Positions 1-64,000 of a stretch of DNA of 64,000 nt are shown here, one piece after another. The stretch lies in the NCBI GenBank assembly GCA_944323655.1, contig CALUTL010000005.1, forward strand, positions 1 to 64,000. The letters are read 5' to 3'. A model generated the notes under the pieces. That model was not told the DNA's origin, did no database searches, and saw nothing but the letters and a program-made list of their open reading frames with translations. The first letter of the stretch is position 1; the number at the start of each line of letters is the position of its first letter. Made by a program: the position numbers and the translations under genes. This DNA comes from Candidatus Gastranaerophilales bacterium. Lineage in GTDB: Bacteria > Cyanobacteriota > Vampirovibrionia > Gastranaerophilales > Gastranaerophilaceae.

Positions 1-76
1 ATTGCGTTTCAAGCTCGACGTGATTCAATCGCGCCGTTATTGTTAACAATCTTGCCTGTGATGCTGACATTCCCAT
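1..76 (-). CDS. 5' fragment of an unknown gene (N-terminus MGMSASQARLL)
   Basis: The reverse strand opens an ATG at base 76 and reads about 25 codons, MGMSASQARLLTITARL then NHVELETQ, with no stop before the window edge. An AAAGGA-type Shine-Dalgarno lies about 12 bases upstream, and a good promoter sits at 152-180. From memory, this N-terminus recurs in hypothetical proteins of Gastranaerophilales/Melainabacteria genomes; I know no function for it. The rest of the gene lies outside the window. It is transcribed away from the autotransporter's 3' end in the same direction, but from its own promoter. Confidence 0.6.
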   Translation of the reverse strand, partial: MGMSASQARLLTITARLNHVELETQ

Positions 77-151
77 TTTTCTGAGGATTCCTTTTTCTTT
101 TCTTGTCGACTTTTTCACTTTATTTGTCGGATTTTTAAGAAAAATTCTTTA

Positions 152-180
152 ATTATACGCAAAATTGTTACATTTGTTAA
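152..180 (-). promoter_or_regulatory. sigma70-type promoter for the partial gene at 1-76
   Basis: Read on the reverse strand: TTAACA (-35, 175-180), a 17-base spacer, then a perfect TATAAT (-10, 152-157). The predicted start site near 145 leaves a leader of about 70 bases before the ATG at 76. It lies just downstream of the autotransporter stop codon, so the two genes need not share a transcript. Confidence 0.6.
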
Positions 181-241
181 TATTTTCTTATATGTTTTTG
201 TGACCACTCAAATTCGGCCACTTTATTTGTTATATTTACCT

Positions 242-3200
242 CTATCTTCTTCCTACTTTAATTTCGGTTTTCTTTAATTCCGGAACAGGTCCGTTTAGTG
301 ATTTTTTAGCAGGATTCTTACCCAACATCCATCTTAATCCCAACTGCAAACCGACACCATTTCTTCCTCCATTTGTAAAATAGGTCTGGAAGAATCCTGT
401 AAAGCGTTCACCCCAAGATTTTCTTACACCTACACCGTACTTAACAAAAGGTTTTATGCTTAACTCAGGAAGAGCAACATTATTGGCTTGAAATTCTGTT
501 TTATCCATTATATTCCAAACCATACTTACGCTTGCATAAGGCTGCCATCCGTTTTTCAAATTACCTATTAACTTAATACCAGGCTCTATTTGTATTGCAT
601 GTAACGGATCTGATGTTATACTTACACCTTGAGCGTCTTTGTAATTAAATGTATTTACATAAGAATATGACATCAAGAAATTAGGCTGAATTATAAATTT
701 ACCTTCCGCAAGCTCCCAATTATAACCGGATTTCGATGCTATACCTGACATTAACATTGTAAAATTGTCCTGTCCGTACATCGTGCTTGCTTCACCGCTG
801 TTTGCACCTGCGTTTGCAGTCAATCCGGTAAAGAAATTACCTTTATAAGCCATACCAATTACACCCAAGGTACCGCCGTTTTGATAAATTCCCACTCCGT
901 CATAAGCTTGGTGCGATCCGTTATATCCGCCATAAACACCCCATATACCATCCCAGCCGTGACCTAAATCCATCATCCCGGATTCAGCTCCAAAGAATGA
1001 ACCGTATGATACATTTGAAACCGTCGGACCTCCTTTCAAATCCACTTTCTCAAATGTTGCGTATGGGCGGAACCAACCGGCTTTATTCTCGTATTGATTT
1101 ATTGTCGGATCATATACCAAACTTGAATTTGACGCTGCATATTTATTCCTCAATTTCATTGCTTGACGTTGTTCTTTCGTCATTAGCATATGCATATCCA
1201 TATTACGGAATGCTTCATCGTATGAATTTAATTGAGTTAAATATCCGCCAAGTTGAGCGGCTACAGCGCCTGCAAAAACTCCGGGATTATAAGTATTGTA
1301 GCCTCCGCCACTAACTCTGTTGAAATTCATCAATGCTGTATCCGGATCATATTTTGCACTGTATTTATAAATTGGAGAATAAATTATTTCCCCTCCTGTA
1401 TATTGAATTGCCCCCGCCAAAGCATTTTGTACCGTTACATCCATATCCGAACCTATCGGCGAAATACTAAATGACAAATCTTTCGTCGGAGTAGACAGCA
1501 GAATATTTGAAATGTTTATATGATAGCTGCCATTGTTCGTAAACGAATTTACACTTATTGTATCCAATTTGTGTTCAGCAAATGAACCATCAATCGCTAA
1601 ATTCAAATCTGAATTTAGGACTAAATTACCTAAATTGGTATTTTCTATTATACTGTTCTGAAGATTTACCGAACCTCCGTTTGCTACCAGATTTGCACCT
1701 GTTATATCGGCACCCTGACTAAATGATAATATTCCGTTATTTAAGTTTATATTATTGCCGGTTATTGTGCTTGATATTACAGTATTATTTGACAGATTTA
1801 AATTTCCGGCTCCTGTTATCGTATTTGATATTGTCCCTCCGGATACATTATATTCTCCGTTATTCAAAATATCATTTTTTATATTTTCTGCTTTCGATGT
1901 CAATTCTCCGGATTCATCTATTTGGATATTCTGAGATATCGTTCCTGTGTTTTGAACTTTGCCTGATATCTCCGTCGTTCCTGATCCGTTTATTAAGCCG
2001 CTGTTCTTTATTCCATCGCCTGCTAATTCTAATTTATTATTATTCGATATCGTTCCGGCATTAGATATATTGCTTCCTGAAAGTATTATTGATCCTTCGT
2101 TTGTTAAAAGACCGTCATTGTTTAATGTGTTCGTAACTTCCATTGTACCCTGATTGGTAAATGTGTTATTTAATATTACGGTCCCTTGTGTTATGACACC
2201 ACTATTCTCCATTCCATCTGCAAAATCTATTAATCCGTTTCCGGTTATTGTATTTGTATTGTTTCCGCCGGTTAAGATAACTTTTCCGCTGTTTTCAATT
2301 CCGCCGGCTATTTGCATATTGTCTGCACATCCGCTTATTCCGGCATTTTGAGATACACTGATCTTACCCTGTTCTACTGCTCCTGAAAATTCGGTTAAAC
2401 CAGAATTTATATTTATCGTTCCATCACCTTTAATTCCTCCGGATATAGTGTTTGTACTTGATAAATTCAATTCTCCAAAATTTTCTATTGCTGTTGAATT
2501 ACCGCTGAAATTAATATTTGATAAGTTCAACTCTCCTGCATTGTTTAATGCTAAATCATTATTTTTAAAGGTAATGTTTGAAAGATTCAGTTCACCGCCT
2601 TCATTTACTTTGAATGCTGTTTCAAAATTCGTTATCGTTCCGTCTGAACCTGTTACATTTAATATGTAATCTTTTGCAACTGTTATTCCTTTATTATCAT
2701 TTCCTGTTAGAGTATGACCGTTCATGTTTATATTCAATCCGCCGGTCGGAATGTTTTCTCTATAGGTTAATCCTATCTCCTCCGGAGGTATATCCATTGA
2801 GGTTTCATCTCTTGTCATTGAATAATTATATACGGTTTCTGCGCCTGAGACACCCTGTATAAACTCTGCAAGCCCGGATGTCGTCTTGTCCAAACTTACT
2901 TTTAATTCACCGTGGTTTTCTGTCTTTTCAAATGTATACAGGTAATCTGACGTCATTGTTGAAGTTTTGCCGTCGGTTCCTACGTTGAACATTACATTGT
3001 CTTTTGCTTGGGTATCTATTACCTGTATTACTTTCTCTACATACAAATCTGGATCATCAGGATATGCGTGATCCGCTGTTATATTTATACTGTTTAAATT
3101 CACTACTGTATTGTTTTCGGCATCATTGATAATTAGCTTATCCGAATTTGCACTACTATCCGGATTTAGCGGACTCATGTCTACATCTATTCTAATTTCA

Positions 3201-6200
3201 CCATTGCCCGCTAATTTACCAATTTCATGTTCATTTATTTTGTTAGCAGCGGAATTGTCATCTATCATGTTCAGAATGCCATCATTTAGCTTCAAAGTTC
3301 CTTTAACACCGCCACCTTCAACTAAGGTTAGAGTCTTTCCACCTGCGTCATTTCTTATCGTTGTGGTTCCTTGTCCCAAAATCTCTTTGTCTAAAATTCC
3401 TGAAATAATTAAACTTGAATTGTTTGTAATCTCAGAACCTGCACCTGTCGCTAAATTTTCTGCTAAAGAAATTAACTCTCCACCACTTATTACAACATTT
3501 CCAACAATAACCCCGCTATTATCTGTAATACCGCTTCCAACATTTAAGTTTCCGCTAATTTTACCATTATTTTGAACTTTACCATTTGTTAATACATTTT
3601 GCAAAATTAATGCGTTGTTTATTATATCATCGGTACCGTCAAAAACTGTCGTTCCTGTTCCTTCCACAATATTATTATTTACACCTGAATTAAATACCAA
3701 GGTTCCGTTATTCGTTATTTTGTTTGATGTTGTAATTATATTATTGGCAGAAGTAGTTAAACTGCCGCCATTATCGTTTATTATTAACGCTTCCTGTTGA
3801 ATTAAAGCTTCATTAATAACTGAACCGTCGATTGTTATTGAACCTATTCCTTTAATATCATTATGATTTGTTCCGTTACCTTTAAATTCTAATGCGCCAT
3901 CATTTTTTATGCCATTATTTATTACTAAATCCGAAGCATTTGCAATCAAGCTTCCTTTTATTTGCATTTCGCTTTGTGAAATTGAAACGCCTTGACTATT
4001 CTCTACAGTTCCGCTTATTACAAGTTTGTTCGTTGTATTTCCGTCCGAATTCTTGATTACATTATTATTTGTTCCATCTCCGGTAAATTCCAACGTGCCG
4101 TCATTTGTTATGCCGTTCTTTATTGCTAAATCCGAAGCATTTGCAATCAAGCTTCCTTTTATTTGCATTTCGCTTTGTGAAATTGAAACGCCTTGACTAT
4201 TCTCTACAGTTCCGCTTATTACAAGTTTGTTCGTTGTATTTCCGTCCGAATTCTTGATTACATTATTATTTGTTCCATCTCCGGTAAATTCCAACGTGCC
4301 GTCATTTGTTATGCCGTTCTTTATTGCTAAATCCGAAGCATTTGCAATCAAGCTTCCTTTTATTTGCATTTCGCTTTGTGAAATTGAAACATCTGCTTTA
4401 TTCGTCACATTTCCGCTTATTACAAGATTGCTTGTTGTATTTGTTGCTGAATTCTTAATTTCATTATTGTTTATTCCGTCTCCGGTAAATTTCAACGTGC
4501 CATCATTTGTTATGCCATTATTTATTGCTAGATCCGAAGCATTTGCAATCAAGCTTCCTGTTATTTGCATTTTGTTTTGTGAAATTGAAACATCTGCTTT
4601 ATTCGTCACATTTCCGCTTATTACAAGATTGCTTGTTGTATTTGTTGCTGAATTCTTGATTACATTATTATTTGTTCCATCTCCGGTAAATTCTAACGTG
4701 CCATCATTTGTTATGCCGCTTGCAATTGTTAAATTATTTGCATTGGTTGATATCACACCATCCGTTGCTATTTGTAATTCTTTCTGTATTACTTTTGTTG
4801 TATCACCAAGTTTTATTGCTCCGCTTACTTTCGTTATACCGGAAGGATTGTTTATATCATCTATAATTGCACTGTTTATTTCTATATTACCGCTTAAATT
4901 CAATGTTCCTGTGTTATAAATATCATTTGAAGCATCTGCTGTTCCGGCATCTACAATTATCTTACTATCAGAATCTGTCGTCATCATTGTAAGAACTCCG
5001 GCATTATATATCGCACCACCTTGTGCGGCAGAGTTTCTGCTGAATTGAACTAGCCCTGAATTCTCAGCTACAATTGACATCTCCGCTTTTTCTGCATTAT
5101 ATATAGCACCACCCATGCCTGACTTTGCAGTGTTTTCGGTAAATATACCATTTGTTATCGAAAAGTTTTCACTTGATATATTTGCTATAGCTCCACCATT
5201 ACCTGCATCTACAGAATTACTTTTGAAATCGGTATTGCTTATTACTATATTTGCCTGAGAACTATTTGCATAAATTACTGAACCATCTTTTATTGTGTCA
5301 CGCTCATAACGCTTTGCCTTTTCTATTATTAGGTCTTCAATTTTAAAGCTTGTACTTCCTAACTTATCAGTTAATTCAAACATTGAGCCTTGCTTATCAA
5401 ACTCATCTCCTATTGCCCCCACCGAAACTATATAGTATTCATTATCGTCGGAAAGCCTTACATCTTCAGGATTTATATAGGCTTCAATTGCTGTTCCATC
5501 GGCACTCTTGTATATGTATTGATTATTTACATTATCATACTCTAGTCTGCCGCTTGCAACTTCTACCTGCAAATCTTTTAAAGTACCAGAAAGTACACTC
5601 TTTTCAAATGTTTCACTACCTTCTGATTCTGTTCGGCCTAATATACTAAACACACCCTTGTTTGTTTGATTTAAATCTCGATATATATTATATGTACTAT
5701 TTCCATCTGCATCTACTAAAAAACTGAAACCTCTGTTATTGTTATTTCCGTCTTTTCCTTGATATATGTTTAAATCTCTTAGTGTGTCTGTCGATGAAGG
5801 TCCATTGTTTTCAACACGGATACTATCTATTACCTCTTTTCCTGTTGAATCCTTAAAACCTGAAGATTCTGATGTGACACCATATTTATATATATTTGTA
5901 GCCCAACTTAATACGTCTACATCTTTTACATCTTCTAATTGCAGAACATTATTGGCATCCTTGTTTTTTATTAATTGTATTACTTTTCCGCCGACTATCT
6001 GACCCATTAAGCCGTTATCATCAGTTATATACAACTCGGTTAACGTTAGTTTTCCGCTGCCTCCGTTAACCACTAATTTATCCGATACCGGATTTACATC
6101 TACATTGTCTAAATGCAAATTAACATCGACATTAAAATAGTTTTCTCCATTTGATATTATATTATTGAAATTATATTTATCTCCACCATGTCCGTCAGCC

Positions 6201-9200
6201 AACTCTATCATTGTCTTCTCATTTAAAGCAATATTGCCGTAATTATGGCTTGCAACATTCGAATGTATAAACGATATCTGTGCCTTTTCAAAATTTATTA
6301 TATCGCTGCCTGTTGAAAACGGATTTGAGCCTCCTGCTAATATATAATTTGCATCTTTTAATGTTAACTTGCCGGCTCCCTGCATTTCCCAGAATTTGCC
6401 GGATAATGTTATGCTTGAATCATAGCTTGATCCAATTATGTTGGCCTCTGCACCATCTTTTAATATTATATTTGCTATTGTGCCATCGTTTATCGTTGAT
6501 GTTCCTACTGTGTAATCTAAAATCGCATTTCCTATATTTATATTCGCATCCGCATTCAATTTGTAACTTGAATCTAATACCAATTGACCATCTGTGATAT
6601 TTATATTTCCCGTAAAGTCCGAACCGTTTGAATTATTTAAATTTGAAAAACTTAAAATTGTATCCCCTGTTTTATTTATAACTCCGGTTCCCTTTATTGA
6701 TGACGCTATTTCACTTTTCTCCGATGTGTTTAATTCAGAACCTTTTGTATTTAATATTATTTCACCTGAATTGATTGCTGATGCTAAAAGATTTGCAACT
6801 CCGTCATCATCGTCTTTTCCGTCCGGAGATGCTTTACCTATTGAAAGCGTTGTTCCTGCAAAATTTATATCCTGCCCTACTATACCTATATTTACTGTGC
6901 TGTTTGTAACCGCTATTGCAGAATCCAAAATTGAGTTATTTATATTTACTTTTCCGCCCAAGGACACTATATTGGAATCCTTTACAACTTCTGTAATTGT
7001 AGTTGTCCCTAAACCTGAATTAAATATACTTGAATTGTTTGAAACATTGCCGGATATTGTTGTTTGGCCCTCAAAAATTGTTATAATTTCAGAACCTGAA
7101 ACCGTGCCGCTGATATTTGTTGTACCATACGTTGTATTTACTTTTGAACCTGTTGTTACGGATCCGCCTATATTTGCGTTTCCATTGGTTACGTTTACTT
7201 GCGTTCCGTTTATTATTCCTGTTGATGTTACCTCAACTGATCCGCCGGAAACCTTTACAGTCGAATTTGAAACTGAATTTGATATCGTTGTCTCGCCGCC
7301 TGAATTATTTATTGTCGAACTTCCGGTTACTTCACCGCGTATCTCTGTTTTGCCGGAACCGTTTGTTGTTATTGTCGATCCATCTTTTATTATCCCGCTT
7401 TCCGTTATTGTTGTTTTGCCTTTCGTAGTCGATACGGATGAGCCGGAAACTGTTCCCGAAATTTCCGTCATTCCTGTTCCGTTATTTAGTATTTTTGAAT
7501 TATCAGAAATTTCGCCGGATAAAGTTGTCGTGCCGGAATTTGATGTTATCGTTGAACCGTTTGATACATCAGCAGTTATTAAAGTAGTTTTAGACGATGT
7601 CGCAATCATTGATCCATTTACTGTTCCCGAAATAGATGTGTTGTCTGCTGATGCCACTATACTAGAATTTGAAACCTGCCCTGATATAGAAGTTTCAATT
7701 CCACCTGCATTAACCACTGAATTTATAATATCTCCAACAGTTACAGTACCCCCTTGTGCTGTAACCGTAGAATTTTCAACTCCGCCTAATATACCGATTT
7801 TACCTTCTGAACTACCATTGTTTATGTTTACAATACTCTCACCTACATTACCGGATAAACCTAATATTTTATCGGATATGTTTACTTCTGAAGTTCCTGA
7901 TGTATTTATGTTTATAGTACCTAAGTTTTTTATTGCTCCATTATCATCATCTTCTGATAAACTATTGTCTACAAGGACTATCCCGCCATTATTTGAGTTA
8001 ATTGTTAATTCTCCATTATTATAAATTGATGAATTTCCGATATTTTCCGTTATTGATGTGTTGTTTATAACTATATTTGTACTGCCGTTATTATAAATCG
8101 CAGAACCTTCGTCCGCTTTATTTGAATCTATTGATTTATTATTTAAGGTTAAAGTTATTCCGTTTCCGTCTGTATAAATACCGCCTCCGTTTTTTGCAGT
8201 ATTCCCTGTAATTTCTGAATCCGTAAGGGTTACCTTGGAATTGCCGGAAATTGCTATTGCGCCGCCGTTATCTGCTGTATTCTTATCTATGACTGTATTT
8301 GTTATATTTACAATTCCGGAAGTTGCATTAATAATACCGCCGGTTACAGACTGAAAACCTCCAAAACTTGACACGTTATTTATGACTAATTCATCACCTT
8401 CTCCAACTACAATTCCTGAAAAACCTCCGCCATTTATTGCTTGAGAATTTCCAACAATTGTCAAGATTCCTGTATTAAGCATTTCACCCAAGTTCTCGCC
8501 GACATTCTCTGTCTGCTGCAACCTATAATATCTTGTTCCCTCAGTTTCTGCTACAGCATCTTGTAAGCTGTAAGCTCCTACCTTTAAAATTCCGGTGTTA
8601 TTATTATACGAAACTAATGTATTCAGATTGGATATATTTCCGGAACCAACAAGCTCTGTATTTGCCTTTACTCCAAAATTTTCCCAATCTGCAGAATTCA
8701 AACTGCCTGCAAGACCTTCAAACTCTGTTTCTGTTCCTAAATTTATTTTTGAAAAATATACCGTATGTCCATTTGTATCAAAATTTGAATTTCCTACAGT
8801 TTCTGATGTATTTAAATAATCTGCATGAGAGCCTATTGCATCTATTGCAACATCCATATCCTCAGATAAACTCAACCAACCAATATTTGTAGAATCAGAT
8901 GAGCCATTAATTAAATCTAAAACCCCGCCATTATAATTTAATGAAACATGATTTTCTGCAGTAACATCAAAACTACCAAGCTTCCCTTTATTAAAGTCTT
9001 CTTTACCATTAGAAGCACCTAACTTAACAATTCCACCATACATATTTATTGTCTGGTTTGAAACTGTATTGTTAAATTCTATTGTTCCGGCTGTCGGAGT
9101 AATTACACTATCACCACTCCCATTAACCAGAGTAGCATCTGCACTATTTATATTTATAACCCCGTTTTGATTTTTACTGTTGTTTATTGCATCATTAAAA

Positions 9201-10306
9201 ACAACTCGTCTTCCTTCTGAAGCGTTTAGATAAACTGTCCCCATATTGGCAATTGCATTTGATTGACGATTATCTGAACCAATTATACCAAATCTGTTAT
9301 CTTTTCCTATATAATTGTCCGTAAATTCTACATCTTTATTTATTGCCGCAATGTTTAAAGTTCCATTATCATTATTCGTTATGGCACCGCCTGAATAAAT
9401 GTATCCTTCATCACTTTTTAATTCTTCATTTGTATGATTATTCCGAAATGAACTATCTATAAATGTAGCAACTCCAGTTGCACCCCAAGTATCGACAGCA
9501 CCCCCGTTTGCAGTTGCTGAATTCCCGTCAAAATCAATGTTTTCTGCATAAAAAAGTCCACCTGCATTTGTAATAGCACCTCCATTGTGCGAAGTTGAAT
9601 TTCCCGTAAAATTCGAATCTTTTATATATACAGTCCCCGAGTTATCTATTGCTGCTCCTTTAGATGAATTGTTACTGTTATTCTTAAACGAAGATGCTCC
9701 TATATATGCAGTACCTTTATTCAACAACCCTTGCATATTTTCATTTATTGTTACGTTCTCAAGATTTACCTGACCACTATTATTTACAATCGCTTGATTT
9801 GAGTTGTTACGTATATCTGTATAACTAATGGTAAATATACCACTATTATTGTTCGTAAAAACAACCCCGTCATTATCATAATATGACGATCTGAATTCTC
9901 CCGGATTTGAAGATGTTATATTTACTACTCCGCCGTTATTAGTCACAAATTGCGTAAATTCGTGTTGTTCTAAATCTAAAATATTCAATTCTTGCGTTGA
10001 TGAAACTATTATTGGGTCATCACTGTTTGTTAAAAGCCCTTTTAAATAATTTTTATTACCATAAATATCCAATCGCTTTAATTCAGGATTAATTTGCCCT
10101 AACTCATCATTATCCACCAATCTTCTGTCTATATTACCAGTAATGTTAATTATAGTTATAGGATCTGTTCCGTTAACTATAGCTTTCTGCAAATCAGTAA
10201 ATGCATCAGAACCACCTACATTTATAGCCTTTGCGGATTGTGCTCCAACACAAATTGACATTGATAACGACAAAGCCACTGCTAAAATTTTACTTCTCTT
10301 CCGCAT
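242..10306 (-). CDS. giant autotransporter adhesin (Pmp-like passenger, C-terminal beta-barrel)
   Basis: A 3354-residue protein predicted to be secreted by the type V route and displayed on the cell surface. Residues 1-27 form a Sec signal peptide ending AQSAKA. The passenger (about 28-3065) is rich in N, G, S, T, I and V and repeats GGAI/GGAV and F-x-x-N motifs, as in chlamydial polymorphic membrane proteins; a beta-helix is expected. Residues 1-900 and about 1640-1800 are most Pmp-like. Later parts are simpler 'xxISGxVxxS' and 'NxGTIxNN' repeats. The last ~285 residues, from AGWFRPYATFEKV, alternate like an autotransporter barrel ending in LGLRWMLG, followed by a ~25-residue basic tail. The start has an AGAGGG Shine-Dalgarno. 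A four-unit identical-type repeat array lies at 3929-4732. Adhesion or biofilm is the likely role; no protease triad or ligand-binding domain is visible. Confidence 0.88.
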   Translation of the reverse strand: MRKRSKILAVALSLSMSICVGAQSAKAINVGGSDAFTDLQKAIVNGTDPITIINITGNIDRRLVDNDELGQINPELKRLDIYGNKNYLKGLLTNSDDPIIVSSTQELNILDLEQHEFTQFVTNNGGVVNITSSNPGEFRSSYYDNDGVVFTNNNSGIFTISYTDIRNNSNQAIVNNSGQVNLENVTINENMQGLLNKGTAYIGASSFKNNSNNSSKGAAIDNSGTVYIKDSNFTGNSTSHNGGAITNAGGLFYAENIDFDGNSATANGGAVDTWGATGVATFIDSSFRNNHTNEELKSDEGYIYSGGAITNNDNGTLNIAAINKDVEFTDNYIGKDNRFGIIGSDNRQSNAIANMGTVYLNASEGRRVVFNDAINNSKNQNGVININSADATLVNGSGDSVITPTAGTIEFNNTVSNQTINMYGGIVKLGASNGKEDFNKGKLGSFDVTAENHVSLNYNGGVLDLINGSSDSTNIGWLSLSEDMDVAIDAIGSHADYLNTSETVGNSNFDTNGHTVYFSKINLGTETEFEGLAGSLNSADWENFGVKANTELVGSGNISNLNTLVSYNNNTGILKVGAYSLQDAVAETEGTRYYRLQQTENVGENLGEMLNTGILTIVGNSQAINGGGFSGIVVGEGDELVINNVSSFGGFQSVTGGIINATSGIVNITNTVIDKNTADNGGAIAISGNSKVTLTDSEITGNTAKNGGGIYTDGNGITLTLNNKSIDSNKADEGSAIYNNGSTNIVINNTSITENIGNSSIYNNGELTINSNNGGIVLVDNSLSEDDDNGAIKNLGTININTSGTSEVNISDKILGLSGNVGESIVNINNGSSEGKIGILGGVENSTVTAQGGTVTVGDIINSVVNAGGIETSISGQVSNSSIVASADNTSISGTVNGSMIATSSKTTLITADVSNGSTITSNSGTTTLSGEISDNSKILNNGTGMTEISGTVSGSSVSTTKGKTTITESGIIKDGSTITTNGSGKTEIRGEVTGSSTINNSGGETTISNSVSNSTVKVSGGSVEVTSTGIINGTQVNVTNGNANIGGSVTTGSKVNTTYGTTNISGTVSGSEIITIFEGQTTISGNVSNNSSIFNSGLGTTTITEVVKDSNIVSLGGKVNINNSILDSAIAVTNSTVNIGIVGQDINFAGTTLSIGKASPDGKDDDDGVANLLASAINSGEIILNTKGSELNTSEKSEIASSIKGTGVINKTGDTILSFSNLNNSNGSDFTGNINITDGQLVLDSSYKLNADANINIGNAILDYTVGTSTINDGTIANIILKDGAEANIIGSSYDSSITLSGKFWEMQGAGKLTLKDANYILAGGSNPFSTGSDIINFEKAQISFIHSNVASHNYGNIALNEKTMIELADGHGGDKYNFNNIISNGENYFNVDVNLHLDNVDVNPVSDKLVVNGGSGKLTLTELYITDDNGLMGQIVGGKVIQLIKNKDANNVLQLEDVKDVDVLSWATNIYKYGVTSESSGFKDSTGKEVIDSIRVENNGPSSTDTLRDLNIYQGKDGNNNNRGFSFLVDADGNSTYNIYRDLNQTNKGVFSILGRTESEGSETFEKSVLSGTLKDLQVEVASGRLEYDNVNNQYIYKSADGTAIEAYINPEDVRLSDDNEYYIVSVGAIGDEFDKQGSMFELTDKLGSTSFKIEDLIIEKAKRYERDTIKDGSVIYANSSQANIVISNTDFKSNSVDAGNGGAIANISSENFSITNGIFTENTAKSGMGGAIYNAEKAEMSIVAENSGLVQFSRNSAAQGGAIYNAGVLTMMTTDSDSKIIVDAGTADASNDIYNTGTLNLSGNIEINSAIIDDINNPSGITKVSGAIKLGDTTKVIQKELQIATDGVISTNANNLTIASGITNDGTLEFTGDGTNNNVIKNSATNTTSNLVISGNVTNKADVSISQNKMQITGSLIANASDLAINNGITNDGTLKFTGDGINNNEIKNSATNTTSNLVISGNVTNKADVSISQSEMQIKGSLIANASDLAIKNGITNDGTLEFTGDGTNNNVIKNSDGNTTNKLVISGTVENSQGVSISQSEMQIKGSLIANASDLAIKNGITNDGTLEFTGDGTNNNVIKNSDGNTTNKLVISGTVENSQGVSISQSEMQIKGSLIANASDLVINNGIKNDGALEFKGNGTNHNDIKGIGSITIDGSVINEALIQQEALIINDNGGSLTTSANNIITTSNKITNNGTLVFNSGVNNNIVEGTGTTVFDGTDDIINNALILQNVLTNGKVQNNGKISGNLNVGSGITDNSGVIVGNVVISGGELISLAENLATGAGSEITNNSSLIISGILDKEILGQGTTTIRNDAGGKTLTLVEGGGVKGTLKLNDGILNMIDDNSAANKINEHEIGKLAGNGEIRIDVDMSPLNPDSSANSDKLIINDAENNTVVNLNSINITADHAYPDDPDLYVEKVIQVIDTQAKDNVMFNVGTDGKTSTMTSDYLYTFEKTENHGELKVSLDKTTSGLAEFIQGVSGAETVYNYSMTRDETSMDIPPEEIGLTYRENIPTGGLNINMNGHTLTGNDNKGITVAKDYILNVTGSDGTITNFETAFKVNEGGELNLSNITFKNNDLALNNAGELNLSNINFSGNSTAIENFGELNLSSTNTISGGIKGDGTININSGLTEFSGAVEQGKISVSQNAGISGCADNMQIAGGIENSGKVILTGGNNTNTITGNGLIDFADGMENSGVITQGTVILNNTFTNQGTMEVTNTLNNDGLLTNEGSIILSGSNISNAGTISNNNKLELAGDGIKNSGLINGSGTTEISGKVQNTGTISQNIQIDESGELTSKAENIKNDILNNGEYNVSGGTISNTITGAGNLNLSNNTVISSTITGNNINLNNGILSFSQGADITGANLVANGGSVNLQNSIIENTNLGNLVLNSDLNLAIDGSFAEHKLDTISVNSFTNNGSYHINISNILLSTPTKDLSFSISPIGSDMDVTVQNALAGAIQYTGGEIIYSPIYKYSAKYDPDTALMNFNRVSGGGYNTYNPGVFAGAVAAQLGGYLTQLNSYDEAFRNMDMHMLMTKEQRQAMKLRNKYAASNSSLVYDPTINQYENKAGWFRPYATFEKVDLKGGPTVSNVSYGSFFGAESGMMDLGHGWDGIWGVYGGYNGSHQAYDGVGIYQNGGTLGVIGMAYKGNFFTGLTANAGANSGEASTMYGQDNFTMLMSGIASKSGYNWELAEGKFIIQPNFLMSYSYVNTFNYKDAQGVSITSDPLHAIQIEPGIKLIGNLKNGWQPYASVSMVWNIMDKTEFQANNVALPELSIKPFVKYGVGVRKSWGERFTGFFQTYFTNGGRNGVGLQLGLRWMLGKNPAKKSLNGPVPELKKTEIKVGRR
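3929..4732 (-). repeat. tandem array of four 201-bp repeats inside the autotransporter
   Basis: Four in-frame units of 201 bp (67 codons), beginning at reverse-strand positions 4732, 4531, 4330 and 4129. Each protein unit runs from L-x-I-x-x-GI-x-NDGTL-x-F through SLIANASD. Units 3 and 4 encode identical protein, and comparing 3961-4161 with 4162-4362 base by base I find no difference, so that duplication is recent. Units 1 and 2 differ by scattered substitutions, and a decayed fifth copy follows below 3929. The period is a whole number of codons, so copy-number change would lengthen or shorten the passenger without a frameshift. Confidence 0.93.
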
Positions 10307-10847
10307 ATTGATATTCCCTCTATTTTTGACTTCTTTTAATGATGGTTTTATTCAGTAATAAATTTTGTGTTGATTCTTCTATTTTATATGTCAAGTTTAA
10401 CATAAACTATCTTTTTTGGCAATATAATTAATCCCTGTTTTCATCTCTTTGTAATTTATTTAAAAACCCTCGAAAACTTTTACAGTTACATTAATTCAGA
10501 ATTATTTCATTTTTTTATTTTTCCATTTTTATGTTCATTTTTCCGGTAATTTTTATTCTTCTTGCCATTTTCCGTAATTTCTTATTTTAAATTCCAATTC
10601 TTTTTTAAGAATACTGTATATCTGGCAATTCTAAATTTTATTAATATTTAGAATATTTATTTATTCTTTTATTCAAAATATCAATATTGTTTTTCAAATA
10701 AAAACTTTCGCATAAAATTAATAATAAATCATTTTTATTCTTATGCAAAAATACAAAAATACCATTTTTTCTGAAAATATTTATTAATCAATCTGCACTT
10801 TATAAATACTTTCTCAATTATGCAAAATCTGTTTTATTAATTTTGAA
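10307..10847. other. AT-rich intergenic region without a recognisable gene
   Basis: A 541-bp spacer between the TolC-like gene and the autotransporter start. It is very AT-rich, with many stop codons in all frames and no tRNA-like or strong stem-loop structure. The autotransporter promoter should be in its lower-coordinate part. On the reverse strand TTGCCA, 17 bases, then TAAACT is the best candidate, and a TTGACA at 10389-10394 lacks a good -10. I see no clear terminator for the efflux operon. Confidence 0.5.
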
Positions 10848-12371
10848 CTATAAATCCACATCGGATTCCTTAATCGGAGCACCGATTACACGCTCAACTT
10901 CAGCGGCGTTAATGTTGTAATTAAGGAGGTTTGAATAATAATCAAGTTGTGCATTAAGATAAGAATTTTCTGCATCTTTAAATTCAATTGCATCACCCAA
11001 ACCTACCTGATATCTTCTAAATGCCTGATATTGCCGTTCTTTTGCCTGCTGAAGCGCTAACTTTGAAACATCCAGACTGTCGTGGGAATTCAAAAGATTT
11101 ATATATGCACTTTTAACTTCCAAATAAACATTCTGACGCTGCTGCTCGTAATCTGCAACATATTTTCTATATGTCGCTTTCGCCTCGTCAACCTGTTTTT
11201 TCAATAACATAAGGTTTAGAGCATTGTAATTCAATTGCACACCAACCTGATACCCGTAATCTGCATCAATCTGACGTCCGCCTTGATTGTATGATCCAAA
11301 TGCACTAATGTTCGGCGTAAATGCTCTTTTGGCACTTCTTACTCCCATTTCTGCGGCATCCATAAGCTTTTTAGATGCTAACAGCGCCGGACGTGAAGCT
11401 TCTGCCGTCGCAAGCAAATCTTTGAAATTTACATCATAAGCTTTTGTGTTTAACTGATCTTTAAGCACTACTCCCTCAAGCTCCGGAATACCTACCGCAT
11501 TTGCAAGTTCTGCGGCAGCCAATTCCATTGTATTTTTTGCTTTAATCAAGTTTACCTTAGCGTTTCCAAGGTTATACTCCGCTGTTGTTACGTCTATTTT
11601 GGCTTTTTTACCGATTTCATAGTGCGCTTTTGCCTGCTTCAATTGCAGTTCAAAGTCCTTAACCGTATCTTCGTATACAGTCTGCTGAATTTTTGCAAAT
11701 ACCAAATTGTAATATGCTACCTTTACATTATAAATTACAAGCTCTATACTTGTTTCAGCATCATATCTGGATGCTTCAAAATTCCTTTTTGCCATATCTG
11801 CTGAAGCTTTGGTTTTACCAAAGTCAAACAACAACATATCGGCGGACAACGTCGGCATATAATACATATTATATTTTTGATTCATTGAACTCATAAAAGA
11901 ATTTGACATTGTCATAAACATATCATTTCTTGAATAATTCACACCGGCGCTTATCGTCGGAAAGTAATTCGACCAAGCTTGACCGACTCTTGATTTATAA
12001 ATCTCGGCATTGCTTATCGCTGACATTATCGTCGGATGATGAGTTATAGCAAGTTTTATGCAATCAACTAATGTCACCTCGCCGTTCATATCAGTGTATT
12101 CTATCTTGCTGTTTATCGCAGGGAATTTTGTTTCATACATTCCTTCCGCTTCTTTTGAAGATTCCATCTTCGTTTTCGCATTTTCTATGTTCTTTTTGCG
12201 CTCACGACGTTTGTTTACCTTCTTTTCTTTTTCAGGCTTTACTATTTCTATTTTATCCGGCTTCTTAGCAACCTCTACAGGCTTTGAAACATCCGCCTCC
12301 GCCGTAATTGCAGGAATTGCTGTTATTGCTAGTACAGAACATATTAAACATAAATTTAAAATCTTTTTCAT
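10848..12371 (-). CDS. TolC-family outer-membrane efflux channel
   Basis: A 507-residue outer-membrane factor for the RND pump encoded just upstream. A signal peptide ([21 protein letters not shown]) is followed by an unusual Lys/Glu-rich stretch at about 28-75. Two OEP-type helical repeats follow, with typical phrases such as the [18 protein letters not shown] and [17 protein letters not shown] segments and the ARSxxY-like '[21 protein letters not shown]' region near the C-terminus. The start codon overlaps the pump's stop by four bases (ATGA), so translation is probably coupled. It should form the trimeric channel that carries substrates from the periplasm to the outside. Confidence 0.9.
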
Positions 12372-15300
12372 TTTACAGAAATCTCCAAATCTTTTTCAGT
12401 TATTTCTTTCTTCGGAAACAAATCCACAAATTCCTGAACAATTACATAGAATGCAGGAGTCAAAACAGCACCTAAAGTTGCGGCTGCTACCATACCCCCG
12501 ATTACGGTCGAACCGACTGAAATCCTTGAATTTGCTCCGGCACCTTGCGCAAATATCATCGGCATTACACCTATAATAAATGCTAATTCCGTCATCATAA
12601 TTGCTCTGAATCTTAATTTTGCGGCTTTTACTGCGGCATCTTTAACCGACAGTCCGTATTTTTCGTGCTCTTCCTTCGCAAATTCCACAATCAAAATAGA
12701 CTGCTTTGCCGCTAACCCGATTAACGTAATCATACCTACCTGTGAATAAATATCAAATGCCTGATTTATCATCATCTGGAATATCAATGCACCCAATACC
12801 GCTATCGGTGATATCAATAATACCGCAACAGGTATCGTGTAACTTTCATACAATGCAACAAGGAATAAATAAACAAATATTAATGCCATACTTACAATAA
12901 TTGTCGTTTGACCTGATGCTTCACGTTCCTGTGCTGATGTTCCTGACCAGTCAAATGTCATATCTGAAGGCAAAACTCGTTTTGCTACGGCTTCCATCGC
13001 ATTCATCGCATCTCCGGAACTCTTTCCTGCCGACTGCTGACCTTGAAGCTGTACTGATTTATACTGGTTATAACGTGTAATTGATGCCGTACCTACTGTT
13101 TGCTTTAATTTTACTATCGACAATATCGGAACCATTACTCCATTCTTGTTTTTAACATATATTCCGGATAAATCCGTCGCCTTATCTCTGAATCTGCTCT
13201 CTGCCTGCATCTGAACTTTAAATACACGGTCATATTTGTTAAAGTCGTTTATATAATATGTGCCGACCAATGATGATAGTGTTGAATAAAGCTCCTGTAA
13301 ATCAACATTTTGAGCTAACGCTTTTTCATAATCAATATTTACTATATATTGAGGAACATTTGCCTGAAATGATGTATTTACGTTTGAAAGTGAAGGATCT
13401 TGATTTGCTTCTGATATAAGCTTGTTAGCCCAAGTTTCCATCTCCTGCGGTGTGTGCTCGCCTTGTGAAAGCATCTGGAACTCAAATCCGCCCATCATAC
13501 TCATACCCATAATTGCAGGTGGTGAAAAACATATTATTGAAGCTTCTTTTGTTGTTCCGGCAACTGCTCGAACTTTGCTTAAAATAGCTTCGTGCGATAA
13601 GTCTGTATCTTTACCTTTTATTTTTCTCTTAACCCACTCAACAGGCCCAATTTTTCTGTATGCGTAATCATCCAACTGAATAATTACCGTCGACTGGTTA
13701 ACTGCACCGTCACCGCCAAATACCGTTAACTTCGATTCATTTATTCCGTCTATATCTCTTATCTGATCTGTAAATTTACGTGAAACTTCTTCCGTTCTCT
13801 GCAATGACGCACCATCAGGAAGTGTTATCGTCGCAAGCAATACACCCTGATCTTCATCCGGTATAAAGCCCGTTGAAATCGTCTTAAAACATACCAATGT
13901 AAGAATTAATATCGCCGAATAAAATATCGCTACAAGTTTTTTGTCGTGAACAAATTTCACAACATATTCCATATAAAATTCTTCAACTTTTGAAAACATA
14001 TTGTTGAATTTTTCAACTGCTATTGAAGTTTTCTTTCCTATTCTTTCCTTAATATGATCAAGTCTTACCATAAAAGGATTAGATGATAATTTATGAGGCT
14101 TCTTTTCCTGTCCTAAAAAATGAGAACACATTGCAGGGGAAAGAGTTAACGCACATATTGCGGAAATTGCGATTGAAACTGCAATACATACCGCAAACTG
14201 CTTATACATAACACCTGTCATTCCGCCCATAAACACAATCGGCACAAATACCGCCATCAATACTAATGCCATTGCAACAAGCGCAAACCCTACCTCCTGC
14301 ATCGTTAACTGTGTTGCAATTATTGCTGATTTACCCTCGTCAATATGACGTTTTACGTTCTCTATAACAACGATAGCGTCGTCAACTACAACACCTACCG
14401 CCAAAACCAACGCAAATAATGACAACAAGTTTATCGACATATCCATCGCCTTTAATGCGAAAAACGTACCGATTAAAGACACAGGAATTGTCGCACAAGG
14501 AACCAATGTTGCCATTCCGTCGCCTAAGAATAAGAATATTATTATTACTACGATTAAGCCTGTCAAAAGGATTGTAAATTCAACTTCCTTCATTGATTCA
14601 TGAATAAAGTCGGCATCGTCTTTTACGTATAAAATCTTAATTCCGTTTGTAAGACGTGAGTTTATTTCGTTAACTTTTGCCTTTACAGCTTTTGAAAGGT
14701 TTATAATGTTTGCATCCGGAAGCTGCGAAATTACTACAACCGCAGAAGGTTTCCCGTTTACAAGACCGAGGTTTGAATAAGATTCTGCACCTAATTCAAC
14801 TCTTGCTATATCTTTTAATTTAACATTTGACCCGTCGGTATTTGAACGTATAATTATATTTTCAAACTCTTCAACATCATCAAGACGCCCGGGTGTTTTT
14901 AAAGTAATCTGTAAAGCTCTTGATTCATCTGTCGGCAATGCGCCGAGTGCACCTGTTGCTACCTGAGTATTTTGGTTTGTTACGGCTGTTTTAACTTCAC
15001 TTGTTGAAATGTTTAACCCTGCCATCTTTTGAGGATCAAGCCATATTCTCATTGAATAGTTTCCACCGCCAAAAACATTTACATCCGCAACACCCTCAAC
15101 ACGTTTTAATTCGTCTTTTATATAAATAGAACCATAGTTTGTTAAATCAAGCTGATTCCAATCTCCTGATTCAGGGTAAAGAGTTAAGATTATCGCACCT
15201 GATCCTGATGATCTGCTTATTGCAGTTACACCCGTTCTTTGAACATCTTCCGGCAACTGTGACTGCACTCGCTGAATAAGGTTTTGAACATTCATCAAGT

Positions 15301-15628
15301 TTATGTTTTTGTCCGTTCCTACCTTAAAATATATTGTCAACGTATAACTTCCGTCATAAGAAGTTGACGTCATATAGGTCATATTCTCAACACCGTTCAA
15401 TTTGTTTTCCAAAACTGTCGCAACGGTCGATTCTATAACTTCGGCACTTGCACCCTGATAAGTTGCCGAAACCCTTACCTGCGGCGGTGTTACCTCCGGA
15501 TAACTCTCCTGTTTTAAGCCCAACAACGATATTAACCCCAGTAATACTATACATATTGATATTACCAGCGCAAATCTCGGCTTTCTTATGAAAATATAAA
15601 GTTCGTCTTTATTTAGTATTTTCTTCAT
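12368..15628 (-). CDS. RND multidrug efflux permease (HAE1/AcrB type)
   Basis: A 1086-residue inner-membrane proton/drug antiporter, close to the usual AcrB length of about 1050. A transmembrane helix near the N-terminus ([20 protein letters not shown]) is followed by the periplasmic porter domain. The TM4 signature [16 protein letters not shown] carries the paired Asp of the proton relay, and the partner Lys lies in [13 protein letters not shown]. These mark the hydrophobe/amphiphile (HAE1) branch rather than the heavy-metal CusA branch, despite the metal-sensor neighbours. It is second in the adaptor-pump-channel operon and overlaps the adaptor's 3' end by 20 bases. Substrates cannot be deduced from sequence. 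Confidence 0.95.
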
Positions 15629-16790
15629 TTACTTCTTCCTGCTTATTTTCAACTGCATTCTTCTGTACCGGCTTAAGTTTTTGTCCTTCCGAAACAATAT
15701 TTTGAATACCTGACACTACAATTACGTCATCCAAGTTAAGCCCATTATCTACTACCCAGTTATTGTTTATATCATCAGAAACTTTTATATTTTTTCTGAC
15801 TGCCTTGTCATCCTCTACTGCCCATACATAATATCCGCTCATCGCATCTCCTTTTGTGCAGGATTGCGGAACTGTTAAATATTTAACAACCTTCGGCGCT
15901 ATAAGCTCTACCTTCATATAATCCCCGGGGATAAGCCATTTTTTGGAATTGTCGAATGTTGCTCTTAAAGTTACAGAACCAGAGTCTACATCAATTTTAT
16001 TATCTACAAAATTTATTCTTCCGATTTTGTCATACCAGGAACCGCCGGTAAACTGGACTCGTACATCGACATCTTTTAACTCGTTACTTGCTCTTAATAG
16101 TTTTACAAAATCCGCACTCTTTATACTAAATGTTACATATACCGGATCTACACTTGAGATATTTACTAACCCGCCCGATGTTGCGGTTACATAGTTGCCT
16201 TCTGTTATATTAACCTTGCCTATTCTTCCGTCTATCGGTGATTTTATTGATGTATAGCCAAGGTTAAGCTTTGCTAGCTCCAACTGCTGTTTTGCAGCAT
16301 CCAGCAATGCTCTGTATTGGTTTCTCGATGCCAAACTCGAATCCACGTCTGATCTGCTTATCAAATCTTCCTTCACAAGCGCATTTGCTCTGTTTAATTC
16401 CTGCTGTGCATTCTTTAACAATGCCTCATATTGGTTTACGTTTGCCTGACTGTTATTAACTTCGTATTGATACTCTTTAGGGTCTATCTGAAATAAAAGC
16501 TGACCTTTTTTGACAAAATCACCTTCTTTAAAATATTTCTTTATCAAAAATCCCGGAACCCTTGCAACTAAATCTACGGAATATTGCGCCTCTACCCTTC
16601 CAGTCGCTTCGGCTGAAACATTTACCTCCTCTATGTGCGGAGTTGATACCTCTACTTCTTTTGGCATCATCATTAGTTTCTTCTGTATCATGCCGGCAAT
16701 ATATCCTGAAGTTTTGTTATATATTATAGGAACAATAATTACAAGCAAAACAAGTATTGCAAGCTTTTTTCTTGTCATCTTCAAATTCAT
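15609..16790 (-). CDS. RND efflux periplasmic adaptor (AcrA/MexA, HlyD-like)
   Basis: A 393-residue membrane-fusion protein bridging the RND pump and the TolC-like channel. An N-terminal membrane anchor ([16 protein letters not shown]) precedes the barrel-sandwich/lipoyl half-motif ([22 protein letters not shown]), a coiled-coil hairpin rich in Q, N and A, the second lipoyl half ([17 protein letters not shown]) and C-terminal beta domains. An in-frame TTG at 16802 exists, but GGAGAG is ideally spaced before the ATG at 16790, so I use that ATG. There is no lipobox. It is the first gene of the operon, with its own promoter at 16835-16864. Confidence 0.92.
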
Positions 16791-16834
16791 AATTCTCTCC
16801 AACTTAGTTCAATACGGTATTTTATCCTAAATTT

Positions 16835-16864
16835 ATCGTAAAATATTTAAGTTACCACTGTCAA
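16835..16864 (-). promoter_or_regulatory. promoter of the RND efflux operon
   Basis: On the reverse strand, TTGACA (16859-16864), an 18-base spacer and TACGAT (16835-16840), about 45 bases before the adaptor ATG. It lies between the arsR stop and the adaptor, so the efflux operon can be expressed independently. Read-through from arsR is also possible because no terminator is visible between them. Confidence 0.5.
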
Positions 16865-16930
16865 TAAAATCAATAGAATATCAACTATTTGGAGTATAGT
16901 AAATTTTTCGATTTGAAATATTTATCTTTC

Positions 16931-17281
16931 CTATTCACAAACGTGCTCTAATGCTTTTTCTAAAATCGTTTTTACGTGAAAATCATCCAAAGCATAATAA
17001 ACATTCTTGCCTTTTTTGGTTGGCTTTACAAGCTTTGCTGTTCTTAAAACCTTCAACTGATGCGAAACCGCAGACTTTGTCATATTCAGAAGAACAGCCA
17101 AATCCCCCACACACATTTCGCTTTCCTCCAACGCCCACAAAAGCTGAATTCTCGTACCATCGCCCATTACCTTAAAAAAATCCGACAAATCATACAATAT
17201 GTTCATCTCCGGCATATTCGGCCTGACTTTTTCGACTATATCCAAATTTATCGCTTCACAATCCGTTCGTCTGCTGTCCAT
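16931..17281 (-). CDS. ArsR/SmtB-family metal-responsive repressor
   Basis: A 116-residue winged-helix repressor. The DNA-recognition helix is in LLNMTKSAVSHQLKVLRTAKLV. The C-terminal helix contains D-x-H-x10-H-x-x-E (DFH...HVCE), the alpha-5 metal site of SmtB/CzrA-type zinc and cobalt sensors. The classical ELCVCD cadmium/lead motif is not complete (EMCVGD, one Cys). It is divergent from a P1B ATPase with matching palindromes in both promoters, so it most likely represses the exporter and itself until Zn2+ (or Co2+) binds. No Shine-Dalgarno precedes the ATG; the -10 box is six bases upstream, suggesting a leaderless message. Confidence 0.9.
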   Translation of the reverse strand: MDSRRTDCEAINLDIVEKVRPNMPEMNILYDLSDFFKVMGDGTRIQLLWALEESEMCVGDLAVLLNMTKSAVSHQLKVLRTAKLVKPTKKGKNVYYALDDFHVKTILEKALEHVCE

Positions 17282-17287
17282 ATTCTT

Positions 17288-17316
17288 ATATTATCATTAA
17301 TTGAATAATTGTTCAA
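17288..17316 (-). promoter_or_regulatory. arsR promoter with overlapping operator (palindrome 17301-17316)
   Basis: On the reverse strand, TTGAAC (17311-17316), a 17-base spacer and TAATAT (17288-17293). The palindrome TTGAATAATTGTTCAA at 17301-17316 covers the -35 and most of the spacer and matches the zntA operator in its TTGAA...TTCAA arms. Binding here would give autorepression. The -10 box ends six bases from the ATG. Confidence 0.65.
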
Positions 17317-17354
17317 CTATTGTAAATTTTTGTTTCTTTTTCACTACTTTAAAC

Positions 17355-17384
17355 TTGACAGTTGAACAGTTGTTCAATTATAAT
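17355..17384 (+). promoter_or_regulatory. metal-exporter promoter with embedded ArsR operator
   Basis: A consensus TTGACA (17355-17360), an 18-base spacer and a consensus TATAAT (17379-17384). The palindrome TTGAACAGTTGTTCAA (17362-17377) fills the spacer almost exactly, so a bound ArsR dimer would sit between the two promoter elements. The start site near 17391 gives a leader of about 20 bases with GAGG before the ATG at 17413. Confidence 0.82.
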
Positions 17385-17412
17385 ATTAATGTATACTTTT
17401 TTGAGGTTAAAT

Positions 17413-19323
17413 ATGTGTCAACATCATCACGAATCTTGTCATACACATCATCACGAACATAATTGCCAATGCAGTTCTCATTGCGATGAAAACACCTTTA
17501 GACCTTTGAAAATTGCTTTGGCTGTTGTTATTTTAGCCATTGCATTTTTACCTGTTTTGCCGGATTTTTTTAAAATTCTGTTTTTTATAATCTCTTACCT
17601 AACAGCGGGTTTTGATGTAATTTTAACGGCTTTAAAAAATATTTTAAAAGGTGATTTTTTTGACGAAAACTTTTTAATGTGGATTGCAACTTTAGGTGCT
17701 ATTTTGATTGGGGAATATCCTGAAGCTGTTATGGTAATGGTTTTGTACCAGATTGGCGAATATTATCAGCATAAAGCCGTTGAAAAATCACGCAAATCCG
17801 TCACAAAACTTATGGACATAAGACCGGATTATGCAAATATTGAAGTTGAGGGGCAGCTTGTTAAAAAATCTCCTGATAAAATAAACATCGGAGATATAAT
17901 AACAGTTTGCGCAGGCGAAAAAATTCCGCTTGACGGAATTGTAATTGAAGGAGATGCCGCAATTGATACTTCTGCTCTAACCGGAGAATACGCACCTGAA
18001 AACATAAAAACAGGGGATGAGGTTATCAGCGGAAGCATAAATCTTAACGGGCTTATTAAAGTCAAAGTTACAAAAGAATTTAAAAATTCCACAGTTTCCA
18101 AAATTCTTGAACTTGTAGAACAAGCAAGCGCAAAAAAATCAAAAGCCGAAAATTTTATAACAAAATTTGCCAGATACTACACTCCCGCAGTTGTTTTTGG
18201 TGCGTTATTTCTTGCAGTATTACCGCCGCTAATCGGGGGAGGAAATTTTGAAGTTTGGATTCAAAGAGCCTTGATATTCCTTGTGATCTCCTGCCCTTGT
18301 GCGCTGGTAATTTCCGTACCTTTGGGATTCTTTGCAGGAATCGGAGGGGCTTCAAGAAACGGGATTCTTATTAAAGGAAGCTGTTATTTAGAAGCTTTAT
18401 CAAAGCCTGATTCTGTTGTTTTTGATAAAACAGGAACTTTAACCAAAGGTGTTTTCAGCGTAACTTCAATTGTGCCGAAAAACGGAATTACAAAAGACGA
18501 ACTTTTGAAACTTTCTGCCTATGCTGAAAGTTATTCTAATCACCCGATTGCACAATCTTTGAAGGAAGCTTACGGTAAAGAAATTAATACCGCCGAAATT
18601 AAAAATGTAAATGAAATTACAGGATGCGGTATTAAAGCAAACGTAAACGGCGATGAAATTCTTGTCGGAAATGCAAAACTTATGGAAAATTTTTCAATTC
18701 CGATTTCTGAAACACAAGAAAACGGAACCGTTGTTTATACGGCAAAAAACAGGCTTTATCTCGGATATATTGTAATTTCTGATATTATTAAAGAGGATTC
18801 AAAAACCGCAATTGAAGGGCTTAAAAAACTTTCAATAAAAACCGTAATGCTTACAGGCGACAATTATGAAACCGCACAAAAAACAGCGCAAGAATTAAAA
18901 ATTAATAAATTTTGGGCGCAACTTCTCCCGCAAGACAAAGTTAACAAAACAGAAGAAATCCTGAGTTCAAAAGCCAAAAATAAAACGGTAATTTTTGCAG
19001 GCGACGGAATTAACGATGCACCGGTTTTAACCAGAGCTGATGTCGGGATTGCAATGGGCGGATTAGGTTCAGATGCCGCAATAGAGGCCGCTGATGTAGT
19101 AATTATGAACGACAGCCCTTCTAAAATTCTTCTGGCCATAAAAATTGCAAGAAAGACACTCTCCATTGTCAAACAAAACATCACCTTTGCACTTGTCATA
19201 AAAGCCTTATTTCTAATCCTCGGAACATTTGGAATGATGAGTATGTGGGGTGCGGTTTTTGCAGATGTCGGAGTTGCGCTTATCGCTGTATTAAATTCTC
19301 TGAGAGCCTTGAGGGTTCGTTAG
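17413..19323 (+). CDS. zntA: Zn/Cd/Pb-exporting P1B-type ATPase (ZntA/CadA type)
   Basis: A 636-residue metal-exporting ATPase of the inner membrane. It has the ion-site motif CPC (ISCPCALVISVPLG), phosphorylation loop DKTGTLTKG, P1B-specific HP (SNHPIAQSL), TGEY actuator-type loop (SALTGEYAPE), GDGINDAPVL hinge, and a last helix with Asp in AVFADVGVALIAVLNSLR, as in Zn/Cd/Pb pumps. In place of a folded HMA domain the N-terminus is a short His/Cys-rich tail (MCQHHHESCHTHHHEHNCQCSSHC). Upstream in-frame TTG and ATG codons lie within or next to the promoter; GAGG at the right distance selects 17413. The 3' end overlaps the convergent gene by 44 bp. Confidence 0.93.
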   Translation: MCQHHHESCHTHHHEHNCQCSSHCDENTFRPLKIALAVVILAIAFLPVLPDFFKILFFIISYLTAGFDVILTALKNILKGDFFDENFLMWIATLGAILIGEYPEAVMVMVLYQIGEYYQHKAVEKSRKSVTKLMDIRPDYANIEVEGQLVKKSPDKINIGDIITVCAGEKIPLDGIVIEGDAAIDTSALTGEYAPENIKTGDEVISGSINLNGLIKVKVTKEFKNSTVSKILELVEQASAKKSKAENFITKFARYYTPAVVFGALFLAVLPPLIGGGNFEVWIQRALIFLVISCPCALVISVPLGFFAGIGGASRNGILIKGSCYLEALSKPDSVVFDKTGTLTKGVFSVTSIVPKNGITKDELLKLSAYAESYSNHPIAQSLKEAYGKEINTAEIKNVNEITGCGIKANVNGDEILVGNAKLMENFSIPISETQENGTVVYTAKNRLYLGYIVISDIIKEDSKTAIEGLKKLSIKTVMLTGDNYETAQKTAQELKINKFWAQLLPQDKVNKTEEILSSKAKNKTVIFAGDGINDAPVLTRADVGIAMGGLGSDAAIEAADVVIMNDSPSKILLAIKIARKTLSIVKQNITFALVIKALFLILGTFGMMSMWGAVFADVGVALIAVLNSLRALRVR

Positions 19324-21493
19324 AATTAGAACTGGATATTTCTGACTTTAAAAGTGATAAAAATTCCTCTCTGTACATAAATCCCAAATGCGCACCGTTA
19401 TCAAGATATAAAGATTTTTTGCCTGTATAGAGTTTAAGCTTTTTCAATTGCTGCGAATTTGTCAGATAATCATTTACAGAATGAAAAATTATATAGTTAT
19501 CAGCGTTTTTAAGATAATCGGATATTGAATGCAGGCTTGTTATATACTCTAAGTCATCTATTTCATTAAAATCACCCTTCAAAAGATATTTTTCGGCATA
19601 ATCTTCAAAACTTGTATTATTAATTTTTAAATAAAGTTCTTTTTTATCTGTTATATTTTCACTTTCAATCGTGTAAACCAAATCCGAAAGCTTCTGATGC
19701 ATAACAAATCCCGTAATTAATTTTGCTTCATATTCCGTAAACGGCAGCCTGTCAATCTTAAAATCTTTATCGTTATCCTTTTGGTTGGAAAGCTGAATAA
19801 TTTTTGAAGCGGTCAAGGCAACTCTGTCTTTCAAATTATCAGGATTTTTATTCCAATTATCAGCGATTTTATCCACCTGTTTCATCGCATAAATCAATTC
19901 AACTGGCGGGCAGATTGAAATGTATTTTGAAATATTTAAAGTGTTATTTCTAAACTCCTTATCCGCAAGAAAAAGCGCCGTTAAAGCCCCGAAAGAAGTT
20001 CCGATGACAATTCTGTCAGTAAAATTATACTTATATTTATTCTGTAAAACTTCAATAGCTTTTTGCGTCACCATTTTCAGATAATCAGCATCTACAGAGG
20101 GGATTCCCGGACAATACCCCTGAGGCATACTTTTTGCAAACTCCCACTGAAATGCACTCCCTAAAATTACGGCAGAATACCCCGCATCATAAAAAAATTT
20201 CGCAAGCAAAACCGAATGCGAAGACATTATTCCTTCCCCTATTGACGGAAAAATAATCACAAGCGGCGAATTTTTTGTCTTTTTTTGAAGAATATACCTG
20301 AATTTATAATCAACTCTCTCTTGTTCAATATTCACCGACGCGGTTTTTATCCGCTTTGCAAAACACCTGTTCCATATAGAAATTTCCGCCCAAATAGACT
20401 CATCAACCCCCGGAAGTTCAAATAATGCCGTTCTCATGCTATCAGTTACGGGATTTTGCGGATTGTAATCAAAAAGCAGCTCGTCAGCCATTAACTTTGA
20501 ATTTTCATCCCTATAAGAATTTAAAACCACTTCATCAATTCTATCCCCCGCATTAACTATATCTGTTATAGATAATTTTTCGCCTTCTGAAGCTTCACTT
20601 GCAACAGAAACAGACTTTTCAGACGGATTATTTTCTGATAAATTTCGGCTGTCTAAATTATTTTCGATATCCTCATTAACCAATTCCGGCTCTTTATCAA
20701 AATCAAATTTATCCACCGCCTCCTGATTGTTTATTTCTTCAACAGCGTTATCCAAAATATCTTTTCTGTCATAATTTTTTAATTTTATATAACTTTCAAC
20801 CCCGTAAAATTTTCTTGAAATATCGTAAGGATCGGCAAAATTTGATTCAACCATGTTAATAAAAGGCTGCATATAGGAAGTTTTATTAACAAGAAGTCCC
20901 GCCTTAACCATCGCAAGCACAGGTGTTGCAATATAACAGGAAGGATTTAACGCCGCATCAAGGCCCCTGCCCAACAACCCCCTCGGATTTGTTCCGCTCA
21001 AAACAGGTACAACAATATAAGGCCCTGATTTAACGCTGCATTTTGCAAAAGCCTGTTCCATTGTTTCATCAGAAGGCATAATCTTAAAAAACCGCTTTGC
21101 GGGATCATACATTCCGCCAAGCCCGATTGTCGTATTTGCCAGAAATCTTAAAGTTTCATTCTTGGAAGCTTCAAAATCCCTTTGTATCAAACTGCTCACA
21201 AGCCTTGCGGGGTATTCAATGTTTGTCGCAACTCCCTTAATCCTGTCCATTCCGTATTTAGGCATAATTGATGCCCACAAAATATGCACGGGCCGAATTG
21301 CATACTTGTTTAATCCGGAATTAAAATTGAACATCTTTCTGTTAAAACTTTCAAACCTGTCCCCTCCTAAATATTCGTAAACATAATCAGGATACCTGCA
21401 ATCACTTCTTGGAAGTTCTTGCGCAAAACCGGCATTACAAATTCCGCAAACCCCAAATATAATAAAATTTACGAATAAAATTCTGCCCCTCAT
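19280..21493 (-). CDS. MlaA (VacJ) fused to an alpha/beta hydrolase domain
   Basis: A 737-residue two-domain envelope protein. Residues 1-24 are a signal peptide without a clear lipobox, although MlaA proteins are usually lipoproteins. Residues about 33-245 are MlaA-like (FESFNRKMFNFNSGLN, RFLANTTIGLGGMYDPA, VVPVLSGTNPRG), the outer-membrane component that extracts mislocalised phospholipids. An acidic linker (about 246-340) leads to an alpha/beta hydrolase half with G-T-S500-F-G and plausible Asp675 (HSVNDY) and His702 (NGAHLGF). The inference is a phospholipase- or acyl-hydrolase-type activity coupled to lipid extraction. GGAGA precedes the start. Its 3' end overlaps the ATPase gene tail to tail. 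No MlaE/F genes are nearby. Confidence 0.82.
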   Translation of the reverse strand: MRGRILFVNFIIFGVCGICNAGFAQELPRSDCRYPDYVYEYLGGDRFESFNRKMFNFNSGLNKYAIRPVHILWASIMPKYGMDRIKGVATNIEYPARLVSSLIQRDFEASKNETLRFLANTTIGLGGMYDPAKRFFKIMPSDETMEQAFAKCSVKSGPYIVVPVLSGTNPRGLLGRGLDAALNPSCYIATPVLAMVKAGLLVNKTSYMQPFINMVESNFADPYDISRKFYGVESYIKLKNYDRKDILDNAVEEINNQEAVDKFDFDKEPELVNEDIENNLDSRNLSENNPSEKSVSVASEASEGEKLSITDIVNAGDRIDEVVLNSYRDENSKLMADELLFDYNPQNPVTDSMRTALFELPGVDESIWAEISIWNRCFAKRIKTASVNIEQERVDYKFRYILQKKTKNSPLVIIFPSIGEGIMSSHSVLLAKFFYDAGYSAVILGSAFQWEFAKSMPQGYCPGIPSVDADYLKMVTQKAIEVLQNKYKYNFTDRIVIGTSFGALTALFLADKEFRNNTLNISKYISICPPVELIYAMKQVDKIADNWNKNPDNLKDRVALTASKIIQLSNQKDNDKDFKIDRLPFTEYEAKLITGFVMHQKLSDLVYTIESENITDKKELYLKINNTSFEDYAEKYLLKGDFNEIDDLEYITSLHSISDYLKNADNYIIFHSVNDYLTNSQQLKKLKLYTGKKSLYLDNGAHLGFMYREEFLSLLKSEISSSNSNEPSRLSENLIQR

Positions 21494-21610
21494 AAGTTCT
21501 CCAAAGTAACAACATTACCGAAATATTTTATTTTGACAGACCAGAAAAAAGATTACTCAACAGGATATTTTTTAAGACTAAAACCACGCTCTCCACTCAC
21601 AAATTCCCAT

Positions 21611-21635
21611 AAAAAAAATCCCCGCAGACGGGGAT
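21611..21635 (-). terminator. rho-independent terminator downstream of pnp
   Basis: Read on the reverse strand: ATCCCCG, loop TCTG, CGGGGAT, then eight T. It lies about 115 bases beyond the purine nucleoside phosphorylase stop and before the MlaA-fusion start, so it separates these two same-strand genes. Confidence 0.9.
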
Positions 21636-21676
21636 ACCCTTACAATTGGTGGTAATTAATAGTAAATCAATTTTAT
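21611..21676 (-). ncRNA. candidate ~66-nt small RNA ending at the pnp terminator
   Basis: On the reverse strand an exact TTGACA (21706-21711) is followed after 17 bases by TACATT (21683-21688). Transcription from there would run about 66 bases and stop at the strong terminator. No credible reading frame lies in it. The simpler alternative is that this is just the 3' untranslated region of pnp containing a chance promoter match. Confidence 0.3.
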
Positions 21677-21748
21677 AATACAAATGTAAGGCAAGACTAA
21701 CTTTTTGTCAAGAACTTTTTATATTGGGGGCAGAACTTGAAATTTACA

Positions 21749-22552
21749 CTAAATATTTTTAATTATTTCCTGTAAAAGGCTTTTAAATCTTGATTTAACG
21801 GCATTAGTAGTTTCAATAACTTCGGCGTGGGACAATTTTTGCGCCCCCTCAACACCTGCTGCAAGATTTGAAATACAGCTAATTCCAAGCACCTTAATTC
21901 CGCAGTAATTTGCGACAATTGCCTCAGGCACCGTAGACATCCCAACAGCATCTGCGCCTATAATCCCTGCCATTTTTATTTCCGCAGGAGTTTCATAACT
22001 TGGGCCAGATGAGGCAAAATAAACCCCATGCTGAAGTTTTATCCCCAAATTTTCAGCACACCTGTCCGCAACAGCAATTAATTCTTTTTTGTAAATCTCA
22101 CTCATATCAGGAAATCTTTCGCCTAATTCCAAATCGTTCGGCCCGATTAGAGGATTTGCCCCCATATAATTTATATGATCCGTTATAATCATTAAATCCG
22201 AAGGCTTAAAATTTTTATTCACACCACCTGCCGCATTCGTTAAGATAAGCGTTTTCACCCCGAGTTTTTTCATCACCTTTACGGGATAAGTAATCTCCTG
22301 CATCGAATGCCCTTCATAAAAATGGTTTCTTCCCTGCATCATAACAACTTTTCTGCCCGAAATTTCGGCAAAAACCAATCTTCCTTTATGCCCCTGAACA
22401 GTTGATTTCAAAAAATTCGGGATTTCGGAATAGTTAATCGCAAAATCGCAATGTTCGTCAGCAAATTCACCTAACCCCGAACCTAAAATAATTCCTATTT
22501 CCGGCACAAAACCATTCGTTTTTTGATTTATAAAATTCAAAGTATCTTCCAT
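21749..22552 (-). CDS. purine nucleoside phosphorylase
   Basis: A 267-residue PNP of the trimeric inosine/guanosine family, cleaving purine nucleosides with phosphate to base plus ribose-1-phosphate for salvage. Motifs: phosphate-binding GIILGSGLG near the N-terminus, QGRNHFYEGH, TNAAGG, SSGPSYETPAEI with the purine-site Glu, and GMSTVPEAIVANYCG containing the family's M-S-T-V-P-E signature. Length fits the family (about 270-290). AGGGGAG lies six bases before the ATG. It follows rpoZ by 84 bases on the same strand and is probably co-transcribed. Confidence 0.95.
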   Translation of the reverse strand: MEDTLNFINQKTNGFVPEIGIILGSGLGEFADEHCDFAINYSEIPNFLKSTVQGHKGRLVFAEISGRKVVMMQGRNHFYEGHSMQEITYPVKVMKKLGVKTLILTNAAGGVNKNFKPSDLMIITDHINYMGANPLIGPNDLELGERFPDMSEIYKKELIAVADRCAENLGIKLQHGVYFASSGPSYETPAEIKMAGIIGADAVGMSTVPEAIVANYCGIKVLGISCISNLAAGVEGAQKLSHAEVIETTNAVKSRFKSLLQEIIKNI

Positions 22553-22636
22553 ATAAAACTCCCCTTAAACTTAAATTTGACACAAGAATGCACAAAAGTT
22601 CGCTAAAAAAACCTTTGTGCATTATCTTAAAAACTC

Positions 22637-22876
22637 TTAACCGACAAGTCTGTTATCGTCAGCTTCGGAAGCTTTAACCATAATGGCATGCTCAACGGGA
22701 TTTTCTTTTGTATAACCTGTGTCGTAATTTTCTTCAAAACCAAAGTCATCGTGAGCTTTTTTAGCCTGATTTTCGTCAACAAGCTTCTTTGCAAGTTCAG
22801 CAATTTCATAAACAAGCTGATATCTGTTATCTGTGTTTTCGTTCAAGTCCCACGCTACTTTTATAATCTGTTCCAT
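22637..22876 (-). CDS. rpoZ: RNA polymerase omega subunit
   Basis: A 79-residue small acidic protein. The segment ENTDNRYQLVYEIAELAKKL matches the conserved NRYxLVxxxAxxAKxL core of omega, and the later ENPVEHAIMVKASEAD resembles the 'KPVxxAIxEI' region. Omega binds beta-prime and assists polymerase assembly. An upstream in-frame TTG would give 20 more residues, but AAAGGT before the ATG at 22876 and homology to omega favour the shorter form. It is the first gene of a likely rpoZ-pnp unit, divergent from the MCE gene. Confidence 0.78.
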   Translation of the reverse strand: MEQIIKVAWDLNENTDNRYQLVYEIAELAKKLVDENQAKKAHDDFGFEENYDTGYTKENPVEHAIMVKASEADDNRLVG

Positions 22877-22922
22877 AAATGTAAACCTTTCGTATAATGC
22901 TTTAGAATATTTAATAATATTA

Positions 22923-22951
22923 ATATTATAATACAATTTTTAATTTTGCAA
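22923..22951 (-). promoter_or_regulatory. rpoZ-pnp promoter
   Basis: On the reverse strand, TTGCAA (22946-22951), 17 bases, TAATAT (22923-22928); a perfect TATAAT overlaps at 22925-22930 with a 15-base spacer. It shares the short divergent region with the MCE gene's -10 box at 22975-22980. Confidence 0.5.
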
Positions 22952-22986
22952 GTAGCAAAAAACATGTGTTCATGTATAATAAAGGC

Positions 22987-23613
22987 ATGGTTAAACATTT
23001 CAAACTGCATTTATACGCTTGGATAGAATTTCTGATTTGGCTTGTAATATTAAGTTTGACCATATTTGGCATTAAAATCCACAATTATCATAAATCTCAG
23101 GAATTGACGACTTATCAAATTTTCATGCCAGACGTAGACGGAATGATTGTAGGCTCTCCGGTTAAATTTATGGGAGTTCAGGTAGGTTATGTACAAAAAA
23201 TAAACATCGTAAACAACAACGTATACGTAAAATTTGTAATTACGGAAAAAGATGTAACGATACCTCAAGGCTCGGTTGCGACAGTGGAATTTAACGGTCT
23301 TGGGGGTTCAAAATCGCTTGAGATTACACAGCCTACACCGGAAACTATTGCGACAAATAAGGTTATCGTTGTAAATCACCCCAAAAGACTTCACGATTCC
23401 ATGTTTCTTTTGAACGATATGTTTGATAAGATAGGTGCAATCGGAACAAAAAGCTCTTACTTTATGGAGCAGTTTGCGACCGTCAACGGAAAGCCAATCA
23501 GTATAAATCCGTCATTAATTACACAAGAAATTAACAAAATAAATAATATTCTTGATAGTATGGAAAAAAATAACCAAAATTTTAAGACAAAAATAAAGGA
23601 GTGGAAAAGATGA
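22987..23613 (+). CDS. MCE/MlaD-family membrane-anchored lipid-transport protein
   Basis: A 208-residue protein: cytoplasmic start, one transmembrane helix (WIEFLIWLVILSLTIFGI), then an MCE domain (VDGMIVGSPVKFMGVQVGYV, with the typical G-x-x-V-x-x-x-G-x-x-V-G pattern, and GSVATVEFNGLGGSKSLEI). The C-terminal tail is helical and Lys/Asn-rich. MCE proteins form hexameric rings that shuttle phospholipids across the periplasm, so this could partner the MlaA fusion at 19.3-21.5 kb, though no MlaE or MlaF is nearby. TATAAT at 22975-22980 ends six bases before this ATG, and an in-frame GTG/ATG lies at 22966/22972. I chose 22987 as a probable leaderless start. Confidence 0.8.
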   Translation: MVKHFKLHLYAWIEFLIWLVILSLTIFGIKIHNYHKSQELTTYQIFMPDVDGMIVGSPVKFMGVQVGYVQKINIVNNNVYVKFVITEKDVTIPQGSVATVEFNGLGGSKSLEITQPTPETIATNKVIVVNHPKRLHDSMFLLNDMFDKIGAIGTKSSYFMEQFATVNGKPISINPSLITQEINKINNILDSMEKNNQNFKTKIKEWKR

Positions 23614-24260
23614 ACCCAGAAAAAGTACGAGTAATCTCAAACCCTGTTGTACTGCTGAATTTATGCACCATGCGTGACGAAAAAACAGACAGTCAAGGAG
23701 TAAGAATAGCGACAAGAAAAATTACAAGATGCCTTCTTTATGAAGCATGCAGAAATCTTCCGCTTGTAGAAACAGAAATTACAACACCAATTACGACATT
23801 TAAAACGACAACCATAGACCCCGACATCAATTTGATTATATCACCGATATTGAGAGCGGGGCTTATTTTTACGGATGAAGCAATCGACATTCTTCCGCAA
23901 GCCTGCATAAGACATATAGGAATGTACAGAGATGAAAAAACCTTAAAACCAATCTGGTATTATAACAAAGTTCCGATGGAAGCTCCGAATCCCGAGAAAT
24001 TCTATATTTACATAACAGATCCGATGCTTGCAACAGGAAATTCGCTTCTTGAAGCGATTAAACTTTACGCAGATAAGGGTATACCGATTAAAAACATCAA
24101 ATGTATTTGTATAATCGCGGCCCCTGAAGGTATTGAAAATATTCAAAAACATTATCCTGATATCGAAATTATCACAGCAGCAATAGATAAAGGCTTGAAC
24201 GAAAAAGGATACATTGTTCCCGGAATGGGCGATGCAGGAGACAGAATTTTTAACACCTAA
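23610..24260 (+). CDS. upp: uracil phosphoribosyltransferase
   Basis: A 216-residue pyrimidine-salvage enzyme converting uracil and PRPP to UMP. Key segments: SPILRAGLIFTDEA, the PRPP loop YITDPMLATGNSLLEA, and the uracil-binding C-terminus YIVPGMGDAGDRIFNT. The ATG overlaps the MCE stop (ATGA) and AAGGAG stands eight bases upstream, so the GTG nine bases earlier is not used. Translational coupling to an MCE lipid-transport gene is an unexpected pairing that may be only convenience. Confidence 0.94.
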   Translation: MNPEKVRVISNPVVLLNLCTMRDEKTDSQGVRIATRKITRCLLYEACRNLPLVETEITTPITTFKTTTIDPDINLIISPILRAGLIFTDEAIDILPQACIRHIGMYRDEKTLKPIWYYNKVPMEAPNPEKFYIYITDPMLATGNSLLEAIKLYADKGIPIKNIKCICIIAAPEGIENIQKHYPDIEIITAAIDKGLNEKGYIVPGMGDAGDRIFNT

Positions 24261-24372
24261 GTATTGAATTGCTTGGCTTTGGAATGAATTGTAAATTATC
24301 GTAAATTTTTTATATACTTACTCTTGTCAAAAAAATCATTTCAGTTGAAAATACATGACGGGAAGGAAAAAA

Positions 24373-27066
24373 ATGTTAGTAGGAAATATAAATCAAACGA
24401 TAAAGCCAAAGCAAAAAGACTATGGCATATTACCCCCAAACAAAGTGCCAAAGTCGTCTGAATTTCATTCCGAAAACATGTCTTCAATTTCAAGTTTAAA
24501 TAAGAGTCCTTTAAAAACGAATTCACAAGAGTTAGCTTTTAAAGGCTCTTTTTTTAGGCTCTATAAAGAAGCCGGCAAATATGATATTAATGCATTTCTT
24601 GATGAAATGGAAAAACCGCTTGACGGTATGGCTCGCAAATTGTATAACGCCGTAACGTCTTCAAAATTGACAAACAATCTAATTAAAACAAAGCCCGATG
24701 AACAATTTATCACTGTTAATCAAAAAACCATTCCTACACTTATCGGGAATGGTTTTTCAGATCCGATACTTAAATTTCCGGGCGATATTCTTAACGGAAC
24801 AGTAGAACTTCTCGGCAAAATCGGGCCACTGTCGGATTGGTCGGAAAGAACCCTGCAAAAGAAATTTTTTAAAAATATAAGACACCGTTCAAAAATAGAT
24901 TATGAAGTTAATGCGCTTCAAGGACTTTTGGAATTCAAGAAAAATTCAATAAACGATGCTCTGAAGGCAAAAGCAGCAGAACTCGGCATTGATGTTAAGA
25001 AGCTAAGCGCAGAAGATAAAGCAAAAGTTGAAGCGGATGTAAATAAGAATTTTGAATGGCTTATATTCCAGCGTTCAATGAAGCCGTTTGACACAAAAGT
25101 CGGCAACTACGACACCAAACACGAAAGAGCATTGAACAGATTAGTATCAGGTCTTCCGCCGGCAATATTTTTGGCAAACGATGCTTATAACCTGTCCCGT
25201 ATGATGGACGACAATCCGCAGGAAGCAAAAAAAGAAAAACGTACAAGATTTAAACAGGAAACCTCAAGAATTTTGACAAGCGGTTACTTAACCCTTATCA
25301 CAATGGGGGCATTATCAAAACTTATCAACAATTCCAAAATCGGTATTATGGCAATGACAGGTACAACGGTACTTGTAACCGAAATGTATTCACGTTTAAG
25401 AAACGGAAAATATATTACAAGATTAACTCCGGAGCAGGCAAGAGCTTTGAATGAAAAAAATCACGCACCGGAAGCCTCAATCAAACCGCAAAATCTTACA
25501 TTTAAATCTAATACCGACAACAAAACCAACTCAAAAGATAAACATCAAAAACCGCTTCTGTCATTTGATACGGTATTAAAAGGATGTGCAGCGGTAATTG
25601 CAGGCGGATTTGCGATTAAGGGACTCAGAAAAATTCCTCGTGTAGATGCTGCGTTTGAAGCCTTCTTCAAGCCTTTCAAAGGGATGTACAAAGAGTTGAC
25701 AGAAATTTCTGATTATAAAGTTACTCAAAAACAAATTGACGAAATAGCCGACACCTTGATAGAAAGAGGATTTAAAACCCGCGGCGAACAATACAGACAA
25801 GTCGCAATTCATTCAAGAGAACTTGTGGTACAAAAAATAGTATCGGAATTAAACAAGTCTTCAGACATAAAAGTTATAGACAAATACCTTGCAAAAGCGG
25901 CAAAACAAGATATACACCCTGATGATTTCAGAAAAAGCTTTAAATCCTTAATAGAAATTCTGGATAAAAACGGCTATAAAGATTTGGCTGACAAATACAG
26001 ATATTCATTCCTGAATAACGTAAAATCAGATAAAACCTTTGTATCAGAACTTGCCAAAGTTAAAACAGATCTTCAAAACATCGGCGAATTAAACAAAGAT
26101 TTTGCGGCAAAAGTTAAAGAAAACGGACTGAACAAAATTGAAGATACGGAATTTTCGGAACAAATCCGTAAAACACTTGAAAAATGCGGCGATAAGAGCG
26201 GAAAATTATTCAAAGATTACACCGATGCGCTTGAAGGACTTGTAAATTTAGGTGCAAGAGATAAAAAAGTAAAACCGTTTGTGAATTTCTTAATAACTCC
26301 GTTCTCATTTATGTGGAGTGTTGTAAAATTCCCGTACAAAATAGCAAACGCCTTAGTTGAATTGTTTATGAAAAAAGCGCCGAAATCACAAAAATCAATC
26401 GACGCATTAAATATGGAAGCTGTATCAAAAAGCTTTGACAAAATTTACGAACAGGTCGGCAAATATAAAAAAGCAATAGCTTCAACAACAGACGAAAAAC
26501 TTAAAGAAAAATATTACAAAAAATTCCAAGACTTTGTAATGGATAACACTCTAAAAGCCTTCAACGTCCATTCGATGTCAAACATATCAAACAGCGACCT
26601 TTCAAACTTAGCAAAAACAGCAGCCTCAGCCGCAACAATCTGGTTCTTGATGACAGATAACTACAATATGGTTATGTTAAAGTCAAACGGAAACGATGTT
26701 GAAGGTGCAGAAACCAAGTTTAAAGAAAGATTTGTACAGGAAGGTTCAAGATTATTCTACCAGACATTATTAATTGACTTGTTTAATAAGACATTCCAGA
26801 AACAATACAACGGATCACTTCTTGGAATGAGCTGGATTACACTGACTAACACGACAATCGGTGAATGGCTGACAAGAAAATCAGTAGGAGTTCCGATCGG
26901 AATGCACACAAGAGATGAGTTAATCAAGCTTGAAGAAGAACAAAATAACGCAAAAGGCTTCAAGAAAGATTACTATCAGTTTATGAAACGCTTAACCGGC
27001 AAACGCTCAATTCAATCATACAACGTAAACAAAACAAAAACCCCTCAGCCGGCAAATGCTAAATAA
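24373..27066 (+). CDS. unknown 897-residue helical membrane protein with 'AFKG' motif
   Basis: I recognise no family. A low-complexity polar N-terminus (about 1-52) ends in ELAFKGSFF; from memory such F-K-G/F-G motifs mark many Gastranaerophilales proteins. The rest is Lys-rich and largely helical, with hydrophobic segments near ILTSGYLTLITMGALSKL and IGIMAMTGTTVLVT, another at TVLKGCAAVIAGGFAIKG, one near FLITPFSFMWSVVKFPY, and a late AATIWFLM region. It has no Sec signal. The Shine-Dalgarno AAGGA selects the ATG at 24373 over one at 24355. It stands alone after upp, and its end overlaps the convergent small membrane gene by 8 bp. Two other unknown proteins here (53.7 and 57.8 kb) have similar composition. 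Confidence 0.75.
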   Translation: MLVGNINQTIKPKQKDYGILPPNKVPKSSEFHSENMSSISSLNKSPLKTNSQELAFKGSFFRLYKEAGKYDINAFLDEMEKPLDGMARKLYNAVTSSKLTNNLIKTKPDEQFITVNQKTIPTLIGNGFSDPILKFPGDILNGTVELLGKIGPLSDWSERTLQKKFFKNIRHRSKIDYEVNALQGLLEFKKNSINDALKAKAAELGIDVKKLSAEDKAKVEADVNKNFEWLIFQRSMKPFDTKVGNYDTKHERALNRLVSGLPPAIFLANDAYNLSRMMDDNPQEAKKEKRTRFKQETSRILTSGYLTLITMGALSKLINNSKIGIMAMTGTTVLVTEMYSRLRNGKYITRLTPEQARALNEKNHAPEASIKPQNLTFKSNTDNKTNSKDKHQKPLLSFDTVLKGCAAVIAGGFAIKGLRKIPRVDAAFEAFFKPFKGMYKELTEISDYKVTQKQIDEIADTLIERGFKTRGEQYRQVAIHSRELVVQKIVSELNKSSDIKVIDKYLAKAAKQDIHPDDFRKSFKSLIEILDKNGYKDLADKYRYSFLNNVKSDKTFVSELAKVKTDLQNIGELNKDFAAKVKENGLNKIEDTEFSEQIRKTLEKCGDKSGKLFKDYTDALEGLVNLGARDKKVKPFVNFLITPFSFMWSVVKFPYKIANALVELFMKKAPKSQKSIDALNMEAVSKSFDKIYEQVGKYKKAIASTTDEKLKEKYYKKFQDFVMDNTLKAFNVHSMSNISNSDLSNLAKTAASAATIWFLMTDNYNMVMLKSNGNDVEGAETKFKERFVQEGSRLFYQTLLIDLFNKTFQKQYNGSLLGMSWITLTNTTIGEWLTRKSVGVPIGMHTRDELIKLEEEQNNAKGFKKDYYQFMKRLTGKRSIQSYNVNKTKTPQPANAK

Positions 27067-27265
27067 TATAAACTTGCTGATATGAACTTGTAAAGCGTTC
27101 CTGAAGATTTTTAATATTGTCTTTCTGCCAGATAAAAATTCCGATAATAATTGCTGCAATAATCAAAATTGTAACAAGAATTTTTGTCACCGCAAAGAAA
27201 ATTCTGACTATCAAAGAAATTGCAAGCACAATCCCGAAAATTATTAAACCTGTCATTAAATCCAT
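27059..27265 (-). CDS. small membrane protein downstream of plsY
   Basis: A 68-residue protein, mostly hydrophobic, with two likely helices (LMTGLIIFGIVLAISLIVRIFF and ILVTILIIAAIIIGIFIW) and a polar tail. It begins two bases after the plsY stop with GAGAG upstream, and composition fits coding use, so co-translation with PlsY is likely. I know no function. Its stop overlaps the end of the convergent 897-residue gene. Confidence 0.6.
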   Translation of the reverse strand: MDLMTGLIIFGIVLAISLIVRIFFAVTKILVTILIIAAIIIGIFIWQKDNIKNLQERFTSSYQQVYII

Positions 27266-27267
27266 AA

Positions 27268-27876
27268 TTATTCTCTCACTTTGTTTTCTTCGCCTTTAAT
27301 AAGCCTTTGGATATTAGATCTGTGAAGCCAAATTATATATAAAGCTCCGACAGCGCAATAAACAATATAAGCCACCGGCTGCTTAAATAAATACATCAAA
27401 ACGGGAGAAATCGCAAGAGCAATTATAGAACCTAAAGATACATACTTTGAGGTATAAGTAATAACACCCCAAATTGCAGCAATAATAAGTCCAACCCAGA
27501 TATTAAGCGCAAGGATAGTTCCAACCCCTGAGGCAACAGATTTTCCGCCCGTAAATTTAAGGAAAACAGACTTGCTGTGCCCGAGAATTACAGCCACCGC
27601 TGCCAGAACCGGCAGCAACCCGATATCCGTAAAATTACTGCACAAAAAATACGCAAGCACAACAGGCAAAGCCCCCTTAAATGCGTCAAGAAGAAGCGTT
27701 ATAAAAAACCATTTTTTGCCCATAACCCTTTTAACATTAGTAGCTCCCGTCGAGCCGGAACCGATTGTTCTGATATCCTGTCCTGTTGCAAGCTTTACGA
27801 TTATATACCCTGTCGGAATTGAACCGATTAAATATGCTCCTAAAATAACTGAAATAATTTCTATATATTTTTCCAT
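27268..27876 (-). CDS. plsY: acyl-phosphate:glycerol-3-phosphate acyltransferase PlsY
   Basis: A 202-residue inner-membrane acyltransferase for the first step of phospholipid synthesis, transferring acyl groups from acyl-phosphate to glycerol-3-phosphate. PlsY motifs: GSIPTGYIIVK, GSGSTGATNVKRVMGKKW (G-S-G-x-x-G-A-T-N), DAFKGALPV, and GHSKSVFLKFTGGKSVASGVG (the G-H-x-x-x-x-F-x-x-x-x-GGK-x-V-A motif). There are about five helices, and length fits the family. AGGAGA lies eight bases before the ATG. It is divergent from the vWA cluster. Confidence 0.95.
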   Translation of the reverse strand: MEKYIEIISVILGAYLIGSIPTGYIIVKLATGQDIRTIGSGSTGATNVKRVMGKKWFFITLLLDAFKGALPVVLAYFLCSNFTDIGLLPVLAAVAVILGHSKSVFLKFTGGKSVASGVGTILALNIWVGLIIAAIWGVITYTSKYVSLGSIIALAISPVLMYLFKQPVAYIVYCAVGALYIIWLHRSNIQRLIKGEENKVRE

Positions 27877-27952
27877 AAATATTTTCTCCTTTGCTTTTTG
27901 ATTTTAGCATAAGGAAAGAATTTTGGCATAATGTTAAAATTACACTAAAAGA

Positions 27953-27981
27953 TTGATTTAAAGGGCATCGTATGATATTAT
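27953..27981 (+). promoter_or_regulatory. promoter of the vWA/FHA/TonB-like cluster
   Basis: TTGATT (27953-27958), a 17-base spacer and TATTAT (27976-27981), about 35 bases before the vWA start. It is the only convincing promoter ahead of the five-gene cluster apart from a -10-like box before 31453. Confidence 0.6.
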
Positions 27982-28016
27982 ATTGGTGATAAGAATTAAA
28001 AAAGCACGAGAGAGAT

Positions 28017-28688
28017 ATGAAAAACAGAAGATTTATAATATTAGGAATATTAATAGTTGCATTGTCAATTATAGGTAAATTGCTATGGTCTGCGATGTCA
28101 AATGTAAAGATAGATGACTTCAAACCGGCAGCAGTAATTTTTCTGGTAGACTCATCAGCTTCAAACCAGAAAGCGCTGGCAGATCAAAAACAAACCTTAA
28201 AACAAATTTGTAATCTTTTAGATCCGGAGGATCAGGTAAAAATATTAAGAGTGTCTGAAGATGCTTATTTAATATATGAAGGAACCCCGTTTAACGGATC
28301 CGGAATAACAAAAGCCTTAGATGCATTTACGGCTTATGACAGCAAGGATTACGGAACAGCTTACGGATTAGCGATTAAAAAAGGGGTTAACCATGCTTTA
28401 ACAATGCAAAAAGAAGGTTACATTCCCGGAATTGTAATTCTTGGTGATTTAGAAAATGAAGGCGCAATAGAAAAGCAAATTAATTGGGATTTGCTGCCTA
28501 AAAACATAGAGAATGCAAAACAATATATGCCTGAGCTTGCAATGATGTTTTTATATGCACATCCGGAAAAGCTTGATCAGGTAAAAGAAAAACTTGCACC
28601 TGTTCTCGGAGAGAAAAAGCTTATAGTTTCTCCGGAACAAAACACTGACAAGGCAATTCGACAATTTATCCACGCACTTGGCAGATAA
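28017..28688 (+). CDS. membrane-anchored vWA-like domain protein
   Basis: A 223-residue protein with an N-terminal signal anchor (FIILGILIVALSIIGKLLW) and a periplasmic domain resembling a von Willebrand factor A fold. A D-S-S-A-S sequence (IFLVDSSASNQ) fits the D-x-S-x-S MIDAS metal site, G-T-A-Y may give the Thr ligand, and VILGDLENEG the later Asp. vWA domains mediate metal-dependent protein contacts. GAGAGAG precedes the ATG. It is first in a same-strand cluster with an FHA-like membrane protein and TonB-C-like proteins, suggesting a joint envelope complex. The vWA call rests on motif spacing by eye. Confidence 0.7.
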   Translation: MKNRRFIILGILIVALSIIGKLLWSAMSNVKIDDFKPAAVIFLVDSSASNQKALADQKQTLKQICNLLDPEDQVKILRVSEDAYLIYEGTPFNGSGITKALDAFTAYDSKDYGTAYGLAIKKGVNHALTMQKEGYIPGIVILGDLENEGAIEKQINWDLLPKNIENAKQYMPELAMMFLYAHPEKLDQVKEKLAPVLGEKKLIVSPEQNTDKAIRQFIHALGR

Positions 28689-28720
28689 ACTTAGGGAACT
28701 TAATAAATAAGGGGAATTTT

Positions 28721-30331
28721 ATGACAATAGTTGTATCATCTTCAAAACTCGAGAAAGTGTTTGATGAAAAAGATGTAATTAATATAGGTACAAATCCGAA
28801 TTGTGATTTTCATCTTGATTTGGATTTTGATGTACTTTTAACATTACAATATGACAAAGATGAAAACAAATGTGTGTTAATGAATACATTTCATAATGAA
28901 AGAGTTTTATTTAAAGGCAAACCGATAAAAAAAGTAGAAATCGGCAACATTTGTAAAATTATGTTTGCAGACAGCCCTGAATTTATAAATATTAAAATAA
29001 TTGAAAATGTACCGATTAAAAAGACAATAACAGCAATTGAAAGAGAAGAATTATCCGAAGAAGATATGAGAACTCTTTACGGCAATGATCAAAATGCTTT
29101 AATGAGAGCAAAGCTTGAAAAACAAAAAGCAGATATTGAATCAGCAAGAGTTTCAATAATCAAACAAGTTGCATTTCAAATAAATGATTTGAAAAACAAA
29201 ATCGGCTCAAACACCCGCACAAATGTTTTTCTTCACTTTGCAATGGCAATCAGCTCAATTTTATGTGCATTTGGGCTTGCAAATTACCTTATGGGCTTGT
29301 CAATAAAAGAATCTTCAAATTATCTTCATATGCCGACAAACATAAAAGTATGGGTTGCATATTCAATTTTGGTATTCGGCGCAGCCATAATGCTAAAACA
29401 AGGGATATACTTATTCTTGCAAAGTTCCAATGACAAAAATGTATCAGGAACAGCAAGATTTGCACAAGGATTTATGGTTGTACTGTCTTTATTGTTTATG
29501 CTCGGAATTTATGTCGTAAACCTTGTTTATTATATGAATTTAAATGATTTTGTAACATTTGCAATATTTGTATCACTGTTTTTCTCCGGATTGTTAACAG
29601 CTTTATCAATCGGGTGCGGATATTTTAAACACACCTCAGGAGAGTGGGCAATGACACTTAACAAGTATGAATACAGAGAAGATTTTGAAGCGGTTTTAAA
29701 ATCTTACAGACAATGGATAGAAAGATTTATAAACAGTTTTTCAAACACAAAAATCAATAACATAAAAGAAAGAATTTTTACTCTTCAATTAAGATCAGCC
29801 GGAGAGATGTTACTTGGGGTATTAACTGCGCCATTTCTGGCTTATGGGGTATCAAATACTCTTGCAATGTGCTTTCCGGAAGCGGCAGGATGGATAAGAA
29901 TATCAGGCTTAAGATTTTCACCTGTATTTCTTGTATTAGCGTCATTTATGATTATATTTGCATTTTTCGCTTTTGCGGGAGCCTTTACAACGACCAAGAA
30001 AATTCAGGCTTCACAAGTAATTAAGCAAGACGGTTACAGCGATTACAGACAGCACGGTGTTAGTATTTTCGGTTTAGAGGGTACAAGAAGATTAGAAACA
30101 GAAAAATTACGTCTTCTATACATCGGATGCGCAATAATCTTTATCGAATTCACAATGAATGTTTCGTATTTTGCAACGGAAATCGGCGGGGATTTGATAG
30201 GGCTTGTAAAGAGCTTTCTGGCAGCACTTGTTCCGACAGCAATCCTAATCGCAGAAACATTTATGTTAGCAAATACGATGTTCGATATTTACACCTGCGA
30301 CGAAGTAATTGCAAGACGTGATAAAGATTAG
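28721..30331 (+). CDS. polytopic membrane protein with N-terminal FHA-like domain
   Basis: A 536-residue protein. Residues 1-105 look like a forkhead-associated fold: beta-rich, with I-G-T-N-P-N-C-D-F-H-L near the start (FHA: G-R-x-x-x-C-D-I) and a later FHNERVLFKGKPI (FHA: NGTxVNGxxI). The phosphothreonine-binding Arg of GR is Thr here, so phosphopeptide binding is doubtful. A charged helix (about 115-160) leads to about eight transmembrane segments, two before a soluble loop (YEYREDFEAVLKSYRQWIERF) and several after. I know no such full-length family. GGGGA precedes the ATG, 32 bases after the vWA gene. Confidence 0.68.
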   Translation: MTIVVSSSKLEKVFDEKDVINIGTNPNCDFHLDLDFDVLLTLQYDKDENKCVLMNTFHNERVLFKGKPIKKVEIGNICKIMFADSPEFINIKIIENVPIKKTITAIEREELSEEDMRTLYGNDQNALMRAKLEKQKADIESARVSIIKQVAFQINDLKNKIGSNTRTNVFLHFAMAISSILCAFGLANYLMGLSIKESSNYLHMPTNIKVWVAYSILVFGAAIMLKQGIYLFLQSSNDKNVSGTARFAQGFMVVLSLLFMLGIYVVNLVYYMNLNDFVTFAIFVSLFFSGLLTALSIGCGYFKHTSGEWAMTLNKYEYREDFEAVLKSYRQWIERFINSFSNTKINNIKERIFTLQLRSAGEMLLGVLTAPFLAYGVSNTLAMCFPEAAGWIRISGLRFSPVFLVLASFMIIFAFFAFAGAFTTTKKIQASQVIKQDGYSDYRQHGVSIFGLEGTRRLETEKLRLLYIGCAIIFIEFTMNVSYFATEIGGDLIGLVKSFLAALVPTAILIAETFMLANTMFDIYTCDEVIARRDKD

Positions 30332-30340
30332 AAATAAAAA

Positions 30341-31288
30341 ATGAAGCGTTTAAAGGGATTTATAATATTTCTTTATATATTTTTGACAATGCTTGTGCTT
30401 ATTATACAACCTGCAATGCACAAGCCTGTTGCTATTGAAAACGTAAATTTCAAAATTAAAGAGCAGCTAATGCATCCAAAAACCAAAAAAGTCTCTGACT
30501 TTATGGTAAGCATAAAATTTTACAGGGCACAAAAAACCGTAGTTCAAAAACCTGACACTTCAATTCATATAAAACCTGAGGATGATGATAAGAGAATATC
30601 TTTTGATTTAACCGGCAATACAGGCAGCCGAGAGACTTCAATATCATTTGAAGACAATGTCGAAAACTCCTCTAAAGATATAAATATTGATCTTTCAAGA
30701 CAGAATGACCTATATAGCGAACGTTACTCGGATTTTGGAGATAAAAACACCAGCTACAGCGAAAGTGAATTCAGCTTTGGCAACAGCAATGAAAGATATC
30801 TTGAACAGGAAATCGGATTTGAAAATCAGGAGAATATAAATCAAAAAAATCTGGAATTATCAGAAAACGATATTCCGACAACAGATGTAGAATTAAAATT
30901 AAAAGATGAAATCGGAAGCTGGCGTTTCAAAGGCTCAAAAGAAGAAATTGTTGCTTGGAACGTATGGAGAAGTAATTTACAAAACAGAATAATGGATGAA
31001 TCAGGAATTGAAGCGCCTGTCGGAACATTAATATTATTTTCTTTTGACGTATCAAACACCGGACACATAACTAATTTAAGGTATACTTGTTCAAATAAAG
31101 AATATGCAACAGACGCAAGAGCAGATATGGTAAGGATTTTAAGAAAACTGGAAGGGAATCCCATATTAAACTTCCCGCCAAACACAAAAAGGACGGGAGT
31201 AAAGTTTAAAGGCGGATTTTTACTTGATTACACAACACAATATTCAACACCGGAAGATTATTCGGATTATGAAAGGATTAGGCTATAA
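30341..31288 (+). CDS. TonB-like periplasmic protein with acidic low-complexity linker
   Basis: A 315-residue protein: one N-terminal membrane helix (FIIFLYIFLTMLVLIIQPAM), a polar linker of Ser/Asp/Glu/Asn (about 80-185), then a C-terminal domain resembling TonB_C. WNVWRSNLQNRIMDE leads to GTLILFSFDVSNTGHITNLRYTCSNKEYATDARADMVRILR, the usual 'V-x-F-x-I-x-x-x-G-x-V-x-x-x-x-V' strand-turn pattern. It starts 9 bases after the FHA-like gene. The linker is acidic rather than the Pro/Lys-rich one of classical TonB. Function is inferred as spanning the periplasm. Confidence 0.65.
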   Translation: MKRLKGFIIFLYIFLTMLVLIIQPAMHKPVAIENVNFKIKEQLMHPKTKKVSDFMVSIKFYRAQKTVVQKPDTSIHIKPEDDDKRISFDLTGNTGSRETSISFEDNVENSSKDINIDLSRQNDLYSERYSDFGDKNTSYSESEFSFGNSNERYLEQEIGFENQENINQKNLELSENDIPTTDVELKLKDEIGSWRFKGSKEEIVAWNVWRSNLQNRIMDESGIEAPVGTLILFSFDVSNTGHITNLRYTCSNKEYATDARADMVRILRKLEGNPILNFPPNTKRTGVKFKGGFLLDYTTQYSTPEDYSDYERIRL

Positions 31289-31431
31289 TGGACAGAAAAA
31301 CATTTTTAATTATTGCTATAATAGTATTTATTATTGCAATGTTTGCGTCAACATTTGCTATTACAGGAATGAAACCTCAGCTTCATAAATCATTTCTTCT
31401 TGAAATAATAAATGTGAAAATTAAAAAATAA
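31288..31431 (+). CDS. 47-residue single-span membrane peptide
   Basis: The ATG shares its first base with the previous stop (TAATG). The peptide has a charged start (MDRKTF), one strong hydrophobic helix (about residues 7-25, LIIAIIVFIIAMFASTF) and a polar tail ending VKIKK. Tight overlap with the TonB-like gene argues it is translated. It could be a subunit or stabiliser of the cluster's membrane complex; no family is recognised. Confidence 0.55.
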   Translation: MDRKTFLIIAIIVFIIAMFASTFAITGMKPQLHKSFLLEIINVKIKK

Positions 31432-31452
31432 TATGTTATAATAAATACAGTT

Positions 31453-32109
31453 ATGTATGTTTGTAAAGATTGCAAAAAAACTTTCAAAGAAAAAGTAGAA
31501 TACTGTGACTGTGGCAATAACGTATTTGAAGAAGTTGCAGATCCGGCACCGCCGGCAGAACCGATAAACGAATCAAAAGAAGAATTACCTATTGCACCTC
31601 ACCCGATTTTACCGGCTCGTTTATTGTCAGTTTCAATATTTATTTTATGCTGCACATTTTCATTATGTTTTATCTTATTTTTTGGGCCGGAGTCAAAAAA
31701 GAAAGAAGCTGCACCTATTACCAATCAAAAAACGGTTGTTAAAGATATTCCAAACATAGACAGTTTCTGGGATGACACCCCCGCTTACGGAATGCAGCCT
31801 GATTACAATGCAGATATTAATACTTATAAAAACGGATTAAAAAATGCGTTGCTCGCTCAACTTGACACAAGTACTATTGAAGGTTCTGGCTCATGCGATA
31901 TTCAGTTTACAATTGATAAGCACGGTAATTTAAAAAAGAAAAAACTTTACCAAAATACAGCTAATAAACCTTTAATAAATGAGACAAAAAAAATGCTTTC
32001 TTCTGTCAAAAGATACAACCCTCCTCCAAAAAGCTATGACGGAAGCCCTTTAACATTAGAAGTTCTGGAAAACACAGACGGAACTTACACTCTTGTATAT
32101 AAAGAATAA
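31453..32109 (+). CDS. zinc-ribbon, membrane-spanning, TonB-C-like protein
   Basis: A 218-residue protein with a cytoplasmic four-Cys zinc ribbon (YVCKDCKKTF and YCDCGNN), a Pro/Glu segment, a transmembrane helix (LLSVSIFILCCTFSLCFILFFG) and a periplasmic C-terminal domain with TonB_C-like strands (SGSCDIQFTIDKHGNLKKKKLYQN, then LTLEVLEN). It lies in line with the vWA/FHA/TonB-like genes, but a TATAAT at 31437-31442 ten bases before the ATG, with no Shine-Dalgarno, hints at its own leaderless message. A zinc ribbon joined to a TonB-type end is unusual. It converges on the LysM-lysozyme gene, with 3 bases between the stops. Confidence 0.65.
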   Translation: MYVCKDCKKTFKEKVEYCDCGNNVFEEVADPAPPAEPINESKEELPIAPHPILPARLLSVSIFILCCTFSLCFILFFGPESKKKEAAPITNQKTVVKDIPNIDSFWDDTPAYGMQPDYNADINTYKNGLKNALLAQLDTSTIEGSGSCDIQFTIDKHGNLKKKKLYQNTANKPLINETKKMLSSVKRYNPPPKSYDGSPLTLEVLENTDGTYTLVYKE

Positions 32110-32112
32110 AAT

Positions 32113-34155
32113 TTAAACCTTTATTTTTATAAATCCTTTGTCTATGTAATTACCCAGAAATTTTTTGGTATAAGCGTTGTAATCCACACGATTATTTTTA
32201 TTTTCTATACTTGCAAAACCTCTGTTATATATATTTTGAATTTTTGTCATTACCTGCTGAAGCTCTTTAGATGAAAGATTAGAGCCTTCAACAAATAAAG
32301 CAATTTCAGAGAATCTTCTTTTGATAAGCCCCGGCATAACTTGTTTTTTACCGTTTACAGTTCCTGATACCTGATCAAACTGTTGGGCTGCAAGTGCATA
32401 ATTGCCGTCTTTTATGGCTTTTATAAGCTTTGGACAGGAATTAAGCCCGCCTGTATTGAATATCAGAGAATATAAAGCTTCTTTTTGTTTTTGAGAAAGT
32501 TTGTTAAAATCCTCTTTTAAATGTTTTTTTACAACATTTTGCGCTTCAATAATATCTCTTGCAAGAAGACTATACATTTCGGTATCCGAAATAGATATGC
32601 CTTTATATTTTTTGATATCTTTATGAGCTTTTGTGTTATGCCCTATGCCGATTGTCAAAAATCCGCAACCGTCATCATAAAGTGTTCTGCTTTTTTTCTC
32701 AAGAGATATTAAATTGTCTATAAATTCACGGCTAACTCCGGTAACTTGCATTACGGCCTCAGGATTTCCGGCAATTTTTATATTTGTTATTTTCTGCTTT
32801 GCAAGAAGAAGTGTAAGGGATTTGCCCTGCAAATTATTGTATGCAACGATATCCTTAACATCAACTCCGTATTCTTTGGCTATTGACGTCAATGTATCTT
32901 TCGGTTTTACATGGTGCGTAACAACTCCCATTGATGACGATATTACACCTTTATCATCTTTTTCTGAACTTTTTTGTTCATTTGTAATTTTTTGAACTGT
33001 CTTTTTAACTTTCGGTAAGCTTTTATTCTTGGCATTTGCAATTCTTAGGGCCTTTATTTCATCTGTTGTCGGAATCTCTAAAACTTGACCTAATGAAAGC
33101 TTATTCGGATTTTTGATATTATTCTTCGCAATAACAGCCCAAACCGGAACTCCGTATTTTGATGCTATTGCTGATAAATTATCATCTTTTGTTATTTTTA
33201 CACTCTTATTTTCCGATTTTTCAGATGTTTTTCGCCCTTGCTCAAGTTCCATAATATCTTCTGCTGACGGAATTTCTAAAACCTGATCCTTGTTCAATTT
33301 TTTGAGATCTTTTATATCATTTACAAGCATTAAAGCCCATACTGGAACTTCTTTTTCTTTTGCTATTCGATATAAAGTATCGCCGGTTTGAACCGTATAA
33401 GTCTCCGTCGTATCTGATATATATTCATCTTTTTCTACAGATATCCCTTCTAGTTCAAGATTTGCCTCTGCTTTTTTTGGAACATTTATTATAATTCCGT
33501 TTTTTATGCTTTTTAAACCCGGATTAAGCTCCCTAAGCATTTTAACGGTAATATCATGCTCTTTTGCAATTTTATCCAATGTATCACCTGATTTAACCCT
33601 ATATCCGGGAACTTTGATTACCGCACCAACTTTTAGCGAATCAAAATTTATATCAGGATTAAGTTTTTTAAGCTCCTCTTCATACAAATTGAATTTTGAC
33701 ATAATTGAAAAAGCTCCTTTACCTTTTTCAATAGTCCATTTTCCCCAAGTTTGGCTATCAGCCTCTTTTTGAGGTGAAACTGTTTCGGTAAAGATATTTT
33801 CGGGAAGTTTAAGCAAATCTCCTTCGTGAATTATTTTGTTACCGTTTTTGTCGTTTTTTAACTGTTTATTCGCATCTATAAGTTCCGAAACACTTATCCC
33901 ATAATCATTTGCAATCTTGTACAAGGTTTCGCCTTTGCTAATCAAATGAAAGCCTTCCTTAACTGAAGAACTTTCCGTATTTGAAACTTCAGTATCTGAA
34001 GCGGAATTTATGCTTTGTTGAGCTGTCGAAGCCTTATTTTTTGGTTTTTCTGGTGTTTTAGACTCCTTGCTTTTTTCCGCAGTATCTTTCGGGACAAAAA
34101 GCTCCATAAATAATCCCGACATTAAAAGCTGACTTGTTGAAATTATGTTTGACAT
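32113..34155 (-). CDS. six-LysM protein with T4-type lysozyme (GH24) domain
   Basis: A 680-residue putative muramidase. Six LysM peptidoglycan-binding repeats occupy about residues 70-475, each of the form V-K-x-G-D-T-L-x-x-I-A...N...L-x-x-G-x-x-L-x-I-P, separated by Lys/Ser-rich linkers. Residues about 485-640 are GH24: LEKKSRTLYDDGCGFLTIGIGH keeps Glu, Asp and Thr at the T4 lysozyme spacing (E, +9 D, +15 T), followed by QKEALYSLIFNTG and the RRFSEIALF region. There is no classical signal peptide (MSNIISTSQLLMSGLFMELF), so export is unclear. It is monocistronic, not next to holin or phage genes. It could act in cell-wall remodelling, attack on other cells, or secretion. Confidence 0.9.
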   Translation of the reverse strand: MSNIISTSQLLMSGLFMELFVPKDTAEKSKESKTPEKPKNKASTAQQSINSASDTEVSNTESSSVKEGFHLISKGETLYKIANDYGISVSELIDANKQLKNDKNGNKIIHEGDLLKLPENIFTETVSPQKEADSQTWGKWTIEKGKGAFSIMSKFNLYEEELKKLNPDINFDSLKVGAVIKVPGYRVKSGDTLDKIAKEHDITVKMLRELNPGLKSIKNGIIINVPKKAEANLELEGISVEKDEYISDTTETYTVQTGDTLYRIAKEKEVPVWALMLVNDIKDLKKLNKDQVLEIPSAEDIMELEQGRKTSEKSENKSVKITKDDNLSAIASKYGVPVWAVIAKNNIKNPNKLSLGQVLEIPTTDEIKALRIANAKNKSLPKVKKTVQKITNEQKSSEKDDKGVISSSMGVVTHHVKPKDTLTSIAKEYGVDVKDIVAYNNLQGKSLTLLLAKQKITNIKIAGNPEAVMQVTGVSREFIDNLISLEKKSRTLYDDGCGFLTIGIGHNTKAHKDIKKYKGISISDTEMYSLLARDIIEAQNVVKKHLKEDFNKLSQKQKEALYSLIFNTGGLNSCPKLIKAIKDGNYALAAQQFDQVSGTVNGKKQVMPGLIKRRFSEIALFVEGSNLSSKELQQVMTKIQNIYNRGFASIENKNNRVDYNAYTKKFLGNYIDKGFIKIKV

Positions 34156-34231
34156 ACTTTACTAACCTTTTAAATCTCCGTACAATAAAAATCGGCATTA
34201 TTTAAGTAAAACTTTAAACAACAAGTACATT

Positions 34232-34251
34232 TTGTAAAATATTTTTTACAA
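34232..34251. repeat. inverted repeat between lysozyme and asparaginase genes
   Basis: TTGTAAAA, a 4-base loop and TTTTACAA, a perfect 8-bp palindromic stem in the 121-bp spacer. It is too AT-rich to be a good terminator and lacks a T-run; it could be an operator for the lysozyme gene or chance in AT-rich DNA. Confidence 0.35.
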
Positions 34252-34276
34252 TATAATTACAGAACCTCTTAACAGA

Positions 34277-35224
34277 TTATAAGGCAACAATTTCCCCGAC
34301 CAAATCGCCGTGAAGTGTTCTTATAATATTATCAAACGGAACCTCTGCCCAGTGAAGATTCTTCAAAGTCTTCACGACCAAAGCCTCTCTTGCTTTCATA
34401 TCACAATCGCTTATTTTAACAACAAAAGCTTCTTCCTGCTCAATATTCACAACTATACAAAGCCCGCCTGCACCGACTTTGGCAACCAAACCTTTGGAAT
34501 TTTCAATAATTTTTGTATCCAGCCGGTCTTCTCCGCCTATCAAATAAGGATGCTCCAAAAATGCTTTTGTAATTTTGTCATAACGTGGATTTAAAAATAA
34601 ATTCAAATAACCTCTAAGCATATCTTCCAAAGGCATAGACATTATCGGAACTCCGCAGCCGTCCTTTGTTATCGGAAATCTGTGTTTTAATTCACAAAGC
34701 TCGGTTATTTTTTCTTTTATCTTAATTTGCAAAGGATGTTCTTCATTGTCATAATCCGACAAATCCCATCCGTTCATAAGACATAACCCAAGCATCATAA
34801 TATGTTTTCCGGCACAGTTGTTATGAAGAACAGTTGCTTCTTCTCCGTTCAAAAGCATTTCCTGCTGCTTTGTTTTTGAAAGAGGTTTATGAATACCGCA
34901 TTTAAGATAACTTTCATCCAATCCCATTTTATTTAACAATGACTTTTCGATTCGCAAATGAACATCTTCTCCGGCGTGAGAGCCGCAGCAAATAGCAATT
35001 TCTTCCTCTGTCATATCATACTTTATGTCCATCCCGTAATCTATCAAAAGGCTTGCCTGCAAAGGTTTTGCGCAAGATCGCAAATAAAAAGGATAATGCC
35101 CTGTTTCGCCTGAATATTCAAGCACTCTTTCTCTATTCGCAAGCATTTTAAATCCGCAATGTTCTTCTTCTACAAGTGTTCCTCTTAAATATTTTACTAA
35201 AATTTCCGGTCTGGGGTTAAACAT
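34277..35224 (-). CDS. asparaginase (Asparaginase_II / RaLAII-like family)
   Basis: A 315-residue enzyme expected to hydrolyse L-asparagine to aspartate and ammonia. It matches the Rhizobium-type asparaginase family rather than AnsA/AnsB: HYPFYLRSCAKPLQA (S-x-x-K core), ICCGSHAGEDVH, LHNNCAGKHIMML, TKDGCGVPIMSMPLEDM, and VAKVGAGGLCIV. Cysteine-rich motifs fit the zinc-containing ReAV-like members. Its start overlaps the end of the upstream unknown gene by 8 bp, so the two are probably co-transcribed. No signal peptide, so it should be cytoplasmic. Confidence 0.88.
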   Translation of the reverse strand: MFNPRPEILVKYLRGTLVEEEHCGFKMLANRERVLEYSGETGHYPFYLRSCAKPLQASLLIDYGMDIKYDMTEEEIAICCGSHAGEDVHLRIEKSLLNKMGLDESYLKCGIHKPLSKTKQQEMLLNGEEATVLHNNCAGKHIMMLGLCLMNGWDLSDYDNEEHPLQIKIKEKITELCELKHRFPITKDGCGVPIMSMPLEDMLRGYLNLFLNPRYDKITKAFLEHPYLIGGEDRLDTKIIENSKGLVAKVGAGGLCIVVNIEQEEAFVVKISDCDMKAREALVVKTLKNLHWAEVPFDNIIRTLHGDLVGEIVAL

Positions 35225-36002
35225 CTTTCTTCACCAATCTCAATAACTGTGTTAATTTTTCTTTTAATTTCTTATTCTCTGCCTTTAAAGCCTCAATTTC
35301 CGCAGATTCTTTTTCTTCTGCATTGCTGAAAGCCCTCTCGGAATCCGGCACCAAGTTGTAATCTATTACAAATCTTTTTTTAGCTTCTTCTTTTAATGTA
35401 AATATTATTTTATAATCATCTTCTTTTACCAATCCCATTGTATCAAGGATTTCAAGGTATTTAAGATGCTTGCCGCCGATTGAATCAACTTTTTTCTGCT
35501 CATTCAAACCTTCCTGTACTTGACGCATTGACAAAGTTTTATTCCGCTGAAAATACTCTCCCGTCTTGAATTTACCTGATATAAACCCTGCCATCGCATA
35601 AATTTCATCTGACGCGGGAAATTCTATGTAATTTTGGTCAACACAAAAAACAAAATATTTTGCTGTCTCTTCCATTGTTAAAAACATGCTTAAAGAAATA
35701 TCCAAAACACTGTAATCAACACTGCACAACTTTAAGAATGTATAAATGTTTGCATCTAAACCGCTTTTCTTTTTCAACAATTCTTCTCTTCCCGCAAAGG
35801 TTAACACAGGCACATACAAAGAAAACATTTTATCGGGAGATTTATCCAAAAATTCCGCACAATTAAGTTCACGTAAATTTTCTTTCAATTTAACATAAAT
35901 AACCTGCTTAACCCAAAGCGGAAAATTCATTACTTTTTCAAGATATGCGTCAAATACATTCTTTCTCAACTTAAAAGCTTTCTCCTTAGATATTTTTAAC
36001 AA
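35217..36002 (-). CDS. unknown 261-residue protein with C-terminal coiled coil
   Basis: No family recognised. It is soluble and largely helical. A central part with alternating helices (DANIYTFLKLCSVDYSVLDISLSMFLTMEETAKYF) is followed by a short winged-helix-like stretch (KHLKYLEILDTMGLVKEDDYKIIFTL), and the last 35 residues form a Glu/Lys coiled coil (AEIEALKAENKKLKEKLTQLL). The longest reading starts at a TTG with no Shine-Dalgarno. AAGGAG lies inside the frame, 12 bases before another TTG (residue 12), so the true start is uncertain. It overlaps the asparaginase gene by 8 bp. Confidence 0.65.
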   Translation of the reverse strand: MLKISKEKAFKLRKNVFDAYLEKVMNFPLWVKQVIYVKLKENLRELNCAEFLDKSPDKMFSLYVPVLTFAGREELLKKKSGLDANIYTFLKLCSVDYSVLDISLSMFLTMEETAKYFVFCVDQNYIEFPASDEIYAMAGFISGKFKTGEYFQRNKTLSMRQVQEGLNEQKKVDSIGGKHLKYLEILDTMGLVKEDDYKIIFTLKEEAKKRFVIDYNLVPDSERAFSNAEEKESAEIEALKAENKKLKEKLTQLLRLVKKDV

Positions 36003-36051
36003 AAAAATATTATCACAAATTCCGAAATATTGCTATTCCTATAATAAAAAT

Positions 36052-36633
36052 TTACCGCATACTAAACTTGCACCCGCAATAATTCTGGCGGTATAAAGAA
36101 AGCGAATTTGCAATTTTGTTGGTCTTTAAAAAACCGTCCTTCTTTTTAAAGTCTATTGCAAGAAAATTAATCCCTGTCTTAGATGCAATTTCCTCTCCTA
36201 TTTTAGAAAGCTTCTGGAAATTTTTATGCGGACTTATCACAATCGAAGTCGTAAAATTATCAATTCCAAGTTCTTTTGCTTTACTTGCGGTCTTCATAAG
36301 CCTCAATTCAAAACACTTGTCGCATCTTAAACCCTTCTCTGGCTCCGTTTCAAACCCTTTTACATAATCAAAAAATTCCTCTTGATTATATTCTTCAACA
36401 ATAAGTTCTACTCCAAAATTTTCGCAAAGAGTTTTTTCCGCCTCCAATCTTTTTTGATATTCCGTATCGGGGTAAATATTTGGATTATAAAAATATACAA
36501 TAACTTCATATCCCGCATCTTTCAAAAAAGATACGGGATATGCCGAACAAATTCCACAGCAGGCGTGCAGAAGAATTTTTGAATTATCTTTTTTCTGCTC
36601 CTGCTTCCGTAAACATTCTTTTGAATTCATCAT
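36052..36633 (-). CDS. queH: epoxyqueuosine reductase QueH
   Basis: A 193-residue enzyme for the last step of queuosine tRNA modification, reducing epoxyqueuosine; it is the non-homologous alternative to cobalamin-dependent QueG. It carries the Cys motifs expected of QueH: LLHACCGICSAYP, RCDKCFELRL and YRQNYCGC, which bind the Fe-S and metal centre. The only plausible ATGs lie inside the end of the upstream VKOR gene, giving a 50-bp overlap in a different frame. An AGGAG near codon 11 has no start codon after it. Co-transcription with the VKOR gene is likely. Confidence 0.92.
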   Translation of the reverse strand: MMNSKECLRKQEQKKDNSKILLHACCGICSAYPVSFLKDAGYEVIVYFYNPNIYPDTEYQKRLEAEKTLCENFGVELIVEEYNQEEFFDYVKGFETEPEKGLRCDKCFELRLMKTASKAKELGIDNFTTSIVISPHKNFQKLSKIGEEIASKTGINFLAIDFKKKDGFLKTNKIANSLSLYRQNYCGCKFSMR

Positions 36634-37792
36634 ACTGCCTTATTCCGACATAAACATTTGAACCGATTACTGTTGAAGGGGTTCCGGCAATTCCGCGGGA
36701 GGTTGCTTCTTCAATATCTGATTGAATACGCTGTTTTATCTCTTCGCTGTTTGCATCACGTTTAAGCTTTTCGATATCTAAATTTAACGTCTTTGCTATC
36801 TCCAAAATTTCTTCTTCATTATTCGGCTGTTTTTCGAAGAATAAAGAATTGATATCCCAGAATTTATCTTGTTTTTCAGCCGCTGCTGCGTACCTTGCCA
36901 TCAAGCAGGAACCTACATGGAACGGCTGCCTTAAATATTTATTGCATTCCGTATCAAGCGGAAGATTTCTGTGAACTACTCTTATATTCTTTAATTCCTT
37001 AACTGCTTTATGAATCATTATATTGTACACTCTGCAAATATTGCAACGATAATCAGTATATGCATAAATAACAACTTTCGCATCACTGTCACCTAAAATA
37101 TTACCGCTTACCGCATACTTGTTATGCTTTGATTTTACAAATTCATTGTACTCTTTGTTTGCCTTAACCTGAGGGGTAAACACATAAGAAAGTGAAGTGT
37201 AAGTTAAAAATCCCGCAGCCACAAGCATTACTATAATAAATGCCACCAAGTATTTTTTAATTTTCAACCCGTCAAGCATATCGACAACACTTGTTTTAAA
37301 CGCTTTGATAACACCGCCGTTTTTGTAATCCAGAGCTACAAGAGCTATCAAAAGGTTTAAAATATATGTGAATGCGCATAATATACAAAGTTTTTTAATC
37401 TCAAACAAACTTATACAAAGCAAAGTTATGCTTATTAAAAATGAGATAATACCTAATGACGCAATATAATCAAGCGGGTTTTTAAACACCTCCAAAAATC
37501 TCAATAATTTAAAATTTTTAAGCTTTGGTGCAAACAAAAGCATTGTTATAAAAGAATACAAAAACAATCCCCAGCAAGCTAAAGGGACTCCGAAAAATTG
37601 AGATTCGGTTGTTTTTGCAATTCCGTCACAGTCAATAAACTCGTTTACGGAACAAAAACTTGGCAACGCATAAGGATTAAAATTGGAATTGTAATATATG
37701 ATTGCCAGTTTAACAGTCGTAACAAAACCCACAAGAGTTAAAATCAAAATTATAATCTTCTTCACAAGAAGAGATTTGTTCTCATTTTCCAT
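36584..37792 (-). CDS. VKOR-DsbA fusion for periplasmic disulfide formation
   Basis: A 402-residue membrane oxidoreductase. Residues about 12-190 are a vitamin K epoxide reductase-like four/five-helix domain with loop cysteines (SFCSVNEFIDC) and the membrane CxxC (KKLCILCAF), which passes electrons to quinone. After another helix (YLVAFIIVMLVAAGFLTY), residues about 215-400 form a DsbA-like thioredoxin fold with CNIC (YTDYRCNICRVYN) and a cis-Pro segment GIAGTPSTVIG. The fusion can oxidise secreted proteins and regenerate itself, in place of DsbA plus DsbB. AGGAGA selects the ATG at 37792 over the upstream in-frame codon at 37831. Its promoter is at 37819-37847. Confidence 0.93.
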   Translation of the reverse strand: MENENKSLLVKKIIILILTLVGFVTTVKLAIIYYNSNFNPYALPSFCSVNEFIDCDGIAKTTESQFFGVPLACWGLFLYSFITMLLFAPKLKNFKLLRFLEVFKNPLDYIASLGIISFLISITLLCISLFEIKKLCILCAFTYILNLLIALVALDYKNGGVIKAFKTSVVDMLDGLKIKKYLVAFIIVMLVAAGFLTYTSLSYVFTPQVKANKEYNEFVKSKHNKYAVSGNILGDSDAKVVIYAYTDYRCNICRVYNIMIHKAVKELKNIRVVHRNLPLDTECNKYLRQPFHVGSCLMARYAAAAEKQDKFWDINSLFFEKQPNNEEEILEIAKTLNLDIEKLKRDANSEEIKQRIQSDIEEATSRGIAGTPSTVIGSNVYVGIRQYDEFKRMFTEAGAEKR

Positions 37793-37818
37793 AACTATGT
37801 CTCCTATCCAGTATAACC

Positions 37819-37847
37819 ATTTTACAATCATTTAAAATTTAAATCAA
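37819..37847 (-). promoter_or_regulatory. promoter of the VKOR-DsbA/queH unit
   Basis: On the reverse strand, TTGATT (37842-37847), 17 bases, TAAAAT (37819-37824), about 27 bases before the ATG at 37792. It overlaps the longer in-frame upstream codon, which supports the shorter protein start. Confidence 0.6.
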
Positions 37848-37975
37848 TAGGAAGAAAAGGGGATTTTTTCACCGTTATTTAACACAAAACTTTAACACTT
37901 TCAAAATATTGTCAATATGATTTTTTAAAAAGGATTACAAGATTTTTTGCCTACACGGTTTAAAAAGCAAAAACA

Positions 37976-38004
37976 TTGACAGAAATGTTAAAATATATTA
38001 AGAT
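37976..38004 (+). promoter_or_regulatory. promoter of the zinc-ribbon gene
   Basis: A perfect TTGACA (37976-37981), 17 bases, then TAAGAT (37999-38004), about 27 bases before the ATG with AGGAGG. Confidence 0.6.
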
Positions 38005-38030
38005 AACCTGTATAAATTAGGAGGATTAAA

Positions 38031-38549
38031 ATGGCTGATACAAAAGAAATAATCAATTGTCCTGCTTGCGGCAAACCGATGATCAAAATTCCAATACCTT
38101 CGGAAAACGTAAATTTGGACTTATGTATTAACGGCTGCGGCGGAATTTTCTTTGATAACAGAGAATTTAAAAAATTTGACGAGCAAGCAGAAAATATTGA
38201 CGAAATTATAAAAGCAATACAAGGTAAAACTTTCCAAACTGTTGATGGCAGTGCAACAAGAACTTGTCCTGTTTGCGGAATGAAAATGGTCAAAAATTTT
38301 GCAAGTTCACTTCATCAAATTCAAGTAGACGAATGCTATGGTTGTGGCGGAAAATTTTTAGACAATGGCGAATTACAAAAAATTCGTGCTCAATTCGCAA
38401 CAGAAGAAGACCGTGCTGCTGCTGCTGTTAAAGAATTGTACAACGCTGTCGGCGGAAAACTGGAAGCTTTAGATGCAGAATGGGCAGCCGGCAGAGCCAG
38501 ACGTTCTCCACTGCGGAACTTATTTAACGGAATGATGGGTATTGATTAA
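38031..38549 (+). CDS. zinc-ribbon (zf-TFIIB type) protein
   Basis: A 172-residue soluble protein with two treble-Cys zinc ribbons of the zf-TFIIB type: CPACGKPM...LCINGCGGIFFDNREF and CPVCGMKM...ECYGCGGKFLDNGEL, each ending in the family's CGG-x-F/W-x-D signature. A helical Ala-rich tail follows (about 120-172). The molecular role of the family is poorly known. It has a strong promoter and a perfect AGGAGG and stands alone between terminated neighbours, so it is probably well expressed. Confidence 0.85.
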   Translation: MADTKEIINCPACGKPMIKIPIPSENVNLDLCINGCGGIFFDNREFKKFDEQAENIDEIIKAIQGKTFQTVDGSATRTCPVCGMKMVKNFASSLHQIQVDECYGCGGKFLDNGELQKIRAQFATEEDRAAAAVKELYNAVGGKLEALDAEWAAGRARRSPLRNLFNGMMGID

Positions 38550-38565
38550 TTACTAAATAATCCTT

Positions 38566-38602
38566 AAAAAAATCCGGCTTAAATTTAAAAGCCGGATTTT
38601 TT
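38566..38602. terminator. bidirectional rho-independent terminator
   Basis: AATCCGGCTT (38571-38580), an 8-base loop and AAGCCGGATT (38589-38598), flanked by A-run and T-run on each side, so it can end both the zinc-ribbon transcript and the convergent M48-like transcript. Confidence 0.9.
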
Positions 38603-38620
38603 ATTTCCTTATTATTTCAA

Positions 38621-39448
38621 CTATTTTTCAGATGAATTAGCGAAATTTTCAAGCAGAGTATAAGTTGCATCCCAACCGTTCACACCGCCTGTAGCTTTGT
38701 ATCTTGCAATTTGTTTAGCTCTTTCGGATTTCTTTTTAGCCTGTTCTTTTTGGAATTTTTCCAATTTTTTCTCACTGGAATTTCTCTTTTCAACAATCGG
38801 ATCCGCATAAGTTAAGAAGAAGCGATATTCATTGCAAGCATATCCTGCTTTAACTTTTGAAGGATAATTGTAAATAAGATAATCGTAAATATTCATAGCT
38901 CTTTTTGAGTTTGAAGGATCGCCCTTTATAGATTCCCAAAAGCTTCCCGGCATTTTAGTAACCCAAACAACCATTGCAAGCGGGTTATAATCCGCTGCAA
39001 TCATCAGATCAACTCCGGTAATATCAGCATCCATCGCATCGCTTAGGGAAACCTTGTTGTTTGCGAACTCACTGTTTGCGGCAGTATTAATGATATTATC
39101 TTCACTCAAAGTATTTGCCAAAGCTGCTTTTGCAAGATTGCGAAAATTTTCTTTTGACACTTGCGCATTCATAACAGTTCCTATTTCGTGAGCAATAACA
39201 GCCGCAACTTCATTGTCATTTCCGGCATATATCAAATCCTGCTTGCTTACTTGTATAACTTTACTTGTTGTAGCTGAAGAATTGTCAGCATCAGTATCAA
39301 CTACTTTAAAAGTAATTGTTGACGGCAAACCGTTTTTTGTAACAATTTGCTTACCGACAACAGGAACTCTTTCCGCCGTATCATAAGCTGCAAATGATGG
39401 CAATGCAATAACGAGTGCAAAAAATATTGACACTAAAACTCTTTTCAT
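38621..39448 (-). CDS. exported M48-like protein lacking metal ligands (probable pseudoprotease)
   Basis: A 275-residue secreted protein. The signal peptide MKRVLVSIFFALVIALPSFA is followed by a domain with M48 peptidase layout: NDNEVAAVIAHEIGTVMNAQ aligns with the N-E-x-A-A-V-x-A-H-E-x-x-H helix, and DADITGVDLMIAADYNPLAMV with the ExEADxxGxxLMxxAGYxP segment. The second zinc His is Thr91 and the Glu ligand of the ExEAD segment is absent, so zinc proteolysis is unlikely. The C-terminal tail is Lys/Glu-rich. AAGGAGG selects the ATG at 39448 over an earlier one. It is divergent from the HD-GYP operon, with overlapping promoters. Confidence 0.75.
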   Translation of the reverse strand: MKRVLVSIFFALVIALPSFAAYDTAERVPVVGKQIVTKNGLPSTITFKVVDTDADNSSATTSKVIQVSKQDLIYAGNDNEVAAVIAHEIGTVMNAQVSKENFRNLAKAALANTLSEDNIINTAANSEFANNKVSLSDAMDADITGVDLMIAADYNPLAMVVWVTKMPGSFWESIKGDPSNSKRAMNIYDYLIYNYPSKVKAGYACNEYRFFLTYADPIVEKRNSSEKKLEKFQKEQAKKKSERAKQIARYKATGGVNGWDATYTLLENFANSSEK

Positions 39449-39497
39449 TATACCCTCCTTATTTTTCCAAAATACACTTTTTGTACCTGTTATATGA

Positions 39498-39526
39498 TTG
39501 AATTCTAACATAAAATACTGTATAAT
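39498..39526 (+). promoter_or_regulatory. promoter of the HD-GYP signalling operon
   Basis: TTGAAT (39498-39503), 17 bases, TATAAT (39521-39526), followed by a leader of about 20 bases with AGGTG before the ATG at 39554. Confidence 0.65.
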
Positions 39527-39529
39527 CAA
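39502..39529 (-). promoter_or_regulatory. promoter of the M48-like gene, overlapping the divergent promoter
   Basis: On the reverse strand, TTGATT (39524-39529), 16 bases, TAGAAT (39502-39507). It lies almost on top of the HD-GYP promoter, so polymerase could occupy only one of them at a time. Confidence 0.5.
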
Positions 39530-39553
39530 ATTATAGTTTTTTTAGGTGTGGTT

Positions 39554-41284
39554 ATGAAAAAGTTGGAAGAAAAAAACAATAATGCAAAAATGGAAGGGAA
39601 AGCGCTTATAAAAGACGCTTTGAATGACTTACATAAAGACAATCCGATTAAGGCGAAGGAAGATTTTAATTCCGCTCTTAATTGTTTTAAAAAAATTAAT
39701 TCTATTCCTTATATATCAGTATGCTTGAGTTTTCTTGGGCTTACGAACTATATAATAGACAAAAATAATTACCAGAATTCGCTTGCCCTGATGCACGACG
39801 GAGCATATATGGCAGACTATTCAAATTCACTTACGGCAAAGCTTGTAAACGAGTTTGTATCAGGAAGCATTTGCTATGCCGAAGGTAATGACAAAGTAGC
39901 ACTTTTGCATTATGAAAACGCCAAAAACTATGCTTCGGAAGAAGATGAATTTTCACTTGGCACATACATAGCAGGCAGGATAAAACAGATTAAAAACGGG
40001 GAGAATTTCTCAATATCCATTCAAAATGATCCTTTGATATCACTTGTTAAAATCGGACGTTCGATTACTGCGCTGACAGACATCAATGTACTTTTGAAAG
40101 TTATAGCGGAAGAAACCAAAAACGCAATGCAAGCGGACAGATGCACCGTATTTATATACGACAAGGAAAAAGATGAACTCTGGTCAAAAGTTGCGCTTGG
40201 CATGGACAGTCAGGAAATAAGATTTCCGGCAACAAAAGGGCTTGCGGGTTACGTTGTAAAAACCGGTGAAACTTTAAATATCGCAGACGCTTATAATGAC
40301 CTAAGATTCAACAAAGATGTCGACTTAAAAACAGGCTACAAAACAAAAACAATACTTTGTATGCCGATAAAAAACAACAATCAGGAAATTATAGGCGCAT
40401 TTCAGGTTTTGAACAAAGCAAACGGAACCTTCACCAAAAACGATGAGGATTTGCTTGTTGCAATCGGCGGAAGCGCAAGCATAGCATTAGAAAATGCCCA
40501 GCTTTTCGAGCAGCAAAAACAGCTTTACCGAGAGCAGAAAGAATTATTTGAAAGCTTTATTAATACGTTAGCCTCCTCAATAGATGCCCGAGATAAAATT
40601 ACGGCAGGTCATTCGCAAAGAGTAAAGCTCTATTCAATGCTTCTTGCAAATGCGCTTAACCTTGATGAAAAGACGAAAGAACTAATTGAAAAAGCTGCAA
40701 TTTTGCACGATATCGGCAAAATCGGGATTCGTGACAGCGTTCTTCAAAAAGAAGGTAAACTAACCCCCGAAGAATACAGTCACATACAGGAACACGTTAA
40801 GATTACACATAACATTCTTGACAACATCAGTATGTCGAGCGATTTTAGAATAATCACGGAAATCGCTTGTTCACACCACGAAAAATATGACGGAAACGGT
40901 TATTACAGACACCTTAAAGGCGAAGAAATCCCTTACGGAGGAAGAATTCTTGCCGTAGCTGACGTTTTTGATGCAATAACCTCCCGCAGACACTACCGTG
41001 ATAAAATGCCTATTAAAAATGTTATAGATATCTTAATCAAAGATTCCGGCACTCACTTTGACAAAAGCCTTGTGGATGTATTTTTGAAAATTTCGGTTGA
41101 TAAAATTATCAAGGTATTTCTAACCGAAAACCACCACAGCTTTAAAAATGAAGATGCAGAAAAGCTAAGCCGCTACAATTTACTTGATATTTACAACTTC
41201 AGCGTAAACGAAAATATAGATTCTGAAGAAAAAAATATTATAGATTTGTTTAATTACTATTATTCTGGTAAAATAGAGGAGTAA
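39554..41284 (+). CDS. TPR-GAF-HD-GYP phosphodiesterase (c-di-GMP type)
   Basis: A 576-residue cytoplasmic signalling enzyme. The N-terminal ~140 residues are helical TPR-like repeats. A GAF sensor domain (about 160-320: ADRCTVFIYDKEKDELWSKVA, GLAGYVVKTGETLNIADAY, FQVLNKANGTF) is followed by an HD-GYP domain (about 345-520) with DARDKITAGHSQRV, HDIGKIGI, EHVKITHNIL, HHEKYDGNGYY and GRILAVADVFDA. The metal-binding His/Asp set looks complete, but the signature GYP reads GYY. It is predicted to degrade c-di-GMP or a related cyclic dinucleotide in response to a GAF ligand. It is the first gene of a five-gene signalling operon. An in-frame GTG at 39548 overlaps the Shine-Dalgarno and is not chosen. 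Confidence 0.9.
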   Translation: MKKLEEKNNNAKMEGKALIKDALNDLHKDNPIKAKEDFNSALNCFKKINSIPYISVCLSFLGLTNYIIDKNNYQNSLALMHDGAYMADYSNSLTAKLVNEFVSGSICYAEGNDKVALLHYENAKNYASEEDEFSLGTYIAGRIKQIKNGENFSISIQNDPLISLVKIGRSITALTDINVLLKVIAEETKNAMQADRCTVFIYDKEKDELWSKVALGMDSQEIRFPATKGLAGYVVKTGETLNIADAYNDLRFNKDVDLKTGYKTKTILCMPIKNNNQEIIGAFQVLNKANGTFTKNDEDLLVAIGGSASIALENAQLFEQQKQLYREQKELFESFINTLASSIDARDKITAGHSQRVKLYSMLLANALNLDEKTKELIEKAAILHDIGKIGIRDSVLQKEGKLTPEEYSHIQEHVKITHNILDNISMSSDFRIITEIACSHHEKYDGNGYYRHLKGEEIPYGGRILAVADVFDAITSRRHYRDKMPIKNVIDILIKDSGTHFDKSLVDVFLKISVDKIIKVFLTENHHSFKNEDAEKLSRYNLLDIYNFSVNENIDSEEKNIIDLFNYYYSGKIEE

Positions 41285-41296
41285 GGTGAGTTAAAT

Positions 41297-42844
41297 TTGA
41301 CAAAAAGCAATATAAAATTAACTTTGATAATAATGGGATTGTGTATAGGCTGCAGCGGAGTATTAGCGGCAGAGAATCCTTATGCGAAAATTCAGCCGGC
41401 AAACCCTTTGAACAAACCAAAATCGAATAATTTTATATTTCTTGAACCGCAAAAGGCAACTCTGACAAAGAATGACGTTTACAATCAATATGCAATCGGT
41501 TTAAACAGATTTATGCAAAGCAACGTAAGATCAGCTTATGCGGATTTTGCGGTTCTGATACAAAGCATCAATCCGAGTGACTATGCATATTTACAGCTTG
41601 CGACAAAGATGGCGGATATAGGCTTTTTTAACCTTGCCGAGCTTTCGTTAAAAAAAGCCTATGATAAAGATATTTCAGAGCTTTTAACGGAAGAAATAAA
41701 AAGATTTTATTTTCCGTCTGCAAAACTTACCAAACAAGACGAAATATATTTAGGAGAAATCTTTTCCAACATCATATACAATGACCAAAGCCGTGAAGCG
41801 ACGTCAGAGCTGATAAAGAACAGTGTTTTAATGCAAGGAAGCGATTATGCCAATTATCTTGCGGCACTAGGTTCGTTAAAATCCGGCGACTACGAAAATG
41901 CGGCAAAATACATAGACATAGCGATTGCCAAAAACCCTAAAAATATGAATTATGCAAGACTAAAAGCTGAAATTCTATCCCAAGGCAAAAAGCCTAAAGA
42001 TGCTCAAAAGCTTGTCACATCAATAAAAGAACAGCCTTTTATTACAACAGAATATCTGAATAAGATAAATTCACTTGAACAATATATTCTATACAAAACA
42101 CAAAAAAACGAATATATGAAAAATTATCATCTCGGATATTACTATTACTATGAAAAAGAGCTGAACAAAGCTTTAAGAACACTTCAAAGCGCAGTTTCAT
42201 CAAAAAAGAAAAGCAACAAAGAAGTATATGCATTGCTTTCAAGAGTATATTACGAGATGAAAGAATATGAAAAAGCCGAAGATTTTGCGCAAAAAGCTTA
42301 CGATTTAAACAAACGCAACGTGACAGCACTTTTGGTATTAGGTGACATCAAATTCAGAAATAAAGATTACAAATCCGCATTAAAATACTATGAATCCGCA
42401 GCCTCAAGGGAGAAAAACTCACAAATACCTGAAATAAAAGTTGCAGAAACATACCAAATGCTTGACAATGAAAAGAAATCAAAAGATATAATAGCAAAAA
42501 TTCTTAAAAACCACTCAGATTGTGCGGAAGCTTATTATTACATGGCGCTTTTTGACAAAGACCGTGAAATAAATTACCTAAAAAGAGCACTTTCTATAAA
42601 TCTCACCTACAAAGATGCCTGGATAGATCTTGCACGAGTTGAGATAGAGAAGCAAAATTACAGACAAGCAAAGTTTTATCTATCAATCGCAGGATATATT
42701 GACGAAAATGATTTTAGATATTATTATTATCAAGGGCTGATAGCAAAGGCAGAGGGACAAACCGAAAATGCCGATGCCAATTTTAAAAGAAGCCTTAAAT
42801 TAAATCCGGATTACACTCCCGCTAAAGAGGAATTGAATATATGA
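41297..42844 (+). CDS. exported TPR-repeat protein (TTG start)
   Basis: A 515-residue protein: Sec signal peptide (KLTLIIMGLCIGCSGVLAA), then a helical solenoid. The second half has clear tetratricopeptide repeats such as KEVYALLSRVYYEMKEYEKAEDFAQKAYDLNK style units and the final FYYYQGLIAKAEGQTENADANFKRSLKLNP style unit. No ATG fits the start. AAGGTGAG is placed correctly before TTG at 41297, which keeps the signal peptide. It lies between the HD-GYP gene (12 bases before) and a response regulator whose ATG overlaps its stop (ATGA). It is likely a periplasmic scaffold whose link to the signalling genes is unknown. Confidence 0.85.
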   Translation: MTKSNIKLTLIIMGLCIGCSGVLAAENPYAKIQPANPLNKPKSNNFIFLEPQKATLTKNDVYNQYAIGLNRFMQSNVRSAYADFAVLIQSINPSDYAYLQLATKMADIGFFNLAELSLKKAYDKDISELLTEEIKRFYFPSAKLTKQDEIYLGEIFSNIIYNDQSREATSELIKNSVLMQGSDYANYLAALGSLKSGDYENAAKYIDIAIAKNPKNMNYARLKAEILSQGKKPKDAQKLVTSIKEQPFITTEYLNKINSLEQYILYKTQKNEYMKNYHLGYYYYYEKELNKALRTLQSAVSSKKKSNKEVYALLSRVYYEMKEYEKAEDFAQKAYDLNKRNVTALLVLGDIKFRNKDYKSALKYYESAASREKNSQIPEIKVAETYQMLDNEKKSKDIIAKILKNHSDCAEAYYYMALFDKDREINYLKRALSINLTYKDAWIDLARVEIEKQNYRQAKFYLSIAGYIDENDFRYYYYQGLIAKAEGQTENADANFKRSLKLNPDYTPAKEELNI

Positions 42845-43488
42845 AAAAAAATATTCTTATAGTAGAAGATCATGAATTAACCAGATTTGGCCTCAAAACG
42901 ACATTTGAGGGAGTCGATTACGTAGAGAATATTTATGAAGCAGAATCTGCGGAAAAAGCGATTGAGGTATTTAAAGAAAATCCGATAGATATAATAATCA
43001 TGGATTTAGGGCTGCCAAATATGAACGGAATAGAAGCAACCAAAGAAATCCGTTCAGCAAATAAAGATGTAAAAGTAATCATCTTAACCTCACATAATGA
43101 TGAAAAAGAGGTTATGAACAGCTTGAAGGCAGGAGCAAACGCATATTGTTCAAAAGAAATTAATCCTCAAAGGCTTGTATCCGTCGTTCAATCAGTGGCA
43201 GACGGAGCAGCTTGGTTTGACCCGAGCATTGCACATATTGTATTAAAAGCATCGACGACATCCCACAATTTTGACACAGAAGCAAGCGGAAAAGATTACG
43301 ATTTAACCTCCAGAGAAAAACAAATTCTGAAACTTATGACAGAAGGATATTCAAATATGGAAATAGCACAACTTCTTGTCATAAGTATAAATACAACAAA
43401 AGCTCACGTTGCAAGCATATTGCAAAAATTAGAAGTTGATGACAGGCTTCAAGCCGCATTAAAAGCCCTTAAAAATAATATTGTGTAA
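42841..43488 (+). CDS. NarL/FixJ-type response regulator 1 (REC + LuxR HTH)
   Basis: A 215-residue transcription factor. The receiver domain (1-120) has the acidic pair in IVEDHE, the phospho-accepting Asp in IIMDLGLPNMNG, Thr/Ser in ILTSHND and Lys in YCSKEI. The output (about 150-212) is LuxR-type: LTSREKQILKLMTEGYSNMEIAQLLVISINTTKAHVASIL. It should bind DNA on phosphorylation. It overlaps the TPR gene (ATGA) and is followed 10 bases later by a second regulator. No histidine kinase is encoded nearby. Confidence 0.94.
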   Translation: MKKNILIVEDHELTRFGLKTTFEGVDYVENIYEAESAEKAIEVFKENPIDIIIMDLGLPNMNGIEATKEIRSANKDVKVIILTSHNDEKEVMNSLKAGANAYCSKEINPQRLVSVVQSVADGAAWFDPSIAHIVLKASTTSHNFDTEASGKDYDLTSREKQILKLMTEGYSNMEIAQLLVISINTTKAHVASILQKLEVDDRLQAALKALKNNIV

Positions 43489-43498
43489 AGGAATTAAG

Positions 43499-44128
43499 AT
43501 GTCAAATACGGCAAATGTATTATTAGTCGATGACAATCCTAAATATTTAAAAGATGCCCTTCCCTACTACGGTTACAATGTACGAGTAGCAATAGACGGG
43601 ATTCAGGCACTTGAAATATTAACAGGAGAAGACACAAACTTTGACATAATCCTGCTTGATGTAATGATGCCGAATATGGACGGCTGGGCGACATTGAAAG
43701 CAATAAGAAAGCATTCAACGACAAAACACATTCCTGTAATAATGATAACAGCGGTTTCAGAAGAACAAAAGATTGTAGCCGGATTAAAAATCGGTGCGGA
43801 TGATTATATAACAAAACCCTTTGTCTTGCCGAACCTTTTAGCCCGTATGGAAGCGGTTTTAAGACGCAGCACTTGGACAAAAGAAACCGCACAAAAAAGC
43901 AATTTGTCAATTAAATTAAACAACCCGATTAAATCTTTAACAAACAGGGAAAAAGAAGTATTAGCACTTGCAGCAAAAGGAGCAAGCAACAAAGACATAG
44001 CGGAAAAACTTGTATTAAGAGAGGTCACAGTCAAGAGCCACCTTAATAGTATCTTTAAGAAACTAAACGTCACAAGCCGGACACAGGCAGTATTACTGGC
44101 AATGCAGACAGATTTAATAAAAAATTAA
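43499..44128 (+). CDS. LuxR-type response regulator 2 (REC + HTH)
   Basis: A 209-residue regulator: receiver domain with VLLVDDNPKYL, LLDVMMPNMDG (phospho-Asp), MITAVS and the K-P of YITKPF, then a LuxR-type HTH (LTNREKEVLALAAKGASNKDIAEKLVLREVTVKSHLNSIFKKL). The receiver is closer to the OmpR/PatA type than that of its neighbour, and the layout resembles the LuxR-type regulators of cyanobacteria and plastids (for example Ycf29), which is a loose impression. AAAGGA selects the ATG at 43499; the longer frame from 43481 overlaps the previous gene without a start signal. Confidence 0.93.
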   Translation: MSNTANVLLVDDNPKYLKDALPYYGYNVRVAIDGIQALEILTGEDTNFDIILLDVMMPNMDGWATLKAIRKHSTTKHIPVIMITAVSEEQKIVAGLKIGADDYITKPFVLPNLLARMEAVLRRSTWTKETAQKSNLSIKLNNPIKSLTNREKEVLALAAKGASNKDIAEKLVLREVTVKSHLNSIFKKLNVTSRTQAVLLAMQTDLIKN

Positions 44129-44156
44129 TGAAAAATATACATAAAAGGAGAAACGA

Positions 44157-44687
44157 ATGATTGATTATACAAAAGAAGAATTAGTCGAATTATTGCAAAA
44201 ATATCCCGAAAAATTCAACGAATGGAAACAGGAGCAGGAGGACGTAGACCTTAGTGAAGTGGACTTTTCAGGGATAAGTCTTTCTGAGATAGACTTTAGT
44301 GATGTTGATTTAAATTCAAGTTCATTTGCAGATTGTTCGCTTTCTTTTGTAAAATTTGCAGGAGCAGATTTAACATCGGTTGACTTTACAAGAGCAAGAG
44401 TTCTTGAGTGTGATTTTACAGAAGCTCTTTTAAACGGTGCAGATTGCAGTTATGCAGAGATGACTTACTGCAATTTTACTGATACAGATATGGCAGGATG
44501 TATATTTTCAGAAAGCGACTTAAGCAATTCTGACTTGTCTGCATCCGTAAATCTTCACGCTTGCAGGTTTGATGAAGATACTGTATGGCCTGATACGGAT
44601 TTAATGCCGGAAGATTTTGATGCAAAATACAGCAGAGATCTTTCATCACTTCAAGATGAAGAAGATGCTTCGGTAAGCGATTATTAA
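44157..44687 (+). CDS. pentapeptide-repeat protein
   Basis: A 176-residue acidic protein. Residues about 28-130 are tandem A(D/N)(L/F)xx pentapeptides (VDLSEVDFSGISLSEIDFSD style, GADLTSVDFTRARVLECDF), which form a right-handed quadrilateral beta-helix. A short helical N-terminus (YTKEELVELLQKYPEKFNEWKQ) and an acidic tail flank it. Its role is unknown: such helices can act as protein-binding surfaces or DNA mimics, and the strong negative charge would allow the latter. GGAG precedes the ATG. It is the last gene of the signalling operon, before a strong terminator. Confidence 0.88.
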   Translation: MIDYTKEELVELLQKYPEKFNEWKQEQEDVDLSEVDFSGISLSEIDFSDVDLNSSSFADCSLSFVKFAGADLTSVDFTRARVLECDFTEALLNGADCSYAEMTYCNFTDTDMAGCIFSESDLSNSDLSASVNLHACRFDEDTVWPDTDLMPEDFDAKYSRDLSSLQDEEDASVSDY

Positions 44688-44721
44688 TCAATAAAAATAC
44701 AAGAAAAAACTTAAAATTGAA

Positions 44722-44753
44722 AAAGGCGCCTTATTAATAAATAAGGCGCCTTT
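44722..44753. terminator. bidirectional rho-independent terminator
   Basis: AAAGGCGCCTTAT (44722-44734), loop TAATAA, ATAAGGCGCCTTT (44741-44753): a perfect 13-bp stem. T-runs follow on both strands (stronger on the reverse). It ends the signalling operon and the convergent DAHP synthase transcript. Confidence 0.92.
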
Positions 44754-44765
44754 AATTTATAAATA

Positions 44766-45812
44766 TTACACATCCGCACTAAGGTATTGTTTTTCATAAT
44801 GAAGCCTGTTGCTGAAGCGATTAAGCCTTCCCATAACATCCTTAAACATAGGAATAGGCAGACTTTGTTTTCCGTCAGAAAGAGCATTTTCAGGATCATG
44901 GTGAACCTCAATCATAACACCGTCAGCACCGACAACAAGTCCCGCTTTAGCAAGCGGTTCAATAAGGTATCTTTGCCCTGTTCCATGGCTCGGATCAATG
45001 ATTACCGGAAGATGCGAATACTTCTTAATCACCGGAATTGAAGCTATATCCATAACATTTCTTGTAAAAGCACTGTCAAAACTTCTTATACCTCTTTCAC
45101 AAAGAATAACGTTTTTATTGCCATGATACAAAATATGCTCAGCTGCAAGTAAAAATTCTCTAATTGTACTTGCAAGTCCTCTTTTTAAGATTACAGGCTT
45201 ATTACAACGCCCGACCGCATGAAGCAATTTAAAATTCTGAACATTTCTTGCGCCGATTTGCAAAACATCAACATAATCACACATCATATCAAGGTCAGAC
45301 GCATCCATAACTTCTGAAACAGTTAAAAGTCCGGTTTCTTCGCTTGCTTTTTTCAGATATCGAAGCGCCTTTTCTCCGAATCCTTGAAAATCATAAGGAG
45401 AAGTTCTCGGCTTGAAAGCACCGCCTCTAAGAAACTGACATCCGGCTTCTTTTGCGGCAACAGCAACTTTCAACAGACCTTCATAATCTTCTTCAACCGA
45501 GCAAGGCCCCGCCATTACAACGGGCTTGTTGTTCCCGCCGATTTTAACCCCATTCGAAAATGAAATAACTGTATCTTCCTCCTGCCCGTCACGAGAAGCT
45601 AACCGATAAGGCTCTCTTATTACTTTAATCTCTTTTACACCTTCTAATGCGGCAATTCTACCGGGTGACACCGTATTTTTATCACCTATGGCATCAATTA
45701 CTGTATGAATTTCACCTTCGGTGCATCTGACTTTAAAACCGTTATCAGTTAACAAATCCAATACTTTTTGGATGTTTACTTTTGTAGCATTACGCTCCAT
45801 TATAATAATCAT
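44766..45812 (-). CDS. aroF: 3-deoxy-7-phosphoheptulonate (DAHP) synthase, type I-beta
   Basis: A 348-residue enzyme joining phosphoenolpyruvate and erythrose-4-phosphate, the first step of the shikimate pathway. An N-terminal ferredoxin-like regulatory domain (about 5-70, as in the Thermotoga enzyme, where it mediates Tyr/Phe feedback) precedes the barrel: VVMAGPCSVE, FLRGGAFKPRTSPYDFQG, VDVLQIGARNVQNF, PVILKRG, VILCERG, PVIIDPSHGTGQ and GADGVMIEVHHDPENALSDGKQSL. Metal ligands (Cys, His, Glu, Asp) are in these motifs. GAGAGGA lies before the ATG. It may be the last gene of a unit with the two upstream TPR-type genes (65-bp gap). Confidence 0.95.
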   Translation of the reverse strand: MIIIMERNATKVNIQKVLDLLTDNGFKVRCTEGEIHTVIDAIGDKNTVSPGRIAALEGVKEIKVIREPYRLASRDGQEEDTVISFSNGVKIGGNNKPVVMAGPCSVEEDYEGLLKVAVAAKEAGCQFLRGGAFKPRTSPYDFQGFGEKALRYLKKASEETGLLTVSEVMDASDLDMMCDYVDVLQIGARNVQNFKLLHAVGRCNKPVILKRGLASTIREFLLAAEHILYHGNKNVILCERGIRSFDSAFTRNVMDIASIPVIKKYSHLPVIIDPSHGTGQRYLIEPLAKAGLVVGADGVMIEVHHDPENALSDGKQSLPIPMFKDVMGRLNRFSNRLHYEKQYLSADV

Positions 45813-45877
45813 AGACTTAATTCCTCTCCTGGGGTTATTAAAAAACTTGCGATGTCAGCGTATCACAAACTTATTTT

Positions 45878-46492
45878 TCAATCAATTTCTAAACCGCTTT
45901 TCGTTAATTTTCTTTTCAAATTGATTGCCGGAAAATACTCAGGAAGAATATTTAAACAAGCATTTACAGCCTTTAAAGCAGTATCGTCACGACCTTCTAA
46001 AATCGCAAACTCTGCAAGAAGAATGTGAAGCTCGGGATCCTGATAAAAATAATTTTTAGCTCTTTGAAGAAAAAATTTTGCATAAGAATACACACCGTTT
46101 TTCAAAAATACACGCCCGATATACTTATAAACTTCAGGGTTAACCGAAAAAAACGAATCGGCATAACTTAAAACTTCATCAACATATTCACCTTTTTGGT
46201 AATTAATCAGCAAGTTTAAGTCAATTTCAAGGAAATTTCTCAATTCAAAATACGTCGGATATTGAACAGGTTTGTTTAGAAGAATTTCCGCAAGCTTATA
46301 CCCCCATTTTGAGCGAGAACTAAAATCTGAAGTTTGCTTAAAAAATTTTTCAGCATCTGCAAGCTTAGAAGTAAAAATTTTACAATACGCAAGCTCCAAG
46401 AAACAATTATTTTTTTCAAAAAAACTTTGACATTCCTCATCAAGAGAGAATGTCAAAAGTTTATTTTTAGCTTCTTCGTAAGTATTAATCAT
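45878..46492 (-). CDS. TPR-like helical protein, unknown role
   Basis: A 204-residue soluble protein rich in paired helices with aromatic positions typical of tetratricopeptide repeats (VYKYIGRVFLKNGVYSYAKFFLQRAKNYF style, then ELHILLAEFAILEGRDDTALKAVNACL). It has no signal peptide. The start follows the previous gene's stop by two bases, without a strong Shine-Dalgarno, suggesting translational coupling. I cannot name a function. Confidence 0.72.
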   Translation of the reverse strand: MINTYEEAKNKLLTFSLDEECQSFFEKNNCFLELAYCKIFTSKLADAEKFFKQTSDFSSRSKWGYKLAEILLNKPVQYPTYFELRNFLEIDLNLLINYQKGEYVDEVLSYADSFFSVNPEVYKYIGRVFLKNGVYSYAKFFLQRAKNYFYQDPELHILLAEFAILEGRDDTALKAVNACLNILPEYFPAINLKRKLTKSGLEID

Positions 46493-46494
46493 AA

Positions 46495-47487
46495 CTATCT
46501 GTCATTATCAGACGCATTAAAATCAAAATTATTCAGCATAGAACTCATCATCATAGCCTGAATAACTTGCGGATCAACATTTTGCGCCCCTTCTTTTGTG
46601 CCAGCCTGCATCATATAAGGAAGCATTTGAGCCATAGGGTCATTATTATTATTTTGAGAATTACCCATCATCATGCTCATTTGTGCCATTTGCGGATTTT
46701 GATACATAGCGGGATTAGCCGCAGAGGGTTGAATGGAAACCGTCATGCCTGCTCTTTTAAGAGTATTCAAAGCATCAACAATTTCATCATTTGAAACTTC
46801 GCCGTCAGCAAGCGCAATCAAGTTATCCGTAATATTAAAACTTGAATTTTCATCATCAAATTCTTTAATATCCTGAATATCATCATTATTAAGTTCAGGT
46901 TTTCTGTTGATATTTTTCTGAATAGTTTGAAGATCTTTCAACTTCATTTGTTCCTTCAACTCAGGAGAAAATCCATCTCCATAAGGAGCATTAATAAATT
47001 CATCAAGAGGATCCGGTTCTTCCCCAGCCATCAAATCAGCATCAACGCATAAGGGGCCGCCGATAACACAATCTCTGCCTTTTGCAGCATAAGTAGTCAT
47101 AGCCTCATTTGGGTTAATTGAAATAACCCTTTCATAAGCAGCGACTGCGCCGCTAGAATCTCCAAGATTAGCTAAAGCCATTGCAAGATAATAATAAGCT
47201 TTGGCATTATCGGGATTTTTCTCTACAAAAGACAAAAGCTCCTGAGCGGCACCCGTATAATTATCCTGCTTATAACTTGAAACAGCATGTTCTAAATTCG
47301 GATTCGGATAGAGTTTCGGGTTGTATTCAAAAACAGAAACCGATATAGGCGCTTCGACAGGATCAGACGAAGGAATCGTCGAACGATTTATGACAGTATA
47401 GGGTTTGCTATTATCTGCTGCCCAACAAGCTCCTGCTGCTCCTAATAGAATAACTGTTGAAATAAGTAAAGCGAAATTTTTATTCAT
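46495..47487 (-). CDS. exported TPR protein with Met/Asn/Gln-rich tail
   Basis: A 330-residue protein. A signal peptide (NFALLISTVILLGAAGACWA) is followed by TPR units (NLEHAVSSYKQDNYTGAAQEL; AKAYYYLAMALANLGDSSGAVAAYERVISINP) at about 75-145, an acidic middle region and a low-complexity C-terminus of Met, Asn, Gln and Pro (about 250-325). AAAGGA is better spaced for the ATG at 47487 than for the one at 47496. The UTR contains a small hairpin (AACTGAA/TTCAGTT, 47535-47556). Its role may be periplasmic assembly; unproven. Confidence 0.78.
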   Translation of the reverse strand: MNKNFALLISTVILLGAAGACWAADNSKPYTVINRSTIPSSDPVEAPISVSVFEYNPKLYPNPNLEHAVSSYKQDNYTGAAQELLSFVEKNPDNAKAYYYLAMALANLGDSSGAVAAYERVISINPNEAMTTYAAKGRDCVIGGPLCVDADLMAGEEPDPLDEFINAPYGDGFSPELKEQMKLKDLQTIQKNINRKPELNNDDIQDIKEFDDENSSFNITDNLIALADGEVSNDEIVDALNTLKRAGMTVSIQPSAANPAMYQNPQMAQMSMMMGNSQNNNNDPMAQMLPYMMQAGTKEGAQNVDPQVIQAMMMSSMLNNFDFNASDNDR

Positions 47488-47609
47488 CTTAATCATCCTT
47501 TTATTTTGAACTTAATGATTTTTTTATTAATATCAACTGAAGAGTAAAATTCAGTTTATTTTATTATATATCTTTTTGGCAAAATATACACTAATATAAA
47601 TATATGAAA

Positions 47610-48191
47610 TTACTCATTCGTTTTTTTAAACATGTGTCTTTTTTTGTACAGAACAATAAAAAAGAGGACTATAAGAACTGTAACTGCCAATATAACCCAT
47701 TCAATATAATGTTTAATTGCTTCACCGAAGAGCATAAGTACAATACTTACGAGATAAAATCTTAAGCCTCTTCCAAAAAAACTTGCAACCATGAATTTCC
47801 AAAAATTCATATTCAAAATTCCGCTTGTAATAGTAAAGATTTTATACGGTACAGGCGTAAAAGCGGAGAAAAACACAGCCCAAGAGCCGTATTCACCATA
47901 CATTTTTTCAACACGTTCAAACTGTTCGTGCTTATTTCTGAAAATAAAATTAAAAACCGGACGCCCGCCGACATACCCGATAAAATACCCGAAAGCCCCT
48001 CCAAAGGCTGATGCAATAGTGCAAATAGTAGCATAATAAAGTGCTTTATCGGGTTTAGCAAGATCCAAAGAAATCAACAATATATCAGGAGGCGGAACAA
48101 GAAAAAAACTTTCAATAAAAGAATTAAGAGCAAGCCCCTGTACTCCCCAGCTTTGAAATAAATCGTTTATTCTAATAAAAATATCATGCAT
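47610..48191 (-). CDS. DedA/YqaA-like (SNARE-associated, VTT domain) membrane protein
   Basis: A 193-residue inner-membrane protein with about four to five helices. Its VTT-domain features are SFFLVPPPDILLISLDLAKP, GGAFGYFIGYVGGRPV, SWAVFFSAFTPVPYKIFTITSGILNMNFWKF and FFGRGLRFYLVS. The small-protein layout is nearer YqaA than DedA itself. Relatives in this superfamily act in lipid scrambling (undecaprenyl-phosphate or phospholipid flipping). GGAG seven bases upstream selects the ATG at 48191 over a TTG at 48209. It is downstream of trpS on the same strand (25-bp gap). Confidence 0.85.
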   Translation of the reverse strand: MHDIFIRINDLFQSWGVQGLALNSFIESFFLVPPPDILLISLDLAKPDKALYYATICTIASAFGGAFGYFIGYVGGRPVFNFIFRNKHEQFERVEKMYGEYGSWAVFFSAFTPVPYKIFTITSGILNMNFWKFMVASFFGRGLRFYLVSIVLMLFGEAIKHYIEWVILAVTVLIVLFFIVLYKKRHMFKKTNE

Positions 48192-48216
48192 AAGCTCACT
48201 CCGTAACAATTAAATC

Positions 48217-49218
48217 TTAATACATTCTGACAAGTTTTCTGACTTCCTTCAAGACTTTTTGAGCCTCAACACGGGCTTTTTCAGAACCCTTTCTTATAAT
48301 TTCATGAACAACTTCAGGGTGCTGCTCATAGTAAGCTCTTTTTTCACGAATCGGCGCCATTTTAGCATTAATAACTTCAGCAAGCTGTCTTTTACAATCA
48401 GCGCATCCTCTCAAACCTTTTTCGCACTCGCATCTGACTTTTTGAACCTGCTCATCCGAACCGAATACCTGCCAATATTTAAATGCGACTTCACACTCAT
48501 CAGGATGTCCGGGATCATCTTTTCTCATTCTGCTTCTGTCAGTGATAGCCGTCATAATTTTCTTGGCTGTGACTTCTGCCGTATCAGAAATTTTAATATC
48601 ATTTTGGAAAGACTTGCCCATTTTGTTTCCGTCAAGCCCGCAAATCAATGAACAGTTATTCAGCAAAGGCTCCGGCTCATTGAAAAAGTCACATTTATAA
48701 ATATTATTAAATCTTCTTGCGATATCACGGGTAATTTCAATATGCGCAACCTGATCAATTCCGACAGGAATATAAGAAGAATTAAACATCATAATATCCG
48801 CACTCATCAAAACAGGATACCCCAACAACCCGTAACTAACCTGAGAATTAGCCCCTTCTTTAGTACGTAGGATTTTTGCCATATCCTTAAGACAAGGATC
48901 CCTCTCAACCCAATTTTGCGGAGTAACCATACTCAAATAAACATTAAGCTCAGCAATTTCAGGAATCAACGACTGAACATAAATCGTAGAAACTTCAGGA
49001 TCAATTCCGCAGCTTAACCAATCCGCAACGACATCAAAAACGTCGTTTTTAAGATTTTCCGTTTTATCGTATTTTGTAGTAAGAGCGTGCCAATCAGCAA
49101 CAAAGAAAAAGCTTTCATATTTTTTCTGGAGTTCAACCCAATTTTGAATAACCCCGAGATAATGTCCCAAATGAAGTTTTCCTGTCGGCCTCATGCCTGA
49201 TACAATTCGTTTATTCAT
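48217..49218 (-). CDS. trpS: tryptophanyl-tRNA synthetase
   Basis: A 333-residue class I synthetase that charges tRNA-Trp. HLGH in GKLHLGHYLG is the HIGH signature and KMGKS in GNKMGKSFQND is the KMSKS loop. YPVLMSADIMMF and VGIDQVAHIEITRDIARRFN complete the substrate-binding core. The C-terminal part has extra cysteines (RCECEKGLRGCADCKRQLAE), a probable metal-binding insertion seen in some TrpRS. AAAGGA precedes the ATG, and a promoter lies at 49245-49273. No T-box or other leader regulation is visible. Confidence 0.97.
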   Translation of the reverse strand: MNKRIVSGMRPTGKLHLGHYLGVIQNWVELQKKYESFFFVADWHALTTKYDKTENLKNDVFDVVADWLSCGIDPEVSTIYVQSLIPEIAELNVYLSMVTPQNWVERDPCLKDMAKILRTKEGANSQVSYGLLGYPVLMSADIMMFNSSYIPVGIDQVAHIEITRDIARRFNNIYKCDFFNEPEPLLNNCSLICGLDGNKMGKSFQNDIKISDTAEVTAKKIMTAITDRSRMRKDDPGHPDECEVAFKYWQVFGSDEQVQKVRCECEKGLRGCADCKRQLAEVINAKMAPIREKRAYYEQHPEVVHEIIRKGSEKARVEAQKVLKEVRKLVRMY

Positions 49219-49244
49219 GTTTACACGTCCTTTCTACAAATTTC

Positions 49245-49273
49245 ATTATATCAAAAAACAATCAAATGTGAAA
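49245..49273 (-). promoter_or_regulatory. trpS promoter
   Basis: On the reverse strand, a perfect TATAAT (49245-49250) with TTTCAC (49268-49273) 17 bases upstream as a weak -35. The leader is only about 25 bases. Confidence 0.45.
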
Positions 49274-49330
49274 ATCAAAACATTTATCTGTTATCCATCC
49301 CCGAAAACTTGCTTTTCAGGTAAAAAATGT

Positions 49331-49336
49331 TATAAT
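49331..49336 (+). promoter_or_regulatory. -10 box seven bases from a start codon (leaderless candidate)
   Basis: TATAAT followed by only seven bases and then the ATG at 49344; a weak TTGCTT lies 16 bases upstream. No Shine-Dalgarno is present, so transcription would start at or next to the initiation codon. Confidence 0.5.
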
Positions 49337-49343
49337 AGAACTT

Positions 49344-49940
49344 ATGAAAAGAGCTTTATTGAGTATGTTAATATTAGGCAGTTTATGCGGGATACAAGCT
49401 TATTGCGCCGCTCCGCTTGAGAACATACAGCTTGATTTGAGAGAGCAGGATCCGGTAGTTTTGAATGCAGGAACTTTTATTCCGGTAATCAGTGCGCAGG
49501 AAATTTCAACACAATATAATTCAGAAGGCTATAAGGTAAAATTTATTGCGACAACTGATTTATTTATGTATGACACCAAAATAGTTCCCGAGAACACGCT
49601 TTTTGATGGTTACATAGAGAAAATGAACGAACCCGTAATCGGCACAAATGCTTCAATGATTATCCGAATAGCTAAAATGATATTACCCGACGGATATGAA
49701 CTTCCGATGAAGGGATATATTTACACTTCCAATAACAATCTTATAGGCGGAGGGGTTTCGGAACCGGAGAACTGGATTAGAATGCCTCATTATCAGCAAA
49801 GACTAAAAGGTACGGCAACCCTTCAAATCAAACCCGGAGAAAGAAGGAAAATGGGCGAACATACAACGCTTCCCTCAGGTCTTGATTTGCTTATAATCCT
49901 TACCGAACCGCTTGAAATCACACACGTTTTAACAAATTGA
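49344..49940 (+). CDS. exported beta-domain protein A (distant TrbI/VirB10-like pattern)
   Basis: A 198-residue secreted protein with a signal peptide (MKRALLSMLILGSLCGIQAYCA). The mature part is beta-rich: a 'NAGTFIPVISAQEIS' start, an 'IVPENTLFDGYIEKM' turn, the 'ILPDGYELPMKGYIYT' segment and 'LPSGLDLLIILTEPLEI' at the end. The same order of elements occurs in the next gene, and it resembles the C-terminal barrel of VirB10/TrbI proteins (PxGxxIxxxL ... LIPxGSxxxGxxxxx ... PDGxxxxL), but there is no other secretion-system gene. The function is unknown. The start is probably leaderless. It lies upstream of a TonB system. Confidence 0.68.
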   Translation: MKRALLSMLILGSLCGIQAYCAAPLENIQLDLREQDPVVLNAGTFIPVISAQEISTQYNSEGYKVKFIATTDLFMYDTKIVPENTLFDGYIEKMNEPVIGTNASMIIRIAKMILPDGYELPMKGYIYTSNNNLIGGGVSEPENWIRMPHYQQRLKGTATLQIKPGERRKMGEHTTLPSGLDLLIILTEPLEITHVLTN

Positions 49941-49965
49941 CAAGAAAATTAAATTAAAATAAAAT
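49937..49965 (+). promoter_or_regulatory. promoter of exported beta-domain protein B
   Basis: TTGACA (49937-49942) overlaps the previous gene's TGA stop. A 17-base spacer then leads to TAAAAT (49960-49965), with a leader of about 50 bases and GGAAGGG before the ATG at 50024. Confidence 0.65.
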
Positions 49966-50023
49966 ATTATAAAATTGTAATTATAAAAAGTTTAATCAGA
50001 CATTTAGAAGGGAAGGGATAAAA

Positions 50024-50812
50024 ATGAAAGCAAAAATAAGTTTACTATTGGCAGCGGTCTTATTTGGAGCGAATGTAACCATAGCTGCAAGCAATTTTAC
50101 TTATACTGAACAAACTCCTGCATACCAGCAGCAATACAATCCGGCACCTCAATTCGGCTCGCAAACAAACAACTTTCAAAGACAAAATTATAATAACAAT
50201 CAAATAAATACAAACACTACCCTAAAAGGTCATATCGTAACGGTTCCGGCAGGTCAAAACATTCCTGTAATTACAACAATGGCACTAAGTTCGGAAAATC
50301 TTGCTTTAGGGCAAAACGTAACTGTCGCATTGAACTCCGATTTTTATTATAACGGAAGCCTGATAGCACCTGCGGGAAGCTCTATTACCGGTCAAGTTTT
50401 AGAAGTTTCAAAAGCCAAAAGAGGCAGTATGAACGGTAAGCTTATGGTAAGATTTACCCAAATTACGACTCCATACGGAACTCAAATTCCGATTTCAGCT
50501 GTAATAAAGACAGATGACGGAACAGGAGTTTTAGTCGGCGGCACAAAACTTGATGTTGCAAAGGATTACGGCAAAGATCTTGCGATAGGTTCAGCAGCCG
50601 GTGCAACGGCAGGGCTTGTTATGAGTGCTATATCAGGAGGAAGTGTCGGTAAAGGAACAGCACTTGGAACAGCAGTAGGCGCAGGCGGCGGGCTTGTTAA
50701 ATCAATTTGGGACAAAGGAGACAACGTAGAAATCCCTGCCAATGCCGGAATTTCGCTGACACTTACCCAGGCTATTACGGTAAATCCCGCAATATATAAT
50801 ACTAATTATTAG
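50024..50812 (+). CDS. exported beta-domain protein B with glycine-rich segment
   Basis: A 262-residue secreted protein. A signal peptide (LLLAAVLFGANVTIAA) is followed by a Gln/Asn/Tyr-rich stretch (about 25-65), then a beta domain with the same element order as the preceding gene: VPAGQNIPVITTMALSS, GSLIAPAGSSITGQVLEV, TTPYGTQIPISAVIKT and IPANAGISLTLTQAITV. A Gly-Ala-rich hydrophobic stretch (about 185-225, AIGSAAGATAGLVMSAISGG) resembles a glycine zipper inserted in the domain. I know no function; an outer-membrane or periplasmic structural role is an inference from context next to TonB-ExbBD. Confidence 0.7.
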   Translation: MKAKISLLLAAVLFGANVTIAASNFTYTEQTPAYQQQYNPAPQFGSQTNNFQRQNYNNNQINTNTTLKGHIVTVPAGQNIPVITTMALSSENLALGQNVTVALNSDFYYNGSLIAPAGSSITGQVLEVSKAKRGSMNGKLMVRFTQITTPYGTQIPISAVIKTDDGTGVLVGGTKLDVAKDYGKDLAIGSAAGATAGLVMSAISGGSVGKGTALGTAVGAGGGLVKSIWDKGDNVEIPANAGISLTLTQAITVNPAIYNTNY

Positions 50813-50903
50813 AAAATCGGGTAATAATTTTACTGTTGAATTATAATAGAATTACACAGACAGAGAAATAAATAACACTTAAACGAAAGGTTTAATCAGG
50901 GAT

Positions 50904-52139
50904 ATGTCAATCATAGGAAAATATACCGTTGATAGAGATGAGGAGAATCAGGAGAATATCGGCTTTACACTTCCTACAACGGCAAAAAAGAGTAAAGAGG
51001 ATAATCTGAAGAGGGATATTGTTATTTCAACAATCCTTCACCCCACAGTAGTCGGGTTAATTTACCTTATTTCATTCATTCTTTTATTACTCGGGATAAA
51101 ATTAAGTATTTTTGACAGACCGAAACCCAAAATGAAGGATATAGAATTTGTACTTGTAGAGAAGGAGGGGACTCCGATAAACAAGAACACGCCATATCGT
51201 TCAGACATAAATTCACGAGCAGGCGGGCATCACGATCCGACAAAACCTGTCTCAGTACCATCACCGGCACCGGCAGCTTCACCGAAACCATCACCGGCAC
51301 CACAACCGCCTGCAAAAGTGCAGCAGCCAGCGCCACAAAAAACGCAAACACAACCCAAACCCCAACCGCAACCTGTTAAGAAACCGACTATAACAGAACA
51401 AATTCAACAGGCAGTTCAGCCAAAACCTGAACAACCAAAGGTAAATCAGCAGCCTCCTGCACCAACAAAGGCACCGGAAGTTGCAAAACCGGCACCTCCA
51501 ACTGCTAAACCATCAATAAAACCGCCTTTAACACCAAAACCTGTTGCAAAACCAAGCAGTGCATTCCAAGTTCCGGTACCGTCAGGCGGAACAAAAACAG
51601 GTACTTACGCAACAGGCCCGATAAGCGGTTCGGGAACTTCAAATAAAGGCGGCGGTTCAGGCGGCCCTGTAAGCGGCAGCGGAAGCGGAAGTTACACCCC
51701 AGCACCCTCTTTAGCGCCAACAGGCGGCGGTAGTTCTTCGGGACAAAAGCTTGCCAGAGGCGGCGGCGGCGGAACAGGCGGTGTAGGTAATCCCGGCCCC
51801 GGAAATCCTAACGGCGCTCCGGGAATTGATACAATAAGAGAACCCGACTTCGGCCCTTATATGAGAGAACTCCAGAGAAGAATTAAAATGAACTGGGATC
51901 CCCCAAAAGGTAACGAAAGTAAAAGAGTTGTATTATTGTTTAAAATTGCAAAAGATGGAAGACTTCTTTCTTGCAGCGTATACAAATCTTCAGGACTAAA
52001 AAGCGCTGACGATGCGGCTTTAAACGCAGTAAAACTCACAGCACCGTTTAAACCGCTTCCGGCAGAATACAAAGGCGCAAGCATTGATATTCAATTCACG
52101 TTTGACTACAACGTATTTGGCGCCGCAGGGTACCAATAA
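50904..52139 (+). CDS. TonB/TolA-type energy transducer
   Basis: A 411-residue periplasm-spanning protein. A ~40-residue cytoplasmic start leads to a transmembrane helix (TVVGLIYLISFILLLLGIKL), a Pro/Lys/Gln-rich rod (about 105-220), a Gly/Ser-rich linker (about 225-305) and a TonB/TolA C-terminal domain (YMRELQRRIKMNWDPP, VVLLFKIAKDGRLLSCSVYKSSGLKSADDAALNAVK, IDIQFTFDYN). YMxxLQxxIKxxWxPP is a common opening of TonB_C in non-proteobacterial and TolA-like proteins. It is driven by the ExbB/ExbD genes that follow. TATAAT at 50842-50847 probably belongs to its promoter. Confidence 0.9.
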   Translation: MSIIGKYTVDRDEENQENIGFTLPTTAKKSKEDNLKRDIVISTILHPTVVGLIYLISFILLLLGIKLSIFDRPKPKMKDIEFVLVEKEGTPINKNTPYRSDINSRAGGHHDPTKPVSVPSPAPAASPKPSPAPQPPAKVQQPAPQKTQTQPKPQPQPVKKPTITEQIQQAVQPKPEQPKVNQQPPAPTKAPEVAKPAPPTAKPSIKPPLTPKPVAKPSSAFQVPVPSGGTKTGTYATGPISGSGTSNKGGGSGGPVSGSGSGSYTPAPSLAPTGGGSSSGQKLARGGGGGTGGVGNPGPGNPNGAPGIDTIREPDFGPYMRELQRRIKMNWDPPKGNESKRVVLLFKIAKDGRLLSCSVYKSSGLKSADDAALNAVKLTAPFKPLPAEYKGASIDIQFTFDYNVFGAAGYQ

Positions 52140-52188
52140 AAAACAATAAAGATTAGAAGGAAAAACATAAAAGGAGAGGATAACAAAA

Positions 52189-52833
52189 ATGGAATTACTA
52201 TTACACTCAATTCAACTTGACTGGCCGGTGCTTTTACCGATATTGGTTTGTTCAATACTGGTTGTAGCGGTTGTATTCAACAGATTTCAGTTTTACAAAG
52301 AAAACAAAAGAGATGTTGTTTTATTCATCCCAAAACTTCAAAGAGAACTTGCGAAAAACAATCTTCAAGGCGCTCAAAGCATCGCTGAAAATTGCGGCGG
52401 CGTAATCGGAGAAGTTACAGAAGAAGCAGTCAGAATTTTTTCTGAACAAAAGAACGGTTTTTCAAGATCATTTGATATTGCAGCGGCGCTTGCAACAAGA
52501 AAACTTGAAAGCCACCTTACCATTCTGGGTACAATCGGAGGTGTTGCACCGTTTTTAGGGTTGTTCGGAACTGTCGTCAGAATTCTTTATACATTCCAGG
52601 ATCTTGCAACTCAAGGTAATCAATCAGCAGCAGTTGCAATGGGTATAGGATCAGCCCTGATTGCTACGGCCTTCGGTCTTGGAGTTGCTATTGTTGCAGT
52701 TGTTTTCTACAACTCGTTCCAATCAATAGTTAAACGCTATGAAGACGATTTTCAGCTTATTAAGTTGTTATTCTTAAGCTTTGTAGATTCAGAAGAAGAA
52801 TCTAACAAAACAACATCAAATGTTTCATTGTAA
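52189..52833 (+). CDS. exbB: ExbB/TolQ-family proton channel subunit
   Basis: A 214-residue inner-membrane motor protein with three helices: LLPILVCSILVVAVVFNRF, then the ESHLTILGTIGGVAPFLGLFGTVVRIL segment, then SALIATAFGLGVAIVAVVFYN. The TM2/TM3 sequences GTIGxxAPxLGLxGTV and G-x-x-x-AL-x-ATAxGL are the family signature. It forms a pentamer around ExbD and uses the proton gradient to energise TonB. AGGAGAGG precedes the ATG, 49 bases after the TonB gene. Confidence 0.94.
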   Translation: MELLLHSIQLDWPVLLPILVCSILVVAVVFNRFQFYKENKRDVVLFIPKLQRELAKNNLQGAQSIAENCGGVIGEVTEEAVRIFSEQKNGFSRSFDIAAALATRKLESHLTILGTIGGVAPFLGLFGTVVRILYTFQDLATQGNQSAAVAMGIGSALIATAFGLGVAIVAVVFYNSFQSIVKRYEDDFQLIKLLFLSFVDSEEESNKTTSNVSL

Positions 52834-52850
52834 ACAAAAGGAAAGTTCAA

Positions 52851-53303
52851 ATGGCATTCAGTTCAAACAAAAAAGAAAAACTTTTTACGGAAATCAACAT
52901 AACACCTTTAACGGACATTTTTCTTGTACTGTTAATCATAATGATGGTTGTAGCACCGACATTTCAGTCAATGGACAATGCGATAACAGTACCTGAGATT
53001 AACAGCGGGGTTGCGATTGAGCAGAAAAATGCAACTATCGCCATCACAAGAGACGGTCAAATGTTCTTAAACGGAACTCCGATAACAGAAGAACAATTAA
53101 CCGATGAGCTTGTGGCTTTAAAAGAATCCATAGAGAAGCCCGAAGTTGTAGTGAAGGCCGATGAGAAAGTAAAAAGTGCCGAGATTATGAAAGTTATGAA
53201 TGCTGCACAAGACGCAGAATACAAAAAACTTATCGTAGCCGGCGAACCTTTGAGTAAGAAAGAACAAAAAGAGCTGAAAGAAGAAAATAAACAAGGAGTC
53301 TAA
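52851..53303 (+). CDS. exbD: ExbD-family protein 1
   Basis: A 150-residue inner-membrane protein with the ExbD signature INITPLTDIFLVLLIIMMV, whose Asp is the proton-carrying residue, then a periplasmic domain with TVPEI...ITRDGQMFLNGTPI...VVKADEKVKSAEIMKVMNAAQDA. The C-terminal Lys/Glu tail (LSKKEQKELKEENKQGV) is longer than usual. It is followed after one base by a second ExbD. Confidence 0.94.
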   Translation: MAFSSNKKEKLFTEINITPLTDIFLVLLIIMMVVAPTFQSMDNAITVPEINSGVAIEQKNATIAITRDGQMFLNGTPITEEQLTDELVALKESIEKPEVVVKADEKVKSAEIMKVMNAAQDAEYKKLIVAGEPLSKKEQKELKEENKQGV

Positions 53304-53304
53304 A

Positions 53305-53694
53305 ATGAGCCGTAACCGCGGAGAATTTAACGAAATTAACATAACACCTTTAACAGATATTTTTCTTGTACTGTTAATTATAATGATGGTAATAGCACCG
53401 CTTCTTGACCAGCAAGGGCTTAACCTGACGGTACCGGAAAATGTAGCGGAAGAACAGGTTAAACAGGACACGAAAATTTTGACGGTCAATGTAACTTCTG
53501 AAGATAAATATTACATTGAAGGCCAAGAAATTCCCGCCAACGAACTTGAAAATTATATTAAGCAAAATGCAGCAAATTTTCCTGACGGCATGATGATAGA
53601 ATCCGATGGTGAAGCAACTCACGGAGCTGTCGTAAAACTTATGGACAGCGCAAGAAACTCCGGAATTACAAGCATTTCCGTTTCTCAAGTGTAA
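53305..53694 (+). CDS. exbD: ExbD-family protein 2
   Basis: A 129-residue paralogue of the preceding gene: identical INITPLTDIFLVLLIIMMV membrane helix with the key Asp, then TVPENVAEEQ, a shorter periplasmic domain (DKYYIEGQEIPANELENYI; MMIESDGEATHGAVVKLMDSARNSG). The membrane segments are nearly identical in DNA and the periplasmic parts have diverged, so ExbD heterodimers are plausible. The transcript ends at the hairpin at 53713-53744. Confidence 0.94.
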   Translation: MSRNRGEFNEINITPLTDIFLVLLIIMMVIAPLLDQQGLNLTVPENVAEEQVKQDTKILTVNVTSEDKYYIEGQEIPANELENYIKQNAANFPDGMMIESDGEATHGAVVKLMDSARNSGITSISVSQV

Positions 53695-53712
53695 TAGTAA
53701 AAAACATATATT

Positions 53713-53744
53713 AAAAAAGACGGGTTTAATTAATCCGTCTTTTT
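53713..53744. terminator. rho-independent terminator of the TonB-ExbBD operon
   Basis: AAAAAGACGG (ending 53723), an 11-base loop and CCGTCTTTTT (53735-53744), with a T-run on the forward strand and an A-run mirrored for the reverse. Its right arm overlaps the stop codon of the convergent gene at 53743-53745. Confidence 0.85.
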
Positions 53745-54789
53745 AGTTTTTATTTTCTTTATAATTTTGTAATAAATTCGTGCTTTGCGTTTTTTCGGCA
53801 ACTTTTTCTTGTGGCAAAACCTGTGATTGCGGCTTTGGTGCTTCCTGCGACAAGCTTTGCGTTTGAACTTGCGCTTGATAAGAAGTCTGCACCTCCGGCT
53901 TAACCTGAGGCTGCTGCGGCTGCATTTGCGCTTGAGATTGTGCCTTAGATTGCGTGTAAATTTGCGGCTGCGACGAAACTTTTATAGGCTTTGATTTTGG
54001 ACTTGAAAATTTCTGTAATAAAAACATAGCCCCGCCAAATATTGCGGCCGCAATACCGCCCCATTTAACCGCCGTTTTTCGCTGCATACTTTGCGCAGCA
54101 TCACTTATAGCATTAAATACGTCTTTAGAAATCCCGCTGTTTGGCTTTTGAACAAACTTTTCGCCTCTCCAGTCAAATGAACTTTCAATAGCATCTTTTA
54201 AAGAAATATCAGGATCCAAGCCTAATAATGAATTCTTGTTTGCCCTAAAACTTTCTTTTAATGATGCTTGCACTTCTTGGAAAGTATTAAACTGTGCTCC
54301 AAAATCTTCAAAATAATAGCAAATTGCATTTTTAATATCTTTTGAATTTTTAGCTTTATCAATAGCATTGTAATAATCAAGCATAACATCAGTTATATAA
54401 GCATTTGGTTCTGCAATAACATCCATCATTGTTATTAAACTCTGCTTAATTATCTCTTTAACTCCTTTAAAGGATTTATCCGGAGAAATTTTATTATAGA
54501 AATTGTAATTTGCCTCCGCCATTTTTGAATATGAAGTCGCTTTACCAATTTCGTCAATAAAACTGTTAAAACTTTCAAGTAATTTTTTATTCTCGCTTCC
54601 GCCAGGAAGTTTATTTACCAAATGACCTTCGACATTTCGCACAAAAGCATCTGAAATAACCCCATCTTTAATATACGGTCTTGAATTATATCCGGCAAGC
54701 GCAAAACCCGCACCGGCAAGTAATCCTGTTGCTGATGAAGTTATTAGATTATCTTTTGTTGAAACTGGGGAATTATTTACTGTTGACAT
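53743..54789 (-). CDS. unknown membrane protein with Gln/Pro-rich C-terminus
   Basis: A 348-residue protein without a recognised family. There is a hydrophobic Gly/Ala segment near the N-terminus (ATGLLAGAGFALAG), a helical middle (about 60-250), a transmembrane helix (GGIAAAIFGGAMFLLQKF) near 260-280 and a low-complexity tail of Gln, Ser, Pro and Lys (about 285-345). Composition and layout recall the other lineage-specific proteins at 24.4 and 57.8 kb. The Shine-Dalgarno is poor (AAGG two bases from the ATG). A promoter lies at 54862-54890. Confidence 0.72.
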   Translation of the reverse strand: MSTVNNSPVSTKDNLITSSATGLLAGAGFALAGYNSRPYIKDGVISDAFVRNVEGHLVNKLPGGSENKKLLESFNSFIDEIGKATSYSKMAEANYNFYNKISPDKSFKGVKEIIKQSLITMMDVIAEPNAYITDVMLDYYNAIDKAKNSKDIKNAICYYFEDFGAQFNTFQEVQASLKESFRANKNSLLGLDPDISLKDAIESSFDWRGEKFVQKPNSGISKDVFNAISDAAQSMQRKTAVKWGGIAAAIFGGAMFLLQKFSSPKSKPIKVSSQPQIYTQSKAQSQAQMQPQQPQVKPEVQTSYQAQVQTQSLSQEAPKPQSQVLPQEKVAEKTQSTNLLQNYKENKN

Positions 54790-54861
54790 AACCTTATTAA
54801 AATTCTATACACACAATAATATAAAAACAAAAACCTTTAAATTATTGCCTTTTTTTAAATA

Positions 54862-54890
54862 ATTATACAATTTCTTTACAAAACCGCCAA
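54862..54890 (-). promoter_or_regulatory. promoter of the 348-residue membrane protein gene
   Basis: On the reverse strand, TTGGCG (54885-54890), 17 bases, TATAAT (54862-54867), giving a leader of about 65 bases. It lies downstream of the small terminator-ended unit at 54937-55043, so that unit is a separate transcript. Confidence 0.55.
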
Positions 54891-54932
54891 AACAATTGCC
54901 GCTTAAAGCTCTCTTAATTTATTTTTATACCC

Positions 54933-55043
54933 TCATAAAAAAAATAACAGCCGCTTTCGCGGCTTTATCTCATTGTAAAAGGTTAGTGTGTAGGAGAAAA
55001 TAAAGAAAAAGAAAATGGTTTTATACTCATGGTATACCCTCAT
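54933..55043 (-). other. short Phe-rich leader-like ORF with its own promoter and terminator
   Basis: In the 400-bp gap between 54790 and 55190, the reverse strand has TTAAGG (55075-55080), 17 bases and TATATA (55052-55057). Eight bases later an ATG at 55043 opens a 36-codon frame (MRVYHEYKTI then FFFFIFSYTL). A second ATG at 55030, preceded by GAGGG, gives 15 residues (MSIKPFSFSLFSPTH). A hairpin AGCCGC-GAAA-GCGGCT with a T-run (54937-54964) ends the unit. It looks like a small RNA or an attenuator with a leader peptide, but the gene downstream has its own promoter and no link to phenylalanine. Confidence 0.35.
54937..54964 (-). terminator. rho-independent terminator in the lptB upstream gap
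   Basis: On the reverse strand, AGCCGC, loop GAAA, GCGGCT, then GTTATTTTTTTT. It is oriented away from lptB and belongs to a short transcript starting within the same gap. Confidence 0.75.
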
Positions 55044-55132
55044 GTTTTTTATATATAACATATATTTTATATATCCTTAACATATCTTAATAATATACCA
55101 TAGTGTTATTCTTTTCATTCCGTAATATTAAA

Positions 55133-55161
55133 TTGCAAAGGAAAAATATTTTAAGTAAAAT
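55133..55161 (+). promoter_or_regulatory. lptB promoter
   Basis: TTGCAA (55133-55138), a 17-base spacer, TAAAAT (55156-55161), about 30 bases before the ATG at 55191, which has a GGGG-type Shine-Dalgarno. Confidence 0.6.
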
Positions 55162-55190
55162 GTTGTCATTGAATGAAACGGGGTAAGTAA

Positions 55191-55916
55191 ATGGAGATTA
55201 GAGCTAAAAACCTGATAAAAATATACGGCGACAGAAGTGTTGTAAATGACATATCATTTAACATCAACAAAGGTGAGGTTGTTTGTCTTTTAGGGCCTAA
55301 CGGAGCCGGAAAAACCACAACATTTTACATGGTTGTAGGACTTGTAAAACCAAACAGCGGACAGATTATGCTTGACAATCAGGACATTTCCTCCTGGCCG
55401 ATGAACATCAGAGCTAAAGCAGGTATAGGATATCTTCCGCAAGAAGCCTCAATTTTCAGAAAACTTTCGGTTGAAGATAATATAAAACTTGTTCTTCAAA
55501 TGAATGAAAAATTAACCGAAGACGAAAAGAAAAGAAAGCTGGAAGAACTTTTAACAGAATTCGGGATTTTAAGACTCCGAAGCTACGCCGCAGTATCACT
55601 TTCAGGCGGAGAGCGTCGAAGGGTTGAAATAGCAAGAGCGCTTGCGGCAAGTCCTGACTTTATGCTTCTTGATGAACCATTTGCCGGTATTGACCCGATT
55701 GCAATAGGTGAAATTAAGGATAATATCAGAAAAATTTCGCAGGACAAAGGGCTTGGAGTATTGATTACCGACCACAACCCGAAAGCAACACTTTCTATTA
55801 CAGATAGAGCATATGTTATCTTCGACGGTAAAATTAAAATTCAAGGTAAAAGTGCTGACGTTGCAGTTGATCCGGTTGCTAAAGAATTTTATCTCGGAAA
55901 GGATTTTGCGCTTTAA
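55191..55916 (+). CDS. lptB: LPS-transport ABC ATPase LptB
   Basis: A 241-residue ATPase that powers lipopolysaccharide extraction from the inner membrane. Walker A GPNGAGKTT, Q-loop YLPQEASIFRKLSVEDNI, signature LSGGERRRVEIARALA, Walker B FMLLDEPFAGIDPIA and H-loop TDHNPKATL. The Q-loop stretch and the TDHN-x-x-ATL switch with ITDRAYVIFDGKI are typical LptB. Its stop overlaps the permease start (TAATG). This implies LPS or a related glycolipid in the outer membrane. Confidence 0.95.
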   Translation: MEIRAKNLIKIYGDRSVVNDISFNINKGEVVCLLGPNGAGKTTTFYMVVGLVKPNSGQIMLDNQDISSWPMNIRAKAGIGYLPQEASIFRKLSVEDNIKLVLQMNEKLTEDEKKRKLEELLTEFGILRLRSYAAVSLSGGERRRVEIARALAASPDFMLLDEPFAGIDPIAIGEIKDNIRKISQDKGLGVLITDHNPKATLSITDRAYVIFDGKIKIQGKSADVAVDPVAKEFYLGKDFAL

Positions 55917-57028
55917 TGAAGCCTTTTAAAATTACAATTTACGATAAATATATATTTTCACAAGTGTTTTGGGCAACATTTGCCGCTATACTTTTGTTTA
56001 CGGTAGTTTGGATTGCGCCGGAAATGCTGCTTAACACAATTAAAAAGACTTTGGAAGGGGTGTATTCCGCAAAAACAGCAATTCTCATATTATTTTACGA
56101 ATTGCCGAAAATCTTAGGAAAAGCATTTCCTGTCGGATTGCTGTTGGGAACACTTTTCACTTTTGATAAACTTAGCAAAGACAGTGAACTTACAATATTC
56201 AGAGCAGTCGGAATGTCTTTTTTCAGAATTCTGGCACCGGTTTTCGTTTTAAGTCTTATTGTTACATCTCTATGTTTTGTTACTTATGATAAACTTATCC
56301 CTTTATCATGCCAGAAACTTATGGATATTAAAGGAAACAGACCTGTTACACAATATATTTACACTCAAAAAGATGAAGGCGGTCATCCTAAAATGGCTGT
56401 CGTTGTTTCCAGATTTTCGATGGGCGATATGTCGAACGTAATAGTGCTTGATTTTTCAAAAAAGCAGTATGATGACGTTCATCAATTGTCAGAAATTTAC
56501 GTTGCAAAAACAGGAAAATGCTACAATGACCACTGGGATTTAAAAGATTTAACAGAATATAAAGTTAATTCGGACGGTATATTCCAAAGTATAAAAAAGA
56601 TTAAACAAATGGATATTCTTAACGGAGAAGCTGCACAAAATGCCTTTACTCTTATGTCTTACAGCACAAAACGTGACCGAGATATTACAAATAATGACCT
56701 GAAAAATTACATTGAACTTCTTAAAAAAGAAAGTTTAACTGAAGAATACAGATTTATGCTGAATAAATATCTTCAGAGATTTTTCCATCCGTTTGTGTGC
56801 GTGCTGCTTGCAATAATGGGAACGTTACTTGGATTCAGCAAACCCAGAGAACAAAGATTGGTAGGATTTACTATTGCTATCGGATGCATATTTCTATATT
56901 ATATAACTCTGCCGTTTTTTGATCTTCTGGCAGAAAAAGGGATTTTGCCTCCGCTAATTACAGCATTATTCCCGCCATTGGCGTTCTTTTGCGGAATTAT
57001 CGGATTTTACAAATCAAAGGACTTATAA
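55916..57028 (+). CDS. LptF/LptG-family LPS-transport permease (YjgP/YjgQ)
   Basis: A 370-residue inner-membrane permease. One or two N-terminal helices (YIFSQVFWATFAAILLFTVVW), the KAFPVGLLLGTLFTFDKLSKDSELTIFRAVGMSF segment typical of YjgP/YjgQ, a periplasmic beta-jellyroll in the middle (about 140-270) and three C-terminal helices (FHPFVCVLLAIMGTLLGFSK, FTIAIGCIFLYYITLPFF, LITALFPPLAFFCGIIGFYK). Proteobacteria need both LptF and LptG; only one permease is here, so a homodimer or a second gene elsewhere are both possible. It is translationally coupled to lptB. Confidence 0.93.
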   Translation: MKPFKITIYDKYIFSQVFWATFAAILLFTVVWIAPEMLLNTIKKTLEGVYSAKTAILILFYELPKILGKAFPVGLLLGTLFTFDKLSKDSELTIFRAVGMSFFRILAPVFVLSLIVTSLCFVTYDKLIPLSCQKLMDIKGNRPVTQYIYTQKDEGGHPKMAVVVSRFSMGDMSNVIVLDFSKKQYDDVHQLSEIYVAKTGKCYNDHWDLKDLTEYKVNSDGIFQSIKKIKQMDILNGEAAQNAFTLMSYSTKRDRDITNNDLKNYIELLKKESLTEEYRFMLNKYLQRFFHPFVCVLLAIMGTLLGFSKPREQRLVGFTIAIGCIFLYYITLPFFDLLAEKGILPPLITALFPPLAFFCGIIGFYKSKDL

Positions 57029-57030
57029 AA

Positions 57031-57837
57031 ATGAAAAAAATTTTGTTTGCTATTTTGGTTATGCTCATAGGAAATTACTGCTTTGCAGCAAATCCTGTTA
57101 AAGTGGATTTTAATGACGGAATTTACCATATTACAGTAACCGGCGATAAGGTTAAGAAAAAAATAAAATTTCTCTCCAGCGAAAGTCTTATAACAAACAG
57201 CGAAGCTCATAAGGCTAATCCTGATGCAATACTTACAATTAACGCCGGATTTTTTGATCCTGATAACGGCAAATCAATTTCATACATAGTTACGGACAGC
57301 ATAACCTCGGAAGATCCGCATTTTAACGAAAATCTGCTTAATAATCCTGAATTAAGACAAAATTTATCTAAAATTCTCAATCGAACAGAATTTAGGATTT
57401 TAGAATGCACCTCAGAAAAAGATTTAAAATATGCAATTGTACCACACAACACTTCTGCTGATTTCAGCTGTTTTATAAAAACCTCAGCTCAAGGCGGTCC
57501 TTTAATTCTGCCGCAATTAAGGCTTGAAGAAGAATATTTTGTCGTAAAAAAGGATGGAAAGGTAATCAGAGAATCAGCTTCTGTTCTGCATAAAACAGCC
57601 AGAACAATTATCGGACTAAAAGATGATGAACTCCATATTTTGATAATTACAGATAAACACCCGATGGATTTGTATGAAGTGCAAAAATATTGCAAAGACC
57701 TTGGGCTTACTCGTGCAATGGCATTCGATGGCGGAAGCTCCACCTCGTTTAACTACAAAGATAAGATTGAAGTCGTTTCAACTGAAGAAAATTCGACCGG
57801 CAGAAGCGTAAAATCTTTTATGCAGATTACGAAATAA
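57031..57837 (+). CDS. exported phosphodiester glycosidase (NAGPA-domain) protein
   Basis: A 268-residue protein. A signal peptide (MKKILFAILVMLIGNYCFA) is followed by an NAGPA-type domain: TINAGFFDPDNGKS, then GGPLILPQ, ARTIIGLKDDELHILI and AMAFDGGSSTSFNY. The last contains the D-G-G-S-S/G-T catalytic signature. Relatives cleave or sit near sugar-phosphodiester linkages in bacterial envelopes. AAAGGA precedes the ATG at 57031; the longer frame from 56989 overlaps the permease. It is last in the lptB-lptF/G operon, so a role in glycolipid or cell-surface polysaccharide metabolism is an inference. Confidence 0.88.
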   Translation: MKKILFAILVMLIGNYCFAANPVKVDFNDGIYHITVTGDKVKKKIKFLSSESLITNSEAHKANPDAILTINAGFFDPDNGKSISYIVTDSITSEDPHFNENLLNNPELRQNLSKILNRTEFRILECTSEKDLKYAIVPHNTSADFSCFIKTSAQGGPLILPQLRLEEEYFVVKKDGKVIRESASVLHKTARTIIGLKDDELHILIITDKHPMDLYEVQKYCKDLGLTRAMAFDGGSSTSFNYKDKIEVVSTEENSTGRSVKSFMQITK

Positions 57838-59935
57838 CTGAATTGTTTATTTTTTCAATCATTTCCTTTAATGTCATGCCGTATTTAATCTCAGTATTTG
57901 TTCGTTCCACAGGAGTAGTAAGCGCTCTTAACAATGTTTCTGCCCTTTTTCTCTCCACGCCTATTTGCTCAAATTCCTGATATATTTTATCTGAATCAGA
58001 ATTTATTTCATCTATGCAATTTTCTAACCAATTCATAGTGATTTGCCTTTTATCCTCTGCAACCATTGACCAGTTAACTTCAGCTATTTTTTGTCTTATT
58101 TTGGATTTATTTTCAATCAACTGATTAAATAAGTTCTGAGCTTTATCCGATGAAATATTTTCCTTCTTTAATTCCTCTAAAATATCGGACATAGACCTTT
58201 TCTTAATAGAATTATCCGCAGAAAGCACCTCTATCAATTCATCTGCTTCCGCTCTGGTTAAACCTTGCTTGATATCATATTCAAAAGCAACACGCCTTAT
58301 ATTGGCCGCTTTCGGACTATATTGAAAACCTAACATATACTGATTGGGGCTTGGCAAACCTAAATCAAACCAATCTTTACGATTTTTCATACGTGTCTTT
58401 TCATCACAAACAAGACCGGAATCCATAAGCATTTTGCGAATATTTATAATATTCTCGGCATGCATATTGTACTCATAATCATTTGCATCAAGCTTAAATT
58501 GGCAGCCCGTTAACCGTAAACCAAAAGCAGCATCCGGTTCATATGCAACCAAGTTACTCATAATTGTATCTTTATATTGAGGATTGTTTTGGGCAAAATC
58601 AATAGCTTCTTGTGCAATTTTTATGTTGTTTTCTCCCGCATACTTACCCGGAATAAATAATATCGAATCTCTGACTTGCTCAGCATCAATAGTTCTTATA
58701 AATTCAAGATACTTTTTAAACTCTGCTAGCTGATTTTCCGGCGATTGTTTTGCTATATAATTTTCACTATTAGTAAAGAAAGCCGCTCTGCGTCCAGTAT
58801 TTACATAATTACCTCCCTTAATCGGGCCAAATAAAAAGGCATTAATTTCTTCCGGGAATATTGTGCCTTTCTTTGAATAATCAGTAAATTCAGCTGATAA
58901 TGCCTCTACTACGGATTGTTTGAATTCGGGATTTGCATTTGCAAATGCAGCGGCTTCTTTTCTTACATCTTCAAGATTATTTTGCGAAAAATATCTCATA
59001 TTAATAATGCTTATACCCTGAAGTCTTTCTGCGCCGACTTTTTTTATAAACTCCAGATAATTCTTAAATTCTTGAAGCTGCTTATCTTCCGGTAAAGTTG
59101 AAATATAATGCAAGCTGTTTTTGCAGAAATTATTACGCAACCTGATATCCGTAAAATTCTTTGAACCCGCCGGCGGGAAAATAAAATCTCTTAATAAAGA
59201 ATCCAATCTTTCTCCGCCATTCAGGTATTTAACATAATTATCAGCAAATTCAACTTTATCTTTTAAAAACACATCATGATACTGCGGATTTTCTTGAGTA
59301 AAATCCATTATTTTAGCCATAAAGCGTTCGTAATTATCACGCTTTAAGCTTCTTGACACAGGAGATGTTGTGATTTCTTTAGGATCAATATTTTTAATAA
59401 AATCTAAAAAGCAGGATAAAGCCTCGTACTGTCTGCTATAAGACATATTAGCCACTTTGTTTTGAAAATCACGCCAAAAGATACTTTTTTCATTTGAATT
59501 CTTGCATTTTTTATATAGCGGTATATCCACTAAAGACGCAGGAATCAAATCCTCAATATAATTACGGCCAAGCCTGTCAGCGCGGCTGCCTTCAACAGGA
59601 ACCTCTTTTTGTGTATATTTTGTCGGAATTTGAGGAACAGGTTCTCTTTTTGCAAAAATCTCCTGAATAGTTTCGGTAATTTCCGATTCTGGCGGCTTGA
59701 CGTCAATCTGCGGCTGCACCTTTGGCGGTCTTCTAAAAAGACCGTGTTTTGCGGCATAAGCAGCTGCCAGAATTACAGCCGAAACCGTCACTGCACCTTT
59801 TAAAAAGTCTGAAGCTTTTTTTTGGGAACGCCTTCTCTCTTCAGAGTAATTTCTTGGTTCATTAGAAATACCTTCGCCAAACGGCGCAACTCCCGATTTA
59901 CTTACATTAAAATTGTATATTTTTGATACGTTCAT
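57827..59935 (-). CDS. unknown 702-residue protein with three ~110-residue helical repeats
   Basis: No family recognised. The N-terminus (MNVSKIYNFNVSKSGVAPFG) leads to a single membrane helix (GAVTVSAVILAAAYAAKHG, about 47-65), a Pro-rich stretch (about 70-115), then three repeats at about 140-250, 255-365 and 370-465. Each has the pattern FxxxxxxYI-x-x-x-x-x-x-x-Q-x-x-x-F-x-x-x-L-E-F-I-x-x-I/V-x-A-E followed by AxxFAxxNPxxK. The last 230 residues are a helical Glu/Lys region. AAAGGT precedes the ATG. It overlaps the convergent glycosidase gene by 11 bp. Confidence 0.75.
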   Translation of the reverse strand: MNVSKIYNFNVSKSGVAPFGEGISNEPRNYSEERRRSQKKASDFLKGAVTVSAVILAAAYAAKHGLFRRPPKVQPQIDVKPPESEITETIQEIFAKREPVPQIPTKYTQKEVPVEGSRADRLGRNYIEDLIPASLVDIPLYKKCKNSNEKSIFWRDFQNKVANMSYSRQYEALSCFLDFIKNIDPKEITTSPVSRSLKRDNYERFMAKIMDFTQENPQYHDVFLKDKVEFADNYVKYLNGGERLDSLLRDFIFPPAGSKNFTDIRLRNNFCKNSLHYISTLPEDKQLQEFKNYLEFIKKVGAERLQGISIINMRYFSQNNLEDVRKEAAAFANANPEFKQSVVEALSAEFTDYSKKGTIFPEEINAFLFGPIKGGNYVNTGRRAAFFTNSENYIAKQSPENQLAEFKKYLEFIRTIDAEQVRDSILFIPGKYAGENNIKIAQEAIDFAQNNPQYKDTIMSNLVAYEPDAAFGLRLTGCQFKLDANDYEYNMHAENIINIRKMLMDSGLVCDEKTRMKNRKDWFDLGLPSPNQYMLGFQYSPKAANIRRVAFEYDIKQGLTRAEADELIEVLSADNSIKKRSMSDILEELKKENISSDKAQNLFNQLIENKSKIRQKIAEVNWSMVAEDKRQITMNWLENCIDEINSDSDKIYQEFEQIGVERKRAETLLRALTTPVERTNTEIKYGMTLKEMIEKINNSVIS

Positions 59936-60023
59936 GGTTAACCTTTTTAGCCGATATTATAAAATCCCTAAAAGTTTTTTTTTGCTAAAAAGTTTGCAAA
60001 AGTTTACAAGTTTTTTAGTTAAA

Positions 60024-60055
60024 GGAGATTCTCCGACAAATTGCGAAGAATCTCC
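60024..60055 (-). terminator. probable terminator after the SIMPL gene
   Basis: GGAGATTCT (60024-60032) pairs with AGAATCTCC (60047-60055), extended inward by CG/CG pairs and one wobble. On the reverse strand it is followed by a short T-run (TTTAACT), which is weak, so this is a moderate call. It lies 33-64 bases after the SIMPL stop. Confidence 0.6.
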
Positions 60056-60088
60056 GAATTAAAATTATAAAACAAATTTTCTTCTTAG

Positions 60089-60852
60089 CTATTTAACAAA
60101 AAAGCTGGCATTTACATTAGCGTAAATTTTTACGGCTCCTGCCTGTACCGGAACAGATTCGCCGTAAGAAGCTCCTTCCGAAGCTACTGAATCTGCTGCT
60201 TTTGCACTAAGCATCATATTTCTGTAAGTTACTCTTGAAGGAGTATTCGGAGTGCAGCTTCCGCTAATTGTTTTTATACCTGCAATTGAAGAACCCGCAG
60301 CTTTTACCATACTGTCGGCCTGTGTACGTGCTCTTTGGGTTGCTGTCGCCAAAAGAGCATCACATTCCTGTTCATATTTTGATAGCGTAAAGCTTAAATT
60401 ACTTACATCAGTTGCCCCTAAAGATATTGCTTTATCTATCATATCGCCGACTTTGTCGATTGATTTTGTATGAACAGTTACGGTATTTGAAACTTCATAC
60501 TTACTAAGATTTTTTTTACCGTTTGAAGAATAAGTATAAATCGGGTTTGCTCTGAAATTTGAAGTTTTTACATAATCCCCGTTTTCTGTATTAATCATTT
60601 CTTTTAAAGCAGTATAAACTTTGCCTGAAATTTCTTTATTTTCCAAAGTTGCATTCTGCATTGATTTGTTATCAGATGTGACAACAGAAATTGAAATTTC
60701 TGCCAAATCAGGTGTCAATTCTTTATTAGCAGAACCATTGATTGTTACATAACCACGTTCAGGGCTTTCCGTAACAGTAACTGCAGCATTTGTTGAGCTT
60801 ACGGCAAAACCTGCAACCACAGCTGCGGCGGCAGCCAAAACTAAAAATCTTT

Positions 60853-60856
<4 letters not shown>
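60089..60856 (-). CDS. SIMPL-domain (DUF541) exported protein
   Basis: A 255-residue secreted protein. A signal peptide (MKRFLVLAAAAAVVAGFAVS) is followed by the SIMPL domain: GYVTINGSANKELTPDLAEISISVVT, NPIYTYSSNGKKNLSKYEVSNTVTVHT, KVGDMIDKAISLGATDVSNLSFTLS and a later VPVQAGAVKIYANVNASFFV. In other bacteria such proteins form oligomeric periplasmic assemblies with links to oxidative stress and surface functions. AAGGAG precedes the ATG, which overlaps the stop of the membrane-protein gene (ATGA). Last gene of the ligA operon. Confidence 0.9.
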
Positions 60857-63326
<2,470 letters not shown>

Positions 63327-63331
63327 TTAAT

Positions 63332-64000
63332 TTATAAAACCATCAACAATTCACGTATAACTTTTGTTGCAACGGCAGTTGAAACCCCTGACGCATCATA
63401 ATCAGGCGCGAGTTCCACAACATCAGCCCCTACGATATCAAAATCTTTAAGATACTTAAACCAATCCAAAAGCTGATTAAATTCTAAACCACCGGCTTCA
63501 GGAGTACCGGTTCCGGACATTACGGAAGGATCTAAAACATCCAAATCAACCGTTACAAATATTTTTTTATCTTTCAATGCATCTAAATCTGAAAATTTCT
63601 TAGCCAAAGTGTTGTGAGTTTTCATAAACTCAAATTCTTCCTTCATGCCAGATCTTATGCCGATTTGGCGGATATTTTGAGGCCCGACAATCTTTGAACA
63701 ATGGCGGATTACGGCAGAATGGGACATTTCCTCCCCGATATATTCTTCTCTTAAGTCCGTATGCGCATCAAAATGCACAATTGCAAGATTTTTATGGAAT
63801 TTTGAAACCGCCTTAATCTCAGGCAAAGTAACAAGATGTTCTCCACCGATTCCGAAAACCCTCTTTCCGTCACGATAAATTTCCGTAACGTTTCGTTCAA
63901 TAACATCAAGAGATTTATAAGTGTTGCCAAGCGGGAACTCCAAATCGCCTGCGTCATGGAAATTCACCTCTGCCAAATCCTTGTCAAAATACGGCGAATA
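63332..64000 (-). CDS. speB: agmatinase/arginase-family ureohydrolase, 5' end beyond the window
   Basis: The frame runs on to base 64000 without its start, giving 222 residues visible from YSPYFDKDLA. Metal-binding motifs are intact: GIGGEHLVTLPE, HFDAHTDLR, MSHSAVIRH, DLDVLDPS and TPEAGGLEF. The SPYFDKDLAEVNFHDAGDL beginning and overall sequence fit agmatinase (agmatine to putrescine and urea), but arginase or guanidinobutyrase activity cannot be excluded. Its first codon is missing. It heads the run agmatinase-ligA-membrane protein-SIMPL on the reverse strand. Confidence 0.9.
   Translation of the reverse strand, partial: YSPYFDKDLAEVNFHDAGDLEFPLGNTYKSLDVIERNVTEIYRDGKRVFGIGGEHLVTLPEIKAVSKFHKNLAIVHFDAHTDLREEYIGEEMSHSAVIRHCSKIVGPQNIRQIGIRSGMKEEFEFMKTHNTLAKKFSDLDALKDKKIFVTVDLDVLDPSVMSGTGTPEAGGLEFNQLLDWFKYLKDFDIVGADVVELAPDYDASGVSTAVATKVIRELLMVL

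Follow-up and report, generated by a model that had tools for sequence, protein, structure and literature searches.

A conserved operon of vWA, FHA-fold and TonB-type proteins in Gastranaerophilales, a candidate trans-envelope complex

Related trans-envelope systems and the Gastranaerophilales locus

The Agl-Glt gliding machinery of Myxococcus is a multi-protein trans-envelope complex driven by the ExbB/TolQ-type motor AglRQS. Its membrane protein GltG carries an FHA domain on the cytosolic side and a TonB_C domain in the periplasm, and another membrane protein, GltJ, has a TonB-like C-terminus (PMC3169522). Within the cyanobacterial phylum, SjdR of Anabaena is a TonB-like septal protein that does not serve uptake and partly resembles GltJ and AgmX, although according to its authors the TonB-like periplasmic domain is absent (PMC8262864). 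The likeness to SjdR considered here, a TonB-like character in the same phylum, follows its published description only.

The locus studied here belongs to Candidatus Gastranaerophilales bacterium, a non-photosynthetic gut cyanobacterium, and lies at 28017-32109 of the window, the 64-kb stretch of DNA that was analysed (Table 1). Its five genes are closely spaced on the plus strand with gaps of 32, 9, -1 and 21 bp, and the start codon of the smallest overlaps the last base of the TAA that ends the preceding gene. Compared with same-genus orthologues, dN/dS was well below 1 for all five genes wherever dS could be estimated, so they are not chance open reading frames. For the 47-residue peptide, for instance, a dN of 0.14 and dS values of 1.19-1.83 indicate purifying selection. 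The preliminary description of this DNA treated the five genes as the full set, which proved incomplete: a sixth one, found in many relatives and encoding a secreted TrbI/VirB10-like glycine-zipper protein, also belongs to the ancestral operon.

Table 1. Coordinates of the five genes, their domains and the TonB-ExbBD region in the window
Feature	Coordinates	Strand	Evidence or remark
vWA protein, 223 aa	28017..28688	+	Pfam VWA_2, VWA; MIDAS; upstream neighbour of polytopic gene
FHA-type polytopic protein of 536 aa with FHA-fold head, coiled coil and about 8 TM helices	28721..30331	+	AF2 model
FHA-fold head, residues 1-94, without pThr-binding Arg	28721..29002	+	Foldseek vs PDB; alignment
TonB-type protein 1, 315 aa	30341..31288	+	AF2, Foldseek, linker composition
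Residues 194-315 of TonB-type protein 1: C-terminal domain with TonB/TolA fold	30920..31285	+	AF2, Foldseek
47-residue one-span peptide, homologue of TonB-type protein 1 anchor	31288..31431	+	hhalign; whole-genome search; selection
Zinc-ribbon TonB-type protein, 218 aa	31453..32109	+	Invariant Cys; TonB_2/TonB_C matches
TonB_C region of zinc-ribbon protein, residues 119-218	31807..32106	+	Pfam; H. pylori TonB CTD by profile
Secreted protein, distantly TrbI-like, encoded upstream of TonB-ExbBD; related partner class, not part of the operon	49344..49940	+	Weak similarity
TrbI/VirB10-like glycine-zipper protein, 262 aa, directly upstream of TonB-ExbBD	50024..50812	+	hhalign
TonB, ExbB and two ExbD genes; candidate motor	50904..53694	+	Pfam; PF01618 whole-genome search

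GltG is a bitopic protein that carries both FHA and TonB_C, whereas the FHA head here sits on a protein with about eight TM helices and no TonB end. The vWA protein and the TrbI-like partner are additions relative to Agl-Glt. The operon has no AglRQS genes, and a whole-genome PF01618 search found ExbB of the TonB operon as the sole MotA/ExbB-family protein. TPR genes of the GltC, D, E type are missing from the operon and none was identified among its conserved neighbours. The zinc-ribbon protein is the best genome match to the AgmX/PglI C-terminal tail model NF033768, but at E 0.04 and 14.8 bits it stays below the cut-off of 40. Membership in Agl-Glt was rejected because of this score, the lack of a GltG-type FHA plus TonB_C protein and the lack of linked AglRQS or TPR genes.

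The set shares single-TM anchors, long disordered linkers and TonB/TolA-fold C-terminal domains with TonB-ExbB-ExbD and TolA-TolQ-TolR. Unlike these, it has no dedicated ExbB or ExbD in the operon, no TonB-dependent receptor was detected in the genome, and the polytopic FHA protein, the vWA protein and an anchor-only peptide are extras. VirB10/TrbI of type IV secretion resembles the sixth gene product in its TrbI-type domain, glycine zipper and envelope-spanning logic, but the latter has only a signal-peptide-like start and no inner-membrane anchor, and no type IV ATPase (VirB4/VirB11) was recognised among the conserved neighbours. Neither Pfam, NCBIfam and PADLOC nor the literature searched contained a system with this set, as the preliminary description had supposed; the five genes had no match among the PADLOC defence models, and the sixth had one chance match.

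The encoded proteins

In the vWA protein, an N-terminal TM helix (residues 6-24) precedes a vWA domain (Pfam VWA_2, E = 1e-6; VWA, 1.2e-6) that the positive-inside rule predicts to be periplasmic. Its MIDAS is intact (D45xS47xS49, T114, D144), and the pattern DxSxS...T...D is conserved in 28 of 29, so that family score and motif agree on the assignment. In the periplasm, the domain could serve for adhesion or clamping that depends on metal.

The AF2 model of the polytopic protein (pLDDT 80.6, pTM 0.56) has an all-beta N-terminal domain of 94 residues, for which the top Foldseek matches in the PDB were FHA domains (probability 1.00, target-normalised TM up to 0.75, with a weak E-value of 0.003). 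The model thus points to an FHA fold in the head, the same as in FHA domains such as Mtb Rv1747 and GarA. Canonical FHA domains that bind phosphothreonine have a conserved arginine after the first glycine. At this position T, S or N is found in 66 of 66 aligned rows of homologues, and the FHA model PF00498 had no match anywhere in the genome; a canonical phosphothreonine-binding FHA domain was rejected on both grounds. In the membrane part, polar and ionisable residues including H172, K226, E476 and E512 are invariant, and the TM5-TM6 block is highly conserved. The protein belongs to no Pfam, NCBIfam or PADLOC family, has no PF01618 homology to the MotA/TolQ/ExbB motor family, and its profile gave chance matches only in a PDB sequence search. 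It is without a named relative and, among the Gastranaerophilales records, was found in one family only. A weak match in another family (genome G043) was rejected as an unrelated, different protein with no operon around it. For another (G051, family f6), contamination or transfer is likely, since the genome is 66% complete and the sequence sits inside the tree of family f1.

TonB-type protein 1 combines an N-terminal TM anchor bearing a conserved P-x-x-H motif, a disordered acidic linker and a TonB/TolA-fold C-terminus. The C-terminal domain was modelled as alpha-beta-beta-alpha-beta with a pLDDT of about 91-97 over most of its length. Its best PDB matches were the C-terminal domains of TonB and TolA proteins, namely FusB, H. 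pylori TonB, HasB and TolA (probability 0.97-0.98, though with E at least 0.01). Pfam searches with the homologues gave noise only. Since an hhalign comparison of the TonB ends of protein 1 and the zinc-ribbon protein was too weak for use (probability 11), the assignment rests on structure prediction. The acidic linker noted earlier is present here (31 D/E against 20 K/R), but acidity is not general, as the paralogue in the same genome has a T/K/Q-rich linker.

The 47-residue peptide aligned with the N-terminal anchor of TonB-type protein 1 at a probability of 97.4 (hhalign, E 1.5e-11), and in a whole-genome search it matched only itself and that anchor. It had been described as a tiny one-span membrane peptide; the single span holds, and the peptide is a stand-alone version of the neighbouring anchor. 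Matches to Pfam herpes US9 and NCBIfam CbiN were dismissed as single-TM noise.

A zinc ribbon is also borne by GltJ, at its N-terminus. In the zinc-ribbon protein of the present set, a cytoplasmic CxxC-x10-CxC motif, invariant among homologues, is followed by a single TM helix (about residues 57-75), a linker and a TonB_C end. Of its homologues, 31/31 matched TonB_2 and 28/31 TonB_C, with the Pfam matches in the window protein covering residues 125-202, and its profile matched the H. pylori TonB CTD at E 0.037. The set therefore includes a TM-anchored protein with a periplasmic end of TonB_C fold. For the remaining proteins, too, the preliminary description was right: five consecutive same-strand genes with short gaps, a membrane-anchored vWA-like protein, an approximately eight-helix protein whose FHA-like head lacks the expected arginine, a tiny peptide gene sharing a base with the preceding stop, and a zinc-ribbon protein with a TonB-type periplasmic end.

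Conservation and the TrbI-like partner

Gene order was conserved across 80 named loci. The polytopic gene was flanked by the vWA and TonB-type protein 1 genes in 79/80 best-matching loci, with the vWA gene immediately upstream in 79/80, and the five-gene set forms a conserved operon in one family of the Gastranaerophilales records. Because plsY was also a neighbour in 62/80 loci, part of this co-conservation is plain synteny. Among 286 genomes of the order, which are related so that the counts are not independent, the polytopic and TonB-type protein 1 genes occurred together in 168, the former alone in 25 (TonB-type protein 1 undetected), the latter alone in 1 and neither in 92. Of the two refutation tests set beforehand, co-occurrence in relatives was thus found in both loci and genomes, and for the second Pfam, AlphaFold and Foldseek returned the vWA, FHA and TonB_C folds that had been predicted. 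The genome also has a paralogous locus, in a different genomic context, with the order TrbI-polytopic-TonB1-ZnTonB. The set is passed on as an operon and has been duplicated.

The TrbI-like gene is absent from the window locus, where it was lost, and retained at the paralogous one. Of its homologues, 16/22 matched PF03743 (best 1.8e-6), the member shown falling below the curated cut-off. The signal-peptide-like start and glycine zipper suggest an outer-membrane location. The protein encoded directly upstream of TonB-ExbBD is of the same family (hhalign against the sixth-gene family of relatives, probability 99.9, E 1.3e-31). It has a homologue in 59/59 relatives, and the TonB gene adjoins it in 27/30 loci examined. 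The protein encoded before it has weak similarity to this 262-residue neighbour (E about 1e-6) and a weak match to the family profile. Two types of operon, unlinked to each other, thus have a TrbI-like gene ahead of TonB-like genes. The set had been called separate from the TonB-ExbBD operon at 50.9 kb; it does occupy another locus, but the shared TrbI-like family ties the two together. Given this family upstream of TonB-ExbBD and the lone genomic ExbB, that motor may energise the five-gene set.

Working mode and rival explanations

We give about an even chance to a trans-envelope complex that is specific to this lineage and works in the manner of TonB, TolA or Glt, its probable target being a TrbI-like component of the outer membrane. 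This reading is supported by the conserved order, the co-occurrence in genomes, the paralogous locus and the folds, as well as by TrbI-TonB adjacency, Plug scarcity, the invariant TM residues and the anchor homology. It is weakened by the plsY synteny, the absence of the TrbI-like gene from the window locus, the 25 genomes without detectable TonB-type protein 1, the modest TrbI Pfam matches and the weak Foldseek E-values (0.003 for FHA, 0.01 for TonB).

The energy source, cargo and phenotype that we infer for such a complex would be as follows. The polytopic protein would form the hub in the inner membrane on which the TonB-type anchors come together, and its FHA head would dock a partner in the cytoplasm without recognising phosphothreonine. 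Reaching across the periplasm, the TonB-type arms would act on the TrbI-like component instead of TonB-dependent receptors, and the 47-residue peptide might adjust the ratio of anchors with and without arms. The set could be energised or signal-gated, as suggested earlier, with energy supplied either by the single ExbB-ExbD motor (about 52-53.7 kb) or by the polytopic protein. The most likely task would be to pass force or signals from the inner to the outer membrane so that the outer membrane or the cell surface can be assembled. The complex would be an envelope machine, conserved and duplicated but so far undescribed, of a major gut bacterial group, using TonB-type proteins in genomes nearly all of which lack TonB-dependent receptors. 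TrbI/VirB10-like proteins are the candidate partner, since they lie beside TonB-like genes in this operon family as well as in the TonB-ExbBD operon of the lineage. If true, this would widen the range of targets for TonB-type arms and define a receptor-independent TonB branch within the cyanobacterial phylum. A bolder version is a long shot: the FHA-headed 8-TM protein would itself be an engine powered by ions, of a new class without relation to ExbB/TolQ/MotA, and the two TonB-type arms that it drives would work against a TrbI/VirB10-like component of the outer membrane that takes the place of TonB-dependent receptors.

The vWA, FHA-type and TonB-fold proteins could instead be a static scaffold, or a stress sensor, that connects the inner membrane with the cell wall and the outer membrane without energy input. 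This would agree with an operon without a dedicated motor gene, with the cytoplasmic placement of both zinc ribbon and FHA-type head, and with the partly GltJ-like SjdR, a cyanobacterial TonB-like protein that can structure septum and peptidoglycan (PMC8262864). The invariant E, H and K in predicted TM helices suggest more than a scaffold, however, and the genome has an ExbB-ExbD motor; we regard this explanation as rather unlikely. The same in-membrane charges and the conserved TM5-TM6 block, together with the glycine zipper of the TrbI/VirB10-like protein, would also suit an exporter resembling a type IV secretion core, with the polytopic protein as inner-membrane transporter or channel, the TrbI-like protein as outer-membrane pore and the TonB arms as gate. 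Yet none of the conserved neighbours was recognised as a gene for an ATPase, a lipoprotein or a pilin, and the polytopic protein matches no recognised transporter family, which makes export improbable.

Two TonB-fold ends and an ExbBD in the genome might indicate an accessory TonB system for iron, B12 or glycans, but this is hardly credible. Searches for the receptor Plug domain returned 0 in this genome, with positive controls detected, and the domain occurs in only 25/286 genomes of the order (absent from 261/286) and in 18/193 of those carrying the polytopic gene. None of the conserved neighbours was recognised as a receptor gene, and TonB-dependent uptake was rejected as largely refuted for this genome. 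That the genes are merely syntenic and form no functional unit is very unlikely. Vertical inheritance within one family and the likewise conserved plsY could produce such a pattern, but most of the set recurs in a different context at the paralogous locus, the small peptide is homologous to the anchor of its neighbour, and gene loss has been concerted.

Conservation and duplication of the operon

The five plus-strand genes at 28017-32109 follow the order vWA, polytopic protein, TonB-1, 47-aa peptide and zinc-ribbon TonB protein, and with intergenic distances of 32, 9, -1 and 21 bp they look like one operon. As the preliminary description had it, the genes are co-directional and closely spaced. 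For every one, the peptide included, dN/dS against same-genus orthologues was well below 1 where dS was estimable. The source genome (1.95 Mb, 33 contigs, 99.9% complete) has Candidatus Gastranaerophilales records as its named relatives. Among the 80 best-matching named loci, some of which are cut by contig ends, the polytopic gene was linked to vWA in 79, to TonB-1 in 79 and to the zinc-ribbon gene in 66, and less often to the peptide (about 62) and to a sixth, TrbI/VirB10-like gene (42). Of 286 order genomes, 193 had the polytopic gene and 169 had TonB-1; 168 carried both, 25 the polytopic gene only, one TonB-1 only (marginal) and 92 neither. The Fisher value for this co-occurrence (3e-50) is not a fair probability because the genomes are related. 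The co-occurrence across relatives that had been proposed as a check is thus seen in both linkage (79/80 for vWA and for TonB-1) and distribution (polytopic gene with TonB-1 in 168/286). When 386 genomes sampled across the phylum were searched, the polytopic matches listed all fell within one family.

Part of the linkage reflects synteny, since plsY neighbours the operon in 62/80 loci. Synteny does not cover the second copy in the same genome, which lies in a different context on another contig, comprises TrbI-like, polytopic, TonB-1 and zinc-ribbon TonB genes, and adjoins two divergent secreted vWA proteins. The two copies fall in separate clades of the tree, each also with other genera, so the duplication predates the genus. 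The five-gene set is real and conserved. Homologues of the secreted vWA proteins also occur beside the operons of loci L057, L058, L062, L063 and L064. The autolysin-like gene convergent with the operon, 4 bp from its end, was not seen as a conserved neighbour.

Location of the genes and loci discussed
Feature	Location	Details
Polytopic protein	28721-30331	536 aa
TonB-1	30341-31288	315 aa
Autolysin-like protein	32113-34155 (-)	six LysM repeats, phage-type lysozyme domain
Distant relative of TrbI-like family	49344-49940	
TrbI-like protein	50024-50812	same family as the sixth gene (hhalign prob 99.9, E 1.3e-31)
TrbI-like pair and TonB-ExbB-ExbD-ExbD	49344-53694	TonB at 50904
Secreted vWA pair	L038:6699-8515 (contig C4)	DYSGSM MIDAS motifs
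Second operon copy	L038:8585-13600	
Three tandem secreted proteins	L039:4483-6640 (contig C30)	TonB_C-like ends
Secreted TonB_C-like protein	L040:6088-6717 (contig C20)	
Long TonB_C protein	L191:2890-6141 (contig C5, outside window)	1083 aa

Predicted folds of the encoded proteins

The expected membrane-anchored vWA-like protein has a single N-terminal TM helix and a vWA domain (Pfam E 1e-6), whose MIDAS residues D45, S47, S49, T114 and D144 are retained in at least 28 of 29 homologues; the positive-inside rule would place this domain in the periplasm. The polytopic protein represents a family without a named relative, with no match in Pfam, NCBIfam or PADLOC and no PDB sequence match. Its AlphaFold model (pLDDT 80.6, pTM 0.56) has a 94-residue all-beta head, a long helix spanning residues 126-191 and some eight TM helices, with invariant ionisable residues, including H172, K226, E476 and E512, in the predicted TM helices. 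FHA domains were the best PDB matches to the head (Rv1747 top, prob 1.00, TM 0.75 by target, E 0.0032), and nothing convincing matched the TM part. The phosphothreonine-binding Arg position is T, S or N in 66/66 aligned rows, which makes it unlikely that the head reads phosphothreonine; the model and the alignment support the proposed eight-helix protein with an FHA-like head lacking this Arg.

In the model of TonB-1, a disordered linker joins the N-terminal anchor to a C-terminal domain of alpha-beta-beta-alpha-beta topology (pLDDT about 91-97). For this domain Foldseek ranked TonB/TolA-family domains first (FusB 0.97, H. pylori TonB 0.98), followed at lower probability by HasB and TolA, all with weak E-values (0.01 and up). 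In the zinc-ribbon protein, invariant CxxC and CxC pairs precede the single TM helix, and the end matches TonB_2 in 31/31 homologues and TonB_C in 28/31, so that both proteins agree with their earlier TonB-type assignment. By hhalign the peptide matched the anchor of TonB-1 (prob 97.4, E 1.5e-11); apart from the peptide itself, this anchor was the only match of the peptide profile in the whole genome (E 4e-6). The peptide is thus a TonB-type anchor lacking the arm. Some relatives encode a related short protein upstream of the TrbI-like gene.

TrbI-like proteins and TonB partners

The sixth gene, absent from the 28 kb operon, precedes vWA in many relatives and also the second copy. Its product has a signal-peptide-like start and glycine zippers, and TrbI (PF03743) matched 16/22 homologues, at best with 1.8e-6; the match of the member shown falls short of the curated cut-off. 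All five proposed genes are present, but many relatives and the second copy have this additional one. A member of the same family lies directly upstream of TonB, ExbB and two ExbD genes; its homologue occurs in 59/59 relatives and adjoins TonB in 27/30 loci examined. With the distant relative at 49344-49940, two TrbI-like secreted proteins stand ahead of this operon. TrbI-like proteins therefore accompany TonB-like proteins in two operon types, and the cluster is less clearly separate from TonB-ExbBD than had been suggested.

One MotA/ExbB protein was detectable in the genome, and no TonB-dependent receptor Plug domain was found there. Plug occurs in 25/286 order genomes (18/193 polytopic-gene carriers), scattered, and more commonly with the polytopic gene without detectable TonB-1 (12/25) than with both (6/168), a skew that is possibly lineage-driven, mainly by one genus.

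A putative trans-envelope machine

Building on the observed parts, topology signals and linkage and on modelled folds, we propose that the polytopic protein would be an inner-membrane hub offering a common site to the anchor peptide and TonB-1. Both TonB-fold ends would span the periplasm and act on a TrbI-like, putatively outer-membrane protein, while the vWA module may mediate metal-ion-dependent clamping or adhesion. This general reading has roughly an even chance of being right. Drive could come from either ExbB-ExbD or the polytopic protein; that the latter is a new engine seems improbable.

Among described systems, Myxococcus Glt comes closest in its logic: there GltG, which binds the AglR motor, combines a cytosolic FHA domain with a TonB_C in the periplasm (PMC3169522), and GltJ has a TonB-like C-terminus (PMC8262864). 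Here, in contrast to GltG, FHA and TonB are on separate proteins; no other Glt parts were seen, and the AgmX/PglI tail model scored 14.8 bits against a cut-off of 40. By analogy the cluster may work like Glt, and we do not file it as a Glt member. Cyanobacterial SjdR shows that TonB-like proteins of the phylum can serve non-uptake roles (PMC8262864). As anticipated, no description of the whole set was found in the sources searched. The cluster probably represents a new variation on TonB/Tol/Glt-type trans-envelope machinery, and its function is putative.

Other TonB_C-like proteins are encoded elsewhere in the genome. The three tandem ones have no TM anchor except a signal-peptide-like start, the secreted one on C20 lies between site-specific recombinase and restriction/methylase-like genes, and the 1083-aa protein, whose N-terminal region is acidic and very long and which has one TM helix, is encoded shortly downstream of a FliR-like gene.
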